Source: Thioclava sediminum (GTDB lineage: Bacteria > Pseudomonadota > Alphaproteobacteria > Rhodobacterales > Rhodobacteraceae). From it: 64,000 nucleotides of DNA. Under the pieces are notes generated by a model. It was given only the letters and a program-made list of their open reading frames with translations. It ran no database searches and was not told where the DNA came from. The stretch covers positions 124,001 to 188,000 of the forward strand of contig NZ_MPZV01000001.1 in NCBI RefSeq assembly GCF_002020355.1. The letters are read 5' to 3'. Made by a program: the position numbers and the translations under genes. Every line of letters begins with the position of its first letter. The stretch's first letter is position 1. Below, one piece after another: positions 1 to 64,000 of this stretch.

Positions 1-782
1 AGGTCTATCTCACGCTCGGGTCGATGACCGATGGCTCGGTGACGGGGGCGAACGATCGCGCGCCCAGCCGCGATGACCACGAGGGCGGCGCCTGGACGTT
101 GTGGCGAAAGTTGGCGGCGGAACATGAGGGCTTCGGCCGCCCGGAGGTGTTCTGCGGCGAGACTGACAAAACCGCGTGGCATTCCTTCACGGTCACGCTC
201 GACAGCCCCGATTTCTTCGAGTTTATGGAGGATTTCACCGGCAACCGCACAGGCACGGGCGGGCTCGTGACCTTCGCGGATTCGGGCTGGACGCTCTCGA
301 TCGTGCTCTTTCACCAACCCCATTTCCGCGGCCAGAAACACGGCACCTATGTCTTCTGGGGATATGGGCTGCGCGGGGATCGGCCCGGCGACTTCACCAC
401 GAAACCGATGTGGGAGGCGACCGGCGACGAGATCCTGACCGAGCTGTTCGGCCATATGGGCCTGACGCCCGAACAGCAGGGCTGGTTCAAGACCGCCCGC
501 GTGATCCCCTGCCGGATGCCATTCATCACCAGCCAGTTCATGTCGCGCCAGCCCGGGGATCGCCCCAACACCCGGCCCAGCGGCGCCAGCAACTTCGCGA
601 TCATCGGGCAATTCTGCGAACTCCCGCGCGATTGCGTCTTCACGGTGGAATATTCCGTCCGCTCGGCCCGGGCCGCGGTGGCGAGCCTGACGGGACGGAT
701 CACACCTCCCCCGCCGGTCGCACGCACGGACCTCGACCCCAAAGTGCTCTTCAACGCCGCGCGGGTGCTGATGGGGATGTAG
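1..782 (+). CDS. ohyA: Oleate hydratase, C-terminal part (cut by window start)
   Basis: FAD-dependent hydratase of the myosin-cross-reactive-antigen family, which adds water to the cis-9 double bond of unsaturated fatty acids such as oleate to give 10-hydroxystearate. The open frame runs in from base 3 without a stop, so the first ATG (base 24) is internal and the FAD-binding N-terminal half lies outside the window. About 259 residues remain. Family-typical stretches are readable: GSMTDGS near the left edge, TGNRTGTGGL, FWGYGL, PCRMPFITSQF and, near the end, IGQFCELP followed by VFTVEYSVRSA. A member is normally about 550-650 residues, so this is a bit under half of the protein. It converges with the HxlR-type regulator that follows. 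Family assignment is firm; substrate is known from the family only. Confidence 0.93.
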   Translation, partial: VYLTLGSMTDGSVTGANDRAPSRDDHEGGAWTLWRKLAAEHEGFGRPEVFCGETDKTAWHSFTVTLDSPDFFEFMEDFTGNRTGTGGLVTFADSGWTLSIVLFHQPHFRGQKHGTYVFWGYGLRGDRPGDFTTKPMWEATGDEILTELFGHMGLTPEQQGWFKTARVIPCRMPFITSQFMSRQPGDRPNTRPSGASNFAIIGQFCELPRDCVFTVEYSVRSARAAVASLTGRITPPPPVARTDLDPKVLFNAARVLMGM

Positions 783-867
783 CCCTTCAGAACGCGCGGC
801 CTGTGACCGATGCCGGCTCGGTCTGCCACAGCCGTCGATGACGCGCGGAGCGGAACGGCGACGCGGC

Positions 868-1557
868 TCAGGAGGCCAGCTTCTTCTCTGCTGCAAAGGG
901 GCTGAGGCCCAGCCATTTCTGCATCGAGGCCACCACGTCTCGGGACCCGATAAGGTCGAGCTTGCGGGCGGCCTTCGACACGGTCGTGAGGCCCATCCAG
1001 ATCTCTGTCATCGTGCGCAGATCCGTCGTGACGAAGAGGTCCACATCGAAGCCCGGATCGACCTGACACAGATCGACATCGCCGCTCGCCTCCACGATCA
1101 GCCACCACGAGGATTTTGACGCCGCGAGCTCGGGGAAGTGGAAATTCAGGATAGTCCGGCCCGGAGGAAGCGGGGAAGGATCGAGATTGCGGCGCATGTC
1201 CCACATCAGCAGCGACACATCGAGCCGCTCCAGAGACGGCTCGGATTCCACCCATTTCTGCCCCCAGATCCCGAAGGCCTCGACGAGCGGCAGCAGGTCC
1301 TTTCCCGCATCGGTCAGAAGGTAGTCGACCGCTTGAGTGCCCTCGACCGGATGCCTCTCGACGATCCCGGCTGCCTCCAGTTCCCGCAGGCGCTGCGCAA
1401 GCAGTGTGCGCGACATGCGCGGGACACCTCGCCTAATATCGTTGAAGCGGGTCGATCCGGCCACGAGTTCGCGCACGAGGACCATCGTCCACCGGGTGCA
1501 GAGGATTTCGGCGGCCATCGCGACCGGGCAAAACTGAAAATAGCTGGCGTTGGACAT
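868..1557 (-). CDS. HxlR-family winged-helix regulator with C-terminal SCP2-like domain
   Basis: Predicted DNA-binding regulator of 229 residues. The N-terminal ~110 residues match the HxlR winged helix (FCPVAMAAEILCTRW, then RFNDIRRGVPRMSRTLLAQRL, then GIVERHP). The remaining ~110 residues look like the sterol-carrier-type domain often fused to HxlR proteins, with the stretch GDVDLCQVDPGFDVDLFV. The ATG at 1557 is chosen because a GGAGG lies just upstream on the minus strand (about 1563-1571); a longer frame to 1689 lacks such a site. The gene diverges from the FAD oxidoreductase at 1778, so it may control that gene or itself; this is inferred from position alone. Confidence 0.88.
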   Translation of the reverse strand: MSNASYFQFCPVAMAAEILCTRWTMVLVRELVAGSTRFNDIRRGVPRMSRTLLAQRLRELEAAGIVERHPVEGTQAVDYLLTDAGKDLLPLVEAFGIWGQKWVESEPSLERLDVSLLMWDMRRNLDPSPLPPGRTILNFHFPELAASKSSWWLIVEASGDVDLCQVDPGFDVDLFVTTDLRTMTEIWMGLTTVSKAARKLDLIGSRDVVASMQKWLGLSPFAAEKKLAS

Positions 1558-1777
1558 CGGAGATCTCCTCCATGGCTTTTCCCAGCATAGCGCAAATTGC
1601 GCTTCTTGTATCCAACTCTGTGCCCACACCCTGTGCCCGAGCGGGCCGGTCCAGTTTCGCCACTGGTTTGAGACTCGCGGCGCGCTCATCCTTTCAGAAC
1701 CGCAAACAATCGAACGCGGCAGACGCGCGAGGGGTGGATCGCGTCGCTGTGCGCCATGATCTCACTGGGAGGACGAC

Positions 1778-3223
1778 ATGTCGGATATCATTGAAATGAA
1801 CGGGCTGGACGGCACGCGCAAGAAGATCACCGGCGCGGACCGGGAGACCCTTGGAGCCGCTCTGCGCGGCAAGGCCCTGATCGAGGGAGATGAGGGCTAT
1901 GACACCGCGCGGTCGATCTGGAACGGGATGATCGATCGCAAACCGGGGCTCGTCGTGCATGCGATGGGAGCCAGCGACATTCAGGCCGCGGTCGCCTTTG
2001 CCAAGGATAAAGGGCTGCGGATGGCCGTTCGGTCCGGCGGTCACCAGATTGCCGGTCTCGCAGTCGAGGACGGCTCGCTGATGCTGGATCTGTCGGGCAT
2101 GCGCTCGGTTCACGTCGATCCTGAGGCCGGGACCGTCCGGGCCGAGCCGGGCGCGACACTGGGCGATGTCGATCGCGAGTCGCAGGTGCATGGGCTTGCC
2201 GTGCCTGTCGGCGTGAACTCGACAACCGGGATCGCTGGGCTGACACTTGGTGGCGGCTTCGGCTGGATCACCCGGAAATACGGGATGACGGTCGACAACC
2301 TCTTGTCGGCCGACGTGGTGCTGGCCGATGGGCGTTGCGTCAAGGCATCGAAGACGGAGCATCCGGACCTTTTCTGGGCACTGTGCGGCGGGGGCGGGAA
2401 TTTCGGGGTGGTGTCCTCCTTCGAATTCCAGGGCCACGCCATCGGCACCGAGGTTCTGTCCGGTCTCGTCATCCATCCCTTCGCGGAGGCGGCCACTCTG
2501 CTGCCGAAATTCCAGGAAATATGCGACAAGGCGCCGGACGAGCTGACGGTCTGGTCGGTCCTGCGCAAGGCGCCGCCCCTGCCCTTCCTGCCTGAAGACT
2601 GGCACGGGCGAGAGGTGCTGATCTTCGCGGCCTGCTACGTCGGCGACATGGCCAAGGGCGAAGAGGCGATGCGCGAGCTGCGCGCCCTCGGCACGCCCAT
2701 TGTCGATGTGATCGGCCCGCATCCCTTCACCGGCTGGCAGGCGGCCTTCGATCCGCTGCTGATGCCCGGCGCGCGCAACTACTGGAAGAGCCGGGATTTC
2801 CTGAAGCTCGGCCCCGGCACGATGGAGGCGATACTCGGCGCGGTCGAGGAGCTTCCCGATCCGCAATGCGAGATCTTCATCGCCCATGTCGGCGGCGCGA
2901 TGGCCCGCGTCCCGTCCGACGCGACCGCCTATCCGCAGCGCGACAGCCACTTCACCATGAACGTTCACACCCGCTGGGACGACCGGGCGAAGGACAAGGC
3001 CTGCATCGCATGGGCGCGCGATCTGTTCAACGCAACGGCAGCGGATGCGGCGCCCAGTGTCTACGTGAACTTCCTGCCAGCGGATGACGCGGATCGCCTT
3101 GCCGAGGCCTATGGCGGCAACCTCAACCGGCTGCAGGAGATCAAGGCGCGCTACGACCCCACGAACCTCTTCCGGGTCAACCACAACATCCAGCCGCAGC
3201 GTGTGCAGCAGGCCGCGCAATGA
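1778..3223 (+). CDS. FAD-binding oxidoreductase, BBE-like family
   Basis: Soluble flavoenzyme of 481 residues related to berberine-bridge-type oxidases and 6-hydroxynicotine oxidase. A PCMH-type FAD domain covers roughly residues 40-210; the segment RSGGHQIAG holds the histidine that carries FAD covalently in this family. The C-terminal BBE domain is seen at YVNFLPAD and in the closing stretch YDPTNLFRVNHNIQP. No signal peptide is visible, so it is probably cytoplasmic. A GGGAGGACGAC sequence sits directly before the ATG. The substrate cannot be read from the sequence. It is followed after 77 bases by the truncated haemoglobin and may share its transcript; the divergent HxlR gene is a candidate regulator. 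Confidence 0.9.
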   Translation: MSDIIEMNGLDGTRKKITGADRETLGAALRGKALIEGDEGYDTARSIWNGMIDRKPGLVVHAMGASDIQAAVAFAKDKGLRMAVRSGGHQIAGLAVEDGSLMLDLSGMRSVHVDPEAGTVRAEPGATLGDVDRESQVHGLAVPVGVNSTTGIAGLTLGGGFGWITRKYGMTVDNLLSADVVLADGRCVKASKTEHPDLFWALCGGGGNFGVVSSFEFQGHAIGTEVLSGLVIHPFAEAATLLPKFQEICDKAPDELTVWSVLRKAPPLPFLPEDWHGREVLIFAACYVGDMAKGEEAMRELRALGTPIVDVIGPHPFTGWQAAFDPLLMPGARNYWKSRDFLKLGPGTMEAILGAVEELPDPQCEIFIAHVGGAMARVPSDATAYPQRDSHFTMNVHTRWDDRAKDKACIAWARDLFNATAADAAPSVYVNFLPADDADRLAEAYGGNLNRLQEIKARYDPTNLFRVNHNIQPQRVQQAAQ

Positions 3224-3300
3224 GCCCTCATCCCGGGCGCAAGCCAGCGCCCGGGGTCCAAGCTGCAAACAGTTCGGATAGCGAACAAGGAGCAAGAACG

Positions 3301-3675
3301 ATGGAACAGACCCTCTACGACCGGCTGGGCGGAAAGCCCGGGATCAAGGCGCTCGTCGACGATGTCCTCGAGGCGCATATGGTAAACCCCGCAATCAGCG
3401 CCCGTTTCCTGCCATACCGCGAAAGACCGGACGACCTGAAAGACGCCAAGGCCCAACTCTGCGCTTTCTTCGGCGCAGGCAGTGGCGGCCCCGAGCAATA
3501 TACCGGGCGCGACATGGTGGCGGCGCATCGGGGCATGAATATCAGCACCGGCGAATACATGGCCGCAATCGACGACATCATGTCGGTCCTCGCCGCGCAT
3601 GAGATCGACGAGATGACCCGCAAGGACGTGCTGATGATCGGCTACTCTCTCAAGGGCGACATTACGAACCAATGA
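3301..3675 (+). CDS. Group 1 truncated haemoglobin
   Basis: Small haem protein of 124 residues, expected to bind O2 or NO; group 1 members detoxify NO or store and sense oxygen. The start LYDRLGGKPGIKALVDDV is typical of trHbN, YTGRDMVAAHRGMNIS carries the proximal histidine region, and the C-terminal helix is shortened as in the family. The ATG at 3301 has AAGGAG about eight bases upstream; an in-frame extension to 3220 overlaps the previous gene and lacks such a site. It is placed behind the FAD oxidoreductase on the same strand, possibly in one unit. Confidence 0.9.
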   Translation: MEQTLYDRLGGKPGIKALVDDVLEAHMVNPAISARFLPYRERPDDLKDAKAQLCAFFGAGSGGPEQYTGRDMVAAHRGMNISTGEYMAAIDDIMSVLAAHEIDEMTRKDVLMIGYSLKGDITNQ

Positions 3676-4131
3676 ACGTGTCGGACGGGGTGGCTGTGTC
3701 GTCAATATTCGGACGCAGCTATGGGAACCTCGCTGCCTTTTTACGCTCCGGTTAGTCGGCACTGACACTCTGCGTGCCAAGCTCAGGCGACCAATACCTC
3801 GAAGTATTGGTGTTTCGACTCCAATTCGGCTGGCACCTTCTGGCTGGCCGGAGCTAATCTCGAGATGAGCTAAGAACACTTGGTGAACGCAGCCAAGCCA
3901 ACCCTTCTGTCAAGCCGAGCGATTTTTCGGCTCGATAGCGTGATCGGACTACCGAAAATACCTTGCCGCGCCGAAATCGAACACCCATCCTTAGGACATC
4001 CAACTGTGGCAAAAACCACGGGACTACGCAGAAAACCCTTAACGACTTCAACTTCTTAAGACTGAATCCAAGACAGCCCCGTTCCCTGCCGCCGGGGCCA
4101 AATCTCTCGCAAGAGACTGACTTCAGAGAGA
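3676..4131. other. Gene-poor intergenic stretch
   Basis: No convincing protein gene is seen on either strand. The stretch is less GC-rich than its surroundings and contains two small inverted repeats: CCAATAC at 3791-3797 with GTATTGG at 3804-3810, and AGCCGA at 3913-3918 with TCGGCT at 3927-3932. It ends at a strong intrinsic terminator (4132-4164). It may hold an unrecognised small RNA, or simply the 3' untranslated region of the haemoglobin transcript. Confidence 0.5.
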
Positions 4132-4164
4132 AAAGCCCAGAGTTCGCTCCGGGCTTTCTTTTTT
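4132..4164 (+). terminator. Intrinsic terminator, probably bidirectional
   Basis: AAAGCCC (4132-4138) pairs with GGGCTTT (4151-4157). Inside, GAG and CTC close a TTCG tetraloop, with one A-C mismatch between the two stems. CTTTTTT follows on the + strand. On the minus strand the same hairpin is followed by a shorter T-rich run, so it can also end the leftward copper/cytochrome operon that stops at 4240. Confidence 0.85.
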
Positions 4165-4239
4165 CACTTCCCGAAGGCACAAACGCGGCACGCTCCGAGG
4201 CACATTTGCGGCACGGAGCAACGGAGCCGCGCCGGTGGC

Positions 4240-4674
4240 TTATTGCGCGTCGCGCGCCGCTTGCACCGCTTGCATCCGTTCCGGCCATGTCGATCGGATG
4301 AAGCCCAGTATATCGAGGATCTGCGCGTCATCGAGCGTTCCGCCGAAACCCGGCATCCCGCTTGGGAAATCGGCGACCCCGCGCGCGGCCAGCGCATCCG
4401 CCCCGCCCTGTTTGACGTAATCGAACAGCAACGCGGTCTCGTGGTGCCATGTGTGGCCGGTTTCGTCGTGCGGCGGGGCGGGCAGGACGCCATCGGGTCC
4501 CGCCTCGCGCCAGTCCGGCTGACCTTCGAGATTGGCACCGTGGCAGCTCGCGCAGTTCTGCGTATAGAGTTCCTTGCCCGCCGTGATGTCGCGCCCGTCG
4601 AGCAGACTGGCGGCTTGCGCGCCCCCTGCCCCGAGCGCGATCACGACAGCCAGACCTACGGCTTCAATTCGCAT
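4240..4674 (-). CDS. Secreted c-type cytochrome (single haem)
   Basis: Periplasmic monohaem cytochrome c of 144 residues. A signal peptide ending GAGGAQA (about residue 21) is followed by the haem motif CASCH (C41, C44, H45); the axial methionine is probably in PSGMPGFGG. The fold matches class I cytochrome c with the closing helix ILDILGFIRSTWP. It is the last gene of a leftward unit with the cytochrome c'-like gene, the multicopper oxidase and another cytochrome c, so electron transfer to or from the oxidase is a reasonable guess. Only six bases separate it from the gene before. Confidence 0.9.
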   Translation of the reverse strand: MRIEAVGLAVVIALGAGGAQAASLLDGRDITAGKELYTQNCASCHGANLEGQPDWREAGPDGVLPAPPHDETGHTWHHETALLFDYVKQGGADALAARGVADFPSGMPGFGGTLDDAQILDILGFIRSTWPERMQAVQAARDAQ

Positions 4675-4680
4675 CGCCGC

Positions 4681-5118
4681 TTACTCCCGATACTCGTCGT
4701 GGCACTCCTTGCAGGTCACCCCGAGCTTGACGAGAGCAGGTCCAAGCGCCTGACGGGACTCGATCGGCTCCGAGAGCGAATTGGCCGCTTCCTCCAACGC
4801 CTGCGCCTGACCGCGGAAGTCATGGAATTCGTCCCAGATCGACGGATGGGCCTCGGATTTCGGGTCCTGCGCCTCGGGCTCGAAAAGCACCGGAATCTGT
4901 CCCGCTTCCTCTTCGATCCGGGTGATCGCGCGCCGGACCTTCTCGGCTTCGAAGTCTCTCTCCCCTTTCGCCATCGTGCTGAGAAGCTTCATCTCGGTCC
5001 CGAGCCGCTTCATGCCTTCCATCCGAGCGAGAACCTGCGGGTCCTCCACCCCGCCATGCGCGAGCGCCATCGGCGCCCAGCCGAGCAGGAAAAGGGTCGT
5101 CATCAGGGGTTGTTTCAC
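4681..5118 (-). CDS. Cytochrome c'-like haem protein (class II type)
   Basis: Periplasmic haem protein of 145 residues. The haem motif CKECH sits ten residues from the end, as in class II cytochromes (c' and c-556), after a mainly helical body. I prefer the GTG at 5118: an AAAGGAG lies five bases before it and it yields a clean signal peptide (KQPLMTTLFLLGWAPMALA). An in-frame ATG at 5139 has no good ribosome site. It lies between the multicopper oxidase and a class I cytochrome in one operon. Class II cytochromes bind NO or carry electrons; which applies here is unknown. Confidence 0.85.
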   Translation of the reverse strand: MKQPLMTTLFLLGWAPMALAHGGVEDPQVLARMEGMKRLGTEMKLLSTMAKGERDFEAEKVRRAITRIEEEAGQIPVLFEPEAQDPKSEAHPSIWDEFHDFRGQAQALEEAANSLSEPIESRQALGPALVKLGVTCKECHDEYRE

Positions 5119-5140
5119 AGTCACTCCTTTCAACGTCATC

Positions 5141-6511
5141 TCAGGTCACGTCGATCCAGGACGACATGCCCGCCGCCGCATGGGCGAGCATGTGGCAATG
5201 CAAAAGCCATTTGCCGGGGTTGTCGGCGGTGAACGCGATCTCGTGGCTGCGTCCGGCGAAGGTCAGCACCGTGTCGCGCATCGGACCGAGGCTTCCATCC
5301 TCGAGCACCTCGCGGAAATGCATCCCGTGCAGGTGCATCGCATGCGGGAAGGCCGTGTCGTTGACGAAGCGCAGCCGCACCGGCTCGCCCTTGGACAGAC
5401 GCGCAAACGGCGTATCCCCCGGCCCGGCCTTACCGGCGAGCGTCCAGAAATTGCCGCTCTGCATCAGCCCCTGCATCTGGTTGCGCGACATCCGCCCCAT
5501 CGCGCCGCCTTCGATCTTCATCTCCAGCAGGCGGGCCTGCGTCAGATCGGTCGGGGCCATGTTCGGATTGGGCGGCAAAGGCGCAGGCGCGTCGCGCCGC
5601 GTGCGGCTTGCCTCCCCGGAAATCTCGAACGCGATCTGGCTGTGCCACTGCTCGTCATTGCCCAACCGTTCGATCGCTGCTTGAGCCCCATCGCCGGTTA
5701 CATCGACGATCAGATCGACGCGCTGCGCGGGCGCGAGGACCAGTTCCTCGGGAATGGGTTCCGGCGCGGGCAGCGGCATCCCGTCCAGCGCCACCTGCCA
5801 GCCCGAGAGCCCGGTCAGCCGCAGCACGAAGATCCGCGCATTGGCCGCGTTGATCAGGCGCAGGCGCAAGCGCTCGTGGCGTTTCGCCGTCACGGTCAGG
5901 GCGTAATGCCCGTTGGTCCCCACCAGATTGCCGAAACGCCCACCGTGGCTGAGATCCATCGGATGGGTGAAATCCGGCTCCAACTGCGCGGTGTCGGGAT
6001 CGAGCAGCCAATCGTCGAGCAGCAGCACCTCGTCGCGATCGACATCCGGCGCGTCGGGCTCCTCGATGATCAGCGCACCCGAGAGGCCGCGCGCGACCTG
6101 CTCCATCGAGTTCGTATGCGCGTGATACCAATAGGTGCCCGCATCCGGCACAACGAATTCATAATCAAAGGTCTGGCCGGGCGGCACGGCATCCTGCGTC
6201 AGCCCCGCCACGCCATCCATCGCGTTGTCGATGCGGATGCCGTGCCAATGCACCGAGCTTGGCACGTCGAGCTTGTTGACGAAGCGCCGTTGCAGGCTCG
6301 CGCCCTGCGGCACCCGTAGCTGCGGCCCCGGCAGCGTGCCGTCATAGGACCAGACCTCGGTCTGCGGATAGCCCTCGGGGGCAATCTGGGCCATCGCGCG
6401 CTGCGCGGTCAACGGCGTCGGGGCGGTTGCCGCGTTACCCATGCGCGCCGTCAGCGCCGTGGCCCCCATTCCGGCAAGGACCGCGCGGCGGGTCAGTTGG
6501 AAATTCTGCAT
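5141..6511 (-). CDS. Multicopper oxidase, Tat-exported, CueO/CopA-like
   Basis: Periplasmic copper enzyme of 456 residues that probably oxidises Cu(I) or another small donor with O2. The twin-arginine signal starts QLTRRAVLAGMGA. All copper motifs are present: HWHG (about residue 85), WYHAH (about 130), HAMHLHGMHF and the closing HCHMLAHAAAGM with the type-1 His, Cys, His and Met. A methionine-rich loop (GGAMGRMSRNQMQGLMQ) near the third domain resembles the Cu(I)-binding insert of CueO. The ATG at 6511 is chosen because it gives the Tat signal; its ATGA overlaps the stop of the upstream cytochrome gene. Neighbours (three cytochromes, CueR, a Cu ATPase) support a role in copper tolerance or periplasmic electron transfer. 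Confidence 0.92.
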   Translation of the reverse strand: MQNFQLTRRAVLAGMGATALTARMGNAATAPTPLTAQRAMAQIAPEGYPQTEVWSYDGTLPGPQLRVPQGASLQRRFVNKLDVPSSVHWHGIRIDNAMDGVAGLTQDAVPPGQTFDYEFVVPDAGTYWYHAHTNSMEQVARGLSGALIIEEPDAPDVDRDEVLLLDDWLLDPDTAQLEPDFTHPMDLSHGGRFGNLVGTNGHYALTVTAKRHERLRLRLINAANARIFVLRLTGLSGWQVALDGMPLPAPEPIPEELVLAPAQRVDLIVDVTGDGAQAAIERLGNDEQWHSQIAFEISGEASRTRRDAPAPLPPNPNMAPTDLTQARLLEMKIEGGAMGRMSRNQMQGLMQSGNFWTLAGKAGPGDTPFARLSKGEPVRLRFVNDTAFPHAMHLHGMHFREVLEDGSLGPMRDTVLTFAGRSHEIAFTADNPGKWLLHCHMLAHAAAGMSSWIDVT

Positions 6512-6512
6512 C

Positions 6513-6947
6513 TCACTCGATCCCGTTCGCGCGCTGCAATTCGCGCACGTAAGTGACGATATTGGCGACATCGCCACGGGTCAGACCCTCCTGCGGGGGC
6601 ATGTTGCCGAACTTCCAGTGATGCGCGCGCACGCCCGCCTGAACGGCGGCCTGAAAGGCCATGTCGCCGTGATGGGACGGTTCGTAAATCTTGTGAACAA
6701 GCGGCGGACCAAAGCCCATCTTGCCGGTGGCATTCGCGCCGTGACAGGCCGCACAGGTCGCGTCGAAAGCGCGTTTGCCCATCTGGGCCTGTTCGGTCAG
6801 GGAGGTCGGCAAGGTGATCGAGACGAGCGGATCGCCTTTGGCAGGCGTGGCCGCCTCGGCCTCGGTCGCGGTGTCGGGTTGCATCACGAGCCAACCGCCC
6901 GCAGCGAGGGCCGCGACGACGGCGGCAGAGAGAATATAGCGTTTCAT
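6513..6947 (-). CDS. Cytochrome c, membrane-anchored or secreted
   Basis: Class I cytochrome c of 144 residues. One hydrophobic N-terminal segment (residues 3-22) serves as signal or anchor. The haem motif is CAACH (C65, C68, H69) and the axial methionine lies in FGNMPPQEGL. The end of the domain reads VANIVTYVRELQ. Its reading frame touches the multicopper oxidase start, so the two are probably translated together and may form a donor/acceptor pair. Confidence 0.9.
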   Translation of the reverse strand: MKRYILSAAVVAALAAGGWLVMQPDTATEAEAATPAKGDPLVSITLPTSLTEQAQMGKRAFDATCAACHGANATGKMGFGPPLVHKIYEPSHHGDMAFQAAVQAGVRAHHWKFGNMPPQEGLTRGDVANIVTYVRELQRANGIE

Positions 6948-7027
6948 GGAGTATCCTGTTCGATCATGCGCCCGGGCTCGGGACGCGACAGACGAGCCCC
7001 CTCAGGGGCCAGTGACGGTGTGATCGA

Positions 7028-7369
7028 TCAGATACGCGGTGGCGGAAGGTCGAGCTGCGGCTCATGCGCCAATGGCGCGGGCGTCTCCGCAGGCAGGAGC
7101 GTCACGGACAGGTCCGCCCGGCTCAGCGAGAATTCCGGCGCAAAGTCCAGCGTGGCCGAGACCATCATCTGCGCATGGGGGCAGGTCTTGTCCTGCATCG
7201 GCCCCGCATCGTGATGGCTGTCGGGACAGGCCGAACAGTCGCTCACGGCGACGGTCTCCATCGCATCCATCGCACGCGCATGGGTCATCGCAGCGGCAGG
7301 TGCGCCCAACTGCGAAAGACCGATCAAACAGACCAGCCCGATGATGACGATATGCAGCGCTTTGCGCAT
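7028..7369 (-). CDS. Small secreted Cys/His-rich protein, DUF2946-like
   Basis: 113 residues with a signal peptide (MRKALHIVIIGLVCLIGLSQLGAPAAA). The mature part has CSACPDSHHDAGPM and KTCPHAQMM, so cysteine, histidine and methionine are concentrated in the middle, followed by a proline-rich tail. I relate it loosely to the DUF2946-type proteins seen in copper loci; no function can be assigned. It is the first gene of the leftward cytochrome/multicopper oxidase unit and lies next to cueR, so metal binding in the periplasm is an inference from composition and place. Confidence 0.75.
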   Translation of the reverse strand: MRKALHIVIIGLVCLIGLSQLGAPAAAMTHARAMDAMETVAVSDCSACPDSHHDAGPMQDKTCPHAQMMVSATLDFAPEFSLSRADLSVTLLPAETPAPLAHEPQLDLPPPRI

Positions 7370-7419
7370 GGCTCTCCCGGTTCTCCCTGCCCTCTATCTG
7401 GTGGGCTCTGGCGCGGCTG

Positions 7420-7815
7420 TCAATTCCCGCGCTGCCCCATCAGGTCATCGAGGATCGCACAATCGGGGGCATCGTCGCCATGACATTGCGCGATCAGACG
7501 TTGGAGTTGCGCCTCCAATGCACTGAGAGAGGCGATCTTCTCGCGCACCGCTTCGAGGTTTTGCTGCGCCAGCGCACGCACATCCCGGCTGGCCCGCCCC
7601 TCATCTGCGCTCAAGCTGAGCAGGCGGCGACATTCCTCAAGCGAGAACCCCAGATGGCGCGCCTGCGCCAGAAGCCGCAACTGCTCCACGCAAGCCTCGG
7701 AGAAATCGCGATAGCCATTCGCGCGCCGGTCGGGCGTGACGAGGCCGATCTCCTCGTAATAGCGGATCGTCTTGACCGGCAGCCCGGTCTGCGTCGCGGC
7801 GGTTCCGATATTCAT
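7420..7815 (-). CDS. cueR: CueR-type MerR copper regulator
   Basis: MerR-family activator of 131 residues that senses Cu(I) and turns on copper export genes. The winged helix is MNIGTAATQTGLPVKTIRYY and onward, followed by a long dimerisation helix. The metal loop near the end reads CHGDDAPDC, two cysteines separated by seven residues exactly as in CueR. The ATG at 7815 is preferred: AGGAGG lies nine bases upstream, whereas the ATG two codons earlier is only three bases from it. It diverges from the copper ATPase, and both genes have a MerR-type dyad in the shared control region. Confidence 0.93.
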   Translation of the reverse strand: MNIGTAATQTGLPVKTIRYYEEIGLVTPDRRANGYRDFSEACVEQLRLLAQARHLGFSLEECRRLLSLSADEGRASRDVRALAQQNLEAVREKIASLSALEAQLQRLIAQCHGDDAPDCAILDDLMGQRGN

Positions 7816-7845
7816 CTGCATAGGCCTCCTGTGCCTAATATAAAC

Positions 7846-7862
7846 CTTCCAGTGACTGGAAG
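7846..7862 (-). promoter_or_regulatory. MerR/CueR-type dyad in the cueR promoter
   Basis: CTTCCAG (7846-7852), three bases, CTGGAAG (7856-7862): a perfect dyad of the CueR operator type. On the minus strand it lies between a TTGCTT and a TATATT about 17 bases apart, upstream of cueR, consistent with autoregulation. Confidence 0.75.
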
Positions 7863-7939
7863 CAAAAGTCACGCTCACGTGAGGGCCGCCGGAACATAGG
7901 GACGCGGGACCGGGTTTGGGAAAAAGATCGGTTATACTC

Positions 7940-7970
7940 TTGACCCTCCAGCAGCTGGAAGCCCTATCTG
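7940..7970 (+). promoter_or_regulatory. CueR-type promoter of the copper ATPase
   Basis: TTGACC at 7940-7945 and TATCTG at 7965-7970 are separated by 19 bases, the long spacer typical of MerR-activated promoters. Within it is the dyad TCCAGC-A-GCTGGA (7947-7959), similar to the dyad before cueR. Transcription would begin just upstream of the ATPase start at 8001. Confidence 0.8.
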
Positions 7971-8000
7971 ATCGGGCGAAGTTGCCGAAAGGATGAACGG

Positions 8001-10466
8001 ATGACATCGCAGCACGCCCACCACGAGACCCACGACACGCAGGAAACGACGGACGCGATCACGCGTGACCCAGTCTGCGGAATGACGGTCGACCCGAATG
8101 CCGACAAGCCCAGTGCCGAGCATGACGGCCATCTCTACCACTTCTGTTCGCAAGGCTGTCACGACAAGTTCGTGGCCAAGCCGAATGACTACATCAAGGC
8201 CACCGATCCGGTCTGCGGGATGTCGGTCGAACGCGCGACCGCGAAATATATGGCCAAGCTCGACGGCGAGCGGTTCTATTTCTGCTCCGAAGGCTGTCAG
8301 CACAAGTTCGAGGCCCGGCCCGAGGATTATCTGGGCGCACGTCCTTCCGCCAAGGCGATGCCCGAGGGCACGCAATATACCTGCCCGATGCATCCCGAGA
8401 TCGTCGAGGACAAGCCCGGCGACTGCCCGAAATGCGGCATGGCGCTGGAGCCAATGAGCCCCAGTGCCGATAGCGGCCCGAACCCCGAACTCGTGGATTT
8501 CCGGCGCAGGCTCTGGATCATGGGGCCACTGGCGGCTGCGGTCTTCGTGCTGGAAATGGGCGCGCATATCGGGCTGCCCTTCGCCGAGTGGATCGGGCCG
8601 AAAGCCTTCCTCTGGCTGCAATTCGCGCTGGCGACGCCGGTGCTGTGGTTCGCACGGCCCTTCTTCGTGCGCGGCTGGAAATCGGTGGTGAATGTTTCGC
8701 CCAACATGTGGACGCTGATCGCACTGGGCACGCTCGCGGCCTATCTGTTCTCGCTCGCGGGGCTTCTGGTGCCGGGTATCTTTCCCGCCGAAATGCTCAA
8801 TGAGCACGGCCTGCCGCCGGTCTATTTCGAGGCCTCGGCGGTGATCCTCGTGCTGGTGCTGGTCGGGCAGATCATGGAGCTTACGGCACGCGAGAAGACC
8901 GGCGATGCGATCCGCGCGCTGATGGACCTCGCGCCGAAAACCGCGCGCCGCGTGGGCGAAAACGGCGAGGAAGACGTGCCGCTCGATCAGGTGCAGACGT
9001 GCGATAAGCTGCGCGTGCGCCCGGGCGAGACCGTGCCGGTGGACGGCGTGGTCACGGAAGGTTCCTCTGCCATCGACGAGAGCATGATCACCGGCGAGCC
9101 GGTCCCGGTGGAGAAAACCCGGGGCGACGCGGTCACCGGCGGCACGCTGAACAAGCAGGGCAGCTTCGTGATGGAAGCGCAGGCCGTGGGTTCGGAAACC
9201 ACGCTTTCGCGCATCGTCGAGATGGTCGGCAAGGCGCAACGCTCGCGCGCGCCGATCCAAGGGCTGGCCGATCGCGTCGCGCTTTACTTCGTGCCCGCCG
9301 TGGTGGCCTGTTCGATCCTCGCCTTCATCGCATGGCTCGCCTTTGGCCCCTCGCCCGCACTGGGCTATGCGACCGTGGCCGCCGTCTCCGTCCTGATCAT
9401 CGCCTGCCCCTGCGCGCTGGGTCTCGCCACGCCGATGTCGGTGATGGTCGGCACCGGGCGCGGTGCCAGCGCAGGCGTGCTGATCCGCGACGCCGAGGCG
9501 CTGGAACGCTTCGCCAAGGTCGACACGCTGATCGTCGACAAGACCGGCACCCTGACCGAGGGCAAGCCCGCGCTGACCGATGTGATCGCGGACGGGGCCT
9601 CCGAGGACGAGGTCAAATCCCTCGCCGCCGCATTGGAGCGCGGATCGGAACACCCGCTGGCCGAGGCCATCGTGCAAGGGGCGGAAGATGCGCCCAAACT
9701 CGAGGCCAAAGACTTCGAGGCCGTGACCGGCAAGGGCGTCACGGGGCGCGTCGACGGTGCGCAGATCGCGCTCGGCAACGCCGCCCTGATGGAGCAGATC
9801 GGCGCGGATACCTCCACTCAGTCCGAGACGGTCGAGCGTCTGCAATCGGACGGCAAAACCGCGATGTACCTAGCCCGCGACGGCAAGGTGATCGGGGTGA
9901 TCGCGGTGGCCGACCGGATCAAGGAGACCACGGCGGACGCCATTCGCGCGCTCCACGAGGAAGGCCTGCGGATCGTCATGGCCACCGGCGACAGCGAGGG
10001 CACCGCGCGGGCCGTCGCGCGCGAGCTGGGCATCGACGAGGTTCATGCCGAGGTCTCGCCCGAGGACAAGGCCGCGCTGGTCGAGGAACTGCGCAAGGAC
10101 GGCGCCTCCATCGCGATGGCGGGCGATGGGGTGAACGACGCGCCTGCGCTCGCCGCTGCCGATGTCGGCATCGCCATGGGCACCGGTGCGGATGTCGCAG
10201 TCGAAAGCGCCGGGCTCACGCTGGTCAAGGGCGACCTGACCGGCATCGTCCGCGCGCGTCGCCTCGCCGAGGGCGTGATGCGCAACATTCGCCAGAACCT
10301 GTTCTTCGCTTTCGCCTATAACACCGCGGGCGTGCCGATCGCAGCGGGTGTGCTCTACCCCGTCTTCGGCGTGCTGCTCTCGCCAGTGATCGCGGCGCTC
10401 GCGATGAGCTTCTCGTCGGTGTCGGTGATCGGGAACGCCTTGCGCTTGCGGAGGCTGAAGCTGTGA
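8001..10466 (+). CDS. copA: Copper-translocating P1B-type ATPase with two YHS domains
   Basis: Inner-membrane pump of 821 residues that exports Cu(I) with ATP. Instead of the usual HMA domains, the N-terminus has two YHS metal domains (DPVCGMTV at about 23 to ~66; DPVCGMSV at about 69 to ~112) and a heavy-metal-binding HMBD motif (TCPMHPEI, then CPKCGMAL, about 127-152). The pump core has the transmembrane metal site CPC ([12 protein letters not shown], about 469), the phosphorylation motif DKTGTLT (about 513) and [10 protein letters not shown]. It is transcribed away from cueR behind a CueR-type promoter and is followed by a His/Met-rich secreted protein. Specificity for copper is supported by CPC plus CueR. 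Confidence 0.95.
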
Positions 10467-10513
10467 CATCGGCGCGCAAAGATGACAGAGTTACGCAAAA
10501 CTCCGGAGGACTC

Positions 10514-11233
10514 ATGACACGTTTTCTTAGCATTCTCGCCCTCTTGGCGTTGCCCACCGTCAGCTACGCGCACGGAGATGGCAGCGCGGATGGGAGCGCG
10601 CATGACATGATGTCGGGCGATCACATGATGATGGACGACGCGGACATGGGCGACCATGAGCATATGGGCGACAACGAGGACATGCCCGCACATGACGACC
10701 ACATGATGTCCGACGACGCCCATGCCGACGGGCAGATGCCAATGACCTCGACCGCGCAGATGCCCGGAATGCAATCCGAGGACACGGGCGCGATCACCGA
10801 GCCGGGCCAAAGCGCCTTCGCGGCCATTCAGGAGATCGTGGCGCATCTGCTCGCCGATCCCGATACGGATTGGAACCGCGTCAATATCGAGGGTCTGCGC
10901 CAGCATCTGATCGACATGAACAATGTCACCCTGCGCGCCAAGGTCAAAGAGGACGACATCGAAGGTGGCGCGCGCTTCGAGGCGACTTCCGACGACCCTG
11001 AGGTTACCGCGTCCATTCGTGCGATGGTGCCCGCCCATGTCGCGACGATGAACGGGGTCGAGGGCTGGAAGATGAGCGCCGAGGAAATCTCCGGCGGCAG
11101 CGTCCTCACCGTGACCGGGGCAGATGCGCAGAAGATCCGCGCGCTCGGTTTCATCGGCATCCTGACCGTGGGCGCGCACCATCAGCCGCACCATCTGGCG
11201 ATGGCGAAGGGCGAGATGATGATGGGGCATTGA
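10514..11233 (+). CDS. Secreted His/Met/Asp-rich protein of unknown function
   Basis: 239 residues. A signal peptide (ending VSYAHG) is followed by about 70 residues crowded with His, Met and Asp (for example HDMMSGDHMMMDD and EHMGDNEDM), a likely low-affinity Cu/Ag store. The remaining ~150 residues form a compact, more ordinary domain and the end is again His/Met rich (HHQPHHLAMAKGEMMMGH). The ATG at 10514 has GGAGGA just upstream; a longer frame to 10463 would bury the signal peptide. It follows the copper ATPase on the same strand after 47 bases and probably shares its promoter. I do not recognise the C-terminal domain; role as a periplasmic copper chaperone or buffer is inferred. Confidence 0.85.
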   Translation: MTRFLSILALLALPTVSYAHGDGSADGSAHDMMSGDHMMMDDADMGDHEHMGDNEDMPAHDDHMMSDDAHADGQMPMTSTAQMPGMQSEDTGAITEPGQSAFAAIQEIVAHLLADPDTDWNRVNIEGLRQHLIDMNNVTLRAKVKEDDIEGGARFEATSDDPEVTASIRAMVPAHVATMNGVEGWKMSAEEISGGSVLTVTGADAQKIRALGFIGILTVGAHHQPHHLAMAKGEMMMGH

Positions 11234-11349
11234 GGTCCCGATGTGCCTCGAAGAACTTCATTCGCGAAGGGGCGAAATGCAGGGGCTCGCCGGTGAAACT
11301 CGGCGGCTCCGACCTTCCGTTTGCGCTTTGGGTTGTGACAGCTTCGGCG

Positions 11350-12309
11350 TCAGAAATCGGCGAGCAGCGTCGCTTTTCCGGCTTTCCCCACGTCCCGAGA
11401 TTGCAGCTCCGCCGTGCCGCCAAGGCGCGCGACACGCTTGTCGTGACGGATCAGGATGATCGCCGGGTTGCCGATCGCTTCCGCCCGGATCGTCGCGGCG
11501 AGCGCGCCAAGCTGGCAGGTCGCGATCCTCTGACGGTCGGTCGAAATGTCCGAGACGATCTCGACCTCGGAGACAGCCGGGACACCCGCCGCGATAAGGT
11601 TCGCCTCGATCACGGGCGCCTGCCGCACGCCCATATAAAGCGCGAGCGTCGTGCCCGGGCGTGTGGATGCCCCCCAATCGGGCGTGTCGTCGCCCGCGCG
11701 ACACATGCCGGTAGCGAAGACCACGCGGTCGGTGGCGCCGCGTTCCGTCAGCGACCTGCCGAGGGCCGCCCCTGCCGCGGAAGCCGCGGTGACCCCGGGC
11801 ACGATCTCGACCGGGATACCGTTCGCGCGCGCGGCGGCGAGTTCTTCGGTAGCGCGTCCAAACATGCACGGATCGCCGCTTTTCAGCCGCACGACCCGTT
11901 TTCCCTGCAGCGCCGCCACCACGATTACCGCGTCGATCCGTTCCTGCGGCCAGGCGCAAGCGCCGACGGCCTTTCCGACATAGACGAGCTCGGCATCCCT
12001 GCGCGCCAGCTCTAGAACCTCCGGATCGACGAGGCGATCGTAGAAGACGATATCGGCTTGGATCAAACGCTGAGCCGCCCGAAGCGTCAGCAGATCCCGC
12101 GCACCGGGGCCCGCGCCGACGAGTGCGATCGCGCCCGGTTTCGCGCGACCGGGGGCGGGACGGGTCGGGGCCGCCGCCTTGGGCGAGACGCCTGCCAGAG
12201 CCAGTCGCCAGTCGTGGAAAACCTCGCTCACGAAGGCCAGAATCCCCGGCTTGCGGGCGCGAAGCGCGGCGTCGCTCGGAGAAAAGGGGGATGCAGCGGA
12301 GAGCTTCAT
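11350..12309 (-). CDS. cobA: Uroporphyrinogen-III C-methyltransferase (SUMT)
   Basis: 319 residues. It adds two methyl groups from SAM to uroporphyrinogen III, making precorrin-2 for sirohaem (and cobalamin). After an N-terminal extension of about 60 residues, the methylase domain starts at GAIALVGAGPGARDLLTLRA; further motifs are VGK, LKSGDPCMFGR and VVFATG. As the last gene of the nitrate cluster it most likely supplies sirohaem for NirB. The ATG at 12309 has AAAGGA eight bases upstream. The N-terminal extension has no motif I can name. Confidence 0.92.
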   Translation of the reverse strand: MKLSAASPFSPSDAALRARKPGILAFVSEVFHDWRLALAGVSPKAAAPTRPAPGRAKPGAIALVGAGPGARDLLTLRAAQRLIQADIVFYDRLVDPEVLELARRDAELVYVGKAVGACAWPQERIDAVIVVAALQGKRVVRLKSGDPCMFGRATEELAAARANGIPVEIVPGVTAASAAGAALGRSLTERGATDRVVFATGMCRAGDDTPDWGASTRPGTTLALYMGVRQAPVIEANLIAAGVPAVSEVEIVSDISTDRQRIATCQLGALAATIRAEAIGNPAIILIRHDKRVARLGGTAELQSRDVGKAGKATLLADF

Positions 12310-12322
12310 GATCATCTTCCTT

Positions 12323-13294
12323 TCAAGCGGCGCGCGCTCTGTGTCGGCGTACCCAGAGATCGGCGGCGCGCGCGCCGGGCTGTGCGATTCCGGCGGTGTC
12401 GAGCGCCAGCTCTGCCGTGCCGAGAACGATTTCGGTCGCAAAGGGATCGTCGATCTCGCCCGACCAGAGGCGGCCCAGATCGGCGGGATCGGGGGCCGCA
12501 TCGGCGAGGCGGCGGGTCACGTCGAGGCGCTCGGGCGCTTGCGCCGTCCAGGCTTGCCCCGACCGCAGCCCAAAGAGTGCGATGTCCTTACCCGGATGGC
12601 GCTCGAACTCGCCGCCACCACCCTTGATTACCGTCATCGCCTCCAGCCCAAGCAGCGCGCAGGCATCGGATTGCAGCTCGCGGTAAGGCGGATGGAACAC
12701 GCCTTGCACCGAGCCCCCCGCGCCGCCCGGATTGAGAACGCGCAGCACGGTATTGATCGCCGAGCGCAGCCCCAGAACTTCGCGCAGACGCAGCAGATCG
12801 AGCGCGCGCGGAGCGAAATTCTCGAGCGGCAGATAGGCGATCTTGTCGCGTTCCAGTAGCGCGGCGGCGTCCTGCATGTCCTGCGCCACTGCGATCCCGG
12901 CACCTGCGAGCGCATCGCGCACCGAGGCCACGGGCGATTGATGAGAGTTCCAGCCGTGGAGCAGAACCGGCTCCCCCGCCATCGCGACCAGCCGCGCGGA
13001 CAGCAGAAACCACGGCAAGCCCCGCGAACGCCCCGCCGCATAGCTCGGCCAGTCGAGCGCGGGCGCGGGGCCGGTCCAATCCGGCAGGGTCTCACGGATC
13101 GCTTCGGCGAAACCGGCGATCTCGGCGGCGCTTTCACCGCGATAGCGCATCAGCATCAAAAGCGCGCCGACGGCTTCGGGGGCCGCCTCGCCGCGCAAGA
13201 TCTGGCCCATCGCGTCGCGGGCCTCGTCGCGCGTCAGCGACCGTGCCCGGCCCGGACCGCGGCCCATCGCGTGGATATAGGGGGCGAGACTCAT
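12323..13294 (-). CDS. TrpD2/YbiB-like phosphoribosyltransferase-family protein
   Basis: 323 residues resembling anthranilate phosphoribosyltransferase: an N-terminal helical domain (MGQILRGEAAPEAVGALLMLMRYRG region) and a glycosyltransferase-family-3 domain. The classical TrpD PRPP loop (GTGGD) is not seen; the corresponding part reads LHGWNSH. This is the TrpD2/YbiB type, some of which bind nucleic acids and lack known TrpD activity. Its ATG overlaps the nasA stop, so it is translated with the nitrate reductase. Why such a gene belongs to nitrate assimilation is unclear; a regulatory or cofactor role is possible but not shown. Confidence 0.82.
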   Translation of the reverse strand: MSLAPYIHAMGRGPGRARSLTRDEARDAMGQILRGEAAPEAVGALLMLMRYRGESAAEIAGFAEAIRETLPDWTGPAPALDWPSYAAGRSRGLPWFLLSARLVAMAGEPVLLHGWNSHQSPVASVRDALAGAGIAVAQDMQDAAALLERDKIAYLPLENFAPRALDLLRLREVLGLRSAINTVLRVLNPGGAGGSVQGVFHPPYRELQSDACALLGLEAMTVIKGGGGEFERHPGKDIALFGLRSGQAWTAQAPERLDVTRRLADAAPDPADLGRLWSGEIDDPFATEIVLGTAELALDTAGIAQPGARAADLWVRRHRARAA

Positions 13295-15927
13295 TCGGCG
13301 GCCTCGCGGGGTTGGGCGCTCGCCAGCAGCGCCGCGAGTTCCGGTCGGCAGGAGCCGCAATTCGTGCCCGCTTGCAGGGCCGTGCCGATCGCCTCGACCG
13401 AGGCCAGCCCCTGATCGGCAATCGCGGCGAGGATCGTGTTCACACCGACATCGAAACAGGCGCAGACGATCGCGCCCGGATCGGGCTGATCGGCACCGGC
13501 GCGCCCGGCCAGAAGGCTCGGTTGATCGCTCGCGCCCAGCAGCGCCGCGACATGGCCGCGTGACACCGCGACCGGCTCGGGGGCCGCAAAGAGAACCGCC
13601 GAGACGCGGCCTTCGACCATCAGTGCGATCCGCGCGAGCCCCCTGCCCGCGTCGATCATCGTGACCGCCTCGGCCTCGGGTAGAGCGAAGAGGTCGCGCG
13701 CGAAAGCCTCCCAATCCGCAGGCGCCTCACGCCCGGCCAGCTCGATCCGCCAGCCGCTCTTGCTGCGCGCCTTCGCCCAGTAACCGGCGCGCGGCGTGAT
13801 GTCATTCACGCTCACCGCAAAGCCGAACCATGCGGCTTGATAGGGGGCGATCTGGACCGCGCAGCCCTTGCTTTCCGGTTGGCCCGAGACGGGATCGACA
13901 TGCGCAGCGACCAGCGCGTCGATCCGGCCATCCGAGGCGGCTTGACCCGTCCAATGCATCGGCGCGAAGACCGAGCCGGGCTGCATCCGCGAGCTTTCTA
14001 GAACCCTCAGGACGGCGCGACCATTGGCATTCGACACCTCGGCCAACCCCGCCGCGCGCAGCCCCAGCCTCAGGGCATCCGCAGGGTGAATTTCCAGATA
14101 GGGCTCGGCCATGTGCAGGCTCAGGCGCGGCGATTTCGCGGTACGCGTCATCGTGTGCCAGTGATCGCGCACGCGGCCCGTGTTGAAACGGAAAGGCGTC
14201 TGCGGGCTCAGCGCGGTTTTCGGCGCGCGGGGCGTGATCGGCAGCATCCGCCCCTTGCGGTCGGGCGTGAAGAACCCGCCATCGGCGAAGAACCGGCCGC
14301 CTTTTTTCATAGGCCCTTGCGGCCATCTGAATGGCGCGAGCGCCTCATACTCGGCGTCCGAGATCGTCTTGTAATCGGAGATGTCGAAATCCCGTCCCAG
14401 CCGTCCCGCAACCTCCGACAGCGCCGCATACTCGCGAAAGATCGCCGCCGGGCCGTCATAGGCGAACTCCTCTGCCCATCCCATTTTCGCAGCAATATCG
14501 CAGATGATCTTCCAATCGTGGCGCGCCTGACCCGGCGCGGGCAGCACAGGACGCTGACGCGAGATGCAGCGCTCGGAATTGGTGACGGTGCCGTCTTTCT
14601 CACCCCAGCCGGTGGCGGGCAGGATCACATCGGCCAGCTTCGCGGTATCGGTGTCGGCGGTGATATCCGAGACCACCACGAAATCGCAGCCCGCGATGGC
14701 GTCGCGCACGCGGTCGGCCTCGGGCATCGAGACGGCGGGGTTGGTGCAGATAATCCAGAGCGCCTTGATCCGGCCCTCCTCGACCGCGCGGAACATGTCG
14801 ACCGCTTTCAGGCCCGGACCCGGCGCCATCGCCGGGCTTACCCAGAAGCCCTGCACCGCGTCGCGATGATCTGCGTTTTCGATATCGAGGTGACAGGCAA
14901 GCATATTCGCCAGACCGCCCACCTCGCGCCCGCCCATCGCATTGGGCTGACCCGTGACCGAGAACGGCCCCGCGCCGGGCTTGCCGATGCGGCCCATGGC
15001 GAGGTGGCAGTTGATGATCGCGTTGACCTTGTCGGTGCCGGAGCTGGATTGGTTCACGCCCTGGGAATAGATCGTGACGACGCGCTCGGAGCCGATCCAG
15101 AGCCGCGTGAACTCGGCCAGATCGGCGGCGCTGAGACCGGTCGCGGACGGATCAGACGCCTGCGCCGCCACGAGCGCATCCTCAAACCCGCTGACATGGG
15201 CCGCGACATAAGCCCGATCGACCGCGCCCCGCGCGGCGATCTCGGCCAGCAGCGCGTTGAACAGTGCCGCATCCGCCCCCGGCGCCACGGCCAGATGCAG
15301 ATCGGCGATATCGCAGGTTGCGGTGCGGCGCGGATCGACGACCACGACGCGCATTTCGGGCCGCGCCTTCTTTGCAGCCGCGATACGTTGATACAGCACC
15401 GGATGGCACCAAGCGAGGTTCGAGCCCACGAGCACGATGACGTCGGCCTCGTCGAAATCTTCATATTGGCCGGGCACGGTGTCGGTGCCGAAGGCGCGCT
15501 TGTGCCCCGCCACCGACGAGGCCATGCAGAGCCGCGAATTCGTGTCGATATTGCCCGAACCGATGAAGCCCTTCATCAGCTTGTTGGCGACATAGTAATC
15601 CTCGGTCAGAAGCTGACCCGAGACGTAGAAAGCCACGCTGTCCGGACCGTGTTCGGCGATGCTCGTGCGGAACTTCTCTGCCACCAGATCGAGCGCCGCG
15701 TCCCACTCCGTCTCCTGCCCTTTCACGACCGGAGCCAGCAGCCGCCCCTCCAGATCGACCGTCTCGCCCAGAGCCGAGCCTTTCGAGCACAGCTTGCCGG
15801 CATTGGCGGGATGGGCCTTGTCGCCCCGGATCTCCATCCCGCCCGCGCCGTCGGGCGAAGCGAGAACGCCACAGCCGACGCCGCAATAGGGGCAAGTGGT
15901 GCAAATTGTCGGAGCAGCGCGCGTCAT
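13291..15927 (-). CDS. nasA: Assimilatory nitrate reductase, catalytic subunit
   Basis: Cytoplasmic molybdoenzyme of 878 residues reducing nitrate to nitrite. The N-terminal [4Fe-4S] motif is CTTCPYCGVGCGVL, followed by the Mo-bis-MGD domains (SNLAWCHPVLYQR, GQPNAMGGREVGG) and a molybdopterin dinucleotide-binding domain (FRFNTGRVRDHWHTMTR). A BFD-type [2Fe-2S] domain closes the protein (IVCACFDVG and TNCGSC), as in Klebsiella-type NasA. The ATG at 15927 has GGAG seven bases upstream. There is no Tat signal, so it is cytoplasmic. It follows nirB and nirD in the same leftward unit and overlaps the TrpD2-like gene. Confidence 0.95.
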   Translation of the reverse strand: MTRAAPTICTTCPYCGVGCGVLASPDGAGGMEIRGDKAHPANAGKLCSKGSALGETVDLEGRLLAPVVKGQETEWDAALDLVAEKFRTSIAEHGPDSVAFYVSGQLLTEDYYVANKLMKGFIGSGNIDTNSRLCMASSVAGHKRAFGTDTVPGQYEDFDEADVIVLVGSNLAWCHPVLYQRIAAAKKARPEMRVVVVDPRRTATCDIADLHLAVAPGADAALFNALLAEIAARGAVDRAYVAAHVSGFEDALVAAQASDPSATGLSAADLAEFTRLWIGSERVVTIYSQGVNQSSSGTDKVNAIINCHLAMGRIGKPGAGPFSVTGQPNAMGGREVGGLANMLACHLDIENADHRDAVQGFWVSPAMAPGPGLKAVDMFRAVEEGRIKALWIICTNPAVSMPEADRVRDAIAGCDFVVVSDITADTDTAKLADVILPATGWGEKDGTVTNSERCISRQRPVLPAPGQARHDWKIICDIAAKMGWAEEFAYDGPAAIFREYAALSEVAGRLGRDFDISDYKTISDAEYEALAPFRWPQGPMKKGGRFFADGGFFTPDRKGRMLPITPRAPKTALSPQTPFRFNTGRVRDHWHTMTRTAKSPRLSLHMAEPYLEIHPADALRLGLRAAGLAEVSNANGRAVLRVLESSRMQPGSVFAPMHWTGQAASDGRIDALVAAHVDPVSGQPESKGCAVQIAPYQAAWFGFAVSVNDITPRAGYWAKARSKSGWRIELAGREAPADWEAFARDLFALPEAEAVTMIDAGRGLARIALMVEGRVSAVLFAAPEPVAVSRGHVAALLGASDQPSLLAGRAGADQPDPGAIVCACFDVGVNTILAAIADQGLASVEAIGTALQAGTNCGSCRPELAALLASAQPREAAE

Positions 15928-15940
15928 CGTTCCACTCCGG

Positions 15941-16273
15941 TCAGGCGGCGCTTTGCGCGGCAAGCTTGCTTGCGTCGATCAGCAAACGCCCCGCTTCGAC
16001 GCGCAGATCATAGGTCGGCACCTGCCCCTCGTCCGCGCCCTGCGCTTCACCCGTCTCGAGGCTGAACACCCAGTTATGCAGCGGGCAGGTCACCTTGTGG
16101 CCATGCACGATCCCCTCCGAGAGCGGGCCGCCCTTGTGCGGGCAACGATCCGAGAGGGCGAAGACGGCATCATCGGCGGTGCGGAACACCGCGACGCAGC
16201 CCATTTTGGTCTTGATGACCCGCGCGCCCTGCACCGGAATGTCTTCGAGGGCTCCGATATCGATCCAGCTCAT
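15941..16273 (-). CDS. nirD: Nitrite reductase small subunit, Rieske-type
   Basis: 110 residues. Partner of NirB in NADH-dependent nitrite reduction to ammonium. The Rieske cluster ligands are intact (CPHKGGPL and CPLHNW), unlike the enterobacterial NirD, which has lost them. The stop of nirB overlaps its ATG, so the two subunits are probably translated in step. Confidence 0.95.
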   Translation of the reverse strand: MSWIDIGALEDIPVQGARVIKTKMGCVAVFRTADDAVFALSDRCPHKGGPLSEGIVHGHKVTCPLHNWVFSLETGEAQGADEGQVPTYDLRVEAGRLLIDASKLAAQSAA

Positions 16274-18708
16274 TCCGCAGCCTCCTTCGTGAGATCGGCG
16301 AGCGGGCTCCAGGCGCGCTCATATTGAGGGGTCGCGCGTTCGGCCCAGGGGTCTTTCTGGTAGACGGATTGCGAGATATCGAAGCGCTCGATCAGCGCCG
16401 CGCGATTGTCGAGATCGTCCACAACCTGCGCGATGATCCACTCCAACCCGCCGGTCTTGGCGATCCATTTATAGGGCCGGTCGAGGTAATTCGCGCTCTC
16501 TCGATAGAGCTGCAGGAAGGCCACCGAGATATCGATCACCTCCTGTTCAGTCGCGACCTTGGCCAGCGGCTCGGTCTCTTTCAGCTCCATCCCGGCCGCG
16601 CCGCCGACACTGATCTCGAAGCCCGAGTCGACGCAGACGACGCCCAGATCCTTGCAGGTGGCCTCAGCGCAATTGCGCGGGCAACCCGTCACCGCCATCT
16701 TGAACTTATGCGGCGTCCACGAGCCCCAGAGCCGCTTCTCCAGCTTGATCCCGAGCCCGGTCGAGTCCTGCGTGCCAAAGCGACACCAATCGGTGCCGAC
16801 ACAGGTCTTCACCGTGCGCAGACCCTTCGTGTAGGCATGGCCCGAGACCATCCCGGCCGCATTCAGATCCGCCCAGATATGCGGCAGATCCTCTTTCTTG
16901 ATGCCCAGAAGGTCTATGCGCTGACCGCCCGTGACCTTCACCGTCGCGTCGTATTTCTTCGCAGCCTCGGCAATCGCCAGAAGCTCCTCAGGGGTGGTCA
17001 TCCCGCCCCACATGCGCGGCATCACGCTATAGGTGCCGTCCTTCTGGATATTGGCGTGGTTGCGCTCGTTCACGAAGCGGCTTTGCGGATCGTCGGTATA
17101 TTCCAGCGGCCAATCGGCCAGCAGGTAGTAGTTCAGCGCCGGGCGGCAGACATGACAGCCATTGGACGTCTTCCAGCCCAGCTCCTGCATCACCGCCGGT
17201 TGCGATTTCAGCTCTTTCGCCTTGATCAGGCGGCGCACATCCTCATGCGGGTGATCGGTGCAGGCGCAGATCGGTTTCGCCGTGGGCAGGACGAAATCAT
17301 CGCCCAACGTGACCGCCAGAACTTGCTCGACCAGCCCCGAACAGGTGCCGCACGACGCGCTGGCTTTGGTGGTGGCCTTGATCGCTTCGAGCGAAGTCGC
17401 GCCCGCCTCGATCGCGGCCACGATCTGACCCTTGCATACGCCGTTGCAGCCGCAGATTTCTGCGTCAGCCGGTAAGGCTGCAACGGCCGCCATAGGGTCC
17501 ACCGAGGCGCCCCCTTGGAAAGCCGGGCCGAAGATTAGCGTCTCGCGCATCTCCGAGATGTCGGTGCCATCCTTGATCAGCCCGTAGAACCAGTTGCCGT
17601 CGGCCACATCGCCATACATCACCGCGCCAATGACGCGGTCGCCCTCCAGCACGAGACGCTTGTAGACGCCGCGCGCAGGATCGCGGAAGACGATATCCTC
17701 GCGGCCTTCCCCTTCGGCGAAATCGCCCGCCGAGAACAGGTCGCAGCCGGTGACCTTCAGCTTGGTCGAGACCTCGCGGGGGATGTATTCGCTGGCCTCC
17801 CCGGTCAGGGTCTGCGCCGCGACCTTCGCCTGATCGTAGAGGGGCGCGACAAGACCGAAGATCTGGCCGTCGAACTCCACGCATTCGCCAAGCGACAGGA
17901 TATCCGGGTCGGACGTGTGCATCTGCGCATCGACCTGGATACCGCGCCCGGTTTCGAGGCCTGCCTCTTTCGCGAGCGCGACCGAGGGACGGATGCCCAC
18001 GGCCATGACCAGCAGGTCGCAGGGCAGCTCGGTGCCGTCATCCAGCTTCAGCGCCCGCAGCTTGCCATCTTCACCCAAAATCTCCTTGGAATTCGCCGAA
18101 CAGCAGACTTCGATCCCGCGATCGGTCAGCGCACGGCGCAGGAGGTAGCCCGCCGCCTCGTCGAGCTGACGCTCCATCAGGTGGCCCATGATATGGACCA
18201 CGGTCACGTCCATGCCGCGCAGGCGCAGACCCGCCGCGGCCTCGAGCCCAAGCAAACCGCCGCCGATCACCACGGCGCGCGCGCCGGGGCGCGCCGCCTC
18301 GATCATCCGGTTGGTGTCATCCAGATCACGATAGGCGATCACGCCGTCCAGATCATGGCCCGGCAGCGGGATGATGAACGGGTTCGAGCCGGTGGCGATG
18401 ACCAGCTTGTCGTAAGCGACCTCACCCTGCTCGCCGATGACGACCTTGCGGTCGCGGTCGATCCCCACGACCTTCTCGCCGAAGCGGCAGGTCACGCCAT
18501 GGGTGTCATACCAAGCCTCGTCATGGGTGACGATTTCCGCGTAGCTCTTCTCGCCCGACAGCACCGGGCTGAGCATGATGCGGTTGTAATTGCCCCGCGG
18601 CTCCGCGTTGAAAAGGGTGACATCCCATGCGCCGGGCGCGGCTTCGAACAGATGCTCGAGCATCCGACCCGAAGCCATGCCAGCACCGATAACGACCAGT
18701 TTCTGCAT
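16270..18708 (-). CDS. nirB: Nitrite reductase [NAD(P)H], large subunit
   Basis: 812 residues; reduces nitrite to ammonium with sirohaem and [4Fe-4S]. In order: an FAD/NAD domain (VVIGAGMASGRMLEHL; a second dinucleotide motif near residue 150, VVIGGGLLGLEAA), two BFD-type [2Fe-2S] segments (CGCNGVCKG with ASCGTC, then PICACTDHP with GCHVC), nitrite/sulphite-reductase ferredoxin-like halves, and the sirohaem/cluster region around CVGTDWCRFG and GCPRNCAEATC. The ATG at 18708 is preferred since GAGGAG lies eight bases upstream; a GTG three codons earlier is too close to it. It is part of the NasT-controlled unit. Confidence 0.95.
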   Translation of the reverse strand: MQKLVVIGAGMASGRMLEHLFEAAPGAWDVTLFNAEPRGNYNRIMLSPVLSGEKSYAEIVTHDEAWYDTHGVTCRFGEKVVGIDRDRKVVIGEQGEVAYDKLVIATGSNPFIIPLPGHDLDGVIAYRDLDDTNRMIEAARPGARAVVIGGGLLGLEAAAGLRLRGMDVTVVHIMGHLMERQLDEAAGYLLRRALTDRGIEVCCSANSKEILGEDGKLRALKLDDGTELPCDLLVMAVGIRPSVALAKEAGLETGRGIQVDAQMHTSDPDILSLGECVEFDGQIFGLVAPLYDQAKVAAQTLTGEASEYIPREVSTKLKVTGCDLFSAGDFAEGEGREDIVFRDPARGVYKRLVLEGDRVIGAVMYGDVADGNWFYGLIKDGTDISEMRETLIFGPAFQGGASVDPMAAVAALPADAEICGCNGVCKGQIVAAIEAGATSLEAIKATTKASASCGTCSGLVEQVLAVTLGDDFVLPTAKPICACTDHPHEDVRRLIKAKELKSQPAVMQELGWKTSNGCHVCRPALNYYLLADWPLEYTDDPQSRFVNERNHANIQKDGTYSVMPRMWGGMTTPEELLAIAEAAKKYDATVKVTGGQRIDLLGIKKEDLPHIWADLNAAGMVSGHAYTKGLRTVKTCVGTDWCRFGTQDSTGLGIKLEKRLWGSWTPHKFKMAVTGCPRNCAEATCKDLGVVCVDSGFEISVGGAAGMELKETEPLAKVATEQEVIDISVAFLQLYRESANYLDRPYKWIAKTGGLEWIIAQVVDDLDNRAALIERFDISQSVYQKDPWAERATPQYERAWSPLADLTKEAAE

Positions 18709-18720
18709 CTTGGTCACTCC

Positions 18721-19656
18721 TCAAAGATACCAGGCAACGATATGCGCGATCTCGCCATCGCGATGGATCGGCAGCGCGACCATCGAGCTGTAGCCGGCCG
18801 CGATCTGCGCCCCGCCGATCACCAGCGGCAGGCCTGTGCCCAGCACCTTGCCGATCGGGCCCTGCCAGTCCTGCGCCCGCTTGGGGTTCTCCTCGTTCCA
18901 AAGCGCGCCTTCGCGCTCGCACAGGCCATCCACCAGAACCGCGCCGCCATCGCGCCCCACGCGGGCCTCGCGGGCATCCCAAATTTCGAAGCGGCGTGCG
19001 ATCGGTGTGCCGCGGGCCGACAGAAGCGTCGCCACATAGTTCTGATCGCCCGGCACCGGGATCGGCAGGCCGAGGCCCGTGGTCAGCCCGGCCGCGCCCG
19101 CGCTTTCCGAGCGGATGAAACGATAGCCCGAGCCCAGATCGCGCATCAGCATCGGGGTCTGCGCGGCCCAGACACCGCCCGGCAGGCCCTGCCCTTTCGG
19201 GAAATGCGTATGCTTCGAGACCCATTCGAAATGCTTGGCCGCGCCATAATAGCCGTCGTCGAGCATCAGGAGCCCGTCGCGCTCGGCCCAGACCTCGATC
19301 GCACCGGTGGTGGTCTCGTCATCGCCACACAGCACGACCAGAACGGCCTTGAGCGTCTCGCCATCGAAAACCGGCAGCGCCACGGCCGAGGTCAGCCCCG
19401 CCTCTTTCGCGGCCTCGGTGCGCTGGAAATAGGAGCCATCGAAGCCCTTCAGGACGACCGGGCGCCCTTCGGCCCAGGCTTTGCCCGGCAGGCCCTCGCC
19501 CTTACCGAAACTGGTGCGGACCGAGGCTTCCTCGAACGCCGTGTGCGCGCCGTAATCGCCCGCGGCATGGACCAGACGGTCGCCTTCGGGCACCCAGACT
19601 TCGCTGACGCCGATGAAGGCGCGTGCGGGGGTTGCGGTTGCAGTTGCAGCGTCCAT
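18721..19656 (-). CDS. Tandem GAF-domain protein in the nitrate operon
   Basis: 311 residues without DNA-binding, kinase or cyclase domains. Two GAF-like repeats are visible: one around FGKGEGLPGKAWAEG and SAVALPVFDGETLKAVL, the second around FPKGQGLPGGVWAAQ and TTGLGLPIPV; a third partial repeat (GPIGKVLGTGLPLVIGG, then SSMVALPIHRDGEIAHI) closes the protein. It lies between nrtCD and nirB with overlapping or nearly touching ends, so it is co-expressed with them. GAF domains bind small ligands, haem or clusters. A sensing or electron-transfer role in nitrate assimilation is possible; I cannot assign one. Confidence 0.85.
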   Translation of the reverse strand: MDAATATATPARAFIGVSEVWVPEGDRLVHAAGDYGAHTAFEEASVRTSFGKGEGLPGKAWAEGRPVVLKGFDGSYFQRTEAAKEAGLTSAVALPVFDGETLKAVLVVLCGDDETTTGAIEVWAERDGLLMLDDGYYGAAKHFEWVSKHTHFPKGQGLPGGVWAAQTPMLMRDLGSGYRFIRSESAGAAGLTTGLGLPIPVPGDQNYVATLLSARGTPIARRFEIWDAREARVGRDGGAVLVDGLCEREGALWNEENPKRAQDWQGPIGKVLGTGLPLVIGGAQIAAGYSSMVALPIHRDGEIAHIVAWYL

Positions 19657-21320
19657 CACGCGGCCTCCGATTTCTTGGGCGTGTGGCCCTGTTCATATTC
19701 TTCGAGGAAATTCAGAACCTGCTCGCGATAGAGGTAGTAGTCGGGGTGTTCGAGCAGCGCCTTGCGGGTGCGCGGACGCGGCAGATCGACTTCCATCACC
19801 TTGCCGATCGTGGCGCGCGGACCGTTGGTCATCATCACCACGCGGTCGGCCAGCAGGATCGCCTCGTCCACATCATGGGTGACGCAGACGGCGGTGACCT
19901 TGGTGCGGCTCCACACCTCCATCAGCACTTCCTGCAGCTCCCAGCGGGTGAGGCTGTCGAGCATCCCGAAGGGCTCGTCGAGCAGCAGGAGTTTCGGCGA
20001 AAGCGCGAAGGCGCGTGCGATACCCACGCGCTGGCGCATGCCGTTCGACATGTCCGAGGCGGGCTTGTCCATCGCATCGCCCAGACCCACGCGCTCGAGG
20101 TAATAGTCGATCACGTCCTGACGCTCGGCGCGGGATGCCTTGGGATAGACCTTGTCCACGCCCACGGCGACGTTTTCGCGCGCCGACAGCCACGGGAACA
20201 GAGAGGGCGCCTGAAAGACCACGGCGCGTTCGGGATCGGCGCCCTTCACCTCAAACCCGTCGAGCTTGATGCCGCCCTTCGACACATCGTTGAGCCCCGC
20301 GGTCATCGTCAGCACGGTCGATTTCCCGCAGCCCGAATGGCCGATCAGCGAGACGAATTCGCCCTTCTTTAGGGTGAGGTTGAAATCCTCGACGACGGTC
20401 AGCGGCCCCTTCGGGGTCGGGTAGATCTTATGTAACTGCGAATACTCCAGATACTTGTCCTCGAGCGCCGAGCGCGCGGCGTCGGACACAGCTTTGGGCA
20501 GCGCGTGCAGCGGCGTAACATCGGGCAGCTTGCGCGTGCCTTCGGCCTTGGCCTGCATGCCGACATCCATCAGGTAGTTCGTGACGGCGGCGCGCAGACG
20601 CTTGAACCCTTCATCGTGGTTCATCGCACCGCGATCGCGCGGACGCGGGATGGTGACCTTGAACTCCTCGCCCAGCGTGCCATCGGGGTTCAGCGCGATG
20701 ATACGGTCGGCCAGAACGATCGCCTCGTCGACGTCATTGGTGATCAGCACGCAGGTCTTCTTGTCCTGCTCCCAGATATGCTCGATCTCGTCGGCGAGGT
20801 TGCCGCGCGTCAGCGCATCGAGGGCCGAGAGCGGCTCGTCGAGCAGCAGCACTTCGGGGTTCATCGCCAGCGCGCGCGCCACGTTGACCCGTTGGCGCAT
20901 GCCCCCCGACAGCTCCGCCGGGCGGCGGCTCGCGGCGTGGCTGAGGCCCACCATCTTCACGTAGTGGTCGACCTTTGCCTGACGCTCTTTCTTCGACAGG
21001 CCGGGGAAGATCGTTTCGACCGCGAGGGCCACGTTCTGATCCACCGTCAGCCACGGCATCAGCGAGTAGTTCTGAAAGATCACACCGCGCTCGGGACCCG
21101 GGCCGGTGACCGGCGCGCCCTTGAACAGCACCTCGCCCTTGGAGGGCCGCTCAAGCCCCGCCATCAGGTTGATGAGGGTGGTCTTGCCGGTGCCGGAGAA
21201 GCCCAGCAGCACGAGGAACTCGCCCTCTTTCACGCTCAGGTCGATGCCGTTGAGCACGTCGCTGCGCGCGGTGCCTTCGCCAAAGCTTTTCGAGACGGAT
21301 TTGAATTCGAGGATGCTCAT
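19656..21320 (-). CDS. nrtCD: Nitrate ABC transporter, two fused ATPase domains (NrtC/NrtD-type)
   Basis: 554 residues with two complete nucleotide-binding domains joined by a ~60-residue linker. NBD1: Walker A GFSGTGKT (40-47), signature LSGGMRQR (137-144), Walker B LLLLDEP. NBD2: Walker A GHSGCGKST (327-335), signature MSNGMRQR (424-431), Walker B LLLLDEP. The H-loop of NBD1 reads ITNDVDEA (Asn195) where NBD2 has the usual His (VTHDVDEA). Together with NrtA and NrtB it imports nitrate. Cyanobacterial NrtC and NrtD are separate proteins and NrtC carries an NrtA-like tail; here the two ATPases are one chain without that tail. The start at 21320 begins the NBD1 fold directly; its Shine-Dalgarno is weak. 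Confidence 0.93.
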   Translation of the reverse strand: MSILEFKSVSKSFGEGTARSDVLNGIDLSVKEGEFLVLLGFSGTGKTTLINLMAGLERPSKGEVLFKGAPVTGPGPERGVIFQNYSLMPWLTVDQNVALAVETIFPGLSKKERQAKVDHYVKMVGLSHAASRRPAELSGGMRQRVNVARALAMNPEVLLLDEPLSALDALTRGNLADEIEHIWEQDKKTCVLITNDVDEAIVLADRIIALNPDGTLGEEFKVTIPRPRDRGAMNHDEGFKRLRAAVTNYLMDVGMQAKAEGTRKLPDVTPLHALPKAVSDAARSALEDKYLEYSQLHKIYPTPKGPLTVVEDFNLTLKKGEFVSLIGHSGCGKSTVLTMTAGLNDVSKGGIKLDGFEVKGADPERAVVFQAPSLFPWLSARENVAVGVDKVYPKASRAERQDVIDYYLERVGLGDAMDKPASDMSNGMRQRVGIARAFALSPKLLLLDEPFGMLDSLTRWELQEVLMEVWSRTKVTAVCVTHDVDEAILLADRVVMMTNGPRATIGKVMEVDLPRPRTRKALLEHPDYYLYREQVLNFLEEYEQGHTPKKSEAA

Positions 21321-21325
21321 GAGGA

Positions 21326-22411
21326 TCACCGGTTGTTCGAGAAGGTGAACATCGACTGGATCGCGAACATCAGCCGGTCGAGGATGAAGCCGATGATGCC
21401 GATGGTGAACACCGCCACCATGATCCGCGCGAGGCTGTCCGAGGAGCCGTTCTGGAATTCGTCCCAGACGAATTTGCCCAGACCCGGGTTCTGCGCGAGC
21501 ATTTCCGCTGCGATCAGCACCATCCAGCCCACGCCGAGCGACAGGCGCAGACCGGTGAAGATCAGCGGCAGCGCCGAGGGCAGCACCAGCTTGGTGATCT
21601 TGGTCCAGGTGCCCATCTTCAGCACTTTCGAGACGTTCACGAGGTCCTTGTCGATCGACGCCACGCCAAGGGCCGTGTTGATGATCGTGGGCCAGAGCGA
21701 GCACAGCGTCACCGTGATCGCCGAGATCAGGAAGGACTTGGAGAACATGCCGTCGCTCGTCGTGTAGACCGCCGAGACGATCATCGTCACGATCGGCAGC
21801 CACGCGAGCGGCGAGACCGGCTTGAAGATCTGGATCAGCGGGTTCATCGCGGCATTCGCGGTCTTCGACAGGCCCGCCATGATGCCCAGCGGCACCGCGA
21901 CGATCGTGCCGAGCGCGAAGCCGAAGAACACCGTCTTGATCGAGGTCCAGATCTGGTCGAGATAGGTCGGCTTGCCGGTGTAGTCGCGCCATTTCACCCG
22001 GTCTTCCTTGCCGTCGGCGACCAGCTTGGCGTTGCGCGCGTCCTGTCGCTCGTAGAAGGCGGCGGCCTTGTCGCGCTCGCGCAGGTGATCGGCATAGAGG
22101 ACTTCGGTCTGCTCCCAGACCTGAGCGGGGCCGGGAATGGCGCCGAGCGAGGTTTGCACCTTCGGCGCGAGCACCGCCCAGACGGCGAGGAAGGCGATGA
22201 TCGCGACGACCGGCACGCCCAGAAGCTGCCAGATCTCTTTCATCTGGGCCTTGGGATTATCACCGGCCGCGGCGCGCAGAACCGGGGTGACCCAGCTCAG
22301 GCCGAGCACCTTGAACCAGCCATCGGCCTTGTTGATGCGGGTGAAGAGACGTTCACGGCGGGCCTCGCGGGCCTGCTGTGCAGTCAGGGCGTCAGGATCG
22401 ATGGCGGTCAT
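21326..22411 (-). CDS. nrtB: Nitrate ABC transporter permease
   Basis: Integral membrane subunit of 361 residues. About six membrane segments; the family-typical segment LPSALPLIFTGLRLSLGVGWM lies in the C-terminal third and contacts the ATPase. A longer cytoplasmic N-terminus and a charged insert (about 110-150) precede the BPD-type permease fold. The ATG at 22411 has GAGGA nine bases upstream, which a longer frame to 22450 lacks. Five bases separate its stop from nrtCD. Confidence 0.94.
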   Translation of the reverse strand: MTAIDPDALTAQQAREARRERLFTRINKADGWFKVLGLSWVTPVLRAAAGDNPKAQMKEIWQLLGVPVVAIIAFLAVWAVLAPKVQTSLGAIPGPAQVWEQTEVLYADHLRERDKAAAFYERQDARNAKLVADGKEDRVKWRDYTGKPTYLDQIWTSIKTVFFGFALGTIVAVPLGIMAGLSKTANAAMNPLIQIFKPVSPLAWLPIVTMIVSAVYTTSDGMFSKSFLISAITVTLCSLWPTIINTALGVASIDKDLVNVSKVLKMGTWTKITKLVLPSALPLIFTGLRLSLGVGWMVLIAAEMLAQNPGLGKFVWDEFQNGSSDSLARIMVAVFTIGIIGFILDRLMFAIQSMFTFSNNR

Positions 22412-22503
22412 GGCTTGGCGTCCTCGGGTAGGCGTTGGGGTGGTAGGCATGGGGAGGGAAAATGGCGGGCGAGACCGTAAGCCCCGCCCGCAAGTCAGGG
22501 GAG

Positions 22504-23865
22504 TTACCCTTCGACCTTATTGCCGACGACTTTCTGGCCCGATTTCAGACCGATCGGCAGGCTGTCGATATAGGCGTTGGGGGTGCGGCCGTTATACTCG
22601 ACACCGTCGATGATGTCGGAGGTGGGCTCACGGTAACCATCGGTATCCCAAGGGAAATCAGCCTTGTCCGCGATACCTTCATCGACCAGCATCTGGGCGG
22701 CCTGAAGGTAGATATCCGGCTTGTAGACGGACTTGGCGACCTCGTCATACCAGTCGTCGCTCTGGCTCTCGGGGATCTGGCCCCAGCGGCGCATCTGGCT
22801 GAGATACCAGACCGCATCCGAGTAGTAGGGATAGGTCGCGTAGTAGCGGAAGAAGACGTTGAAGTCCGGAACGTCGCGCTTGTCGCCCTTCTCATACTCA
22901 AAGGTGCCGGTCATCGAGTTCGCGATCACCTCGGCATCCGCACCCACATATTCCGAGCGGGCCAGGATCTCGACCGCCTCGGGGCGGTTGGCGTTGTCGT
23001 TCTCATCGAGCCACATCGCGGCACGGATCAGCGCCTTGGTCAGCGCGAGCGTGGTGTTGGGGTTTTCCTCGGCGAATTCCGCGGTGATGCCGAAGACCTT
23101 CTCGGGGTTGTTCTTCCAGATCTCGTAGTCGGTGATCACCGGAACGCCGATGCCCTTGAACACGGCCTGCTGGTTCCACGGCTCGCCCACGCAATAGCCG
23201 TAGATCGTACCGGCCTCGAGGGTCGCGGGCATCTGCGGCGGGGGCGTCACGGACAGGAGCACATCGGCGCCGATCTGGCCCGACACGTCATCGGGCGAAT
23301 AGTAGCCCGGCTCCAGACCGCCCGCGGCCAGCCAGTAGCGCAGTTCGTAATTATGGGTCGAGACCGGGAACACCATGCCCATGTTGAAGGGCTTGCCCTC
23401 GGCGCGGTAGCTCTCGACGACCGGCTTGAGCGCCGAGGCCGAGATCGGGTGCACGGGCTTGCCCGCGTCATCGACGGGGATGTTCTTCTTCATCTCTGCC
23501 CAGACCTCGTTCGACACGGTGATGCCGTTGCCGTTGAGATCCATCGAGAAGGGTGTGATGACATGCGCCTTGGTGCCGAAGCCGATGGTCGCGGCCAGCG
23601 GCTGACCGGCCAGCATATGCGCCCCGTCCAGTTCGCCGTCGATCACGCGGTCGAGCAGAACCTTCCAGTTCGCCTGCGGCTCGAGCGTGACGAAGAGGCC
23701 CTCATCCTCGAAATAGCCCTTCTCATAGGCCACCGCGAGCGGCGCCATATCGGTGAGCTTGATGAAGCCGAATTTCAGCTCGTCCTTCTCGACATCGAGC
23801 ATTTCCGCCAGCGCGGGGCTGACAAGGCAGGTGGTGGTGGCAATGGCTGCCAGAAGCTTTTTCAT
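22504..23865 (-). CDS. nrtA: Nitrate-binding periplasmic protein
   Basis: 453 residues. Sec signal [20 protein letters not shown], then a CmpA/NrtA-type solute-binding fold: [20 protein letters not shown] near the start and [12 protein letters not shown], a segment lining the ligand pocket in this family. It captures nitrate (and perhaps nitrite) for NrtB/NrtCD. The gene is preceded by a ~285-base leader containing two hexaloop hairpins and a terminator, so its expression is probably controlled by NasT antitermination. Confidence 0.95.
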
Positions 23866-23900
23866 CGTTACGGTCCCTGTTGCATCGTCATGTGCGTCGA

Positions 23901-23977
23901 AAACGAAAAAGCCGCCCGACCCGAGCGCGCCACTTCCAAGGGAGGAGGAAGATCGGCGATCAGGGTCGAACGGCTTT
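23901..23977 (-). terminator. Leader terminator upstream of nrtA
   Basis: In the minus-strand RNA, AAAGCCG-TT-CGACCC pairs with GGGTCG-GG-CGGCTTT (complement of 23963-23977 and 23908-23922), followed by a T-rich run ending near 23901. It lies between the ANTAR hairpins and the nrtA start, so read-through would be conditional. Confidence 0.85.
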
Positions 23978-23984
23978 GTTCGGA

Positions 23985-24040
23985 GCCTCACAGCGATGCG
24001 AGGCGGAATATGTTGGAAATCGAAACGCCCTTGCTTCGAT
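23985..24040 (-). promoter_or_regulatory. ANTAR-target double hairpin (NasT binding leader)
   Basis: Two stem-loops follow each other in the minus-strand RNA. P1 (24040-24019): stem ATCGAAGC/GTTTCGAT with hexaloop AAGGGC. P2 (24004-23985): stem GCCTCGC/GTGAGGC with hexaloop ATCGCT. Both loops have A at position 1 and G at position 4, the signature of ANTAR-bound RNAs; the linker is 14 bases. A TTGACG (complement of 24071-24076) could be the -35 element placing the start of transcription close to P1. Together with nasST directly upstream this fits nitrate-dependent antitermination. Confidence 0.85.
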
Positions 24041-24151
24041 AGGACCAGAAAACGACCTTTGCACCCGCAGCGTCAACAATTGGGTTTCATGCTGCGCCTG
24101 CGAAGGGATGATTTTCTGCAGCATGCTTAGAAAATGCTCACGAAACCGTCA

Positions 24152-25327
24152 TCAATTCGCGAAAGGATCAAAAATCCAGCCGTCGAAGAACGCATCGCTC
24201 GGCAGAATCACCTGCCCCTGAATGGCCGGGATGGCGCCCGGAGCGGTCAGCGCGCCTTCGATCTTCTCGCGCGCCTCGGGCAGATCCGCCCCCAGATCAG
24301 CGAGATTGCGGGTGTAGAGATCGGTCCGGCAGATCGCACGCGCCGAGGCCATCGCCTCCTCGCGCGACAGCCCCAGTCTTGTCGCGAGCCTAGCGGCCAC
24401 GAGGGCACCCTGCGAGGCCCAGGGGTAGCCCGCCGCGCCGGTCTGGAAGCTCATGTAGCCCGGCACGCTGCGCATCTCGCCCCGCGGCGAAATCACGAGA
24501 TTGCCGGTCAACGTCCGTTCTATCAGTTCCGGCGGCAAGTCGAGATAGTCGCGCCGGGCAAGCAGCTCGGCCGCCGTCAGAAGGTTGCGCTCATGTCCAA
24601 GCCATCGCCCGGCCTGCCACACCGCCCGCATCAACCGCCGCGTCAGCCCCGGCTCGGCTTCGGCCCAGTCGTGGCGCACGGCCAAAACCTTCTCCGGCGC
24701 GTTGGCGCGGATCGCCGTGCCGGGCAGCAGCATTTCACCGACCCGGTTCTCCACCGCGATAGAGCCCCAGGGCGCCCCCACGCAGAAAACATCGATCTCG
24801 TCCGCCGCCAAGGCCTCCGCCATCAAAGGCGGCGGGACGGTGTGAACGTCGAGATCCTGCGGCGCGCTTAGTCCGATCGCACCCAGCCAGTGATAGAGCA
24901 ACTCCGCATGCATCGAGAACGGGAACGGCACGCCGATGCGCAAACGTCCCGACGCGCCTGCGATCAGAGCCTCGCCCGCCGCGCGCGCATCCGCGAAATC
25001 GAACCCGTAGCCCTGCGCCCGCATTCGATCGGCCAGCGCACGCGACACGCCGATCGAATTGCCGTTATGCGACAGGATCTGCAGGATATCGATGCGCGTG
25101 TTGAACCCGCCCAGCCCCAAAGCGGCTGCAATCGGCATCGGGAACAGCATATGCGCCGCCTCGAGCCGCCCCAGCATCAGTTGATCGCGCAAGGTCGACC
25201 AGCTCGGCGCGGCATTGAGCGTCAGCGCGAGCCCCTCTTCCTCGGCGAAACCGATCTCGCGCGCGATGATCAGCGGCGCCGCATCGACGAGCGGGATATA
25301 TCCGACCGAAATCGGCACACCGCTCAT
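24152..25327 (-). CDS. nasS: Nitrate sensor NasS (cytoplasmic NrtA-like protein)
   Basis: 391 residues with the NrtA/CmpA binding fold (SVGYIPLVDAAPLIIAREIGF at the start, VFCVGAPWGSIAVENR at the pocket) but no signal peptide, as expected for NasS, which stays in the cytoplasm. In known systems NasS holds NasT inactive and releases it when nitrate or nitrite is bound. Its ATG overlaps the nasT stop, so the two are co-translated in the usual NasT-NasS arrangement. The nrtA leader begins right behind its stop. Confidence 0.93.
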   Translation of the reverse strand: MSGVPISVGYIPLVDAAPLIIAREIGFAEEEGLALTLNAAPSWSTLRDQLMLGRLEAAHMLFPMPIAAALGLGGFNTRIDILQILSHNGNSIGVSRALADRMRAQGYGFDFADARAAGEALIAGASGRLRIGVPFPFSMHAELLYHWLGAIGLSAPQDLDVHTVPPPLMAEALAADEIDVFCVGAPWGSIAVENRVGEMLLPGTAIRANAPEKVLAVRHDWAEAEPGLTRRLMRAVWQAGRWLGHERNLLTAAELLARRDYLDLPPELIERTLTGNLVISPRGEMRSVPGYMSFQTGAAGYPWASQGALVAARLATRLGLSREEAMASARAICRTDLYTRNLADLGADLPEAREKIEGALTAPGAIPAIQGQVILPSDAFFDGWIFDPFAN

Positions 25328-25908
25328 GACAGAAGACCCGCGGCCGTCACCAGCGCATGGGCGACATCCGCGACCCGCCTGCCCTGATCCATCGCCGTCC
25401 TGCGCAGCAGCGCATAGGCCGCGTCCTCGTCGATCCCGCGCGCCTTCATCAACAGACCCTTTGCGCGGTCGATCACCTTGCGCTCTTCCAGCGCGCGCCG
25501 GGTGGTCTCCAGCTCGGTCCGCATCCGCTGCACCATGTTGAACCGCGCAATCGCGGCATCCATGATCGGCTTGATGCGATCCGCGCGCAGCCCATCGACC
25601 ACATAGGCGGAGACGCCCGCATCGATCGCGGCCTTCGTCGCCCCGTCATCCGAGCGATCGACGAACATCGCCACCGGACGCTCCAGCGGCCCCGAAGCCA
25701 GCGTCAGCTCTTCGAGCATGTCGCGCGACGGGCTTGCCATATCGACGAGCACAATATCGGGATTGATTTCGGAAATCCGCCGCGCGAGACCGGTCGTCTC
25801 GGGGATCACGGTGATCTCAAAGGAGCCCGCTTCGCGCAGACTGTCCTCGATGAGCCCCGCGCGCTCCGGGTCTGTTTCAATCACAATGATGGATAGGGCT
25901 TCGGGCAT
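25324..25908 (-). CDS. nasT: Antiterminator NasT (receiver-like plus ANTAR)
   Basis: 194 residues. Residues ~5-120 form a receiver-like domain (ETDPERAGLIEDSL, NPDIVLVDMASPSRD with a possible acceptor Asp). The C-terminal ANTAR domain reads ERKVIDRAKGLLMKARGIDEDAAYALLRR. ANTAR proteins bind RNA hairpins with six-base loops and stop terminator formation; matching hairpins lie 1.3 kb downstream before nrtA. It is the first gene of the leftward nitrate cluster. A small CCGGC/GCCGG inverted repeat lies upstream (25934-25948). Confidence 0.94.
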   Translation of the reverse strand: MPEALSIIVIETDPERAGLIEDSLREAGSFEITVIPETTGLARRISEINPDIVLVDMASPSRDMLEELTLASGPLERPVAMFVDRSDDGATKAAIDAGVSAYVVDGLRADRIKPIMDAAIARFNMVQRMRTELETTRRALEERKVIDRAKGLLMKARGIDEDAAYALLRRTAMDQGRRVADVAHALVTAAGLLS

Positions 25909-26190
25909 CGATCACATTCGTTTTCCGGTACGACCGGCATAGAGCCGGCAGCCAAACATGCGAAGCGCGGACCTATATTGGACAAGCTCCAAATCACGGC
26001 TGACGGATTGGCGGCCAGCTTTTGTGCGTCATGCCTGAATTTTGTGCGGTCCGTGGCGAATGCCGGTCACTCCAATAACGTGAGCCCCCGCGCGGCCCGA
26101 TGGCCTTCGAAGTCGGGCCGTCGCGATCAGGACGCTCCTAGGCGACCTCCCACAAAGGGCTCCGGCTGACCCGCCTTTCGAAAAAGCGAA
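25909..26190. other. Intergenic region upstream of nasT
   Basis: No gene seen. It should contain the nasT promoter (a TTGTCC is readable on the minus strand, complement of about 25980) and the small inverted repeat CCGGC-N5-GCCGG at 25934-25948 in the presumed nasT leader. The right end runs into the terminator-like hairpin at 26191. Confidence 0.5.
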
Positions 26191-26214
26191 GCGGCAGAAG
26201 TTTCCCCCTGCCGC
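26191..26214 (-). terminator. Intrinsic terminator on the minus strand
   Basis: GCGGCAG (26191-26197) pairs with CTGCCGC (26208-26214). On the minus strand the hairpin is followed within five bases by TTTTT. It lies about 105 bases beyond the stop of the small gene 26319-26480 and is the natural end of its transcript. Confidence 0.75.
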
Positions 26215-26318
26215 TCCACGTCCCGGCACGTCGTGTGGCGAGCATCGGCCGGTTCGCGTGGAACCTCACATCGCTCAGCCTTCATACCGGGAATTCCGGT
26301 CCTGATCTTCGGGAAGGA

Positions 26319-26480
26319 CTATTTCTGGGCGCTGCGCGACGCTGTGCTTTCCCCGTTCGCAGCTTTCTCTTCGGACAGTGTGCGGAAGAAATGAGGCCAG
26401 GCGAGGGCGGCATGGCCCTTGTTGTCCGCGATGTCATTCGTCTGGGGCGTCTTACCCTTGGGCAGTTTTTCGATAGCCAT
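26319..26480 (-). CDS. Small protein of 53 residues, unknown
   Basis: A short frame starting MAIEKLPKGKTPQ and ending ASRSAQK. It is supported by a textbook ribosome site, GGAGG seven bases before the ATG (26486-26494 region on the minus strand), by codon use like that of the neighbours (GC-rich third positions) and by a terminator downstream (26191-26214). The product is hydrophilic, Lys/Glu/Ala rich, with one aromatic patch (AWPHFFRTL); no signal peptide, membrane segment or cysteine. I do not recognise the family. Larger frames covering the same bases on both strands lack ribosome sites and coding character. Confidence 0.6.
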   Translation of the reverse strand: MAIEKLPKGKTPQTNDIADNKGHAALAWPHFFRTLSEEKAANGESTASRSAQK

Positions 26481-26494
26481 GTTCGGCCCTCCAT

Positions 26495-27492
26495 TTTACC
26501 CGCGAGGGATACTCGCGGAATTCCTCTGGATGACCGAAAGCTTCGGTCAGTTCGCTCGTGTCTCGGCGTCGCCTCCAAGGATGAGGCGCGATGCGGCGTC
26601 CGTCCGGTCCCGAGCCGTCGGGGCTTTCGGGGGCAGATCACGGAAGACGCCGTCGAAGTCGTGTTTGCGGGGCATAGTCCCGCTCTGGTCGCGAAATCCG
26701 GTCTGAAGACCGGCTACGGAACCGCATCAGCTGCTGCCAGATTGCAGGCGGTCTCACGACCGTCGCGTCCGGTTCCGAAGTCTCAGGTAACGGCCTGTCT
26801 GTCTTCGCGCAGAGAGAGACCTGCGCGCGCAAGGGCCGAGATGTGGACGAAGATATCCCGTCTGCAGAATAGATCAGCCAAGCTCAGTCATTTCAGTAGG
26901 AAGACCGGAGCCGGCAGAGAAGAGAAATTACAGATGAGACGAGCGTAGTCCGGTATACCTAAGTGACCGCGGCGCCTTTTGCAAAGGAAATCAGCAGCGA
27001 GCGAACGGCACGCACGGCCAGGGCTTTCCGAGCGCGCAATTTATATCTCGTACAATCAAGCCGTTGCGCGAAAATTCCGGTGCCGAAACGCAATTTCCTC
27101 GTAATTTGGGCGCAAATCCCTTATGTCTGCACTCGCATATCTTAATTCTCGGACCCTGTTCCTCCCGGCTCAGCGACGATCTTGAGCTTTGTCGGGCCGC
27201 AGCTTTTCAAAGGCGGCAGTAAGGAAAAGGAGCTTCCCATCGGCCCATGGTGCCGTGACGCCGTTCGAGCAGACCAACCCATTCAGCCCTCCTACCGGGA
27301 TGAACTTGGTCGATACCGCAATTTCTGCCCCTCGCGACCTCGACGAGAGCTTCGCATGTCAGAGGGGCCGGACCGCGATCCGCGCGCATTGACGCTGACG
27401 CCTCGCGATCCGCTCGGGATACCAAACCGGCGCGCCCTCGCGCGCAGACCTAATTCACCGCATAGAAACGGCTTAGCCCGCACTATGCCTCC
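26495..27492. other. About 1 kb without a convincing gene
   Basis: Frames of 60-240 codons exist here but none has a good ribosome site, a recognisable domain or coding-like composition. Composition falls below the window average between about 26850 and 27150. The left part must hold the promoter of the 53-residue gene. It may also contain small RNAs or the remains of lost genes; I could not identify one. Confidence 0.5.
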
Positions 27493-27549
27493 GTGATCGC
27501 GCGACCGTTCAAATCGGAGCCGTCACGACCGCTTAGAAAGATACGAACC

Positions 27550-27819
27550 TTGATCGAAATTTACTGGGGCAAACCCATCTCCCTCGTCGTGTCGCCGGAC
27601 GGCGACGTCAAAACCTTCAGCACCATCGAACAGGTGCATTACTGGCTGCGCGAGAAATGGCCGGTCACTGATACCGCACAGATCTGTGCAATTGACCGCG
27701 TCGAAGCGGCCATGGAATGTCTGGGCACCGTGGGCGACGCGCGCAGCGCATTCCTCGGGGCCGCGACCACCGCCGGCTTTTCACCATTCGAAACGATGGA
27801 TCACCCGATTGCAGCCTGA
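27550..27819 (+). CDS. DUF982 family protein
   Basis: About 89 residues matching the small alphaproteobacterial DUF982 family: the core reads IYWGKPISLVVSPDGDVKTFSTIEQ, then YWLREKWP and DARSAFLGAATTAGF. Function is unknown in the whole family. The start is uncertain: the TTG at 27550 gives the family's usual length and has an AGAAAGA upstream; a GTG at 27493 in the same frame would add 19 residues without similarity. It is followed by plsC on the same strand. Confidence 0.8.
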   Translation: MIEIYWGKPISLVVSPDGDVKTFSTIEQVHYWLREKWPVTDTAQICAIDRVEAAMECLGTVGDARSAFLGAATTAGFSPFETMDHPIAA

Positions 27820-27919
27820 TCATACAGCACATACGGCGTCTCGCGCGCGACGCGGACGGGCCGGCTCGGTCCCGAGGTTCGAAGGTCTACGCTCGAAACT
27901 CTTTGACGGGGCCTTCGGA

Positions 27920-28609
27920 GTGTGGACGGCACTGCAAGCGCCGATGATCCCGATCCTCGCGCTGGCGCGGCGCCCCCGGCTCGTGCGCGCCGCCGTGCGG
28001 GTCTGGACCGGCGGGGTCTTCGCGCTCGCACGCGGGATCCTGCGATTGCGCGTGCGCGAGCAAGGGCTCGAGAACAAGCATCTCGACAGCCCCTGCATCT
28101 ATGTCTGCAACCACCAATCCACATGGGAGACGCTGGCCTTCAACCAGCTCGTGCCCGATGTCTGCATCATCGCGAAACGCGAATTGCGGCGCATCCCGAT
28201 TTTCGGCTGGTTCCTCGAACATTCGCCGATGATCCTGATCGACCGCAGCGGCGGCGGGCGTGCCCTCGCCGGGATGATCACCCAGGCGCGCGAAGAGGCT
28301 GCCAAAGGCCGCTCGATCCTGATCTTCCCCGAAGGCACGCGGGTCGGCGTGACCGATCGCTGCGAATTCCAGCCGGGCCTGATCGCGCTTTATCGCAAGC
28401 TCGGCCTGCCGATTGTACCGGTCGCGCATAACGCGGGCCATGTCTGGCGCAGGGACGTGAAGACCGGTGGCACGATCACCGTCGCCTATTTCCCGGCGAT
28501 CCCGCCCGGGCTTCCGGGCGCCGAGGTGAGCGCGCAGGTCGAAGAACTTCTCAATGTCGAGAAAGACCGCCTGCCCCCCTGCACTGCTCTGAGCGACAAC
28601 GCAAAATAG
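27920..28609 (+). CDS. plsC: 1-acyl-sn-glycerol-3-phosphate acyltransferase
   Basis: Inner-membrane enzyme that acylates lysophosphatidic acid to phosphatidic acid. Motif I is NHQSTWETL (catalytic His with a Glu partner, a common variant), then RELRRIPIFGWF, and motif III FPEGTR. The frame is open far upstream, so the start is uncertain: the GTG at 27920 with GGGG eight bases upstream keeps the hydrophobic stretch before ALARRP; an ATG at 27944 is the other candidate. With 229 residues it is near family size, but the N-terminal membrane helix is short. Confidence 0.88.
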   Translation: MWTALQAPMIPILALARRPRLVRAAVRVWTGGVFALARGILRLRVREQGLENKHLDSPCIYVCNHQSTWETLAFNQLVPDVCIIAKRELRRIPIFGWFLEHSPMILIDRSGGGRALAGMITQAREEAAKGRSILIFPEGTRVGVTDRCEFQPGLIALYRKLGLPIVPVAHNAGHVWRRDVKTGGTITVAYFPAIPPGLPGAEVSAQVEELLNVEKDRLPPCTALSDNAK

Positions 28610-28828
28610 GTGGCGCCCTTTTGGCAGCGGGCCGCCCTCGCCTCTTGTGGTGCGGCCCCGCAAGTCCAATCCCTATCACGCTTCGGCCTTAAGACCGCGA
28701 CACATCCCAGACATATTGATATCGGTGACACGCGGGCCAATCAGGCATTTCTCAAGCTGCGATGAAGATCTAAGGTCGACATCCTGTTGGCCGCGCTGCC
28801 TCCACCGCTATGCATGAAGGTTCTTTCC

Positions 28829-29734
28829 ATGGCCACCAAACCGATGTTGCACCCGCGTAATCAACACCGGGCGGGGTACGACTTTGAGCGTCTGATCGTG
28901 CAAACCCCGGAGCTGGAGGCATTTACGACGAGAAACCCGCGCGGACGGATGACGATCGATTTTGCGGACGTGGACGCGGTCCGCATGCTCAACCGGGCGC
29001 TCTTGCGGACGCATTACGACATTGAATTCTGGGATATTCCGGCCTCTTACCTATGCCCTCCGATCCCCGGCCGTGTCGATTACATCCACTATCTCGCGGA
29101 TCTTCTGGCCGAGTGTAACGACCATGAGATCCCGCACGGGCGCGAGATCAAGGCGCTCGACATAGGGACCGGCGCCAGCCTCGTCTACCCGCTGACCGGT
29201 CAGCATGAATATGGCTGGGAGTTCACCGGCGTCGATATCGATCCGGTGTCGATCAAGTCGGCAGCGGAGATTTGCGACCGCAACGGTCTGAACATCGAGC
29301 TCAGACGCCAGACTGATCCCGAGGACATCTTCGACGGCGTGATCGGTCCCGACGACATCTTCCATGTCACCCTGTGTAATCCGCCGTTTCATGCGTCCGT
29401 CGAGCATGCGGACAAAGGCACCCAGCGCAAGTGGCGGAATTTGGGGAAAGGTCACTCGAAGAAACTCAATTTCGGCGGCCAGAATGCCGAACTCTGGTGC
29501 CCCGGTGGCGAGATCGGCTTCATCGCCAGAATGATCGAGCAGAGCATGGACGTCGCCGATCAATGCCTGTGGTTTACCTCTCTGGTGTCGAAGAAAGACA
29601 ACCTGCAGCCAATTTCCAGACTGCTTCGCAAAGCGAGGGTTGCCGAGTCCAGGGTCGTCGAAATGGCGCAGGGGCAGAAGACAAGCCGGTTCATAGCCTG
29701 GACCTATTACCCCGAAGCACAGCGATCCCTATAG
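28829..29734 (+). CDS. rlmF: 23S rRNA (adenine(1618)-N6)-methyltransferase
   Basis: 301 residues, close to the enterobacterial RlmF length. SAM site: ALDIGTGASLVYPL; catalytic motif for N6-adenine methylation: CNPPFHAS. The N-terminal MLHPRNQHRAGYDF and GKGHSKKLNFGGQNAELWCPGGE are typical of RlmF. It modifies A1618 of 23S rRNA. The ATG at 28829 has AAGG upstream; two earlier in-frame ATGs (28787, 28814) are possible. It stands alone between plsC and the remnant gene. Confidence 0.93.
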   Translation: MATKPMLHPRNQHRAGYDFERLIVQTPELEAFTTRNPRGRMTIDFADVDAVRMLNRALLRTHYDIEFWDIPASYLCPPIPGRVDYIHYLADLLAECNDHEIPHGREIKALDIGTGASLVYPLTGQHEYGWEFTGVDIDPVSIKSAAEICDRNGLNIELRRQTDPEDIFDGVIGPDDIFHVTLCNPPFHASVEHADKGTQRKWRNLGKGHSKKLNFGGQNAELWCPGGEIGFIARMIEQSMDVADQCLWFTSLVSKKDNLQPISRLLRKARVAESRVVEMAQGQKTSRFIAWTYYPEAQRSL

Positions 29735-29765
29735 GGGGATCGGGTTCGCCGGCAGGACGCAAGGG

Positions 29766-29993
29766 ATGGCGCCTGCTCTCGCGCGACGGGCACGTTCGAA
29801 ACGACTTCGGATCATGTCGCGCTCAGGGCGCATTGCCCGACCGCCGCGGACATTTTGCTGGATCGCCGCCGACGCCAGCGTCCCCCGCGCTCTGCGCGAC
29901 GACCTGACCGCCCGCGGTCATCCGAAGGAATGGCTGAAGGCGGCAGGATACTGGATTGCCGGACAGGCCGACGGCTCGGCGAAGGACCTGTGA
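29766..29993 (+). pseudogene. Remnant of a siderophore-interacting protein (C-terminal end)
   Basis: The frame ends with RTFCWIAADASVPRALRDDL, followed by KAAGYWIAGQADG, which resembles the last ~50 residues of SIP/ViuB-type NADPH-dependent ferric siderophore reductases (the conserved W-x-A-x-E-x-S and GYW elements). The FAD-binding domain and the rest of the NAD domain are absent: upstream lies rlmF and the preceding sequence (MAPALARRARSKRLR) has no similarity. I read it as a degraded remnant; a very small expressed protein cannot be excluded. Confidence 0.6.
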
Positions 29994-30069
29994 GAGGCGC
30001 AGGCCCGCGCGGAGACTTCCGCCGCGGGCCCGAAACCGGTCCACCGAGAGCGTCAGGTGCGCGCGACAT

Positions 30070-30741
30070 TCATGCGGCAGGCCGCCGCCAGCTTTCGCGG
30101 TGATAAGCGCTGTCCCAGAACCGCCATTCATGCCAGCAACTGCGGGCGAAGGCGCGGTGCATCCGCTGGCGGGCGGCCTCATCGGCCTTCGCGCCCAGCC
30201 TGTCGGTCAGCGCCAGCATCCGTTCCACGCTGTGATCGAAAGCCTCGCCCGAATAGGTCGCGATCCAGGCGGCATAGGGGTTCGCGTCCCCGCTGACCTG
30301 CGCGATCTCCCGGCCGATGTCGCGGTAAATCCAGAAACAGGGGAGTAGCGCCGCCACCGCCTCGGGAAAATCGCCGGTCGTGGCACTGCGCAGCAGGAAG
30401 GACACGTAGTGATCGCAGGCGGCAGAGGGTTCGATCTGCGCGAAATCGTCGGCCGAGACGCCGAACAGCCCCATGTAATGCGCGTGCAATTCCCGCTCGA
30501 CCGCGATCGCGCCTGCCGCCGAACCTGAAAGCTGCGCGACGGTCGGTGCATCGGGGGCCTTCGCGGCGGCGAGCGCGAGGGCCCGGGCGAAGCCTTCGAG
30601 GTAATGGGCGTCCTGAATGATGTAGCCTTGGAACGTTTCCGGATCGAGGCGGCCCTCCGCCAATTCGCGATTGAAGGGCATGTCGTGGATCTGGCGGCGC
30701 AGCGGCGCGGTTGCCTGCGCGAGGTCTTGGGTGAAGCTCAT
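30070..30741 (-). CDS. tenA: Aminopyrimidine aminohydrolase / thiaminase II
   Basis: 223 residues, all-helical TenA. It hydrolyses formyl-aminopyrimidine to HMP and so recycles degraded thiamin. The catalytic cysteine is in LLPCFWIYRDIG and YIIQDAHYLEGFARAL is a family signature. The ATG at 30741 has GGAGG upstream. Last gene of the TPP-riboswitch-controlled thiMED-tenA unit. Confidence 0.95.
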   Translation of the reverse strand: MSFTQDLAQATAPLRRQIHDMPFNRELAEGRLDPETFQGYIIQDAHYLEGFARALALAAAKAPDAPTVAQLSGSAAGAIAVERELHAHYMGLFGVSADDFAQIEPSAACDHYVSFLLRSATTGDFPEAVAALLPCFWIYRDIGREIAQVSGDANPYAAWIATYSGEAFDHSVERMLALTDRLGAKADEAARQRMHRAFARSCWHEWRFWDSAYHRESWRRPAA

Positions 30742-31541
30742 CGGCCTACCTCCTGAAATGTGTGGAAATGGTGCACCGGGCCGTGGCCCGAGCCGACGGA
30801 CAGCCGATCGGCCCCAGCAATCGCGGCGCTCAGATAGGCTTTCGCGCGGCGGGTGGCGTCCGGAAGCGGACGCCCCGCCCCGAGCCATGTCGCCAGCGCA
30901 GAGGACAGGGTGCAGCCGGTGCCGTGGGTGTTGCGCGTCGCAATGCGCGGTGCGTCGAGGCGGAGTTCCTCTTGCTCGGTGACCAGCAGGTCCGGGCTTT
31001 GTTCGCCCTGCAGATGCCCGCCCTTCAGCAGCACCGCACGCGGCCCGAGCGCGCGGAGCGCATGGGCCTGATCGCGCATCTCCTCAAGCGTCGTCGCCTC
31101 GGCGCAGCCCAAGAGATCAGCGGCCTCGGGCAAGTTCGGCGTGATCAGATCGGCGCGCGGCAGGAGAGCGCGCAGCGCGGTCACCGCCGCCTCTGCCAGT
31201 AGCCGATCGCCGGCTTTCGCGACCATCACCGGGTCGAGCACTACCGGACACTCGAGCCCGGTCAGCCCCTCGGCCACGGTCTCGATGATCGCGGCATCGC
31301 CCAGCATCCCGATCTTGATCGCGTCGATCCGAATGTCATCGCGCAGCGAGGCCATCTGTGCCGCGATCAGGCCGGTGTCGCACAGGCTGACCGCCTGCAC
31401 GCCGCGCGTATTCTGAGCGGTCAGAGCCGTGATCACGCTCATCGCGTAGCCGCCATTGGCGGAAATGGCTTTGATGTCGGCCTGAATGCCCGCCCCGCCC
31501 GATGGGTCGGAGCCTGCAATGGTGAGGATATTGGGGATCAT
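30738..31541 (-). CDS. thiD: Hydroxymethylpyrimidine/phosphomethylpyrimidine kinase
   Basis: 267 residues. Phosphorylates HMP to HMP-PP, one half of thiamin. Ribokinase fold with the N-terminal GSDPSGGAGIQADIKAI, LDPVMVAKAGDRLL and the closing GTGCTLSSALATWLG anion hole. The ATG at 31541 has GGAG six bases upstream and overlaps the thiE stop; its own stop overlaps tenA. Confidence 0.96.
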   Translation of the reverse strand: MIPNILTIAGSDPSGGAGIQADIKAISANGGYAMSVITALTAQNTRGVQAVSLCDTGLIAAQMASLRDDIRIDAIKIGMLGDAAIIETVAEGLTGLECPVVLDPVMVAKAGDRLLAEAAVTALRALLPRADLITPNLPEAADLLGCAEATTLEEMRDQAHALRALGPRAVLLKGGHLQGEQSPDLLVTEQEELRLDAPRIATRNTHGTGCTLSSALATWLGAGRPLPDATRRAKAYLSAAIAGADRLSVGSGHGPVHHFHTFQEVGR

Positions 31542-32149
31542 ATGTCGCTCCATGCGTTGCGCAGGGTTCGGGTGGCGCGCGCCATGTCAGGCGCGCGCGA
31601 GATGGCGGAAATCACCGCGACACCGGCACCGCCAGCCGCGTGGATTGCGAGCGCGTCAGTGGCGGTGATCCCTCCGATCGCGAGACAGGGAAGGTCCGTG
31701 CGTGCGGCGATCTTGGCAAAGCCCGCATGTCCGATCGGGGCGGCGTGGTCGGGCTTCGAGCCGGTCGCGTGGATCGGGCCGACACCGAGATAGTCGACGC
31801 CCGCGGGCACAACCGCGATCTGCGCCTCCGTCTCGATCGACAGGCCAAGGATCGTGTCGGGCCCGATCCTGCGACGGATCGCGGCGGGATCGCCATCGCT
31901 CTGGCCGATATGGAGGCCAGCGGCACCGATCTCGATGGCCACGGCGACCCGGTCATTCACGATCAGCGGGACATCATAGGGCGCGAGCGCCGAGATCAGC
32001 GTCCGGGCGAGTGCTGCGAACTCCGCATCGGGGAGCGTCTTGTCGCGCAGCTGCACCCAGCCCGCGCCGCCCTCAGCCGCAGCGATTGCCTGCGCGATCA
32101 CGGGCTGCGGGGCGTCCGGGTCGGTGACGAAACAGATGGGCGGGATCAT
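31538..32149 (-). CDS. thiE: Thiamine-phosphate synthase
   Basis: 203 residues; joins HMP-PP and thiazole phosphate into thiamin phosphate. TIM-barrel motifs: WVQLRDK, LIVNDRVAVAIEIGAAGLHIGQSD, YLGVGPIHATGSKPDHA and AIGGITATDA. It overlaps both neighbours by a few bases (thiM stop and thiD start), indicating coupled translation. Confidence 0.96.
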   Translation of the reverse strand: MIPPICFVTDPDAPQPVIAQAIAAAEGGAGWVQLRDKTLPDAEFAALARTLISALAPYDVPLIVNDRVAVAIEIGAAGLHIGQSDGDPAAIRRRIGPDTILGLSIETEAQIAVVPAGVDYLGVGPIHATGSKPDHAAPIGHAGFAKIAARTDLPCLAIGGITATDALAIHAAGGAGVAVISAISRAPDMARATRTLRNAWSDI

Positions 32150-32934
32150 GCGGGTTCGATCCGTGCGCCGGCGGTCAAGGCTTCGGCGTCGATCGCATGG
32201 AGCGCATCGAGGAAGGCGACCTGAAAGCTGCCCGGGCCTTGGGCGCTTGCGCCAGCGCGTTCACCCGCAAGCCCGAAATAGGCAAGTGCAGCGATCACGG
32301 CTTCGAACTGGGGCTGGTCTGCGAGAAAGGCGGCGACCACACCGGTGAGCGAACAGCCCAACGCGGTCACGCGGGGCATCATCGCATGGCCATTCGCAAC
32401 CCGCGCGGCCTGCGTGCCGTCAGTCACGAAATCGACCGCGCCGGTCACCGCGACCACCGCCCCGCTGTGGCGCGCCAAGGCCCGCGCAGCGTCTTCAGCC
32501 GTCTCGACGCTCTCGGTGGAATCCGCCCCTTTCCCCGCGGCGGCCTCACCCGCAAGCGCGAGTATCTCCGAAGCGTTGCCGCGGATCACCGTCGGACGCA
32601 GTTCCACCAGCCGCGCCCCGAGCGCGCGCCGATAATCCGTCGCGCCGACCGCGACAGGATCCAGCACCCACGGGATGTCTCTGGCGCGCGCGACCGTGGC
32701 GGCGGCCTCCATCGCCTCCGCCCATGGCGGAGATACCGTGCCGATATTGATACTCAGCGCCTGCGCGAGACCGGCGAACTCGGCCGCCTCTTCGCGCGCA
32801 TGGACCATCGCGGGCGAGGCGCCCGAGGCCAGCAGCACATTCGCCATCACGTTCATCGCGACATAGTTGGTGATGTTGTGAACGAGCGGCGCGGTCTTCC
32901 GCATCGTTGCGAGATATTGTCCGGGGTCTTCCAT
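32146..32934 (-). CDS. thiM: Hydroxyethylthiazole kinase
   Basis: 262 residues; phosphorylates the salvaged thiazole moiety. Typical segments: APLVHNITNYVAMNVMANVLLASGASPAM, WVLDPVAVGAT and VTALGCSLTGVVAAFLA. The ATG at 32934 has AAGGAG upstream; that site is buried in a hairpin (32935-32971) downstream of the TPP aptamer. With thiE, thiD and tenA but no thiC or thiG here, the unit is a salvage and assembly set. Confidence 0.95.
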   Translation of the reverse strand: MEDPGQYLATMRKTAPLVHNITNYVAMNVMANVLLASGASPAMVHAREEAAEFAGLAQALSINIGTVSPPWAEAMEAAATVARARDIPWVLDPVAVGATDYRRALGARLVELRPTVIRGNASEILALAGEAAAGKGADSTESVETAEDAARALARHSGAVVAVTGAVDFVTDGTQAARVANGHAMMPRVTALGCSLTGVVAAFLADQPQFEAVIAALAYFGLAGERAGASAQGPGSFQVAFLDALHAIDAEALTAGARIEPA

Positions 32935-32971
32935 CGCACTCTCCTTGGCTGCGGGCAGCAAGAGGAGTGCG
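32935..32971 (-). promoter_or_regulatory. SD-sequestering hairpin of the thiM leader
   Basis: In the minus-strand RNA, CGCACTCCTCTTG (complement of 32971-32959) pairs with CAAGGAGAGTGCG (complement of 32947-32935), 13 positions with one mismatch and one wobble. The second arm contains the ribosome site AAGGAG and ends directly before the ATG, so the switch probably acts on translation. Confidence 0.75.
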
Positions 32972-33008
32972 AGGGGGGCAAAGGCGGGACTGCGCCTGAC
33001 CGTCTCAC

Positions 33009-33083
33009 GCGCCTCCCTCCGCCGGCATTATCCGGTTCAGGTTCTAAGGGTTCGTCTCAGCCCGGCTTCCCGAGCGCCCCTGT
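33009..33083 (-). promoter_or_regulatory. TPP riboswitch (THI element)
   Basis: The minus-strand RNA carries the conserved THI-box parts: ACAGGGGCGC at the 5' end, GGGCTGAGA, ACCCTTAGAACCTGA and GGATAATGCCGGCG, closing with GAGGGAGG. It precedes thiM by about 75 bases. Thiamin pyrophosphate binding is expected to lower thiMED-tenA expression. Confidence 0.97.
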
Positions 33084-33259
33084 CGCTTCGCCCAAAAAGG
33101 TGACACCGTCGGAGCCGTCCGTCAAGCGGGGTAACGACAAGCGGTTGGACGACCAACGGGGGCCTCGATGGTTCGCGTCTGTCCGATCGCGCGATCGTTG
33201 CGATCTATCCGGCGCGCCGCCCTTGCAGAGCCCTGCCCCATCCTTTAGAGGCCCGCTCA

Positions 33260-33294
33260 ACCGGTCGCAGCCTACCCGGTCATCAAAACAAGGG
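33260..33294 (+). promoter_or_regulatory. preQ1-I riboswitch
   Basis: P1 pairs ACCGG (33260-33264) with CCGGT (33276-33280). The loop TCGCAG, the segment CCTAC and the A-rich tail CATCAAAACAAGGG follow, which matches the compact preQ1-I aptamer, especially the type with TCGCAG loop and AACAAAACAAGGG tail. The tail contains the presumed ribosome site (AAGGG, 33290-33294) eight bases before the queC ATG, so preQ1 binding should block translation. Confidence 0.85.
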
Positions 33295-33301
33295 TTCAAA
33301 T

Positions 33302-34003
33302 ATGAAGACTCTCGTCATCTGCTCGGGCGGACTCGATTCCGTATCGCTCGCCCATATCGTCGCCGCTGAGGGTAATCTCACGCGGCTCGTCTCCTTCGAC
33401 TACGGCCAACGGCACCGCAAGGAGCTTGATTACGCCGCCGCCGCCGCGCGCCGTCTTGGCGTGCCGCATCATCTCATCGACATGCGCCCCATCGGGGCCG
33501 CGCTGACCGGGTCGGCGCTGACCGACGATATCGATGTGCCCGACGGGCATTACGCCGAAGAGACGATGCGCATCACCGTCGTCCCGAACCGCAACGCGAT
33601 CATGCTAGCCATCGGCTTTGGTGTGGCCGCCGCAAATGGCGACGAGGCGGTGGCGACTGCGGTGCATGGGGGCGATCACTTCATCTACCCCGATTGCCGA
33701 CCCGCCTTCACCGAGGCCTTCGATGCGATGCAGCGCATGGCGCTCGATGGTTATGCCGATGTGCGGCTGGAGACGCCTTTCGTGCATCGCTCCAAGGCCG
33801 ACATCGTGGCCGAGGGCGCCAAACATGGCACGCCCTTTGCCGAGACGTGGTCGTGCTACAAGGGCGGCGAGGTGCATTGCGGGCGCTGCGGCACCTGTGT
33901 CGAGCGGCGCGAGGCATTCCACCTTGCGGGCGTCGAAGACCCGACCGTCTATGCCGATCCCGATTTCTGGGCCAAGGCCGTCGCCGAGAAGGAGGCCCGC
34001 TGA
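33302..34003 (+). CDS. queC: 7-cyano-7-deazaguanine synthase
   Basis: 233 residues; converts 7-carboxy-7-deazaguanine to preQ0 with ATP and ammonia. PP-loop: CSGGLDSVSLAHI; zinc-binding cysteines near the end in ETWSCYKGGEVHCGRCGTC. First of queC-queD-queE with overlapping ends, under a preQ1 riboswitch. Confidence 0.97.
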   Translation: MKTLVICSGGLDSVSLAHIVAAEGNLTRLVSFDYGQRHRKELDYAAAAARRLGVPHHLIDMRPIGAALTGSALTDDIDVPDGHYAEETMRITVVPNRNAIMLAIGFGVAAANGDEAVATAVHGGDHFIYPDCRPAFTEAFDAMQRMALDGYADVRLETPFVHRSKADIVAEGAKHGTPFAETWSCYKGGEVHCGRCGTCVERREAFHLAGVEDPTVYADPDFWAKAVAEKEAR

Positions 34004-34356
34004 TGTTCCGTATCCGCAAGGAATTCCACTTCTCCGCCTCGCATCAGCTTGCGCATCTGCCCGAAGATCATCAATGCGCACGGCTGCACGGGCACAATTA
34101 CATCGTGGTGGTCGAACTGGCCGCCGCGTCGCTCGATGAAAACGGGTTCGTGCGCGACTATCACGACCTGAAACCGCTCAAGACCTATATCGACGACACT
34201 TTCGATCACCGGCACCTGAACGACGCGATGGACGTGCCCTCGACCGCCGAGAATATGGCCAAGCATTTCTACGACTGGTGCAAGGCACGATGGCCCGAAA
34301 CCAGTGCGGCTCTGGTCAGCGAGACGCCCAAGACCTGGGCGGAATACCGTCCATGA
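34003..34356 (+). CDS. queD: 6-carboxy-5,6,7,8-tetrahydropterin synthase
   Basis: 117 residues; turns dihydroneopterin triphosphate into carboxytetrahydropterin. Zinc histidines in FHFSASHQL and HGHNY; MVDFxxL-type region replaced by [19 protein letters not shown] is typical. The ATG overlaps the queC stop (TGATG). Confidence 0.95.
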
Positions 34357-35063
34357 CGACGCTGCGCATCGCCGAGATTTTCGGCCCGACCATTCAGGGC
34401 GAAGGCGCGCTGATCGGCGAGCCCACGCTCTTCGTGCGCGCGGGCGGCTGCGATTACCGCTGTTCGTGGTGCGACAGCCTCCACGCGGTGGACAGCGCCT
34501 ATCGCCACACATGGGCACCGATGAGTTCCGAGGAAGTCTGGGCGGAGCTGCGCCGCCTGTCGGGCGACCGCCCGCTGACGATCTCGCTCAGCGGAGGCAA
34601 CCCGGCCATTCAGGATTTCGGACCGCTGATCGCGCTCGGGCGAGCCGCCGGCTACCGCTTCGCCTGCGAGACGCAGGGCTCCGTTGCGCGACCGTGGTTC
34701 GGCGATCTCGAGACGCTGGTGCTGTCGCCCAAGCCGCCCTCGAGCGGAGAGCAGGTCGATTGGGACGCCTTTGCCGATTGCGTGGCAGCCGGACACTCGG
34801 CCCGTAGTACCGTGATGAAGATCGTGATCTTCGACCGCGCGGATTACGATTGGGCGAAGGACGCCCATGCCCGCCACCCGGATCTGCCGCTCTATCTTCA
34901 GCCGGGCAATCCCGAGGTCGACCCGGAGGTTCCGGTCGATCCGCAGGGTCTGGCCGACCGGCTTGGCTGGCTGACCGACACCACTATGGCGGATAACTGG
35001 TTTGCGCCCCGTATTCTGCCGCAGCTTCATGTTCTGATCTGGGGCAACAAGCGCGGCGTTTGA
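34353..35063 (+). CDS. queE: 7-carboxy-7-deazaguanine synthase
   Basis: 236 residues; radical SAM enzyme that contracts the pterin ring. The cluster motif is CDYRCSWCD (CX3CX2C), preceded by [28 protein letters not shown] and CETQGS are also family-typical. Starts within the queD stop. Completes a preQ0 pathway set; GTP cyclohydrolase and the later queuosine enzymes are elsewhere. Confidence 0.95.
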
Positions 35064-35070
35064 TCCACCT

Positions 35071-35108
35071 CGGGTCGGACGCCCCGAACATCATTCGGGC
35101 GCGACCCG
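35071..35108. terminator. Hairpin between convergent queE and histidine kinase gene
   Basis: CGGGTCG (35071-35077) pairs with CGACCCG (35102-35108), with an inner CGAA/TTCG-containing stem. It lies between two converging genes and may end both transcripts. There is no long T-run on either side, so the call rests on the stem and position. Confidence 0.55.
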
Positions 35109-35110
35109 CG

Positions 35111-37219
35111 TCACGCAGCGGTACGGTTTGCGAAACTCGTGACGCGACGCACCATTTCGTCGAAATCGAACGGCTTCAGCAAGACTTCAGTATCCGTAAG
35201 CGTCGTGGCCGTTGCCGCTTCCTCGTCATACCCGGTCATGAACATCACTCTGAGATCTTCTCGCGCCTCTCGCGCCCGGGCTGCGAGTTCCCGGCCCGTC
35301 ATCCCGCCCGGCAAGCCGATATCCGTCAGGAGAAGCGTCACCTCGGGCTGGTCCTGCAGGACCTGAAGCCCGGCCGCCGCATGGGCCGCCTGATAGACCG
35401 TGAAGCCTGCCTCTTCCAACGCCTCCACGACGACGAAACGCACGATTGCCTCATCGTCGACGACGAGGATCGTGTGTCCGCCCCCTGTGGCGGGTTCCTC
35501 ACTGACTGGCAGGTCCTCTTCGGCGCGCGCGACCGTCTCGACCGAGCGCGGAAGGAAGATGTTCACGGTCGTCCCCTTGCCCAGTTCGGAGTCGATCGTC
35601 GCGCATCCGCCGCTTTGGCGCGCGAACCCGTAGACCATCGAAAGCCCGAGGCCGGTGCCCTTCTCGCTGGGCTTCGTCGTGAAATAGGGATCGAAGGCTT
35701 TCGAGATTTCCTCCGAAGTCATTCCCGTTCCGGTGTCGTGCACGGACAGCCGCAGGTAGTCGCCGGGCGGAAGCTCCGAGTTCTCGGTCTCGATGGCCTC
35801 GTTGGTCGTGCTGATCGTGATCGTGCCACCATCGGGCATCGCATCGCGCGAATTGATGCACAGATTGAGAAGCGCGCTCTCAAGCTGGTTCGGGTCGACC
35901 ATCGCGGGCCAAGCCTCCCCGTCGCCCTCCGCCCTTACCAGAATATGCGGCCCGATGGTGTGCCGCATCAGGTCTTCCATGCTGCGGACCAGCTGCGGCA
36001 CGTCGGTGGGCTTGGGCATCAGCGACTGCTGACGCGAGAAGGCGAGCAAACGCTGCGTGACGCTGGCTGCCCGCTCGGTCGACGCTTGCGCGGCTTCGAG
36101 ATAGCGCAGGATTTCCTCGCGACGCCCGTCTTCGAGCCGCTTTGCGACGAAGTCGAGCGACCCGGAAATCGCCGTGAGGAGATTGTTGAAATCGTGGGCG
36201 AGCCCCCCGGTCAACTGCCCGACGGCCTCCATTTTCTGGGCCTGCCGGAGCTCTCCCTCCCGCTGCATGAGCTTCGCGGTCTGCTCTTCGACGCGCTGCT
36301 CCAGCGTTTCATTCAGCTTGGACAGCTCGGCCGCCGCCTTGTCGCGCTCTTCGAGAATGGCGCGCCGGTCATCGAGATCCATCAGAACGCCTGCGAAGAT
36401 GCGCGGCGTTTCGGCCTCCATCCGGCCATTGGCTTCGACCCAGTGATACAGCCCGTCGGCCCGCTTGACGCGAAACTGATATGCATACGGCGTCGTCTGC
36501 TGCGTGGCGCGATCGATCGCCGCCATCAGCCCCGGCTTGTCGTCCTCATGAACGTTCACGACAATCTGGTCGATCGTCAGACCTGCAGCGCCCTGCGCGG
36601 GATCGAGCCCCATGCTGCGCGAGAATTCTTCATCGAGATCGAAGGTTTCGCTGTCGAGATACCAGACCCAGGTGCCAAGGATCGCCCCGGCCGAGAGCGC
36701 GCGTGCGATGTGACGCGCGTTTTTTTCCGCGCGGCGCTGGCTGTCCCGTAGCTCGCGCTCTTTCCGTTTGCGTTCGGTGATATCGCGAAACAGAACCGCG
36801 ACCTGCGCCTTCGCGGCGGGCTCCACCCGCGTCGCGGAGACCTCGACGTGGCGCCCAACCTCGACAAATTCGCGCTCGAACCTCAGGGGCTCCCCGGTTC
36901 TGAGCACTTCGCCGTAGATTTTGACCCACTCGGCCCCGTCTTGCGGTGCGACATCGAACACGGTCTTGCCGACGATACCATCGATCCCGGTATGTCTTTC
37001 GTAACCGGAATTGGCTTCGATATGGACATAATCGCTGAGGGGGCCTCTGGGACCGTCGATGAACTGGATGACGCAGAATCCGTCATCGATCAGCTCCATC
37101 AGGGCCTTGTAGCCGGCATCAGGAGCCGCGTCGTCCTCAGTTCCGCGCGCATCACGCCGGAAAGCTTCTTGCCAAGTCACATAAGATCCAATGCAGGTAA
37201 GTGCGTCTCCACCACGCAT
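35111..37219 (-). CDS. Hybrid sensor histidine kinase (PAS-PAS-HisKA-HATPase-receiver)
   Basis: 702 residues, no membrane segment, so a cytoplasmic sensor. PAS 1 about 35-155 (ends LFRDITERKRKEREL), PAS 2 about 175-290, a coiled coil (290-330), HisKA with the phospho-accepting His343 in GGLAHDFNNLL, HATPase with NLCINSRDAMPDGG and TGTGMTSEEI, and a C-terminal receiver with ILVVDDE, acceptor Asp in LLLTDIGLPG and Lys in LLKPFDF. The PAS domains show no LOV-type cysteine motif. No cognate regulator is adjacent. Start: the ATG at 37219, with a GTG one codon earlier. Confidence 0.92.
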   Translation of the reverse strand: MRGGDALTCIGSYVTWQEAFRRDARGTEDDAAPDAGYKALMELIDDGFCVIQFIDGPRGPLSDYVHIEANSGYERHTGIDGIVGKTVFDVAPQDGAEWVKIYGEVLRTGEPLRFEREFVEVGRHVEVSATRVEPAAKAQVAVLFRDITERKRKERELRDSQRRAEKNARHIARALSAGAILGTWVWYLDSETFDLDEEFSRSMGLDPAQGAAGLTIDQIVVNVHEDDKPGLMAAIDRATQQTTPYAYQFRVKRADGLYHWVEANGRMEAETPRIFAGVLMDLDDRRAILEERDKAAAELSKLNETLEQRVEEQTAKLMQREGELRQAQKMEAVGQLTGGLAHDFNNLLTAISGSLDFVAKRLEDGRREEILRYLEAAQASTERAASVTQRLLAFSRQQSLMPKPTDVPQLVRSMEDLMRHTIGPHILVRAEGDGEAWPAMVDPNQLESALLNLCINSRDAMPDGGTITISTTNEAIETENSELPPGDYLRLSVHDTGTGMTSEEISKAFDPYFTTKPSEKGTGLGLSMVYGFARQSGGCATIDSELGKGTTVNIFLPRSVETVARAEEDLPVSEEPATGGGHTILVVDDEAIVRFVVVEALEEAGFTVYQAAHAAAGLQVLQDQPEVTLLLTDIGLPGGMTGRELAARAREAREDLRVMFMTGYDEEAATATTLTDTEVLLKPFDFDEMVRRVTSFANRTAA

Positions 37220-37298
37220 CACAAGTATAGCTTTTCCTTAATCTTACAAACATGTTTCGGTCACATAAAAAAAGGTGGACGAATTGCCGCGAGAAAAA

Positions 37299-37308
37299 TT
37301 ATCTATAA
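37299..37308 (+). promoter_or_regulatory. BioR box at the bioR start
   Basis: TTATCTATAA, the palindromic alphaproteobacterial BioR site, ends four bases before the bioR ATG. Binding here would block bioR itself. No Shine-Dalgarno fits between box and ATG, so the message may be leaderless or weakly translated. Confidence 0.88.
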
Positions 37309-37311
37309 AGC

Positions 37312-37980
37312 ATGACGGATACACCCCATGAAACACATTCGCAGCGCATCGCGCGGATACTTTCGGATCGCATCATTTCCGGTGAGATTCCGCCCGGCGC
37401 CCGCTTGAGACAGGACCATATCGCGAGCGAGTTCGGCGCGAGCCACGTCCCGGTGCGCGAAGCCTTTCGCGAATTGCAGGCACGCGGATTGGCCGAGAGC
37501 GAAGCGCGCCGCGGCTTTCGTGTGACCGAGTTCGACGTGGCCGAACTGCGCGAAGTGGCGGAGATGCGCGCCAGCCTCGAACCCTTGGCGCTGCGCCATG
37601 CGGCCCCAAACATGACACGCGCGATTCTCCTGAAAGCTGAACAGGTTACGCGGATCGGAGACAGCGCCAGAACCGTCCGTGACTGGGAGGCCGCGAACCG
37701 TCAATTCCACCAGTTGATCCTGACACCCTGCGGGATGCCACGACTTCTGGAGACGATCGACAATCTGCAGACGACCAGCGCACGCTTCCTTTTCGCCGCC
37801 TGGCGCCGCGACTGGGAAGCCCGCTCGGACCATGACCACCGGATCATCATTACCGCCCTCCACAAGGGACAGACAGACCTGGCCTGCGCAACCTTGGCAC
37901 GCCATGTCGGCTGGATAGGAAAACGCAAGTCATCGATAAAAAATGCCGAAGCACACGAGACTTACGTGATTTCTGGCTAA
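37312..37980 (+). CDS. bioR: GntR-family biotin repressor BioR
   Basis: 222 residues, FadR-type GntR regulator: winged helix around ARLRQDHIASEFGASHVPVREAFRE and an FCD-type helical C-terminal domain (EMRASLEPLALRHA, HDHRIIITALHKG). It is identified as BioR because it heads a bioY-bioB unit and has TTATCTATAA sites both before itself and before bioY. BioR proteins of alphaproteobacteria repress biotin uptake and synthesis genes. Confidence 0.92.
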   Translation: MTDTPHETHSQRIARILSDRIISGEIPPGARLRQDHIASEFGASHVPVREAFRELQARGLAESEARRGFRVTEFDVAELREVAEMRASLEPLALRHAAPNMTRAILLKAEQVTRIGDSARTVRDWEAANRQFHQLILTPCGMPRLLETIDNLQTTSARFLFAAWRRDWEARSDHDHRIIITALHKGQTDLACATLARHVGWIGKRKSSIKNAEAHETYVISG

Positions 37981-37990
37981 TTATCTATAA
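37981..37990 (+). promoter_or_regulatory. BioR box before bioY
   Basis: A second exact TTATCTATAA starts one base after the bioR stop and 75 bases before bioY. A weaker relative, TCATAGATAG, follows at 38024-38033, and a TTGATA (37997-38002) could be a -35 element between them. Indicates a separate, BioR-controlled promoter for bioYB. Confidence 0.88.
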
Positions 37991-38064
37991 CTTTAATTGA
38001 TAGCTCCGGATGTGCCTGCATAGTCATAGATAGAAATTCCAACTATCGACTGAGGACAGGTTCA

Positions 38065-38619
38065 ATGACGGTTTTCGACACTTCCCAGAAGCTCACTCAC
38101 ACTCTCTGGCGCGGCCTTGGCGTCGCGCTTTGCGGCGCTGCCCTGATCACACTCGGCGCGAAGCTTCAGGTGCCTTTCTGGCCCGTGCCGATGACTTTGC
38201 ACACGCTTGCGGTCTTCTTCATAGCAGCGAGCGTCGGCCCCAGAATGGCGGCTGCCGCAATGGCCACCTATCTCATGATGGGCGCTATGGGAGCGCCGGT
38301 CTTCTCGGGCACACCCGAGCGCGGCATCGGACTGGCCTACATGATGGGACCAACCGGGGGCTACCTGCTGGGCTTTCTGCTGGCGGCGCCCATGATCAGC
38401 GTGCTCGCACAAGGTCGAGGCTGGCTCGGCAGAGCGCTGGCGATGCTTGCAGGGCTGATCGTGGTCTATGCCGCGGGCCTCGCCTGGCTCGCCAATTTCG
38501 TGCCCGCGTCAAAACTTCTCGCAACCGGCGTCGTGCCGTTCGTTCCCGGGGATCTGGTCAAGATCGCAATTGCCAGCGGTCTCGCAACAGGCCTCACTCG
38601 CCTGAAGGAGCGCGCGTAA
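38065..38619 (+). CDS. bioY: Biotin transporter BioY
   Basis: 184 residues, five to six membrane segments; substrate-binding S-component for biotin. Family signatures: [28 protein letters not shown] and [14 protein letters not shown]. No bioM/bioN energy module is adjacent, so it either works alone or uses components encoded elsewhere. Followed within three bases by bioB. Confidence 0.95.
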
Positions 38620-38621
38620 TC

Positions 38622-39608
38622 ATGGCGGGAGGCATCAGAAACGATTGGAGCATGGCGCAGGCGAAAGCGATCCACGACCTGCCCTTCCCCGAGCTTCTTC
38701 ACCGGGCGCAAACGGTTCACCGCGCCCATTTCGACCCGAGCGCGATCGAAACCGCGAGCCTGCTGTCGATCAAGACCGGCGGCTGCCCGGAAGATTGCGG
38801 GTATTGCTCCCAATCCGCGCATTACGAGACCGGCGTGAAAGCCACCAAGCTGATGAAGACCGAAGAGGTTCTGAGCGCGGCACGACGCGCGAAGGCCTCA
38901 GGTGCGCAACGGTTCTGCATGGGCGCGGCGTGGCGCAGCCCGAAGGATCGCGACATGGATGCGCTGTGCGAGATGGTGCGCGGCGTCTCCGATCTGGGGT
39001 TGGAGACCTGCATGACGTTGGGCATGCTCTCGCCGCAGCAGGTCGAGAAGCTGAAGGCGGCGGGGCTGGATTTCTACAACCACAACATCGACACGTCGCC
39101 GGACTATTACCAGGAGATCGCGACGACCCGCACCATGGAGGATCGACTCGATACGGTCGAAAATGTGCGCAAAGGCGGCATTCGGGTCTGTTGCGGTGGG
39201 ATCTTGGGCATGGGCGAGGCCGAGGCGGATCGGATCGCCATGCTGGTGACGCTCGCCACCCTGCCCGCGCACCCGGACAGCGTGCCGATCAACCTCTGGA
39301 ACGAGATCGACGGCGTGCCGGTGCAAAAGAATGCCGAGCCGGTCGACCCTTTCGCGCTGGTGCGGGTCGTCGCACTTGCGCGGATCCTGATGCCCGCGTC
39401 GGTGGTGCGGCTTTCGGCAGGCCGCACCGGGATGAGCGACGCGTGGCAGGCGCTGTGCTTCCTCGCGGGCGCGAACTCGATTTTCGTGGGAGATCAGCTT
39501 CTGACCACGGATAACCCCGCAGCCTGGAAAGATCAGGATCTGTTGGCGCGGCTGGGCATGCATGTGGCCCCCGCGAAGCCGCGTGTCGAGCCGGCACCCG
39601 TGGCTTGA
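38622..39608 (+). CDS. bioB: Biotin synthase
   Basis: 328 residues; radical SAM enzyme inserting sulphur into dethiobiotin. The [4Fe-4S] motif is [11 protein letters not shown] (CX3CX2C); [18 protein letters not shown] and [10 protein letters not shown] are typical. The ATG at 38622 follows the bioY stop; an in-frame ATG at 38652 is an alternative. Other biotin genes (bioA, D, F) are not in the window. Confidence 0.96.
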
Positions 39609-39616
39609 GCGCGCGA

Positions 39617-39643
39617 CCGTCTCGGGCAACTCGCCCGAGACGG
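39617..39643. terminator. Hairpin between convergent bioB and ppsA
   Basis: CCGTCTCGGGC (39617-39627) and GCCCGAGACGG (39633-39643) form an 11-pair stem with a five-base loop, eight bases after the bioB stop and 34 bases from the ppsA stop. Likely a shared terminator, though T-runs are poor. Confidence 0.7.
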
Positions 39644-39676
39644 TTAACGGAAGCATCCCGTGAGCTCACGCTCAGA

Positions 39677-42064
39677 TCAGCGCTGACCTTCCGCCTCGGC
39701 AACATGGCCTTTGACCTTCAGGAAGCTGTCCGGCGTCACCGAGATCGAGTCGATCCCGAACTCCACCAACCTGCGGGCGAATTCCGGGTAGTTCGACGGC
39801 GCCTGACCGCAGAGCCCGACCTTCGCGCCCACGCCATGCGCTCTTTCGATGACGCTCCGGATCATCCACTGAACGGCGGCATGCCGTTCGTCGAACAAGG
39901 GCGCGAGCCGGTCGCTGTCGCGGTCGATGCCCAAGGTCAGCTGCGTCAGATCGTTCGACCCGATGGAGAAACCGTCGAAGCGCTTGGCGAATTCCTCGGC
40001 AAGGATGACATTCGAGGGCACTTCGCACATCACGTAGATCTGCAGCCCGTTGGCGCCGCGCACCAGCCCTTCCTCGGCCATCACCGCCAGCACGCGGTCG
40101 GCCTCCTCGGGCGTGCGGCAGAACGGAACCATCACCAGCACATTGTCGAAGCCTGCCTCTTCGCGCAGCCGCCGGATCGCCCGGCATTCGAGCCGGAACC
40201 CCTCGACATAGGCGGGATCGTAATAGCGCGAGGCGCCGCGCCAGCCGATCATCGGGTTGGATTCCACCGGCTCGAATTGCCGCCCGCCCAAGAGGTCGGC
40301 ATATTCGTTCGTCTTGAAATCGCTCAGCCGCAGGATCATCGGGTTCGGATAGGCCACGGCGGCGATCCGGGAGAGCCCCAGCGCCAATTGATCGACGAAA
40401 TACTCGGCCTTGTCCTCGTATCCCCTTGTGAGCGTTTCGATTTCCTCCCGCACGTCCGTCTCACGGATATCGGAGAAGTGCAGCAGCGCCATTGGATGGA
40501 CCCGGATCGTGTTCGAGATCACGAATTCCATCCGCGCCAGACCGACACCGTCGATCGGCAGCCGCCACCAGCGCGCGGCAATGGCCGGGTTGGCGAGGTT
40601 GAGCATGACTTTGGTCTTGGTTTCCGGCACCGCGTCGAGGTTCAGATCTTCGACCGTGAACTCGGCAAATCCGTCATAGACCAGACCTTCGTCCCCTTCG
40701 GCACAGCAGACGGTCACCTCCTGCTCGTCATGCAGCACATGGGTGGCATCGCCACAGCCGACGATGGCGGGCACGCCCAATTCGCGGCTGACGATGGCGG
40801 CGTGGCTGGTTCTGCCCCCGTGATCGGTGATGATGGCAGAGGCTCGTTTCATGACAGGCACCCAGTCGGGGTCCGTCGTCGAGGTGACGAGGACCGAGCC
40901 GTCCACGAAATCGTCGATATCCTTGACGTCTTCGATCAGGCAGACCCGCCCGGTGGCGATCTGCTCGCCGACCGACAGGCCGCTGACGACGACCGGACCG
41001 TGCGTGCCGATGGTGTAGCGCCGCAAGGACCCCGCAGAGACCCGCGACTGTACCGTCTCGGGGCGCGCCTGCACGATGTAAAGCTTGCCCGTGACGCCGT
41101 CTTTCGCCCATTCCATATCCATCGGCTGCCCGTAATGCGCTTCGATGGTGGCCGCTTGTTGCGCGAGGTCGAGCACCTCGTCATCCGACAGGACGAACTT
41201 CCCGCGCTCGGCTTTCGAGGTCGGCACGTTGCGCACCGGGCTCGGGGCGTCCGGCCCGGCATAGATCATCTTGATCTCTTTCGCCCCGAGCTTCTTCTCG
41301 ATGATCGGCTTGATCCCAGCCTTCCCGAGGAACGGCTTGTAGACCTGAAACTCGTCCGGCGTCACCGCGCCCTGCACGACATTTTCGCCCAAGCCCCAGG
41401 CCGCGCTGATCAGCACGACCTTGTCGAAGCCGGTTTCCGTGTCGATCGAGAACATCACCCCCGACCCACCGATATCGGAGCGCACCATCTGCTGGACGCC
41501 CACGGAAAGCGCGACATCGAGGTGATTGAACCCTCTGAGCTTGCGATAGGTGATCGCGCGGTCGGTGAAGAGCGAGGCGTAGCACTTGCGGCAGGCGGTC
41601 AGAAGCTCCTCTTCGCCCGCCACGTTGAGATAGGTCTCCTGCTGACCGGCGAAGCTGGCATCGGGGAGGTCTTCGGCCGTCGCGCTCGAGCGCACGGCGA
41701 CGGACACCTCGGGCACCCCTGCCCGCTTCGACAGATCGCGATACGCCTCCCGGATCGCGGCCTCGGTCGAGGCGGGCCAATCGCCCGCCACGATCGTGTC
41801 GCGAATGCTCTGACCCGCGACGTGAAGGCTGATCTTGTCGGCATCGTAATCCGCGAGATAGCCCGCGATGGCCTCGGTCAGATTGTTTTCATCGAGAAAC
41901 ATCCGATAGGCATCGGAAGTGGTGGCGAAGCCCGGCGGGACCTGAATGCCCTTGGCGCCAAGCTCCTGCACCATCTCGCCAAGCGAAGAGTTCTTGCCGC
42001 CCACAAGCGCGACATCCTCGCGGCGTAAGCTATCGAAAGGAATGACTTCTTTCTTCGTGGCCAT
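39677..42064 (-). CDS. ppsA: Phosphoenolpyruvate synthase
   Basis: 795 residues; pyruvate + ATP + water to PEP + AMP + phosphate, the entry of gluconeogenesis from pyruvate. N-terminal pyruvate/ATP-binding domain (VGGKNSSLGEM, AVRSSATAEDLPDASFAGQ), swivelling His domain (GGRTSHAAIVSRELG with the phospho-His) and the PEP/pyruvate TIM barrel (GANGLQIYVMCEVPSN, GSNDLTQLTLGIDRDS, LCGQAPSN). The ATG at 42064 has GGGAGG seven bases upstream. An FNR-type box lies about 60 bases before the start. Confidence 0.96.
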   Translation of the reverse strand: MATKKEVIPFDSLRREDVALVGGKNSSLGEMVQELGAKGIQVPPGFATTSDAYRMFLDENNLTEAIAGYLADYDADKISLHVAGQSIRDTIVAGDWPASTEAAIREAYRDLSKRAGVPEVSVAVRSSATAEDLPDASFAGQQETYLNVAGEEELLTACRKCYASLFTDRAITYRKLRGFNHLDVALSVGVQQMVRSDIGGSGVMFSIDTETGFDKVVLISAAWGLGENVVQGAVTPDEFQVYKPFLGKAGIKPIIEKKLGAKEIKMIYAGPDAPSPVRNVPTSKAERGKFVLSDDEVLDLAQQAATIEAHYGQPMDMEWAKDGVTGKLYIVQARPETVQSRVSAGSLRRYTIGTHGPVVVSGLSVGEQIATGRVCLIEDVKDIDDFVDGSVLVTSTTDPDWVPVMKRASAIITDHGGRTSHAAIVSRELGVPAIVGCGDATHVLHDEQEVTVCCAEGDEGLVYDGFAEFTVEDLNLDAVPETKTKVMLNLANPAIAARWWRLPIDGVGLARMEFVISNTIRVHPMALLHFSDIRETDVREEIETLTRGYEDKAEYFVDQLALGLSRIAAVAYPNPMILRLSDFKTNEYADLLGGRQFEPVESNPMIGWRGASRYYDPAYVEGFRLECRAIRRLREEAGFDNVLVMVPFCRTPEEADRVLAVMAEEGLVRGANGLQIYVMCEVPSNVILAEEFAKRFDGFSIGSNDLTQLTLGIDRDSDRLAPLFDERHAAVQWMIRSVIERAHGVGAKVGLCGQAPSNYPEFARRLVEFGIDSISVTPDSFLKVKGHVAEAEGQR

Positions 42065-42122
42065 GAGCTCGCCTCCCCTGTTTGCACCTGCGGGCACTTT
42101 ATCGCAGAGGCGCATTTTGACC

Positions 42123-42136
42123 TTGATCTTTGTCAA
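42123..42136 (-). promoter_or_regulatory. FNR/CRP-family box upstream of ppsA
   Basis: TTGAT-CTTT-GTCAA on the + strand (TTGAC-AAAG-ATCAA on the minus strand), one mismatch from the FNR/FnrL consensus TTGAT-N4-ATCAA. Lies 59-72 bases upstream of ppsA and also within reach of the divergent B12-riboswitch transcript. Confidence 0.5.
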
Positions 42137-42204
42137 CGCGGGCCCGCCTGTCCCACATCCCCCAATCCGTTCTGGACAGCGCCAGATTTTCCTGCGATCA
42201 AATC

Positions 42205-42380
42205 CGGGATGGTGTCCGGCCCCAAAGGGTCGGCTGAAAAGGGAACACGGTGCGGGCGATGCCCAACTCCGTGACTGCCCCCGCAACTGTAAGCGGCGAG
42301 CGCCACCGGAAACGCCACTGACCTGCAAAGGTTGGGAAGGTCCGGTGAAGCTACGACCCGCGAGTCAGGAGACCTGCCAT
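42205..42380 (+). promoter_or_regulatory. Cobalamin (B12) riboswitch 1
   Basis: Conserved parts on the + strand: AAAAGGGAACACGGTGCGGG at about 42237, GACTGCCCCCGCAACTG and TAAGCGG (42273-42297), the B12-box region CGCCACTG (42313), GTTGGGAAGGTCCGG and the closing GAGTCAGGAGACCTGCC (42362-42378). It precedes a small unknown gene and the betaine-homocysteine methyltransferase. Binding of adenosylcobalamin should lower their expression. Confidence 0.97.
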
Positions 42381-42520
42381 CTCGGATGTGCGCTTAGCGC
42401 ATCTCGGTCACCTTAAACCCGGGCGGGGTGCCCTGGGACGGAGAGACGAGAGATGGACCAGATCGGACCTCGCATATCGCCGTGCCGCGACCACTCCCGC
42501 CCTTTTGCGCGGAGGGCGCG

Positions 42521-42826
42521 ATGCTTTTGGAACGAACGCTTTCACTGCTACAACTCGATATAGGACCGATCTCGCCGCTGCGTGCGCGTGAGCTGGGCAC
42601 GTTGGGCTACATGGAATGGCTCGGCGGGCTGCCGGGCGACATGCCCTATGCGAAGGCGGCGATCACCGCCCATACGCAGGCCTATCCGTTCGGCGCAACC
42701 TCGCCCGCCGTCGCGGTGTTCTGCGAGTTGCTGCTGGACTCCCTGAGCCCGCAGCCTTTCGCCCTGCCGATCGAGATGCCCCCGCCGCTCCGGCGCGGCG
42801 GCGCTCGCGCCCGGCGCGGCCTCTGA
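42521..42826 (+). CDS. Small unknown protein between two riboswitches
   Basis: 101 residues starting MLLERTLSLLQLDIGPISP. No signal peptide or clear membrane segment; the middle reads GYMEWLGGLPGDMPYAKAA and AYPFGATSPAVAVFCELLL, and the tail is Arg-rich. The ATG at 42521 has GGAGGG upstream; a longer frame to 42428 lacks one. It follows B12 riboswitch 1 and precedes the SAH-type element and the methyltransferase. I do not recognise the family; its place suggests a role in B12-independent methionine synthesis or methyl metabolism. Confidence 0.75.
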   Translation: MLLERTLSLLQLDIGPISPLRARELGTLGYMEWLGGLPGDMPYAKAAITAHTQAYPFGATSPAVAVFCELLLDSLSPQPFALPIEMPPPLRRGGARARRGL

Positions 42827-42863
42827 GCCTGTTTTTCGTCTTGCGGTCGCATCCTGCGGCCCG

Positions 42864-42932
42864 GCCGAGGACCATTGCAGCAGGAAACGGCACTCCGTTT
42901 CCTGTGAGGCTCGGCTTTTCCAAACGATGGTC
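42864..42932 (+). promoter_or_regulatory. SAH (S-adenosylhomocysteine) riboswitch
   Basis: P1 GCCGAG (42864-42869) pairs with CTCGGC (42910-42915). Inside are GGACCATTGCAG, a 10-pair hairpin CAGGAAACGG/CCGTTTCCTG (42881-42904) and GAGG. After P1 follows AAACG and then ATGGTC (42927-42932), which pairs with GACCAT (42870-42875) as the pseudoknot. Order and sequence (CCGAGGA, TTGCA, AGGCTCGG, AACG) match the SAH riboswitch. The methyltransferase ATG is 26 bases further on with GAGAGGA as ribosome site. In this class SAH binding raises expression. Confidence 0.87.
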
Positions 42933-42957
42933 ATGGATGAACTGAGAGGATCTCTCC

Positions 42958-44007
42958 ATGAATGACAACAAACTGACCCGTCTGCTCGACGCGCGCCCGG
43001 TGATCTGCGCCGAGGGCTTCCTGTTCGAACTGGAACGGCGCGGCTATCTGACCGCCGGGGAATTCGTGCCCGAGGTGGCGCTCGAATACCCGCAGGCGCT
43101 GCGCAATCTGCATGTCGATTTCCAGCGCGCCGGCAGCGATATCGTCGAGGCTTTCACCTATAACGGCCACCGCGAGAAGATGCGCGTGATCGGCAAGGAA
43201 GACCTGCTGGAGCCGCTCAACCGCGCGGCGCTGAAGATCGCGCGCGAGGTTGCCAATGCGAAGACCGGCAACCTGATGGCAGGCAATATCTCGAACACGA
43301 ATATCTGGGACCCGGCCGATCCGGAACGGCAGGCCGAGGTGCGCGCGATGTTCGACGAGATGATCGGCTGGGCGGTTGAGGAAGGCGCGGATATCATTAT
43401 CGGCGAGACCTTCTACTACGCGGGCGAGGCGCTGTGCGCGCTGGAGGCCGCAAAAGCGTCGGGGCTGCCGGTGGTACTGACGCTGGCGCCGATGGCGGGC
43501 AACGAGATGATGGACGGGGTCGGAATCGTCGAGACCTGCCAGCAGCTCGAACAGGCGGGCGCCGATGTCGTCGGGCTGAACTGCTTCCGCGGGCCGCAGA
43601 CAATGATGCCGTGGCTGCGCAAGGTGCGCGCGGCGGTAAGCTGCCATGTCGGCGCCCTGCCCGTGCCCTACCGGACCACGAAGGCGGAGCCCACCTTCTT
43701 CAACCTCTCCGATCACAACGGCTGCACCTGCCCCTCGCCGCATGGCCGGACTTTCCCGACCGCGCTCGATCCGCTGGCCTGCAACCGCTACGAGATCGGC
43801 GCCTTCGCCCGCGAGGCGCAGGCGATCGGGGTGAATTACCTCGGCGTGTGCTGCGGGGCGAGCCCGATGCATATCCGCGAAATGGCCGAGGCCGTGGGCC
43901 GCGAGACCGAGGCCAGCCGCTTCTCGGAGCGCATGGAGAACCACTTCATGTATGGCCAGAACGCCCGCCTTCCGGCGCATATCCGGGCGCTTGGCGACGG
44001 CGCCTGA
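42958..44007 (+). CDS. bmt: Betaine-homocysteine S-methyltransferase
   Basis: 349 residues; moves a methyl group from glycine betaine (or a related donor) to homocysteine, giving methionine without B12. Zinc ligands: Cys in GLNCFRGP and the Cys pair in GVCCGASP. The homocysteine-methyltransferase barrel is complete (EGFLFELERRGYL, EAFTYNGHREKM). It is preceded by an SAH-type riboswitch and, further up, a B12 riboswitch. The exact methyl donor is taken from the family. Confidence 0.93.
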   Translation: MNDNKLTRLLDARPVICAEGFLFELERRGYLTAGEFVPEVALEYPQALRNLHVDFQRAGSDIVEAFTYNGHREKMRVIGKEDLLEPLNRAALKIAREVANAKTGNLMAGNISNTNIWDPADPERQAEVRAMFDEMIGWAVEEGADIIIGETFYYAGEALCALEAAKASGLPVVLTLAPMAGNEMMDGVGIVETCQQLEQAGADVVGLNCFRGPQTMMPWLRKVRAAVSCHVGALPVPYRTTKAEPTFFNLSDHNGCTCPSPHGRTFPTALDPLACNRYEIGAFAREAQAIGVNYLGVCCGASPMHIREMAEAVGRETEASRFSERMENHFMYGQNARLPAHIRALGDGA

Positions 44008-44020
44008 GGCTTGACGCAGC

Positions 44021-44049
44021 CCTGCCGCGCGAGAGTTTCGCGCGGCAGG
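44021..44049 (+). terminator. Hairpin after bmt
   Basis: CCTGCCGCGCG (44021-44031) pairs with CGCGCGGCAGG (44039-44049), 14 bases after the bmt stop. A strong stem without a good T-run; probably ends the methyltransferase transcript before the nrd promoter. Confidence 0.65.
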
Positions 44050-44061
44050 GAAATCTATATA

Positions 44062-44091
44062 TTGACACCCATCCACCCTACCGCCCAATAT
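44062..44091 (+). promoter_or_regulatory. Likely promoter of the nrd riboswitch transcript
   Basis: TTGACA (44062-44067) and CAATAT (44086-44091) with an 18-base spacer, just before B12 riboswitch 2. Confidence 0.55.
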
Positions 44092-44094
44092 GAT

Positions 44095-44265
44095 GTTGCT
44101 TTGGTTCCTGCGAGTCACTCCGCAGGCGAAGAGGGAAGCCGGTGAAATTCCGGCGCTGCCCCCGCAACTGTAAGCGGCGAGCCTTAGGTCCGAATGTCAC
44201 TGGTGCGATGCGCCGGGAAGACGGACCCAGAGGCGCTCGAGCCGCGAGCCAGGAGACCTGCCAGA
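44095..44265 (+). promoter_or_regulatory. Cobalamin (B12) riboswitch 2
   Basis: Conserved parts: GAGGGAAGCCGGTGAAATTC (44131 on), GCTGCCCCCGCAACTG and TAAGCGG (44155-44178), the B12 box GTCACTGG (about 44196), GCGCCGGGAAGACGG and the closing GAGCCAGGAGACCTGCC (44246-44262). Upstream of nrdHIEF by about 110 bases. B12 is expected to switch the operon off. Confidence 0.97.
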
Positions 44266-44375
44266 GCAGATAGACGACGACCGCGGCGGAGGGCCCGGGC
44301 GCGTGGCAGTGTGCTTTGCGCCCTGCCCACGAGCCTTGTCCCGCGCTGCCGACAGCAAACAAAGGGACAGGAACC

Positions 44376-44597
44376 ATGACCATCACCGTCTACTCGAAAC
44401 CGGCCTGCGTGCAATGCACCGCAACGACCCGCGCGCTCGATGCCAAGGGGATCTCCTATGACGTGATCGACCTGACCGAGGATGCCGCGGCGATGGAGAT
44501 GGTGCAGGATCTCGGCTACCGGCAGGCGCCCGTGGTGATCGCGAACGAGGATCACTGGGCGGGCTTTCGCCCCGACATGATCAACCGGTTGGCCTGA
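44376..44597 (+). CDS. nrdH: NrdH-redoxin
   Basis: 73 residues, glutaredoxin-like electron donor of class Ib ribonucleotide reductase. Active site CVQC near the start (SKPACVQCTATTRAL) and the C-terminal WAGFRPDMI typical of NrdH. AAAGGGACAGG lies before the ATG at 44376; a longer frame to 44316 runs into the riboswitch. Confidence 0.95.
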   Translation: MTITVYSKPACVQCTATTRALDAKGISYDVIDLTEDAAAMEMVQDLGYRQAPVVIANEDHWAGFRPDMINRLA

Positions 44598-44609
44598 GAC
44601 CTAGCCGCG

Positions 44610-45013
44610 ATGGGACAGGCCAAGCTGATCTATTACTCTTCGGCTTCGGGAAACACGCAGCGCTTCGTGGAGCGGCTGGGCCTGCCCGCGCTGCGCCTGC
44701 CCGTCTCGGCTGAGGGGCCGATGCCGACCCCGCTCGGCCCCTATGTCCTGGTCTGCCCGAGCTACGCCGACGGCAAGGGGCGCGGCGCGGTCGCGAAACC
44801 GGTCATCGCCTTTCTCAACGATCCCACCCGCCGCGCGGGCCTGCGCGGCGTCATCGCCAGCGGCAATCGCAACTTCGGCGCGCTCTTCGCCTGCGCGGGC
44901 GATCTGCTGGCGCGCAAATGCAATATCCCCGTGCTTTACCGGTTCGAGCTGGCAGGCACGGACAGTGACATCGACCGCGTGCGCGCAGGTCTCGAAACCT
45001 TCTGGAGGCAGGA

Positions 45014-45032
<19 letters not shown>
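44610..45032 (+). CDS. nrdI: NrdI flavodoxin-like protein
   Basis: 140 residues; FMN protein that activates the dimanganese cofactor of Nrd[17 protein letters not shown] is the FMN phosphate loop and [19 protein letters not shown] is the second flavin loop. Its end overlaps the nrdE start by 19 bases. Confidence 0.95.
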
Positions 45033-48171
<3,139 letters not shown>

Positions 48172-48193
48172 AGCCCTGCCGGCGGACCGCGCC

Positions 48194-48979
48194 TCAGACG
48201 GGGCGCGGGTCGGTATCAGACGGCGCTGTCTCGCCGCCCGATTTCAGCGTGGCGATGAACCGCTTGGTGCGCTCGCGCTCGGGCGCATCGAAGACCTGCC
48301 GCGCCGGACCGGTCTCGACCACACCGCCGCTTTCCAGCACCACCACGGTCTCGGCGATTTGCGAGGCCAGCCGCAGGTCGTGCGTCGCCATCACCATCGT
48401 TGTGCCCTCGCGGGCAAGCTGCGCCAGAACGTCCACGACTTCGGCGGCCAGTTCCGGATCGAGCGCCGAGGTCGGCTCGTCGCAGAGCAGCACCTTGGGC
48501 GACGGCGCCAGCGCGCGCGCAATCGCGATCCGCTGCTGCTGACCGCCCGAAAGCGTCGCGGGCCAGGCATCGGCCTTATGCGCCATGCCGACCTTCTCGA
48601 GCAGCGACATCGCCCGCTCGCGGGCTTTCGCGGCAGGCCAGTTTTGCACGGTCACAAGGCTTTCCATCACGTTCTCAATCGCCGTGCGATGCGGGAACAG
48701 CTGGAAATTCTGGAACACCATGCCGGTCTGTTGCCGGATGCTCTGGATCTGGGCGCGCGACAGCTTGCCGCCTTCGGTCAGCGTCACCGAGGCGTCGCCG
48801 ATGGCGAGAGTTCCGCTCGTGGGCACCTCCAGCAGGTTGATCGTGCGCAAGAGCGTGCTCTTGCCGCCGCCCGAGGGGCCGATCAGCGCGGTCACGGAGC
48901 CCTCAGGCAGAGACAGCGAAATCCCCGACAGCACCTCGTTCTCGCCGAACCGCTTGGTGATATTCGACAGCTCGATCAT
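48194..48979 (-). CDS. ABC transporter ATPase, cystine/polar amino acid type
   Basis: 261 residues. Walker A GPSGGGKSTLL, signature LSGGQQQRIAIARAL, Walker B VLLCDEPTSALD, H-loop ATHD. Energy subunit of the three-gene importer with the permease (overlapping start and stop) and the binding protein. Specificity is taken from the binding protein. Confidence 0.93.
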   Translation of the reverse strand: MIELSNITKRFGENEVLSGISLSLPEGSVTALIGPSGGGKSTLLRTINLLEVPTSGTLAIGDASVTLTEGGKLSRAQIQSIRQQTGMVFQNFQLFPHRTAIENVMESLVTVQNWPAAKARERAMSLLEKVGMAHKADAWPATLSGGQQQRIAIARALAPSPKVLLCDEPTSALDPELAAEVVDVLAQLAREGTTMVMATHDLRLASQIAETVVVLESGGVVETGPARQVFDAPERERTKRFIATLKSGGETAPSDTDPRPV

Positions 48980-49656
48980 GTGCGTTCCTCCAGAAAGCCG
49001 CCATATTGGCCGAGGCGCCGCTCGAGCCGCCCCTGCAGCGCCGACAGGACAGAGCAGAGCGCGAGATAGATCAGCGCCGCCTCGACATAGAGGACGAGAG
49101 GTTCATAGGTGGTCGCGACGATCCGCTGCGCCGCTTGAAACAGTTCCGGCACGGTGATCGCGGCGGCGAGCGACGTATCCTTCACCAGCGAGATGAAGCT
49201 GTTGGACAGAGGCGGCACCGCGACCCGCGAGGCCTGCGGCACGATGGTGCGGGTCATCGTCTGCCGCCAGTTCATGCCGATGGAATAGGACGCTTCCCAC
49301 TGGCCTTTGGAGACCGAAGACAGCGCCGCGCGCAGGATCTCGGACGTGTAGGCGCCGACATTCAGCGTGAAGCCGATCAGCCCCGCCACGAAAGCATCGA
49401 GCGTGATCCCGAGGCTCGGCAGCCCGTAGAAGATCAGGAACAGCTGCACCAGAAGCGGCGTCCCCCGGATCACCCAGACATAGAACCGCACGATCCACAC
49501 CAGCGGGCGCGGACCGAAGAGACGGATCACCGCGCAGAGCAGCCCGAGCGCAAGGCCCAGCGTGAAGGTGATAAGCGTCAGCGGGATCGTGAAGGTCACC
49601 GTCGCCTGCAAAAGCGGCACGAGCGACGACCACATCAGGGGCAACCAGTCAGCCAT
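48976..49656 (-). CDS. ABC transporter permease, cystine/polar amino acid type
   Basis: 226 residues with about five membrane segments, HisM/YecS family. ATPase-contact motif region around GQWEASYSIGMNWRQTM; VWVIRGTPLLVQLFLIFYGLP is typical. Starts about 70 bases after the binding-protein stop and overlaps the ATPase gene. Confidence 0.93.
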   Translation of the reverse strand: MADWLPLMWSSLVPLLQATVTFTIPLTLITFTLGLALGLLCAVIRLFGPRPLVWIVRFYVWVIRGTPLLVQLFLIFYGLPSLGITLDAFVAGLIGFTLNVGAYTSEILRAALSSVSKGQWEASYSIGMNWRQTMTRTIVPQASRVAVPPLSNSFISLVKDTSLAAAITVPELFQAAQRIVATTYEPLVLYVEAALIYLALCSVLSALQGRLERRLGQYGGFLEERT

Positions 49657-49729
49657 AGCGGATCCTTTCCGAGAGCCTCACGCGCGCCTCCGGGCCGAAC
49701 CCCGAGGCGCGCGCGGCTCTACATGCGCC

Positions 49730-50500
49730 TTACTTCGAGACGTCCTCGCCGAAATATTCCTGCGAGATCTTCTGATACGTGCCGTCCGCCTTCATCTCGT
49801 CGAGCGCCTTGTTGATCGCAGCGAGCAGCTCGGGCTGCTCCTTGGCGATGATCACGCCGGAATAGTTCGCGTCCGGCTGCGTCGCGGCCAGTTTCACCGG
49901 GGAATCCGGCTTGTGCTTCTTGAAATCGAGGAAGGACAGGCTGTCATTCACCGTCGCATCCGCGCGGTTCTGCAAGACGAGCGCGATCGACTGATCGAAC
50001 CCATTGGTTCCGATCAGTTCGGCGCCGTGATCGGAAGCGATCTTGCCGAAATTGCTCGACAGGGTCTGCGCTGCGGTCTTGCCTTTCAGATCGTCGAAGC
50101 TGGTGATGTCGGTCTCGCCTTCGCGCACGATCAGCGCCGCTTTCGACGCGATATAAGGCTGGGAGAAATCGTATTTCTTCTTGCGCGCATCGGTGATGCC
50201 CACCTCGTTGATCACCGCGTCGTAGCGGTCGGCGTCGAGGCCAGCGATCAGACCGTCCCAGCGGCCTTCGAGGAACTTCACCTTCACGCCCAACTTCTCG
50301 CCAATTGCGCGGGCGATGGCGACGTCGAAGCCGGTCAGCTTGCCGGACTCGTCGTGGTAGGTGAAGGGCGGATAGGTGCCTTCGGTGCCGACGCGGAAGA
50401 CGCCGTCTTTCTGGATGTCGGCGAGGCTCGCGGCCTGGGCTGCGGGCGCCACGATCCCGGCAAGGGCTGCGATGGCGATGAGGGTGCGAATGGGTTTCAT
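49730..50500 (-). CDS. ABC transporter substrate-binding protein, cystine-type
   Basis: 256 residues, signal peptide ending AAQA, then a class-3 amino acid-binding fold: FRVGTEGTYPPFTYHD, GFDVAIARAIGEKLGVKV, WDGLIAGLDADRYDAVINEV and KTAAQTLSSNFG. This pattern, notably the LEGRWDGLIAGLDADRYD and TSNFG-like parts, is that of FliY/TcyA cystine-binding proteins. Upstream lies an A/T-rich inverted repeat, TAAAA-N6-TTTTA (50611-50626), possibly part of its promoter or an operator. Confidence 0.9.
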   Translation of the reverse strand: MKPIRTLIAIAALAGIVAPAAQAASLADIQKDGVFRVGTEGTYPPFTYHDESGKLTGFDVAIARAIGEKLGVKVKFLEGRWDGLIAGLDADRYDAVINEVGITDARKKKYDFSQPYIASKAALIVREGETDITSFDDLKGKTAAQTLSSNFGKIASDHGAELIGTNGFDQSIALVLQNRADATVNDSLSFLDFKKHKPDSPVKLAATQPDANYSGVIIAKEQPELLAAINKALDEMKADGTYQKISQEYFGEDVSK

Positions 50501-50785
50501 GCGAGATACCTCCGATAGGTCGAAGACGCCGCCCTGTGGCGGGTCAGAATAACAGGCGCCTTACCTAGTAATGCGGCAAGGCGAAGTCGATGCGGCAGGC
50601 AAACATATGATAAAATTAGTCTTTTATTCCCTCTCGCATGGCGGGAGCGGAACGAATTCCAGCACCGTGTCGCGCGGTGGAAAGCCTGTTCCACGGCATG
50701 CGGGCGCAGCGAAACACTGTCATCCGACATAGGGTTGCGCGCCTCCCCGATGTTGCGAAAAGGCGCGCTCTGCCCCGGCATCGCG

Positions 50786-51541
50786 CTACGCTTCCGCCCC
50801 AGCGGACTGCCTGCCCAAGCGCCGCGTCAGAGCGGTCTCCAACAGGCTCAGCGCGTCATAGACGAGCACCGCGAACAGCCCCACGATCACGCCGCCTTGC
50901 AGGACGAAGGCGGTGTTGCTCGTCAGAAGCCCCGCGATGATCACCTCGCCCAAAGTGCGCGCGGCCACGGTGGAGCCGACCGTCGCCGTGCCGATGGCGA
51001 TCACTACCGACAGCCGTATGCCCGTCAGGATCACCGGCAAGGCCAGCGGCAATTCCACCCGGATCAGACGTTGCCATCGAGTCAGGCCGATGCCGCGGGC
51101 GGCCTCCATCGTGGCGGGCGGCAGGGTCGAAAGCCCCGCGATGGCCGTCTCGAAGATCGGCAGCAACCCGTAGAGGAACAGCGCCACCAGCGTCGGCCCG
51201 GCCCCGAAACCGAGCGCGGGCACCGCCAGCGCCAGCACCGCGACGGGCGGGAAGGTCTGCCCGATATTGGTAATCGTGCGCGACAGCGGCAGGAAGGCCG
51301 CCCCCGCCGGCCGGGTCACGAGGATGGCAAGGCCCACCGCGACCAGCGTCGCCAGCCCCGAGGCCAGCGCCACGAGCCCCAGATGGCTCAGCGAAAGCGA
51401 CAGGATCGAGGCGCGCTCGTAGATCACCGGGCCGCCCGCCGGAGCGAAAGGCGCGAAGACCGGCGTGAACCAATGTGGGCGCAGGACCAGCGCCAGCAAA
51501 AGCGCCACGCAGGCGGCCCGGATCATGCCGCTACGGCTCAT
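50786..51541 (-). CDS. yehW: ABC permease, YehW/OpuC type
   Basis: 251 residues, about six membrane segments. Contact motif EAARGIGLTRWQRLIRVELPLALP; TNIGQTFPPVAVLALAVPALGFG is typical of osmoprotectant/choline permeases. The ATG at 51541 overlaps the ATPase stop. Last gene of the yehZYXW-like unit. Confidence 0.9.
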   Translation of the reverse strand: MSRSGMIRAACVALLLALVLRPHWFTPVFAPFAPAGGPVIYERASILSLSLSHLGLVALASGLATLVAVGLAILVTRPAGAAFLPLSRTITNIGQTFPPVAVLALAVPALGFGAGPTLVALFLYGLLPIFETAIAGLSTLPPATMEAARGIGLTRWQRLIRVELPLALPVILTGIRLSVVIAIGTATVGSTVAARTLGEVIIAGLLTSNTAFVLQGGVIVGLFAVLVYDALSLLETALTRRLGRQSAGAEA

Positions 51542-52473
51542 GCCAGCTCCGCCGCGCGGGCGCGGATCGTTGCCAGCGTGACCCGGCCAAGCGGGGTGTC
51601 CCCGTCGGCCACCGGCAGCGCCTCGACGCCGCGCCAGAGACACAGCGACAGCGCATCGCGCAGGCTGGTGTCGGGCGCAATCGGTTCACCGTCAGCAGTG
51701 CCGTCTTCCAACGCCTCCGACACCGGGATCAGCGACAAAAGCCGCAGCGGACGATCGACCCCGCCCACCATCTGAGCGACGAAATCGGTGGCGGGCGCGG
51801 CGATGATCTCGGCGGGCGTGCCATGTTGCAGCAGCTTTCCGCCATCCATCACCGCCACCCGGTCGCCCAGATGGATCGCCTCTTCCATGTCATGCGTCAC
51901 GAGCACGATGGTCGAACCGAGCTGCCGCTGGATATGGCGCAGATCGGCTTGCGCCCGGGCCCGAATGATCGGGTCGAGCGCGCCGAAGGGCTCGTCCATC
52001 AGCAGCAGATCGGGCCGCGACGCCAAGGCCCGGGCCACGCCGACGCGCTGTTGCTGGCCGCCCGACAGCTCCGCCGGGTAGCGGTCGCGAAACTGCGCGG
52101 GCTCCATCGAGAACAGGTCCAGCAGCTCGTCGACGCGGGCGCGCGTCTTGTCCTTGGTCCAGCCGAGCAGCTTGGGCACCGCGCCGATATTGCCCGCGAT
52201 CGTGTAATGCGGAAACAGCCCGTCGCCCTGAATGACATAGCCGATCCGGCGGCGCAGCTCGTGCTTGGCCAGCGCGCTTGTGGCCTCGCCGTTGATCCGC
52301 ACCTCGCCGGAACTGGGCTCGATCAGCCGGTTGATCATCCGCAGAAGCGTGGTCTTGCCCGAGCCGGAGGTGCCCACGATCACCGTGATCGTGCCGGTCT
52401 CGACCGTCATCGACACGTGGTCGACCGCTGCCGTGCCCTCATAGAGCTTCGTGATCTCGTCGATTTCGATCAT
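51538..52473 (-). CDS. yehX: ABC ATPase, osmoprotectant type
   Basis: 311 residues. Walker A GTSGSGKTTLL, signature LSGGQQQRVGVARAL, Walker B LLLMDEPFGALDPI, H-loop VTHDMEEA. A C-terminal extension of ~60 residues (DTSLRDALSLCLWRGVEALPV) looks like a single CBS-type repeat, as in OpuCA/YehX relatives. Overlaps both permease genes. Confidence 0.92.
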   Translation of the reverse strand: MIEIDEITKLYEGTAAVDHVSMTVETGTITVIVGTSGSGKTTLLRMINRLIEPSSGEVRINGEATSALAKHELRRRIGYVIQGDGLFPHYTIAGNIGAVPKLLGWTKDKTRARVDELLDLFSMEPAQFRDRYPAELSGGQQQRVGVARALASRPDLLLMDEPFGALDPIIRARAQADLRHIQRQLGSTIVLVTHDMEEAIHLGDRVAVMDGGKLLQHGTPAEIIAAPATDFVAQMVGGVDRPLRLLSLIPVSEALEDGTADGEPIAPDTSLRDALSLCLWRGVEALPVADGDTPLGRVTLATIRARAAELA

Positions 52474-53624
52474 TCTTCACGCTCCGTTCGGGGGGTCGTC
52501 AGTTCGACGAGGATGTCCATCGCGATGGCCGAAACCAGCGCCAGCGCGACAGTGGGCAATGCGCCCAGCAAGATCAGGTCACCCGCCGTCTGGTTCAGCC
52601 CCTGAAACACGAATGTGCCGTACCCGCCGCCGCCGATCAGCCCGGCGATCACCGCCAGCCCGATATTCTGCACGAGCACGATGCGCAGCCCCGACAGCAC
52701 GACCGGCAGGCCCAGCGGCAGTTCCACCCGGGTCAGGCGCTGGCGCCATGTCATGCCCATTCCGCGCGCGGCCTCGAGCGTGGCAGCAGGCGCGGTACGC
52801 AGACCCGCCAGCACGTTGGCGACCACCGGCAGCAGCGAATAGAGGGTGAGCGCAAGGAAGGCCGGCGCGAAGCCGATCCCGGCGATGCCGATCGCGCGGG
52901 CGCCGGGGATGACGCCGCTCAGCCAGCTCAGAACCGGGATCATGATCCCGAACATCGCGAGCGAGGGAATCGTCTGCAGGAAGCTCAGCACCGGCAGCAG
53001 CGCGCGGCGCAGCCCGGCGTTGCGGTGGGAGAGCACGCCCAGCGGCAGGCCGATCACCGCCGCCGCCAGAAGCGAGCCGAAGGCGAGACCCAGATGGCGC
53101 AGGCTCGCGGTGTAGAACGCATTCTTGCGGCTCGCGAATTCCTGCGCGATCGACAGATTGCTCAGCGCCCCCGACCATAGCAGCGCGCCGACCAGCGCGA
53201 TCACCAGAACCAGCAGCCCGGCCCGCGCGGCAGGCCCCGGCGACAGCGCGGAAAGCGCATCGGCCATCATCAGCGCGAAGACGACCAGCAGGAACCAGAA
53301 TCCCGCCGCCGGAGAGACGCGGGCATAGTCTCCCGCCTCTGCAAGCAGGGACGACGCGCCGAGAACCAGTAGCCAGACCAGCCCCGCAAGGCCAAGCGCA
53401 GCCCCCGCGATACGCAGAAAGGGCCGCGCGGCAGGCAGGCCCAAGGCAAGCCCCAGCAGCATCAGCGCGATCCCCGGCCCCGTGATCTGCGGCGCGGCGA
53501 GGGTCCAGAGCGCCCTGCCCTCACCGGCGACGATCCGGTTCGCCGCCAAGGTCATGAAGGGCGCGAAGATCGCGGCCAGACCCAGCACCGCGAACAGCAC
53601 GCCGGGCGGCGACAGCCCCGCCAT
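52470..53624 (-). CDS. yehY: ABC permease, YehY type (large)
   Basis: 384 residues. The N-terminal ~150 residues carry four extra membrane segments before the standard permease domain (SLRHLGLAFGSLLAAAVIGL onward; contact motif EAARGMGMTWRQRLTRVELPLG). This extended form is typical of YehY, which distinguishes the YehZYXW system from ProU and OpuC. Confidence 0.92.
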   Translation of the reverse strand: MAGLSPPGVLFAVLGLAAIFAPFMTLAANRIVAGEGRALWTLAAPQITGPGIALMLLGLALGLPAARPFLRIAGAALGLAGLVWLLVLGASSLLAEAGDYARVSPAAGFWFLLVVFALMMADALSALSPGPAARAGLLVLVIALVGALLWSGALSNLSIAQEFASRKNAFYTASLRHLGLAFGSLLAAAVIGLPLGVLSHRNAGLRRALLPVLSFLQTIPSLAMFGIMIPVLSWLSGVIPGARAIGIAGIGFAPAFLALTLYSLLPVVANVLAGLRTAPAATLEAARGMGMTWRQRLTRVELPLGLPVVLSGLRIVLVQNIGLAVIAGLIGGGGYGTFVFQGLNQTAGDLILLGALPTVALALVSAIAMDILVELTTPRTEREE

Positions 53625-53662
53625 CGCGGAGCCTGTGCCCGCCCGTTTGCGCGCCGCCGCAG

Positions 53663-54568
53663 TCAGTTCAGCACTCCGATCTGCGTCAGGTAGTCCTTCG
53701 CGACCGCCTCGGCGGGCTCACCGCCGACCTGAATACGACCGTTGAGCTTTTGCAGCGTCTGCATGTCGAGCTTGTCGAAGATCGGGTTCAGCACCTCGGG
53801 GATCTTCGGATAGTCCTTGAGCACCGCGTCGCGCACGATCGGGGTGGGCTCGTAGACCGGCTGCACGCCCTTGTCGTCTTCCATCACGACGAGCCCCGCC
53901 GCGCCGACACCGCCGTCGGTGCCATAGGCCATCGCCGCGTTCACGCCGGACGTGCCGCGCGCCGCTGCCTGAATGGTCGCCGCGGTGTCACCACCCGAGA
54001 GAACCACCGTCTGATCGGGGCTCAGCTTGAACCCGTAGGCCTTCTGCATCGCGGGCAGCACGGCGGGCGACGAGACGAACTCGGTCGAGGCCGCGAGCAT
54101 TACATCGCCGCCATTCGACACCCATTTGCCGAAATCGGACATGGTGGTGAGGTCGTTTTCCTTGGCCAGCGCGCCCGTTACGGCAATCGCCCAGGTGTTG
54201 TTGGCCGGCGCGGAGTCGAGCCAGGTGATATCGTTCTGCTTGTCCAGCTCGGCGGCGCGGTCATGGGCCTTTGTCGCATCCTTCCAGATGTCGCTATCGG
54301 CCTCGTTGAAGAAATAGGCCGCATTGCCGGTATATTCGGGATAGATGTCGATCTGGCCCGCGAGGATCGCCTTGCGCACGACCTGCGTGCCACCCAGCTG
54401 CAGCCGCCGCTCCACCGGCATCCCGGCATTTTCCAGCGATAGCGCGATGATATTGCCCAAGAGACCGCCTTCGGTGTCAATCTTGGACGAGACGGTGATA
54501 TCGGCCTGCGCGGCGGAGGCGAGCGCGCCCCCGAAGACCGCAGCGGCCACGATGAGAGGATATTTCAT
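53663..54568 (-). CDS. yehZ: Osmoprotectant-type binding protein (YehZ/OsmF)
   Basis: 301 residues with signal peptide (ending ASAAQA) and an OpuAC-type fold: TVSSKIDTEGGLLGNIIALSLENAG, GGTQVVRKAILAGQIDIYPEYTG and MAYGTDGGVGAAGLVVMEDD. OsmF binds glycine betaine weakly in enterobacteria, so the real ligand here is uncertain. The ATG at 54568 has GGGAG upstream; gene order Z-Y-X-W is as in E. coli. Confidence 0.92.
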   Translation of the reverse strand: MKYPLIVAAAVFGGALASAAQADITVSSKIDTEGGLLGNIIALSLENAGMPVERRLQLGGTQVVRKAILAGQIDIYPEYTGNAAYFFNEADSDIWKDATKAHDRAAELDKQNDITWLDSAPANNTWAIAVTGALAKENDLTTMSDFGKWVSNGGDVMLAASTEFVSSPAVLPAMQKAYGFKLSPDQTVVLSGGDTAATIQAAARGTSGVNAAMAYGTDGGVGAAGLVVMEDDKGVQPVYEPTPIVRDAVLKDYPKIPEVLNPIFDKLDMQTLQKLNGRIQVGGEPAEAVAKDYLTQIGVLN

Positions 54569-54789
54569 GGCTGGTCTGGCTCCCTGACTGATGTCTGTGC
54601 GTGTCTCGAGACGTGATCCTGCCTGAGGTAGGGCCCGACCCGCGCCCGCCAAGCCTCCCCCGACCCACCAGCCGCATGCGACGCCCCGGCCCGGCCACGG
54701 GGCCTTTCAGGGGGTGCGTCACATTTGCGCTAGCCCGACGCGCCAAGGTTTGCATAAGTAGTCAAAAGACATGCGCGAAGAGGGACGTC

Positions 54790-56211
54790 ATGGTTGGAAT
54801 TGGTACGGGCCTCGCACGGCTCGCGATGGTGGCGGTGCCGAGCGCACTTGGTGTGGCGGCGATCGTTTTTGCGGGCGATCTGAAATCTCTGCCCAGCCCG
54901 AGCGAGGCGAACCGCCCGGCAACGCTGGTGCGGGTGATCACGCTCGCGCCCATCGAGATGATCCCGCGCGTCACCGGCTATGGCACGGTCGCGCCGGTGC
55001 GCGAGTGGCGCGCCGTCGCCCGGATCGAGGGAGAGATCCGCGACATCGCCAAGCCGCTCGCGCCGGGCGATATCGTGGCGAAGGACACGCCGCTTTTCAC
55101 CATCGACGACAGCGATCTGAAGCTGCAGCGCGCCAGTCTCGAGGCGCAGGTCGCGGCCTCCAAGGTCAAGGATGAGACGGTGCGCACGAGCCTCGAACTG
55201 GCGCGCTCCGACCTTGCGCTGGCCCAGGACGAGCTCGACCGCCAGAAGACGCTGCACGATCTGGGCCGGATCACCCAGCCCCAGCTCGACGCGGCGCGCC
55301 GCCAGCAGCTGACCGCGCAGACCAAGGTGACCGATCTCGAAAGCCAGCTGAAGCTGAACGAGGCCGAACGCGAGGTGCTCGATACGCAGGCGGCGACGAT
55401 CGACCGTTCGATCGGGCTGTCGACGATCACCGCGCCCTTCGAGCTGCGGGTGAACGCGCTGGACGCGGATCTGGGCCAATATGTCAATCGCGGTCAGGTT
55501 CTGCTGAGTGGCGAAGGCGTCGCGGCGGTCGATATCTCGGCGCAATTCCCGATCGGGCGGATGGGCCCCCTGCTCCGGCTCGCGGGCGACGGCACCAAGG
55601 TCACCGATCTAAAGGCGCGCGTCACCCTGCCCGAACCCGAGCATCCCATTGTCTGGAAGGCCCGGGTCGAGCGGATGGGCGAAGCGATCGACGAGACCAC
55701 GCAAAGCGCGCCCGTCGTGGTGCGCGTCGACGATCCGCTGGGTCAGGCGCAGGCGGGCGAGCGCCCGCCCCTGCGGCGCAACATGGTGGTGGCGGTGGAA
55801 CTCGCCGCGCCGAAGCAGAGCCTGCTCGTCGTGCCCGCCGAGGCGGTCGCGGGCGGGAGTGCGATGGTGGTGTCGGAAGATGGCACGCTGGAGAAGCGCG
55901 CGGTGAAGACCAGCTTCGTCTCGGGCGATCTGGCGGTGATCGCGCAGGGCCTCAAGGCGGGCGACAAGCTGGTCGTCACCGATCCTTCGATCGCCGTGCC
56001 GGGCATGACGGTGAAAGCGACCGAGGATGAGGCGCGCAAGGCCGAGATTGCCGCCGAGGCGCTCGGCCAGACGGCCACCAGCCCGCAACCGGGCAGCGGT
56101 GGCGGTGGCGGTGGCGGCGGAGGTGGCGGCGGCGGCAAGGGCACCGCGCCCGAAGGCGACGCCGCACCCAGCGGAGACAGCGCCGCCAAACCCGCGGGAG
56201 ATGCGCAATGA
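54790..56211 (+). CDS. RND efflux periplasmic adaptor (MFP)
   Basis: 473 residues. N-terminal membrane segment/anchor (residues ~5-28), then the lipoyl halves (RVTGYGTVAPVREWRAVARIEGEI and LSTITAPFELRV) flanking a coiled-coil hairpin (about 110-220), beta-barrel and membrane-proximal parts (LLVVPAEAVAGGSAMVV). Near the end a run of about 14 glycines, interrupted once by a serine at its start, links to a charged Ala/Pro tail. Links pump and outer-membrane channel. The ATG at 54790 has AGAGGGA upstream; a longer frame to 54601 has no sensible start. Overlaps the pump gene by four bases. Confidence 0.92.
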   Translation: MVGIGTGLARLAMVAVPSALGVAAIVFAGDLKSLPSPSEANRPATLVRVITLAPIEMIPRVTGYGTVAPVREWRAVARIEGEIRDIAKPLAPGDIVAKDTPLFTIDDSDLKLQRASLEAQVAASKVKDETVRTSLELARSDLALAQDELDRQKTLHDLGRITQPQLDAARRQQLTAQTKVTDLESQLKLNEAEREVLDTQAATIDRSIGLSTITAPFELRVNALDADLGQYVNRGQVLLSGEGVAAVDISAQFPIGRMGPLLRLAGDGTKVTDLKARVTLPEPEHPIVWKARVERMGEAIDETTQSAPVVVRVDDPLGQAQAGERPPLRRNMVVAVELAAPKQSLLVVPAEAVAGGSAMVVSEDGTLEKRAVKTSFVSGDLAVIAQGLKAGDKLVVTDPSIAVPGMTVKATEDEARKAEIAAEALGQTATSPQPGSGGGGGGGGGGGGGKGTAPEGDAAPSGDSAAKPAGDAQ

Positions 56212-59200
56212 TAGCGCTTTTTGCTGGTCATCGCACGGCGGCCAATATCGCGATGATCGCGATTGCGGGCCTCGGGTTGATGGCGCTGCCGAGCCTGCAG
56301 CGCGACACTTTCCCCGCCACGCCACCCTCGGATGTCTCGGTCCGCATCACCTATCCCGGCGCCGCGCCTTCGGAGGTCGAGACCGGCATCTGCACCGTGA
56401 CCGATCCGGTTCTGACTCGGGTCGAGAACCTTGCGAAACTGACCTGTCTTGCGCGCGACAACAGCGCCCAGATCACCGCCGAGATGATCGAGGGTGCGGA
56501 CATGACGCGCTTCTACAACGACATCAAGGATGCGGTGGACGGGATCAATTCCTTCCCCGACAAGGCCGACGATCCGGTGGTGCAGATCGTCGAGCGCACC
56601 GCCTCGGTCTCGTCGGTGGCGGTGACCGGGCCGGACGATCCGGCGGTGCTCTACGCCTATGCCCAAAGCTTCGCCGATCAGCTCCGTGCCGATCCGGCAA
56701 TCTCGCTGGTCTCGGTGAACGGCTTTTCCGACCGCGAGATCGCGATCGAATTCGACCGCGCCGCGCTCGAACGCTTCGGGCTCGACATGGGCTCTGTCGG
56801 TGCGACGCTGGCGCGCTACAGCCTCGACATGCCCGCGGGCTCGCTCGAAGGGCGCTCCGGCGAGGTGGCGATCCGCTTCCTCGGCGAGAGGCGCACGCCT
56901 GCCGAGCTTGCGCAGATCCCGATTGCGGGCAGTGCCGCGGGCGGCGAGGTGCGCTTGGGCGATGTCGCGACGATCCGCGAAGGCTTCGCCGATCCCTCGC
57001 AGGCCACCTATTTCGACGGCAAGCGCGCCGCCATCGTCTCGGTCCAGAAGACCGCCTCGCAGGATGCGCTGCGGGTGCGGGCCGCACTCGATCGCGAGAT
57101 GGCACAGGCGCAGGCCGAGGCGCCGGGCAATATCCAGCTCGCGATCTCGGCGGATTCCACGCGCAACATCGTCGAGCGCCTGCGCATCATCGGAGTTAAC
57201 GGCTTGCAGGGTCTGATCCTCGTGCTCGTCGCGATGTGGCTGTTCTTCGGGCTGCGCATGTCCTTCTGGGTCGCGATGGGCCTGCCGATCAGCTTCCTCG
57301 GCGCGATCTTCGCGATGCAGTTCCTCGGCTACACGATCAACATGATGACGATGGTGGCGCTGTTGGTCGCCACCGGGCTGTTGATGGACGATGCCATCGT
57401 GATCTCGGAAAACATCGTGCGCAGGCGACAAACGGGAGAGCCCGCCCGCGTCGCCGCCGTCAAAGGCACGATGCAGGTCTTTCCCGGCGTTCTGGCGTCT
57501 TTCCTGACGACCGCGATGGTGATCGGGCCGCTCAGCTTCCTGACCGGCAATATCGGCGCGCTGCTGAAATACATCCCGATCGTGCTGCTGATCACGCTGA
57601 CGGTCAGCCTGATCGAAGCCTTCCTGATCCTGCCCGCCCATATGCGCCACTCGCTGAAACACGACATGCGCCCCGGCCCCGTGCAACGCGCGGTCAACGG
57701 CGTCTTCGAGCGGCTGCGCGACCGTGTCATCGTCCCGCTTGCCGGGGTCGCTCTTCGCTGGCGCTATCTGACGCTTGGGCTTGCGATCTTGCTCGTTTCG
57801 CTTTCCGTGGCGCCCTTCACCGGGGGCTTCCTGAAATACCAGAGCTTCCCGACGCTGGAGAGCGACACGGTCGAGGCGCGGCTTCTGCTGCCCGCGGGCG
57901 CGCCGCTCTCGCTGACCGAGGCGCGGGTGAGCAAGGTCGTCAAGGCGCTCAAGGAGATGGATGCCGAGCTGAGCCCCGCTCAGCCGGACGGCCAGCCCCT
58001 CGTCAGAAGCTACACCATCACCTATGGCAGCAATGCCGACAGCCCGACCACGGGGCCGAACATGGCCACGGTGAGCGCCTCGCTGCTGCCTGCCGGGACG
58101 CGCACCACCGATGTCGGCACGGTGCTCGACCGCTGGAAGCAGCTGGTCGGCAAGATGCCCGACATGGCCGCCTTCCGGATCACCGACAAGGAGCGCGGTG
58201 CGGGAGGCAAGCCGATCGATCTGCTCGTCACCGGCCCGGATCTTGGCGAACTGGCAACCACCGCGCGCGAACTGCGCCGCTTCTTCCGCGGCTTCGACGG
58301 GGTGCGCGATGTGACCTTCGATCTGCAGCCGGGCAAGCCCGAGCTGGTGGTGCGGATGAAACCGGCGGTGGCGAACCTGCTGGGCGTGACGCCTGCTGCG
58401 CTGGCGGGTGAGCTACGCGCGGCCTTCCGTGGCGACAGCGCCGTCAGCTTCGCCGATGCGCGCGGTCAGGTCGATATCGTGGCCCGGCTCGCGCCCTCCG
58501 AGCGGCGCGCTATCGGCGATGTTCTCGCGCTGCGGGTGCCCGGCAAGAACGGCGCGCTGGTGCCGCTCTCGGCCGTGGCGACGGTCAGCGAGACACGCGG
58601 CTACACCACGATCACCCATGTGAACGGGCAACGCGCGGTCTCGGTGCAGGGCACGATCGACCCGACGCGGGCCAATTCGCGCGAGCTGATGGCGGCGATG
58701 CGGGCCGATTACCTGCCCGAACTGGCGCAAAAGCGGCCCGACGTGAAGGTGCAGGTTCTGGGCGAAGAACAGGACACCGCGACCACCGGGGCGTCGCTCG
58801 TGCGTTTCATGACGGCGGGGGCAATCGGGGTCTATCTGTTGCTGGCCTTCTACATGGGCAGCTTCATCCGCCCCATCGCGGTGATCGCGACGATCCCGCT
58901 CAGCCTGATCGGCGTGATGTGGGGGCATGTGCTGCTTGGCCTTCCGCTCTCACTGCCGAGCCTCGTGGGGCTGGCGACGCTGGCGGGCGTGGTGGTGAAC
59001 GACGCGATCCTGCTCGACGCGTTCATCGGCGAGCGACGTGCGACCGGCACCCCGATGCTCGAGGCCGGGAAGGAGGCCGTGCGCGACCGCTTCCGCGCGA
59101 TCTTCCTGACCTCGCTGACGACGGTGGTCGGGCTTGGCCCGCTTTTGCTGGAGACCTCGACGCAGGCGCAATTCCTGCGCCCGATCGTGGCGAGCCTCGC

Positions 59201-59351
59201 CTTCGGTCTGAGCGCGGCCACGGTGCTGTCGCTCTTCGTGACCCCGGCGATCCTCGCCGTGCTGGAGGATTTCGGCATCCGAACCGCCGATCCAGAGCCC
59301 GAGGAGACGGCCCCCTCTGTCGAGCACCCCGCCGACGCCCTGCGCGTCTGA
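56208..59351 (+). CDS. RND efflux pump, inner-membrane subunit
   Basis: 1047 residues, 12 membrane segments in two halves of the AcrB/HAE-1 or related family. LLMDDAIVISENIVRR (proton-relay aspartates in TM4) and GLATLAGVVVNDAILLDAFI (TM10 region) are visible, as are porter-domain halves starting TYPGAAPSEVETGICTVTDP. Exports toxic organic compounds by proton exchange; substrate unknown. No TolC-type gene or TetR regulator is adjacent. Confidence 0.94.
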   Translation: MIALFAGHRTAANIAMIAIAGLGLMALPSLQRDTFPATPPSDVSVRITYPGAAPSEVETGICTVTDPVLTRVENLAKLTCLARDNSAQITAEMIEGADMTRFYNDIKDAVDGINSFPDKADDPVVQIVERTASVSSVAVTGPDDPAVLYAYAQSFADQLRADPAISLVSVNGFSDREIAIEFDRAALERFGLDMGSVGATLARYSLDMPAGSLEGRSGEVAIRFLGERRTPAELAQIPIAGSAAGGEVRLGDVATIREGFADPSQATYFDGKRAAIVSVQKTASQDALRVRAALDREMAQAQAEAPGNIQLAISADSTRNIVERLRIIGVNGLQGLILVLVAMWLFFGLRMSFWVAMGLPISFLGAIFAMQFLGYTINMMTMVALLVATGLLMDDAIVISENIVRRRQTGEPARVAAVKGTMQVFPGVLASFLTTAMVIGPLSFLTGNIGALLKYIPIVLLITLTVSLIEAFLILPAHMRHSLKHDMRPGPVQRAVNGVFERLRDRVIVPLAGVALRWRYLTLGLAILLVSLSVAPFTGGFLKYQSFPTLESDTVEARLLLPAGAPLSLTEARVSKVVKALKEMDAELSPAQPDGQPLVRSYTITYGSNADSPTTGPNMATVSASLLPAGTRTTDVGTVLDRWKQLVGKMPDMAAFRITDKERGAGGKPIDLLVTGPDLGELATTARELRRFFRGFDGVRDVTFDLQPGKPELVVRMKPAVANLLGVTPAALAGELRAAFRGDSAVSFADARGQVDIVARLAPSERRAIGDVLALRVPGKNGALVPLSAVATVSETRGYTTITHVNGQRAVSVQGTIDPTRANSRELMAAMRADYLPELAQKRPDVKVQVLGEEQDTATTGASLVRFMTAGAIGVYLLLAFYMGSFIRPIAVIATIPLSLIGVMWGHVLLGLPLSLPSLVGLATLAGVVVNDAILLDAFIGERRATGTPMLEAGKEAVRDRFRAIFLTSLTTVVGLGPLLLETSTQAQFLRPIVASLAFGLSAATVLSLFVTPAILAVLEDFGIRTADPEPEETAPSVEHPADALRV

Positions 59352-59376
59352 CCGAGGTCTTCGCCCGATCTGGTTC

Positions 59377-59401
59377 GGAGAGCGTCGGCCTGACGCTCTC
59401 C
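59377..59401 (+). terminator. Hairpin after the RND pump gene
   Basis: GGAGAGCGTC (59377-59386) pairs with GACGCTCTCC (59392-59401), 10 pairs with a five-base loop, 25 bases beyond the pump stop. No T-run follows, so termination efficiency is uncertain. Confidence 0.55.
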
Positions 59402-59564
59402 GCCTGGAGGGTACCACCGCCGCTTCGGCTTTGTGACGTCATCCCCCCTTGCAATCCGCACCTCGGTGCCCGGACTATCGCTGTGATTGCCGGGGAAGAC
59501 GCGACACCCGACGGACGCGCGCGGTACTCCGCAAATGCGACAGAAATCGAGGAGGAGACTACCC

Positions 59565-61013
59565 ATGAAAGAGATCGGAATGCTGCTGGACGGGGCCTCC
59601 GCCCCTGCCGCCTCGGGCGCAAGTTTCGACCGGATCGATCCCGTGACCGGAGAGGTCGCCACCCGCGCCGCTGCGGCCGGTCGTGACGATGTCGAAACCG
59701 TCGTGGCCTCTGCCGCGCGCGCCTTTCCCGGCTGGTCCGCAACCGGGCCGAACGGGCGGCGCAAGATCCTGTTGAAAGCCGCTGACGTGATGGAGGCGCG
59801 CGCCGACGACTTCATTCAGGCGATGATCACCGAGACCGGCGCGACCGGGCCCTGGGCCGGGTTCAACGTCCATCTCGCCGCGGGCATGATCCGCGAAGCG
59901 GCGGCGATGACGACACAGATCGGCGGCGAGATCATCCCCTCCGACAAGCCCGGCACGATGGCGATGGGCGTCGCGCGCGCCAAGGGCGTCTGCCTCGGCA
60001 TCGCGCCGTGGAACGCGCCCGTCATTCTCGGCACGCGGGCGGTCGCGATGGCGCTTGCCTGCGGCAATACCGTGGTGCTGAAAGCGTCCGAGATGTGCCC
60101 CGCGACGCATCGCCTGATCGGGGAATGTTTCGCGGAAGCGGGACTTCCCGAGGGCGCGCTCAACGTGGTGACCAACGCCCCCGAGGACGCGGCCGATGTC
60201 GTCGAGGCGCTCATCGCGCATCCCGCGGTCAAGCATGTGAACTTCACCGGCTCTTCCGCCGTCGGCCGGATCATCGGACGGCTTACGGGCGAGCATCTGA
60301 AGCCCTCGCTGCTGGAGCTGGGCGGCAAAGCGCCGCTAATCGTGCTCGACGATGCCGATCTCGACGGGGCGGTGAATGCCGCGATTTTCGGCGCCTTCAT
60401 GAACCAAGGCCAGATCTGCATGTCGACCGAGCGGATCATCGTCGACGAGAAAGTGGCCGATGCCTTCGTCGAGAAGCTCGCCGCACGTGCCAGTGCCCTG
60501 CCCGCGGGCGATCCCCGTGGCGATGTGGCGCTGGGGGCGCTTGTCTCCGAAGCGGCGGCCGAGAAGATGGATGCGCTGATCGCCGATGCGACCGGGAAAG
60601 GCGCGAAGCTGGTCGCCGGTGGGTCGCGCGAAGGCACGATCGTTGCGGCGACGCTGCTCGACGGGGTCTCGGAAGACATGCGCATCTATGCCGAGGAAAG
60701 CTTCGGCCCGGTCAAATCGATCATCCGCGTGAAGGGCGACGAAGAGGCATTGAAAGTGGCCAATGACACCGAATACGGGCTGTCGAGCGCGATCTTCAGC
60801 GCCGATGTCTCGCGCGCGATGGCGCTGGCGAACCGGCTCGAAACCGGGATCTGCCATATCAACGGCCCAACGGTGGGCGACGAGCCGCAGATGCCCTTCG
60901 GCGGGGTCAAGGCCTCGGGCTACGGGCGGTTCGGCGGGCGCGCGGCCATTGCCGAATTTACCGATCTGCGCTGGATCACCGTCGAGGACCCCAAGCAGCA
61001 TTACCCGATCTGA
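59565..61013 (+). CDS. NAD(P)-dependent aldehyde dehydrogenase (vanillin/salicylaldehyde type)
   Basis: 482 residues. Catalytic Cys in NQGQICMS, general-base Glu in LELGGKAPLIV, cofactor segment NFTGSSAVGRIIG, and IAPWNAPVIL. The pattern is closest to aromatic-aldehyde dehydrogenases such as salicylaldehyde or vanillin dehydrogenase, oxidising an aldehyde to the acid. The ATG at 59565 has GGAGGAG upstream. It stands alone; the SDR gene faces it. Confidence 0.9.
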   Translation: MKEIGMLLDGASAPAASGASFDRIDPVTGEVATRAAAAGRDDVETVVASAARAFPGWSATGPNGRRKILLKAADVMEARADDFIQAMITETGATGPWAGFNVHLAAGMIREAAAMTTQIGGEIIPSDKPGTMAMGVARAKGVCLGIAPWNAPVILGTRAVAMALACGNTVVLKASEMCPATHRLIGECFAEAGLPEGALNVVTNAPEDAADVVEALIAHPAVKHVNFTGSSAVGRIIGRLTGEHLKPSLLELGGKAPLIVLDDADLDGAVNAAIFGAFMNQGQICMSTERIIVDEKVADAFVEKLAARASALPAGDPRGDVALGALVSEAAAEKMDALIADATGKGAKLVAGGSREGTIVAATLLDGVSEDMRIYAEESFGPVKSIIRVKGDEEALKVANDTEYGLSSAIFSADVSRAMALANRLETGICHINGPTVGDEPQMPFGGVKASGYGRFGGRAAIAEFTDLRWITVEDPKQHYPI

Positions 61014-61040
61014 GCCGGGCTCTCAGAGGGTCGAAACAGC

Positions 61041-61070
61041 AAGGAGCCGACCCCGATGGGCCGGCTCCTT
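61041..61070. terminator. Terminator between convergent ALDH and SDR genes
   Basis: AAGGAGCCG (61041-61049) pairs with CGGCTCCTT (61062-61070), followed by TTC on the + strand. Likely ends the aldehyde dehydrogenase transcript and may serve both directions. Confidence 0.75.
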
Positions 61071-61106
61071 TCAATGTCGGTCCGCCGCAGACGCGGCCCG
61101 CCCCGA

Positions 61107-61790
61107 TCAGTCCGTCTTCGGTTTGGGATAGACCGGCAGATGCGGGATCAGAACGTGATCGGGCTGATCGATCGCGAAGAGGAAGGCGCGCGCGACATCG
61201 TCGGGGCGCAGCGCGTCGGGCTTTGCCTCGTCGAAGAACGGCGTGTCGACCATGCCCGGATGCAGGCAAGTGACGCGGCCGCCTGCCGCGCCAAGTTCCT
61301 CGCCGAGATTGTCGGCATAGCCGCGGATGAACCACTTCGTCGCCGAATAGACCGAGCCGAACATCGCGCCCTGAGACGCCTTCGAACCGGTCAGCACCAT
61401 ATGCCCTTTCGAGGCGCGCAGATGCGGCAGCGTGAATTTCGCGGTGTAGGTCACGGCGAGGCAGTTCACCTCGATCATCTTCTGGAAGCTCTCGACCGAT
61501 CCGGCCTCGGTCCCGCGCGCCGAGGCGCCGACGCCCGCATTGGCCAGCACGACGTCGAGACGACCGTAATGCTCGACCGCGCGCGCGACCATGCGTTCCT
61601 GAGCGTCGGGGTCGGTGACATCCGTGGGCAGCGCGAGGGCGTTGTCTTCGCCCAGATCCTTGACGAGCGCTTCGAGTTTCTCCTCGGACCGTGCGGCCAG
61701 AGCCACCTTGTGACCCGCTTCGACCGCATGGCGCGCGCAGCTCTCGCCGATCCCGGTGGAGGCGCCGGTGATGAGAATGATTTTCGACAT
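61107..61790 (-). CDS. Short-chain dehydrogenase/reductase
   Basis: 227 residues, classical SDR. Cofactor loop TGASTGIGESCARH, NAG in VLANAGVGAS, catalytic YSATK with Ser in LTGSKASQG. NADP preference is suggested by the Arg in LAARSEEK. Substrate unknown. The ATG at 61790 has GAGG upstream. Lies behind the DJ-1/PfpI gene on the same strand, separated by a terminator. Confidence 0.92.
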   Translation of the reverse strand: MSKIILITGASTGIGESCARHAVEAGHKVALAARSEEKLEALVKDLGEDNALALPTDVTDPDAQERMVARAVEHYGRLDVVLANAGVGASARGTEAGSVESFQKMIEVNCLAVTYTAKFTLPHLRASKGHMVLTGSKASQGAMFGSVYSATKWFIRGYADNLGEELGAAGGRVTCLHPGMVDTPFFDEAKPDALRPDDVARAFLFAIDQPDHVLIPHLPVYPKPKTD

Positions 61791-61820
61791 GTCAGCCTCT
61801 CTGAATTGTGGGAACGAAGA

Positions 61821-61847
61821 AGGCGCCACCCGGACTGGGCGGCGCCT
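61821..61847 (-). terminator. Terminator after the DJ-1/PfpI gene
   Basis: AGGCGCC (61821-61827) pairs with GGCGCCT (61841-61847); on the minus strand TTCTTCGTT follows. Eight bases beyond the stop of the gene at 61855. Confidence 0.75.
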
Positions 61848-61854
61848 CTCGATA

Positions 61855-62538
61855 TCAGCCCAGCAGGGCCAGAACTTCTTTCGCAGCCGCCTCGGACGAC
61901 GCCGGGTTCTGGCCGGTCACCAGACGCCCATCGGCCACCGCATGGGGCTGCCAGTCGTCGACGCTCTCGAACTTCGCGCCAAGCTCGCGCAGGCGGGTTT
62001 CCAGCAGGAAGGGCACCGCGTCTGCAAGACCCACGCCGCGCTCTTCGCTATCGGTGAAGGCCGAAACCTTGCGGCCTTTCACGATGGAGTCGCCGTTCTT
62101 GTCCTTCACCTTGTCGAAGGCTGCGGGGCCGTGGCAGACCGAGGCGACGATCTTGCCGCCGTCCCAAGCCGTGCTGATCGCCTTCGCGGAGATGTCGCTC
62201 TCGGCGAGGTCATACATCGCGCCGTGGCCGCCGGGGATGTAGAGCGCATCATAGGAAGTGATGTCCTCGTCCTCGATCCGCGACGGGTTCTCCAGAACCG
62301 CTTTGGCGTCGGCGTCATCCCGGAAGCGCGTCACCGAGGCCGGCGCGTCATCGCCGGTCACGTCGGAATTCGGGTCGATCGGGATCGCGCGACCGCCGAT
62401 GGTCGCCACTTTCACCTCGTGGCCTGCGTCGAGGAAGGCGTAATAGGGCGTCGCCAGTTCCTCATACCAAACGCCGGTCTTTTTGCCGGTGTCGCCCAGA
62501 GCGTCGGCTGCGGTCGAAAGAATAAGAATACGTGCCAT
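61855..62538 (-). CDS. DJ-1/PfpI-family protein (class I glutamine amidotransferase-like)
   Basis: 227 residues. Nucleophile cysteine in ASVCHGPAAF, elbow YIPGGHGAMYDL. The size and the inserted segment KVKDKNGDSIVKGRKVSAFTDSEE place it with the Hsp31-like/non-peptidase group, several of which act as glyoxalase III or deglycase and protect against reactive aldehydes. The ATG at 62538 has AGGAGG eight bases upstream. Divergent from a LysR gene that may control it. Confidence 0.9.
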   Translation of the reverse strand: MARILILSTAADALGDTGKKTGVWYEELATPYYAFLDAGHEVKVATIGGRAIPIDPNSDVTGDDAPASVTRFRDDADAKAVLENPSRIEDEDITSYDALYIPGGHGAMYDLAESDISAKAISTAWDGGKIVASVCHGPAAFDKVKDKNGDSIVKGRKVSAFTDSEERGVGLADAVPFLLETRLRELGAKFESVDDWQPHAVADGRLVTGQNPASSEAAAKEVLALLG

Positions 62539-62681
62539 GGGTTTGGCCTCCTTCGTCATGAATGTGAGGGCATTTCCGGCCCTGTTCGCTTCGAGCCGTC
62601 AACGCGTCCCAACAGAGATAGGTTGCGTTCGCTGATCGAGAAATTGATGCAGACAACGTCAGAAATCGATATTCCGGAGAT

Positions 62682-63590
62682 ATGACACCCGACGTATCGC
62701 TTCTGCGCGTATTCCATGCGGTCATGGAAGAACGCAATGTCACCGCCGCGGCCCAGCGGCTCGGCCAATCCCAGAGCACCGTGAGCGCGGCGCTGTCACG
62801 TCTGCGTGCGGCGCTTGGCGACGAGCTGTTCCTGCGCGCCCGCTACGGCGTGGAGCCCACCGAGAAGGCGCTCGAGATCGCGCCCGACATCGCCGCCGGG
62901 CTAGAGCGGCTGGAACAGGCTTTCCGCGCCGCAGAGCCCTTCGACCCCGCGCGCACCACGCGCCGCTTCCGGCTGTTGCTGGGGCCCTATGCCGAGATCG
63001 TTCTCGCGCCAGAACTCGCGGCGGCCTTTGCCGACAGGGCCCCGTCGGCTCGTCTCGAAATCTCGCCTATCGGGCCAGATCTGGACCCCCGCGCGCTTGC
63101 CGGGCGGGCCTTCGATCTGGCGGTCGGGCGGTTCGACTCCCCGCCCGAGGATCTCGTGGTCTCCGACCTGTTCGAGGACGGGTTCCGCTGTATCGTGGCC
63201 CCACAGGCTTTACCCGAGGGCGCGTCGCTCGACCGGAACCTCTATGAGACGTTGCCGCATGTCGTCGTCGCCCCGCCCGGCAAGTGGCGCACCGGAGTTC
63301 ACAAACGCACCGAGGCGACAGGTTTGCACCGGAACACGGCTGTCGTGGTCACGCATTTCCTGACCGCCGCACCTGCGGTGGCTCGGCTGGGCGGGATTGC
63401 CACGGTGCCCGCGCGGGTCGCCGCGATGACCGCCGGACCTTATGGCTTGCGCGATGTTCCCGTGCCGGTCGACCTCGGCACCTTTCCCAGCCAGATCGCC
63501 TGGCACCCGCATCTGCGCCGGGATCAGGGTCATGTCTGGCTGCGCGAGCTGATCCGCGAATTGGTCGCCGAGTTTACGACGCCGGGCTGA
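62682..63590 (+). CDS. LysR-family regulator
   Basis: 302 residues. N-terminal winged helix MTPDVSLLRVFHAVMEERN, then AAQRLGQSQSTVSAALSRLR; periplasmic-binding-like effector domain from about 90, of the NodD-like subgroup (RRFRLLLGPYAEIVL, WHPHLRRDQGHVWLREL). Divergent from the DJ-1/PfpI gene over 143 bases, where an ATAT-TCCGGAG-ATAT repeat just before the ATG could be an operator. The ribosome site is very close to the ATG. Confidence 0.92.
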   Translation: MTPDVSLLRVFHAVMEERNVTAAAQRLGQSQSTVSAALSRLRAALGDELFLRARYGVEPTEKALEIAPDIAAGLERLEQAFRAAEPFDPARTTRRFRLLLGPYAEIVLAPELAAAFADRAPSARLEISPIGPDLDPRALAGRAFDLAVGRFDSPPEDLVVSDLFEDGFRCIVAPQALPEGASLDRNLYETLPHVVVAPPGKWRTGVHKRTEATGLHRNTAVVVTHFLTAAPAVARLGGIATVPARVAAMTAGPYGLRDVPVPVDLGTFPSQIAWHPHLRRDQGHVWLRELIRELVAEFTTPG

Positions 63591-63611
63591 CGGCTGCGCA
63601 AAGACCTACGT

Positions 63612-64000
63612 CTAGGTGACCCGTCCGCGCGCCTTGAACGCAGGGGTATCCCAGGCCCGCTGTGCCATCACTTCGCCGAGGATTTCAGCGGCGCGGGTCA
63701 CATCGGCCTCATCAAGGTAAAGCGGCGTGAAGCCGAAGCGCATCGCATCGGGTGCGCGGAAATCTCCGATCACCCCGCGTGCGATCAAGGCCTGAACGAC
63801 GGCGTAGCTATCCGCGAAACCGAACGACACCTGACTGCCGCGGACCTCCGGGTCGCGCGGGCTGAGCAGCGTGAGGTCTGGGCAGCGCGCCTCGACCTCG
63901 CGGATGAACAGCTCCGACAGCTCGACGGAGCGCGCGCGCACCTCCTCCATCGTCAGCCCGTCCCAGACCTTGAGCGCCTCTTCGAGCGCAGTCATCTGCA
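63612..64000 (-). CDS. kynU: Kynureninase, C-terminal part (cut by window end)
   Basis: Pyridoxal-phosphate enzyme of tryptophan breakdown; splits kynurenine into anthranilate and alanine. Only the last ~129 residues are in view. SQVSFGFADSYAVVQALIARGVIGDFRAPDAMRFGFTPLY, split here by normal folds of the small domain, is typical of KynU. The frame continues beyond the window edge; the ATG at 63995 is internal. Confidence 0.88.
   Translation of the reverse strand, partial: QMTALEEALKVWDGLTMEEVRARSVELSELFIREVEARCPDLTLLSPRDPEVRGSQVSFGFADSYAVVQALIARGVIGDFRAPDAMRFGFTPLYLDEADVTRAAEILGEVMAQRAWDTPAFKARGRVT

Follow-up and report, generated by a model that had tools for sequence, protein, structure and literature searches.

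Serial cobalamin and SAH riboswitch elements, separated by a small gene, precede a BHMT-like homocysteine methyltransferase gene in Thioclava sediminum

Background

Passages of a survey of tandem riboswitches (PMC9481103) describe SAM-I/AdoCbl NOR gates before metE and OFF/ON pairs that start with AdoCbl. The same passages count SAH with the classes for which no tandem was seen, and state that two riboswitches lying more than 300 nt apart, or with an ORF between them, were left out. Passages of PMC4239095 place SAH riboswitches in three gamma- and four beta-proteobacterial groups, with none among its 15 Rhodobacterales genomes, and put the bhmT gene of some Rhodobacterales under MetR. On the enzyme side, passages of PMC12366255 report that Bmt of Phaeobacter inhibens forms methionine with either DMSP or betaine and needs neither folate nor B12.

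We analyzed a locus of Thioclava sediminum within a stretch of 64,000 nucleotides, hereafter the window. A preliminary description had proposed that a cobalamin and an SAH riboswitch could act there in series, as a logic gate, on a methionine synthesis gene (bmt).

Results and discussion

Organization of the locus

On the plus strand the order is cobalamin aptamer, small gene, SAH aptamer and bmt (Table 1). The divergent gene upstream of the cobalamin aptamer is phosphoenolpyruvate synthase. The cobalamin riboswitch was recovered as announced, by a full-length RF00174 match (E 1.1e-33 over the window), the start first proposed (42205) falling 12 nt inside the aptamer. The whole genome contains three RF00174 matches at E<=0.001. 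As for the arrangement in series, the order held, and the two aptamers do not share an untranslated leader: the 465 nt between the two aptamers take in a conserved 101-aa gene, which splits the pair. The small-gene stop lies 29-36 nt from the SAH aptamer, and this tight order is kept in three genera; across the same number of genera the gap between the small gene and bmt is 127-134 nt, mostly occupied by the SAH element, and the genes are co-directed.

Table 1. Positions of the elements discussed in the text, in window coordinates
Feature	Coordinates	Strand	Basis or remark
TPP riboswitch	32997-33091	-	70 bits
Cobalamin riboswitch aptamer (RF00174)	42193..42395	+	134.4 bits vs gathering 31.5, model 1-189
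Putative 36-aa leader ORF	42453..42563	+	overlaps small-gene start; GGAGAG (Shine-Dalgarno-like) before ATG
Possible hairpin covering the Shine-Dalgarno, before small-gene start	42498-42518	+	folding
Small gene, 101 aa	42521..42826	+	dN/dS, family relatives
Hairpin directly 5' of the SAH aptamer	42845..42861	+	GGUCGCA-UCC-UGCGGCC, fold of the stretch before P1
SAH riboswitch aptamer (RF01057)	42861..42939	+	34.3 bits; own model R1; covariation; core bases
SAH pseudoknot, 5' strand GACCAUU	42870..42876	+	7/7 pairs with 42926-42932, one U-G
SAH pseudoknot, 3' strand GAUGGUC	42926..42932	+	last base also pairs into start-codon hairpin
Predicted alternative hairpin with bmt Shine-Dalgarno (GAGAGG, 42944-42949) and AUG	42930..42966	+	minimum-energy fold, ensembles
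bmt, BHMT-like homocysteine S-methyltransferase, 349 aa	42958..44007	+	PF02574 E 8.5e-38; 1umy
Second cobalamin riboswitch	44085-44279	+	139 bits

Identity of the second aptamer

When both Rfam covariance models were applied, RF00174 scored above its gathering threshold whereas RF01057 remained below it, at 34.3 bits against 37 (E 2e-4 for a 1-kb stretch searched against all 4227 families). This match nevertheless heads the 8 obtained from the genome at E<=10, with 21.8 bits for the second; the seven others have E values of 0.15 to 9, and the best of them was taken as chance by its score. Elements before bmt in the genus relatives and in an Oceanicola MAG (33.9 bits) also fall below the gathering threshold, and those of Vannielia litorea (41.1) and of an Azospirillaceae MAG, locus L060 (44.7), exceed it. 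Single RF01057 matches of 27-34 bits occur in other alphaproteobacterial genomes and those inspected look like chance, so that the score alone is no proof. Of the four found elsewhere in the class, two (31.6 and 27.3 bits) lie inside ORFs that by eye resemble genes, and two others are without the strict SAH core, one of the latter being close to it by eye.

Comparative evidence was obtained from 8 distinct sequences, aligned by fitting to a P1/P2 model built from six of them, which does not contain the pseudoknot; MAFFT alone misaligned L022 and L060 in P2, and the model-based alignment was therefore used. Over 19 pairs, 95.3% of the cells are paired and 8 pairs are changed on both sides, and neither value was reached in 500 shuffles. 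Of the five measures compared with shuffles, one was unexceptional: the observed count of further pair types was reached in 54 of 500. Sliding the pairing partners by 1-3 columns lowers pairing to 23-47%. The double-sided changes are located in P2 (five), in P1 (one) and in the pseudoknot (two, both from L060).

The core was compared with 30 typical SAH loci, the best 30 places from 299 genomes of the phylum, over three segments totalling 37 positions, the first two being located by short anchor motifs present in all 38 sequences. Positions invariant in the 30 typical aptamers are kept in 8/8 of our sequences, with the exception of one pseudoknot pair, which is G-C in 30/30 typical aptamers and here C-G in 7 and A-U in 1. 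This flip probably explains the low Rfam score, and other Rhodobacteraceae members carrying it may be hidden from RF01057. All 7 pseudoknot pairs form in 8/8 relatives. At fixed model positions, 26 of the 30 typical loci have 7/7 pairs, two have 6 and two are out of register; a looser pattern, which matched 24/30, took wrong partners in some rows and was replaced by these fixed positions. A model of our own, R1, was built from six of the elements, whose scores with it are high by construction; on sequences outside its building set it gave 49.5 bits for L022 and 22.6 bits for L060.

The sub-threshold RF01057 score and the C-G pair in place of a G-C found in every typical aptamer would also be expected if the element were a decayed or altered SAH-like RNA, which binds no SAH or another ligand and leaves bmt under B12 alone. 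We regard this as improbable: the changes are compensated, the other invariant core positions are retained, the Vannielia and Azospirillaceae elements score above threshold, and a decaying element would scarcely retain the complete 7-pair pseudoknot in every sequence. The preliminary claim of an SAH riboswitch between the small gene and bmt is therefore borne out by position, conservation and covariation, the RF01057 score being insufficient alone, and both riboswitch elements are confirmed as sequence elements.

The hairpin found directly 5' of the aptamer is weak (z from -0.25 to -3.9 in 8 sequences, with simple shuffles). By eye, a hairpin of differing sequence occupies this place in other Rhodobacteraceae genera.

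Predicted switching at the bmt start

The effect of the pseudoknot on the bmt start was predicted with secondary-structure energies, the pseudoknot being imitated by a constraint. In the free RNA, the region of the bmt AUG is predicted to pair with bases located at and just after the end of the pseudoknot 3' strand. When this strand is forced single, the predicted accessibility of the AUG rises from 0.07 to 0.77, compared with a mean of 0.13 and a maximum of 0.23 for 63 control blocks placed upstream of the 3' strand. The effect depends on one base: blocking 42925-42931 gives 0.08, and including 42932 gives 0.77. The mutual exclusion of the two structures would thus rest on a single pair, the outermost of the pseudoknot, present in 8/8. 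Blocks of the hairpin arm behind the 3' strand open the AUG equally well.

The predicted AUG accessibility rises in 7/7 of the Rhodobacteraceae sequences folded, the six others going from 0.08 to 0.77, 0.14 to 0.72, 0.14 to 0.78, 0.43 to 0.60, 0.56 to 0.62 and 0.36 to 0.83; for L060 no change is predicted in the pseudoknot state (0.35 to 0.35). For the Shine-Dalgarno sequence, a fall in predicted accessibility is seen in L022 and in the four genus sequences folded (for example from 0.50 to 0.35), and a rise in the Oceanicola and Vannielia sequences. From the folding, SAH is thus predicted to turn bmt on at the level of translation.

The fall in Shine-Dalgarno accessibility within the genus is what one would look for if both switches governed bmt and the SAH element were an OFF switch, the two then forming a NOR gate. 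This arrangement seems very improbable to us, as the AUG of the window is predicted to become about ten times more accessible and as repressing a homocysteine-consuming enzyme during SAH build-up makes little metabolic sense. SAH riboswitches are moreover said to be activators, reportedly since their description by Wang et al. in 2008.

The cobalamin riboswitch and the small gene

The small gene announced by the preliminary description proved to be real: it evolves under purifying selection (dN/dS 0-0.56 in 21 pairs from 7 sequences) and has relatives in 29/374 genomes of the family. No Pfam or NCBIfam model matches it at E<=1. It represents an unnamed family of about 100 aa with varied downstream genes.

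A cobalamin riboswitch lies upstream of the small gene at 27 of the 29 family loci (the window, L123-L142 and L143-L150), the exceptions being L136 and L147. With a loose rule, a leader ORF overlapping or abutting the small gene was found at 19/25 of the loci with both elements, a count that left out L125, L136 and L147-L150; by eye its N-terminus, approximately M-D-R-x-G-P-x-x-S-P, is similar across loci. At one locus (L132) the small gene is flanked by cobalamin riboswitches (1047-1242 and 1913-2119), both on one strand.

The genes that follow are diverse. Among 8 ORFs tested downstream of the small gene, three encode homocysteine methyltransferase-domain proteins (L124, L144 and L145) and three periplasmic binding proteins (L126, L127 and L129), each of these six on the same strand after the riboswitch and small gene; the remaining two are an MFS transporter and a PIG-L protein. 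NCBIfam comparison covered three of the 8 ORFs and gave only matches below cut-off, the best for the L144 methyltransferase being MetH models and that for the L127 binding protein a weak BtuF match. At several loci (e.g. L131, L135, L137 and L139) the sole sizeable downstream ORF is on the opposite strand. Since the neighbours vary in this manner, the riboswitch and small gene may form a self-standing module, which may stand alone or head other genes.

A scan of 42050-43000 for intrinsic terminators found no strong one, with three weak terminator-like stems against 0.8 expected by chance, and none was found between the small gene and bmt in the window. The lack of a strong terminator, together with the hairpin that may cover the small-gene Shine-Dalgarno and the leader ORF, makes it likelier that the riboswitch turns translation off, affecting bmt by polarity, than that it controls transcription. 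In this respect the preliminary proposal, transcription when B12 is low, is not borne out, a translational platform on the small gene or the leader ORF being the likelier one.

Alternatively, the locus may consist of two separately driven units, the cobalamin riboswitch serving the small gene only and the SAH element and bmt having a promoter of their own within the small gene, in which case the gate would be a mere effect of neighbourhood. We consider this rather unlikely, less so than the other alternatives. It agrees with the rarity of Bmt relative to the small gene (3/394 against 29/374 family genomes), the riboswitch and small gene occurring mostly without Bmt, and with the loci L022 and L060, at which SAH element and bmt occur without a cobalamin match. 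The order kept in three genera, with its 29-36 nt between small-gene stop and SAH element, argues for a single unit instead. A promoter scan of 42050-43000 detected no promoter-like site, including upstream of the cobalamin aptamer where one is expected, the scan being insensitive here. Lastly, a cobalamin aptamer directly before the bmt ortholog of three Actinobacteria leads one to expect B12 control of bmt.

The Bmt enzyme and methionine supply

The naming of bmt agreed with its PF02574 match and with its closest solved structures, which are BHMT. The best alignment, to 1umy (E 2.7e-46 over residues 8-330), is to rat BHMT. Cys209, Cys298 and Cys299 of Bmt align with BHMT Cys217, 299 and 300, the zinc-binding positions, and by homology and these aligned cysteines Bmt is classified as BHMT-like. 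The residues aligned with W44, Y77 and Y160 of BHMT, which have betaine-binding roles, differ, so that betaine need not be the methyl donor of Bmt.

The genome gave no PF01717 (MetE domain) match in a search that was positive in 10/14 control genomes. The genome encodes two other PF02574 proteins; one PRK07534-type methyltransferase scores over the model cut-off, and its gene is near that of a corrinoid protein matching MtgC models below their cut-offs. The window Bmt itself scores 92 bits with the PRK07534 model, against a cut-off of 338. The PRK07534-type methyltransferase and the corrinoid protein probably make up the B12-dependent route to methionine that has been studied in Ruegeria (PMC12478193). 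The PRK07534-type protein appears to resemble Bmt of P. inhibens, which according to passages of PMC12366255 made methionine in vitro without B12, and the window bmt may accordingly not be the sole B12-free route.

If the other methionine route of the cell needs B12, a shortage of the vitamin would disable the corrinoid route, homocysteine and SAH would rise, and both inputs would call for Bmt. Both signals fit such a target: a lack of B12 would shut down the B12-dependent synthesis of methionine, and SAH would report failing methyl recycling.

Other riboswitches were noted nearby. The second cobalamin riboswitch of the window precedes nrdH and nrdI, and an ORF resembling by eye the large subunit of class Ib ribonucleotide reductase is also behind it; together with bmt, these genes would make a B12-sparing block. 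The third cobalamin riboswitch of the genome precedes an ORF that by eye resembles a TonB-type receptor. A TPP riboswitch is present on the minus strand of the window (Table 1).

Distribution and history of the pairing

The complete order (cobalamin riboswitch, small gene, SAH element, bmt) occurs in the five Bmt-bearing genomes of the genus (the window and L013-L016, L014 and L021 seeming to be one genome), in the Oceanicola MAG (L023) and in Vannielia (L024), so that the survey for the same pair in other genomes was positive. Five of 16 genomes of the genus have this Bmt, and the same five have an RF01057 match, each just upstream. In the family, Bmt is found in 3/394 genomes, and in a draw of 388 genomes the R1 matches at E<1e-9 were only in these same three. 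Weaker R1 matches were obtained in 15 of the 388 (E from 7e-6 to 0.01), and none of the nine inspected has the strict SAH core.

RF01057 itself is frequent in the phylum, where 101 of 299 genomes have a match at E<=0.001 and 99 have one over cut-off. In the class it is rare, with 5/385 at E<=0.01 and none over cut-off; both counts were made with stricter filters. None of the 30 best SAH loci of the phylum has a cobalamin riboswitch at the gathering threshold within flanks of at most 1.5 kb.

To follow the enzyme we used 80 named Bmt loci, the best 80 of 312, among which the closest named relative is Thioclava sp. JE_KL1 (99%); a few of these loci carry little upstream DNA (87 nt for L028). Five have an R1 match at E<=0.0013, namely L021, L022, L023, L024 and L060. 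Five further matches, at L066, L037 (two), L094 and L058, with E values of 0.008-0.63, were judged to be chance by their scores. An Rfam scan covered 26 of the 80 loci, 10 at E<=0.5 and 16 at the gathering threshold. Within these 26, a cobalamin aptamer precedes bmt together with the SAH element in L021, L023 and L024, and without an SAH match in L034 (Pseudonocardia), L049 (Serinicoccus) and L068 (Austwickia), that is in 3 of the 12 actinobacterial loci scanned, the L034 match covering model positions 45-169 only. The SAH element stands before bmt without a cobalamin match in L022 and L060. In such relatives nature has taken the proposed gate apart into its separate inputs.

A phylogeny of 81 Bmt proteins unites Thioclava, Oceanicola and Vannielia in one group (100/88). 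L022 branches near this group and near a large actinobacterial group, and L060 lies elsewhere, on a long and unsure branch. The presence of the SAH element requires at least 2 changes on well-supported branches, so that SAH element and bmt occur together in two parts of the tree; judging by the places of L034, L049 and L068, cobalamin aptamer and bmt likewise do so in more than one part. The riboswitch inputs would have been attached to bmt more than once, or lost often, and the tree decides for neither. A search of plasmids with Bmt gave no match at E<=1e-80.

A model for the control of bmt

The reading that we favour, by a modest preference, is that of a cobalamin OFF and an SAH ON riboswitch placed serially on one operon. 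The cobalamin riboswitch, at the head of the transcript, would act on the leader ORF or small gene behind it; with plentiful B12 these would remain untranslated and, by polarity, little full-length message would reach bmt. On the message that does, the hairpin would hold the bmt Shine-Dalgarno and AUG as long as SAH is lacking. Binding of SAH would lock the pseudoknot, the 3' strand could no longer feed the hairpin, and the start codon would open. Overall, bmt would be expressed under low B12 combined with high SAH (NOT A AND B).

A NOT-B12-AND-SAH gate controlling bmt is thus likely but unproven, in so far as sequence comparison can tell. The earlier gate interpretation is partly supported: it is plausible, each input being found alone on the same bmt ortholog elsewhere, with the exception of its transcriptional B12 step.

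Comparison with known systems

That no example of this pairing had been described, as the preliminary description stated, is in agreement with the tandem survey, in the passages of which SAH is listed as a class not occurring in tandem (PMC9481103). No cobalamin/SAH pairing was found in the literature searched, most subscription papers being outside its coverage, nor in passages of PMC3766115, PMC9600662, PMC9481103, PMC4239095 and PMC2864571. By the tandem definition given in those passages of PMC9481103 the window pair does not qualify, with 465 nt and one gene in between, and circuits of this kind will escape surveys that discard pairs interrupted by a small ORF. We would give close to an even chance that the locus is the first natural circuit to join an SAH riboswitch with another riboswitch, a cobalamin-OFF/SAH-ON pair acting across a small gene, assembled in Rhodobacteraceae from two modules that are also found separately (cobalamin riboswitch with small gene, and SAH element with bmt) and making bmt only when B12 is short and SAH is backed up.

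Concerning the second element, the locus shares with the SAH riboswitches (RF01057) of ahcY, metF and metH the aptamer, the pseudoknot and the core bases, and differs from them by its target, a BHMT-like gene in Rhodobacteraceae. With the actinobacterial loci L034, L049 and L068 it shares the bmt ortholog family and an upstream cobalamin aptamer; these loci differ in having no SAH match and a cobalamin aptamer only 54-144 nt before bmt, too short a distance to hold the small gene. Bmt of P. inhibens, in passages of PMC12366255, is a homocysteine methyltransferase like the window Bmt, but it is part of a split MetH-like complex, and its likely equivalent here would be the PRK07534-type protein rather than the window Bmt.

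The closest parallels in circuit design come from the passages of the tandem survey (PMC9481103). AdoCbl/c-di-GMP-I, AdoCbl/c-AMP-GMP and AdoCbl/T box-Val pairs match the window pair in order and in expected logic (NOT A AND B); they differ in the second class, in the target gene and in the metabolism concerned, and have no intervening ORF. The SAM-I/AdoCbl pair before metE, of the Bacillus clausii type, resembles the Thioclava locus in that two-ligand RNA control including cobalamin is applied to a B12-independent stand-in enzyme for methionine. In that tandem both switches are OFF, giving a NOR gate within one untranslated leader, whereas in the window the partner of the cobalamin riboswitch is an SAH element, expected to be ON, and a gene lies between the two.
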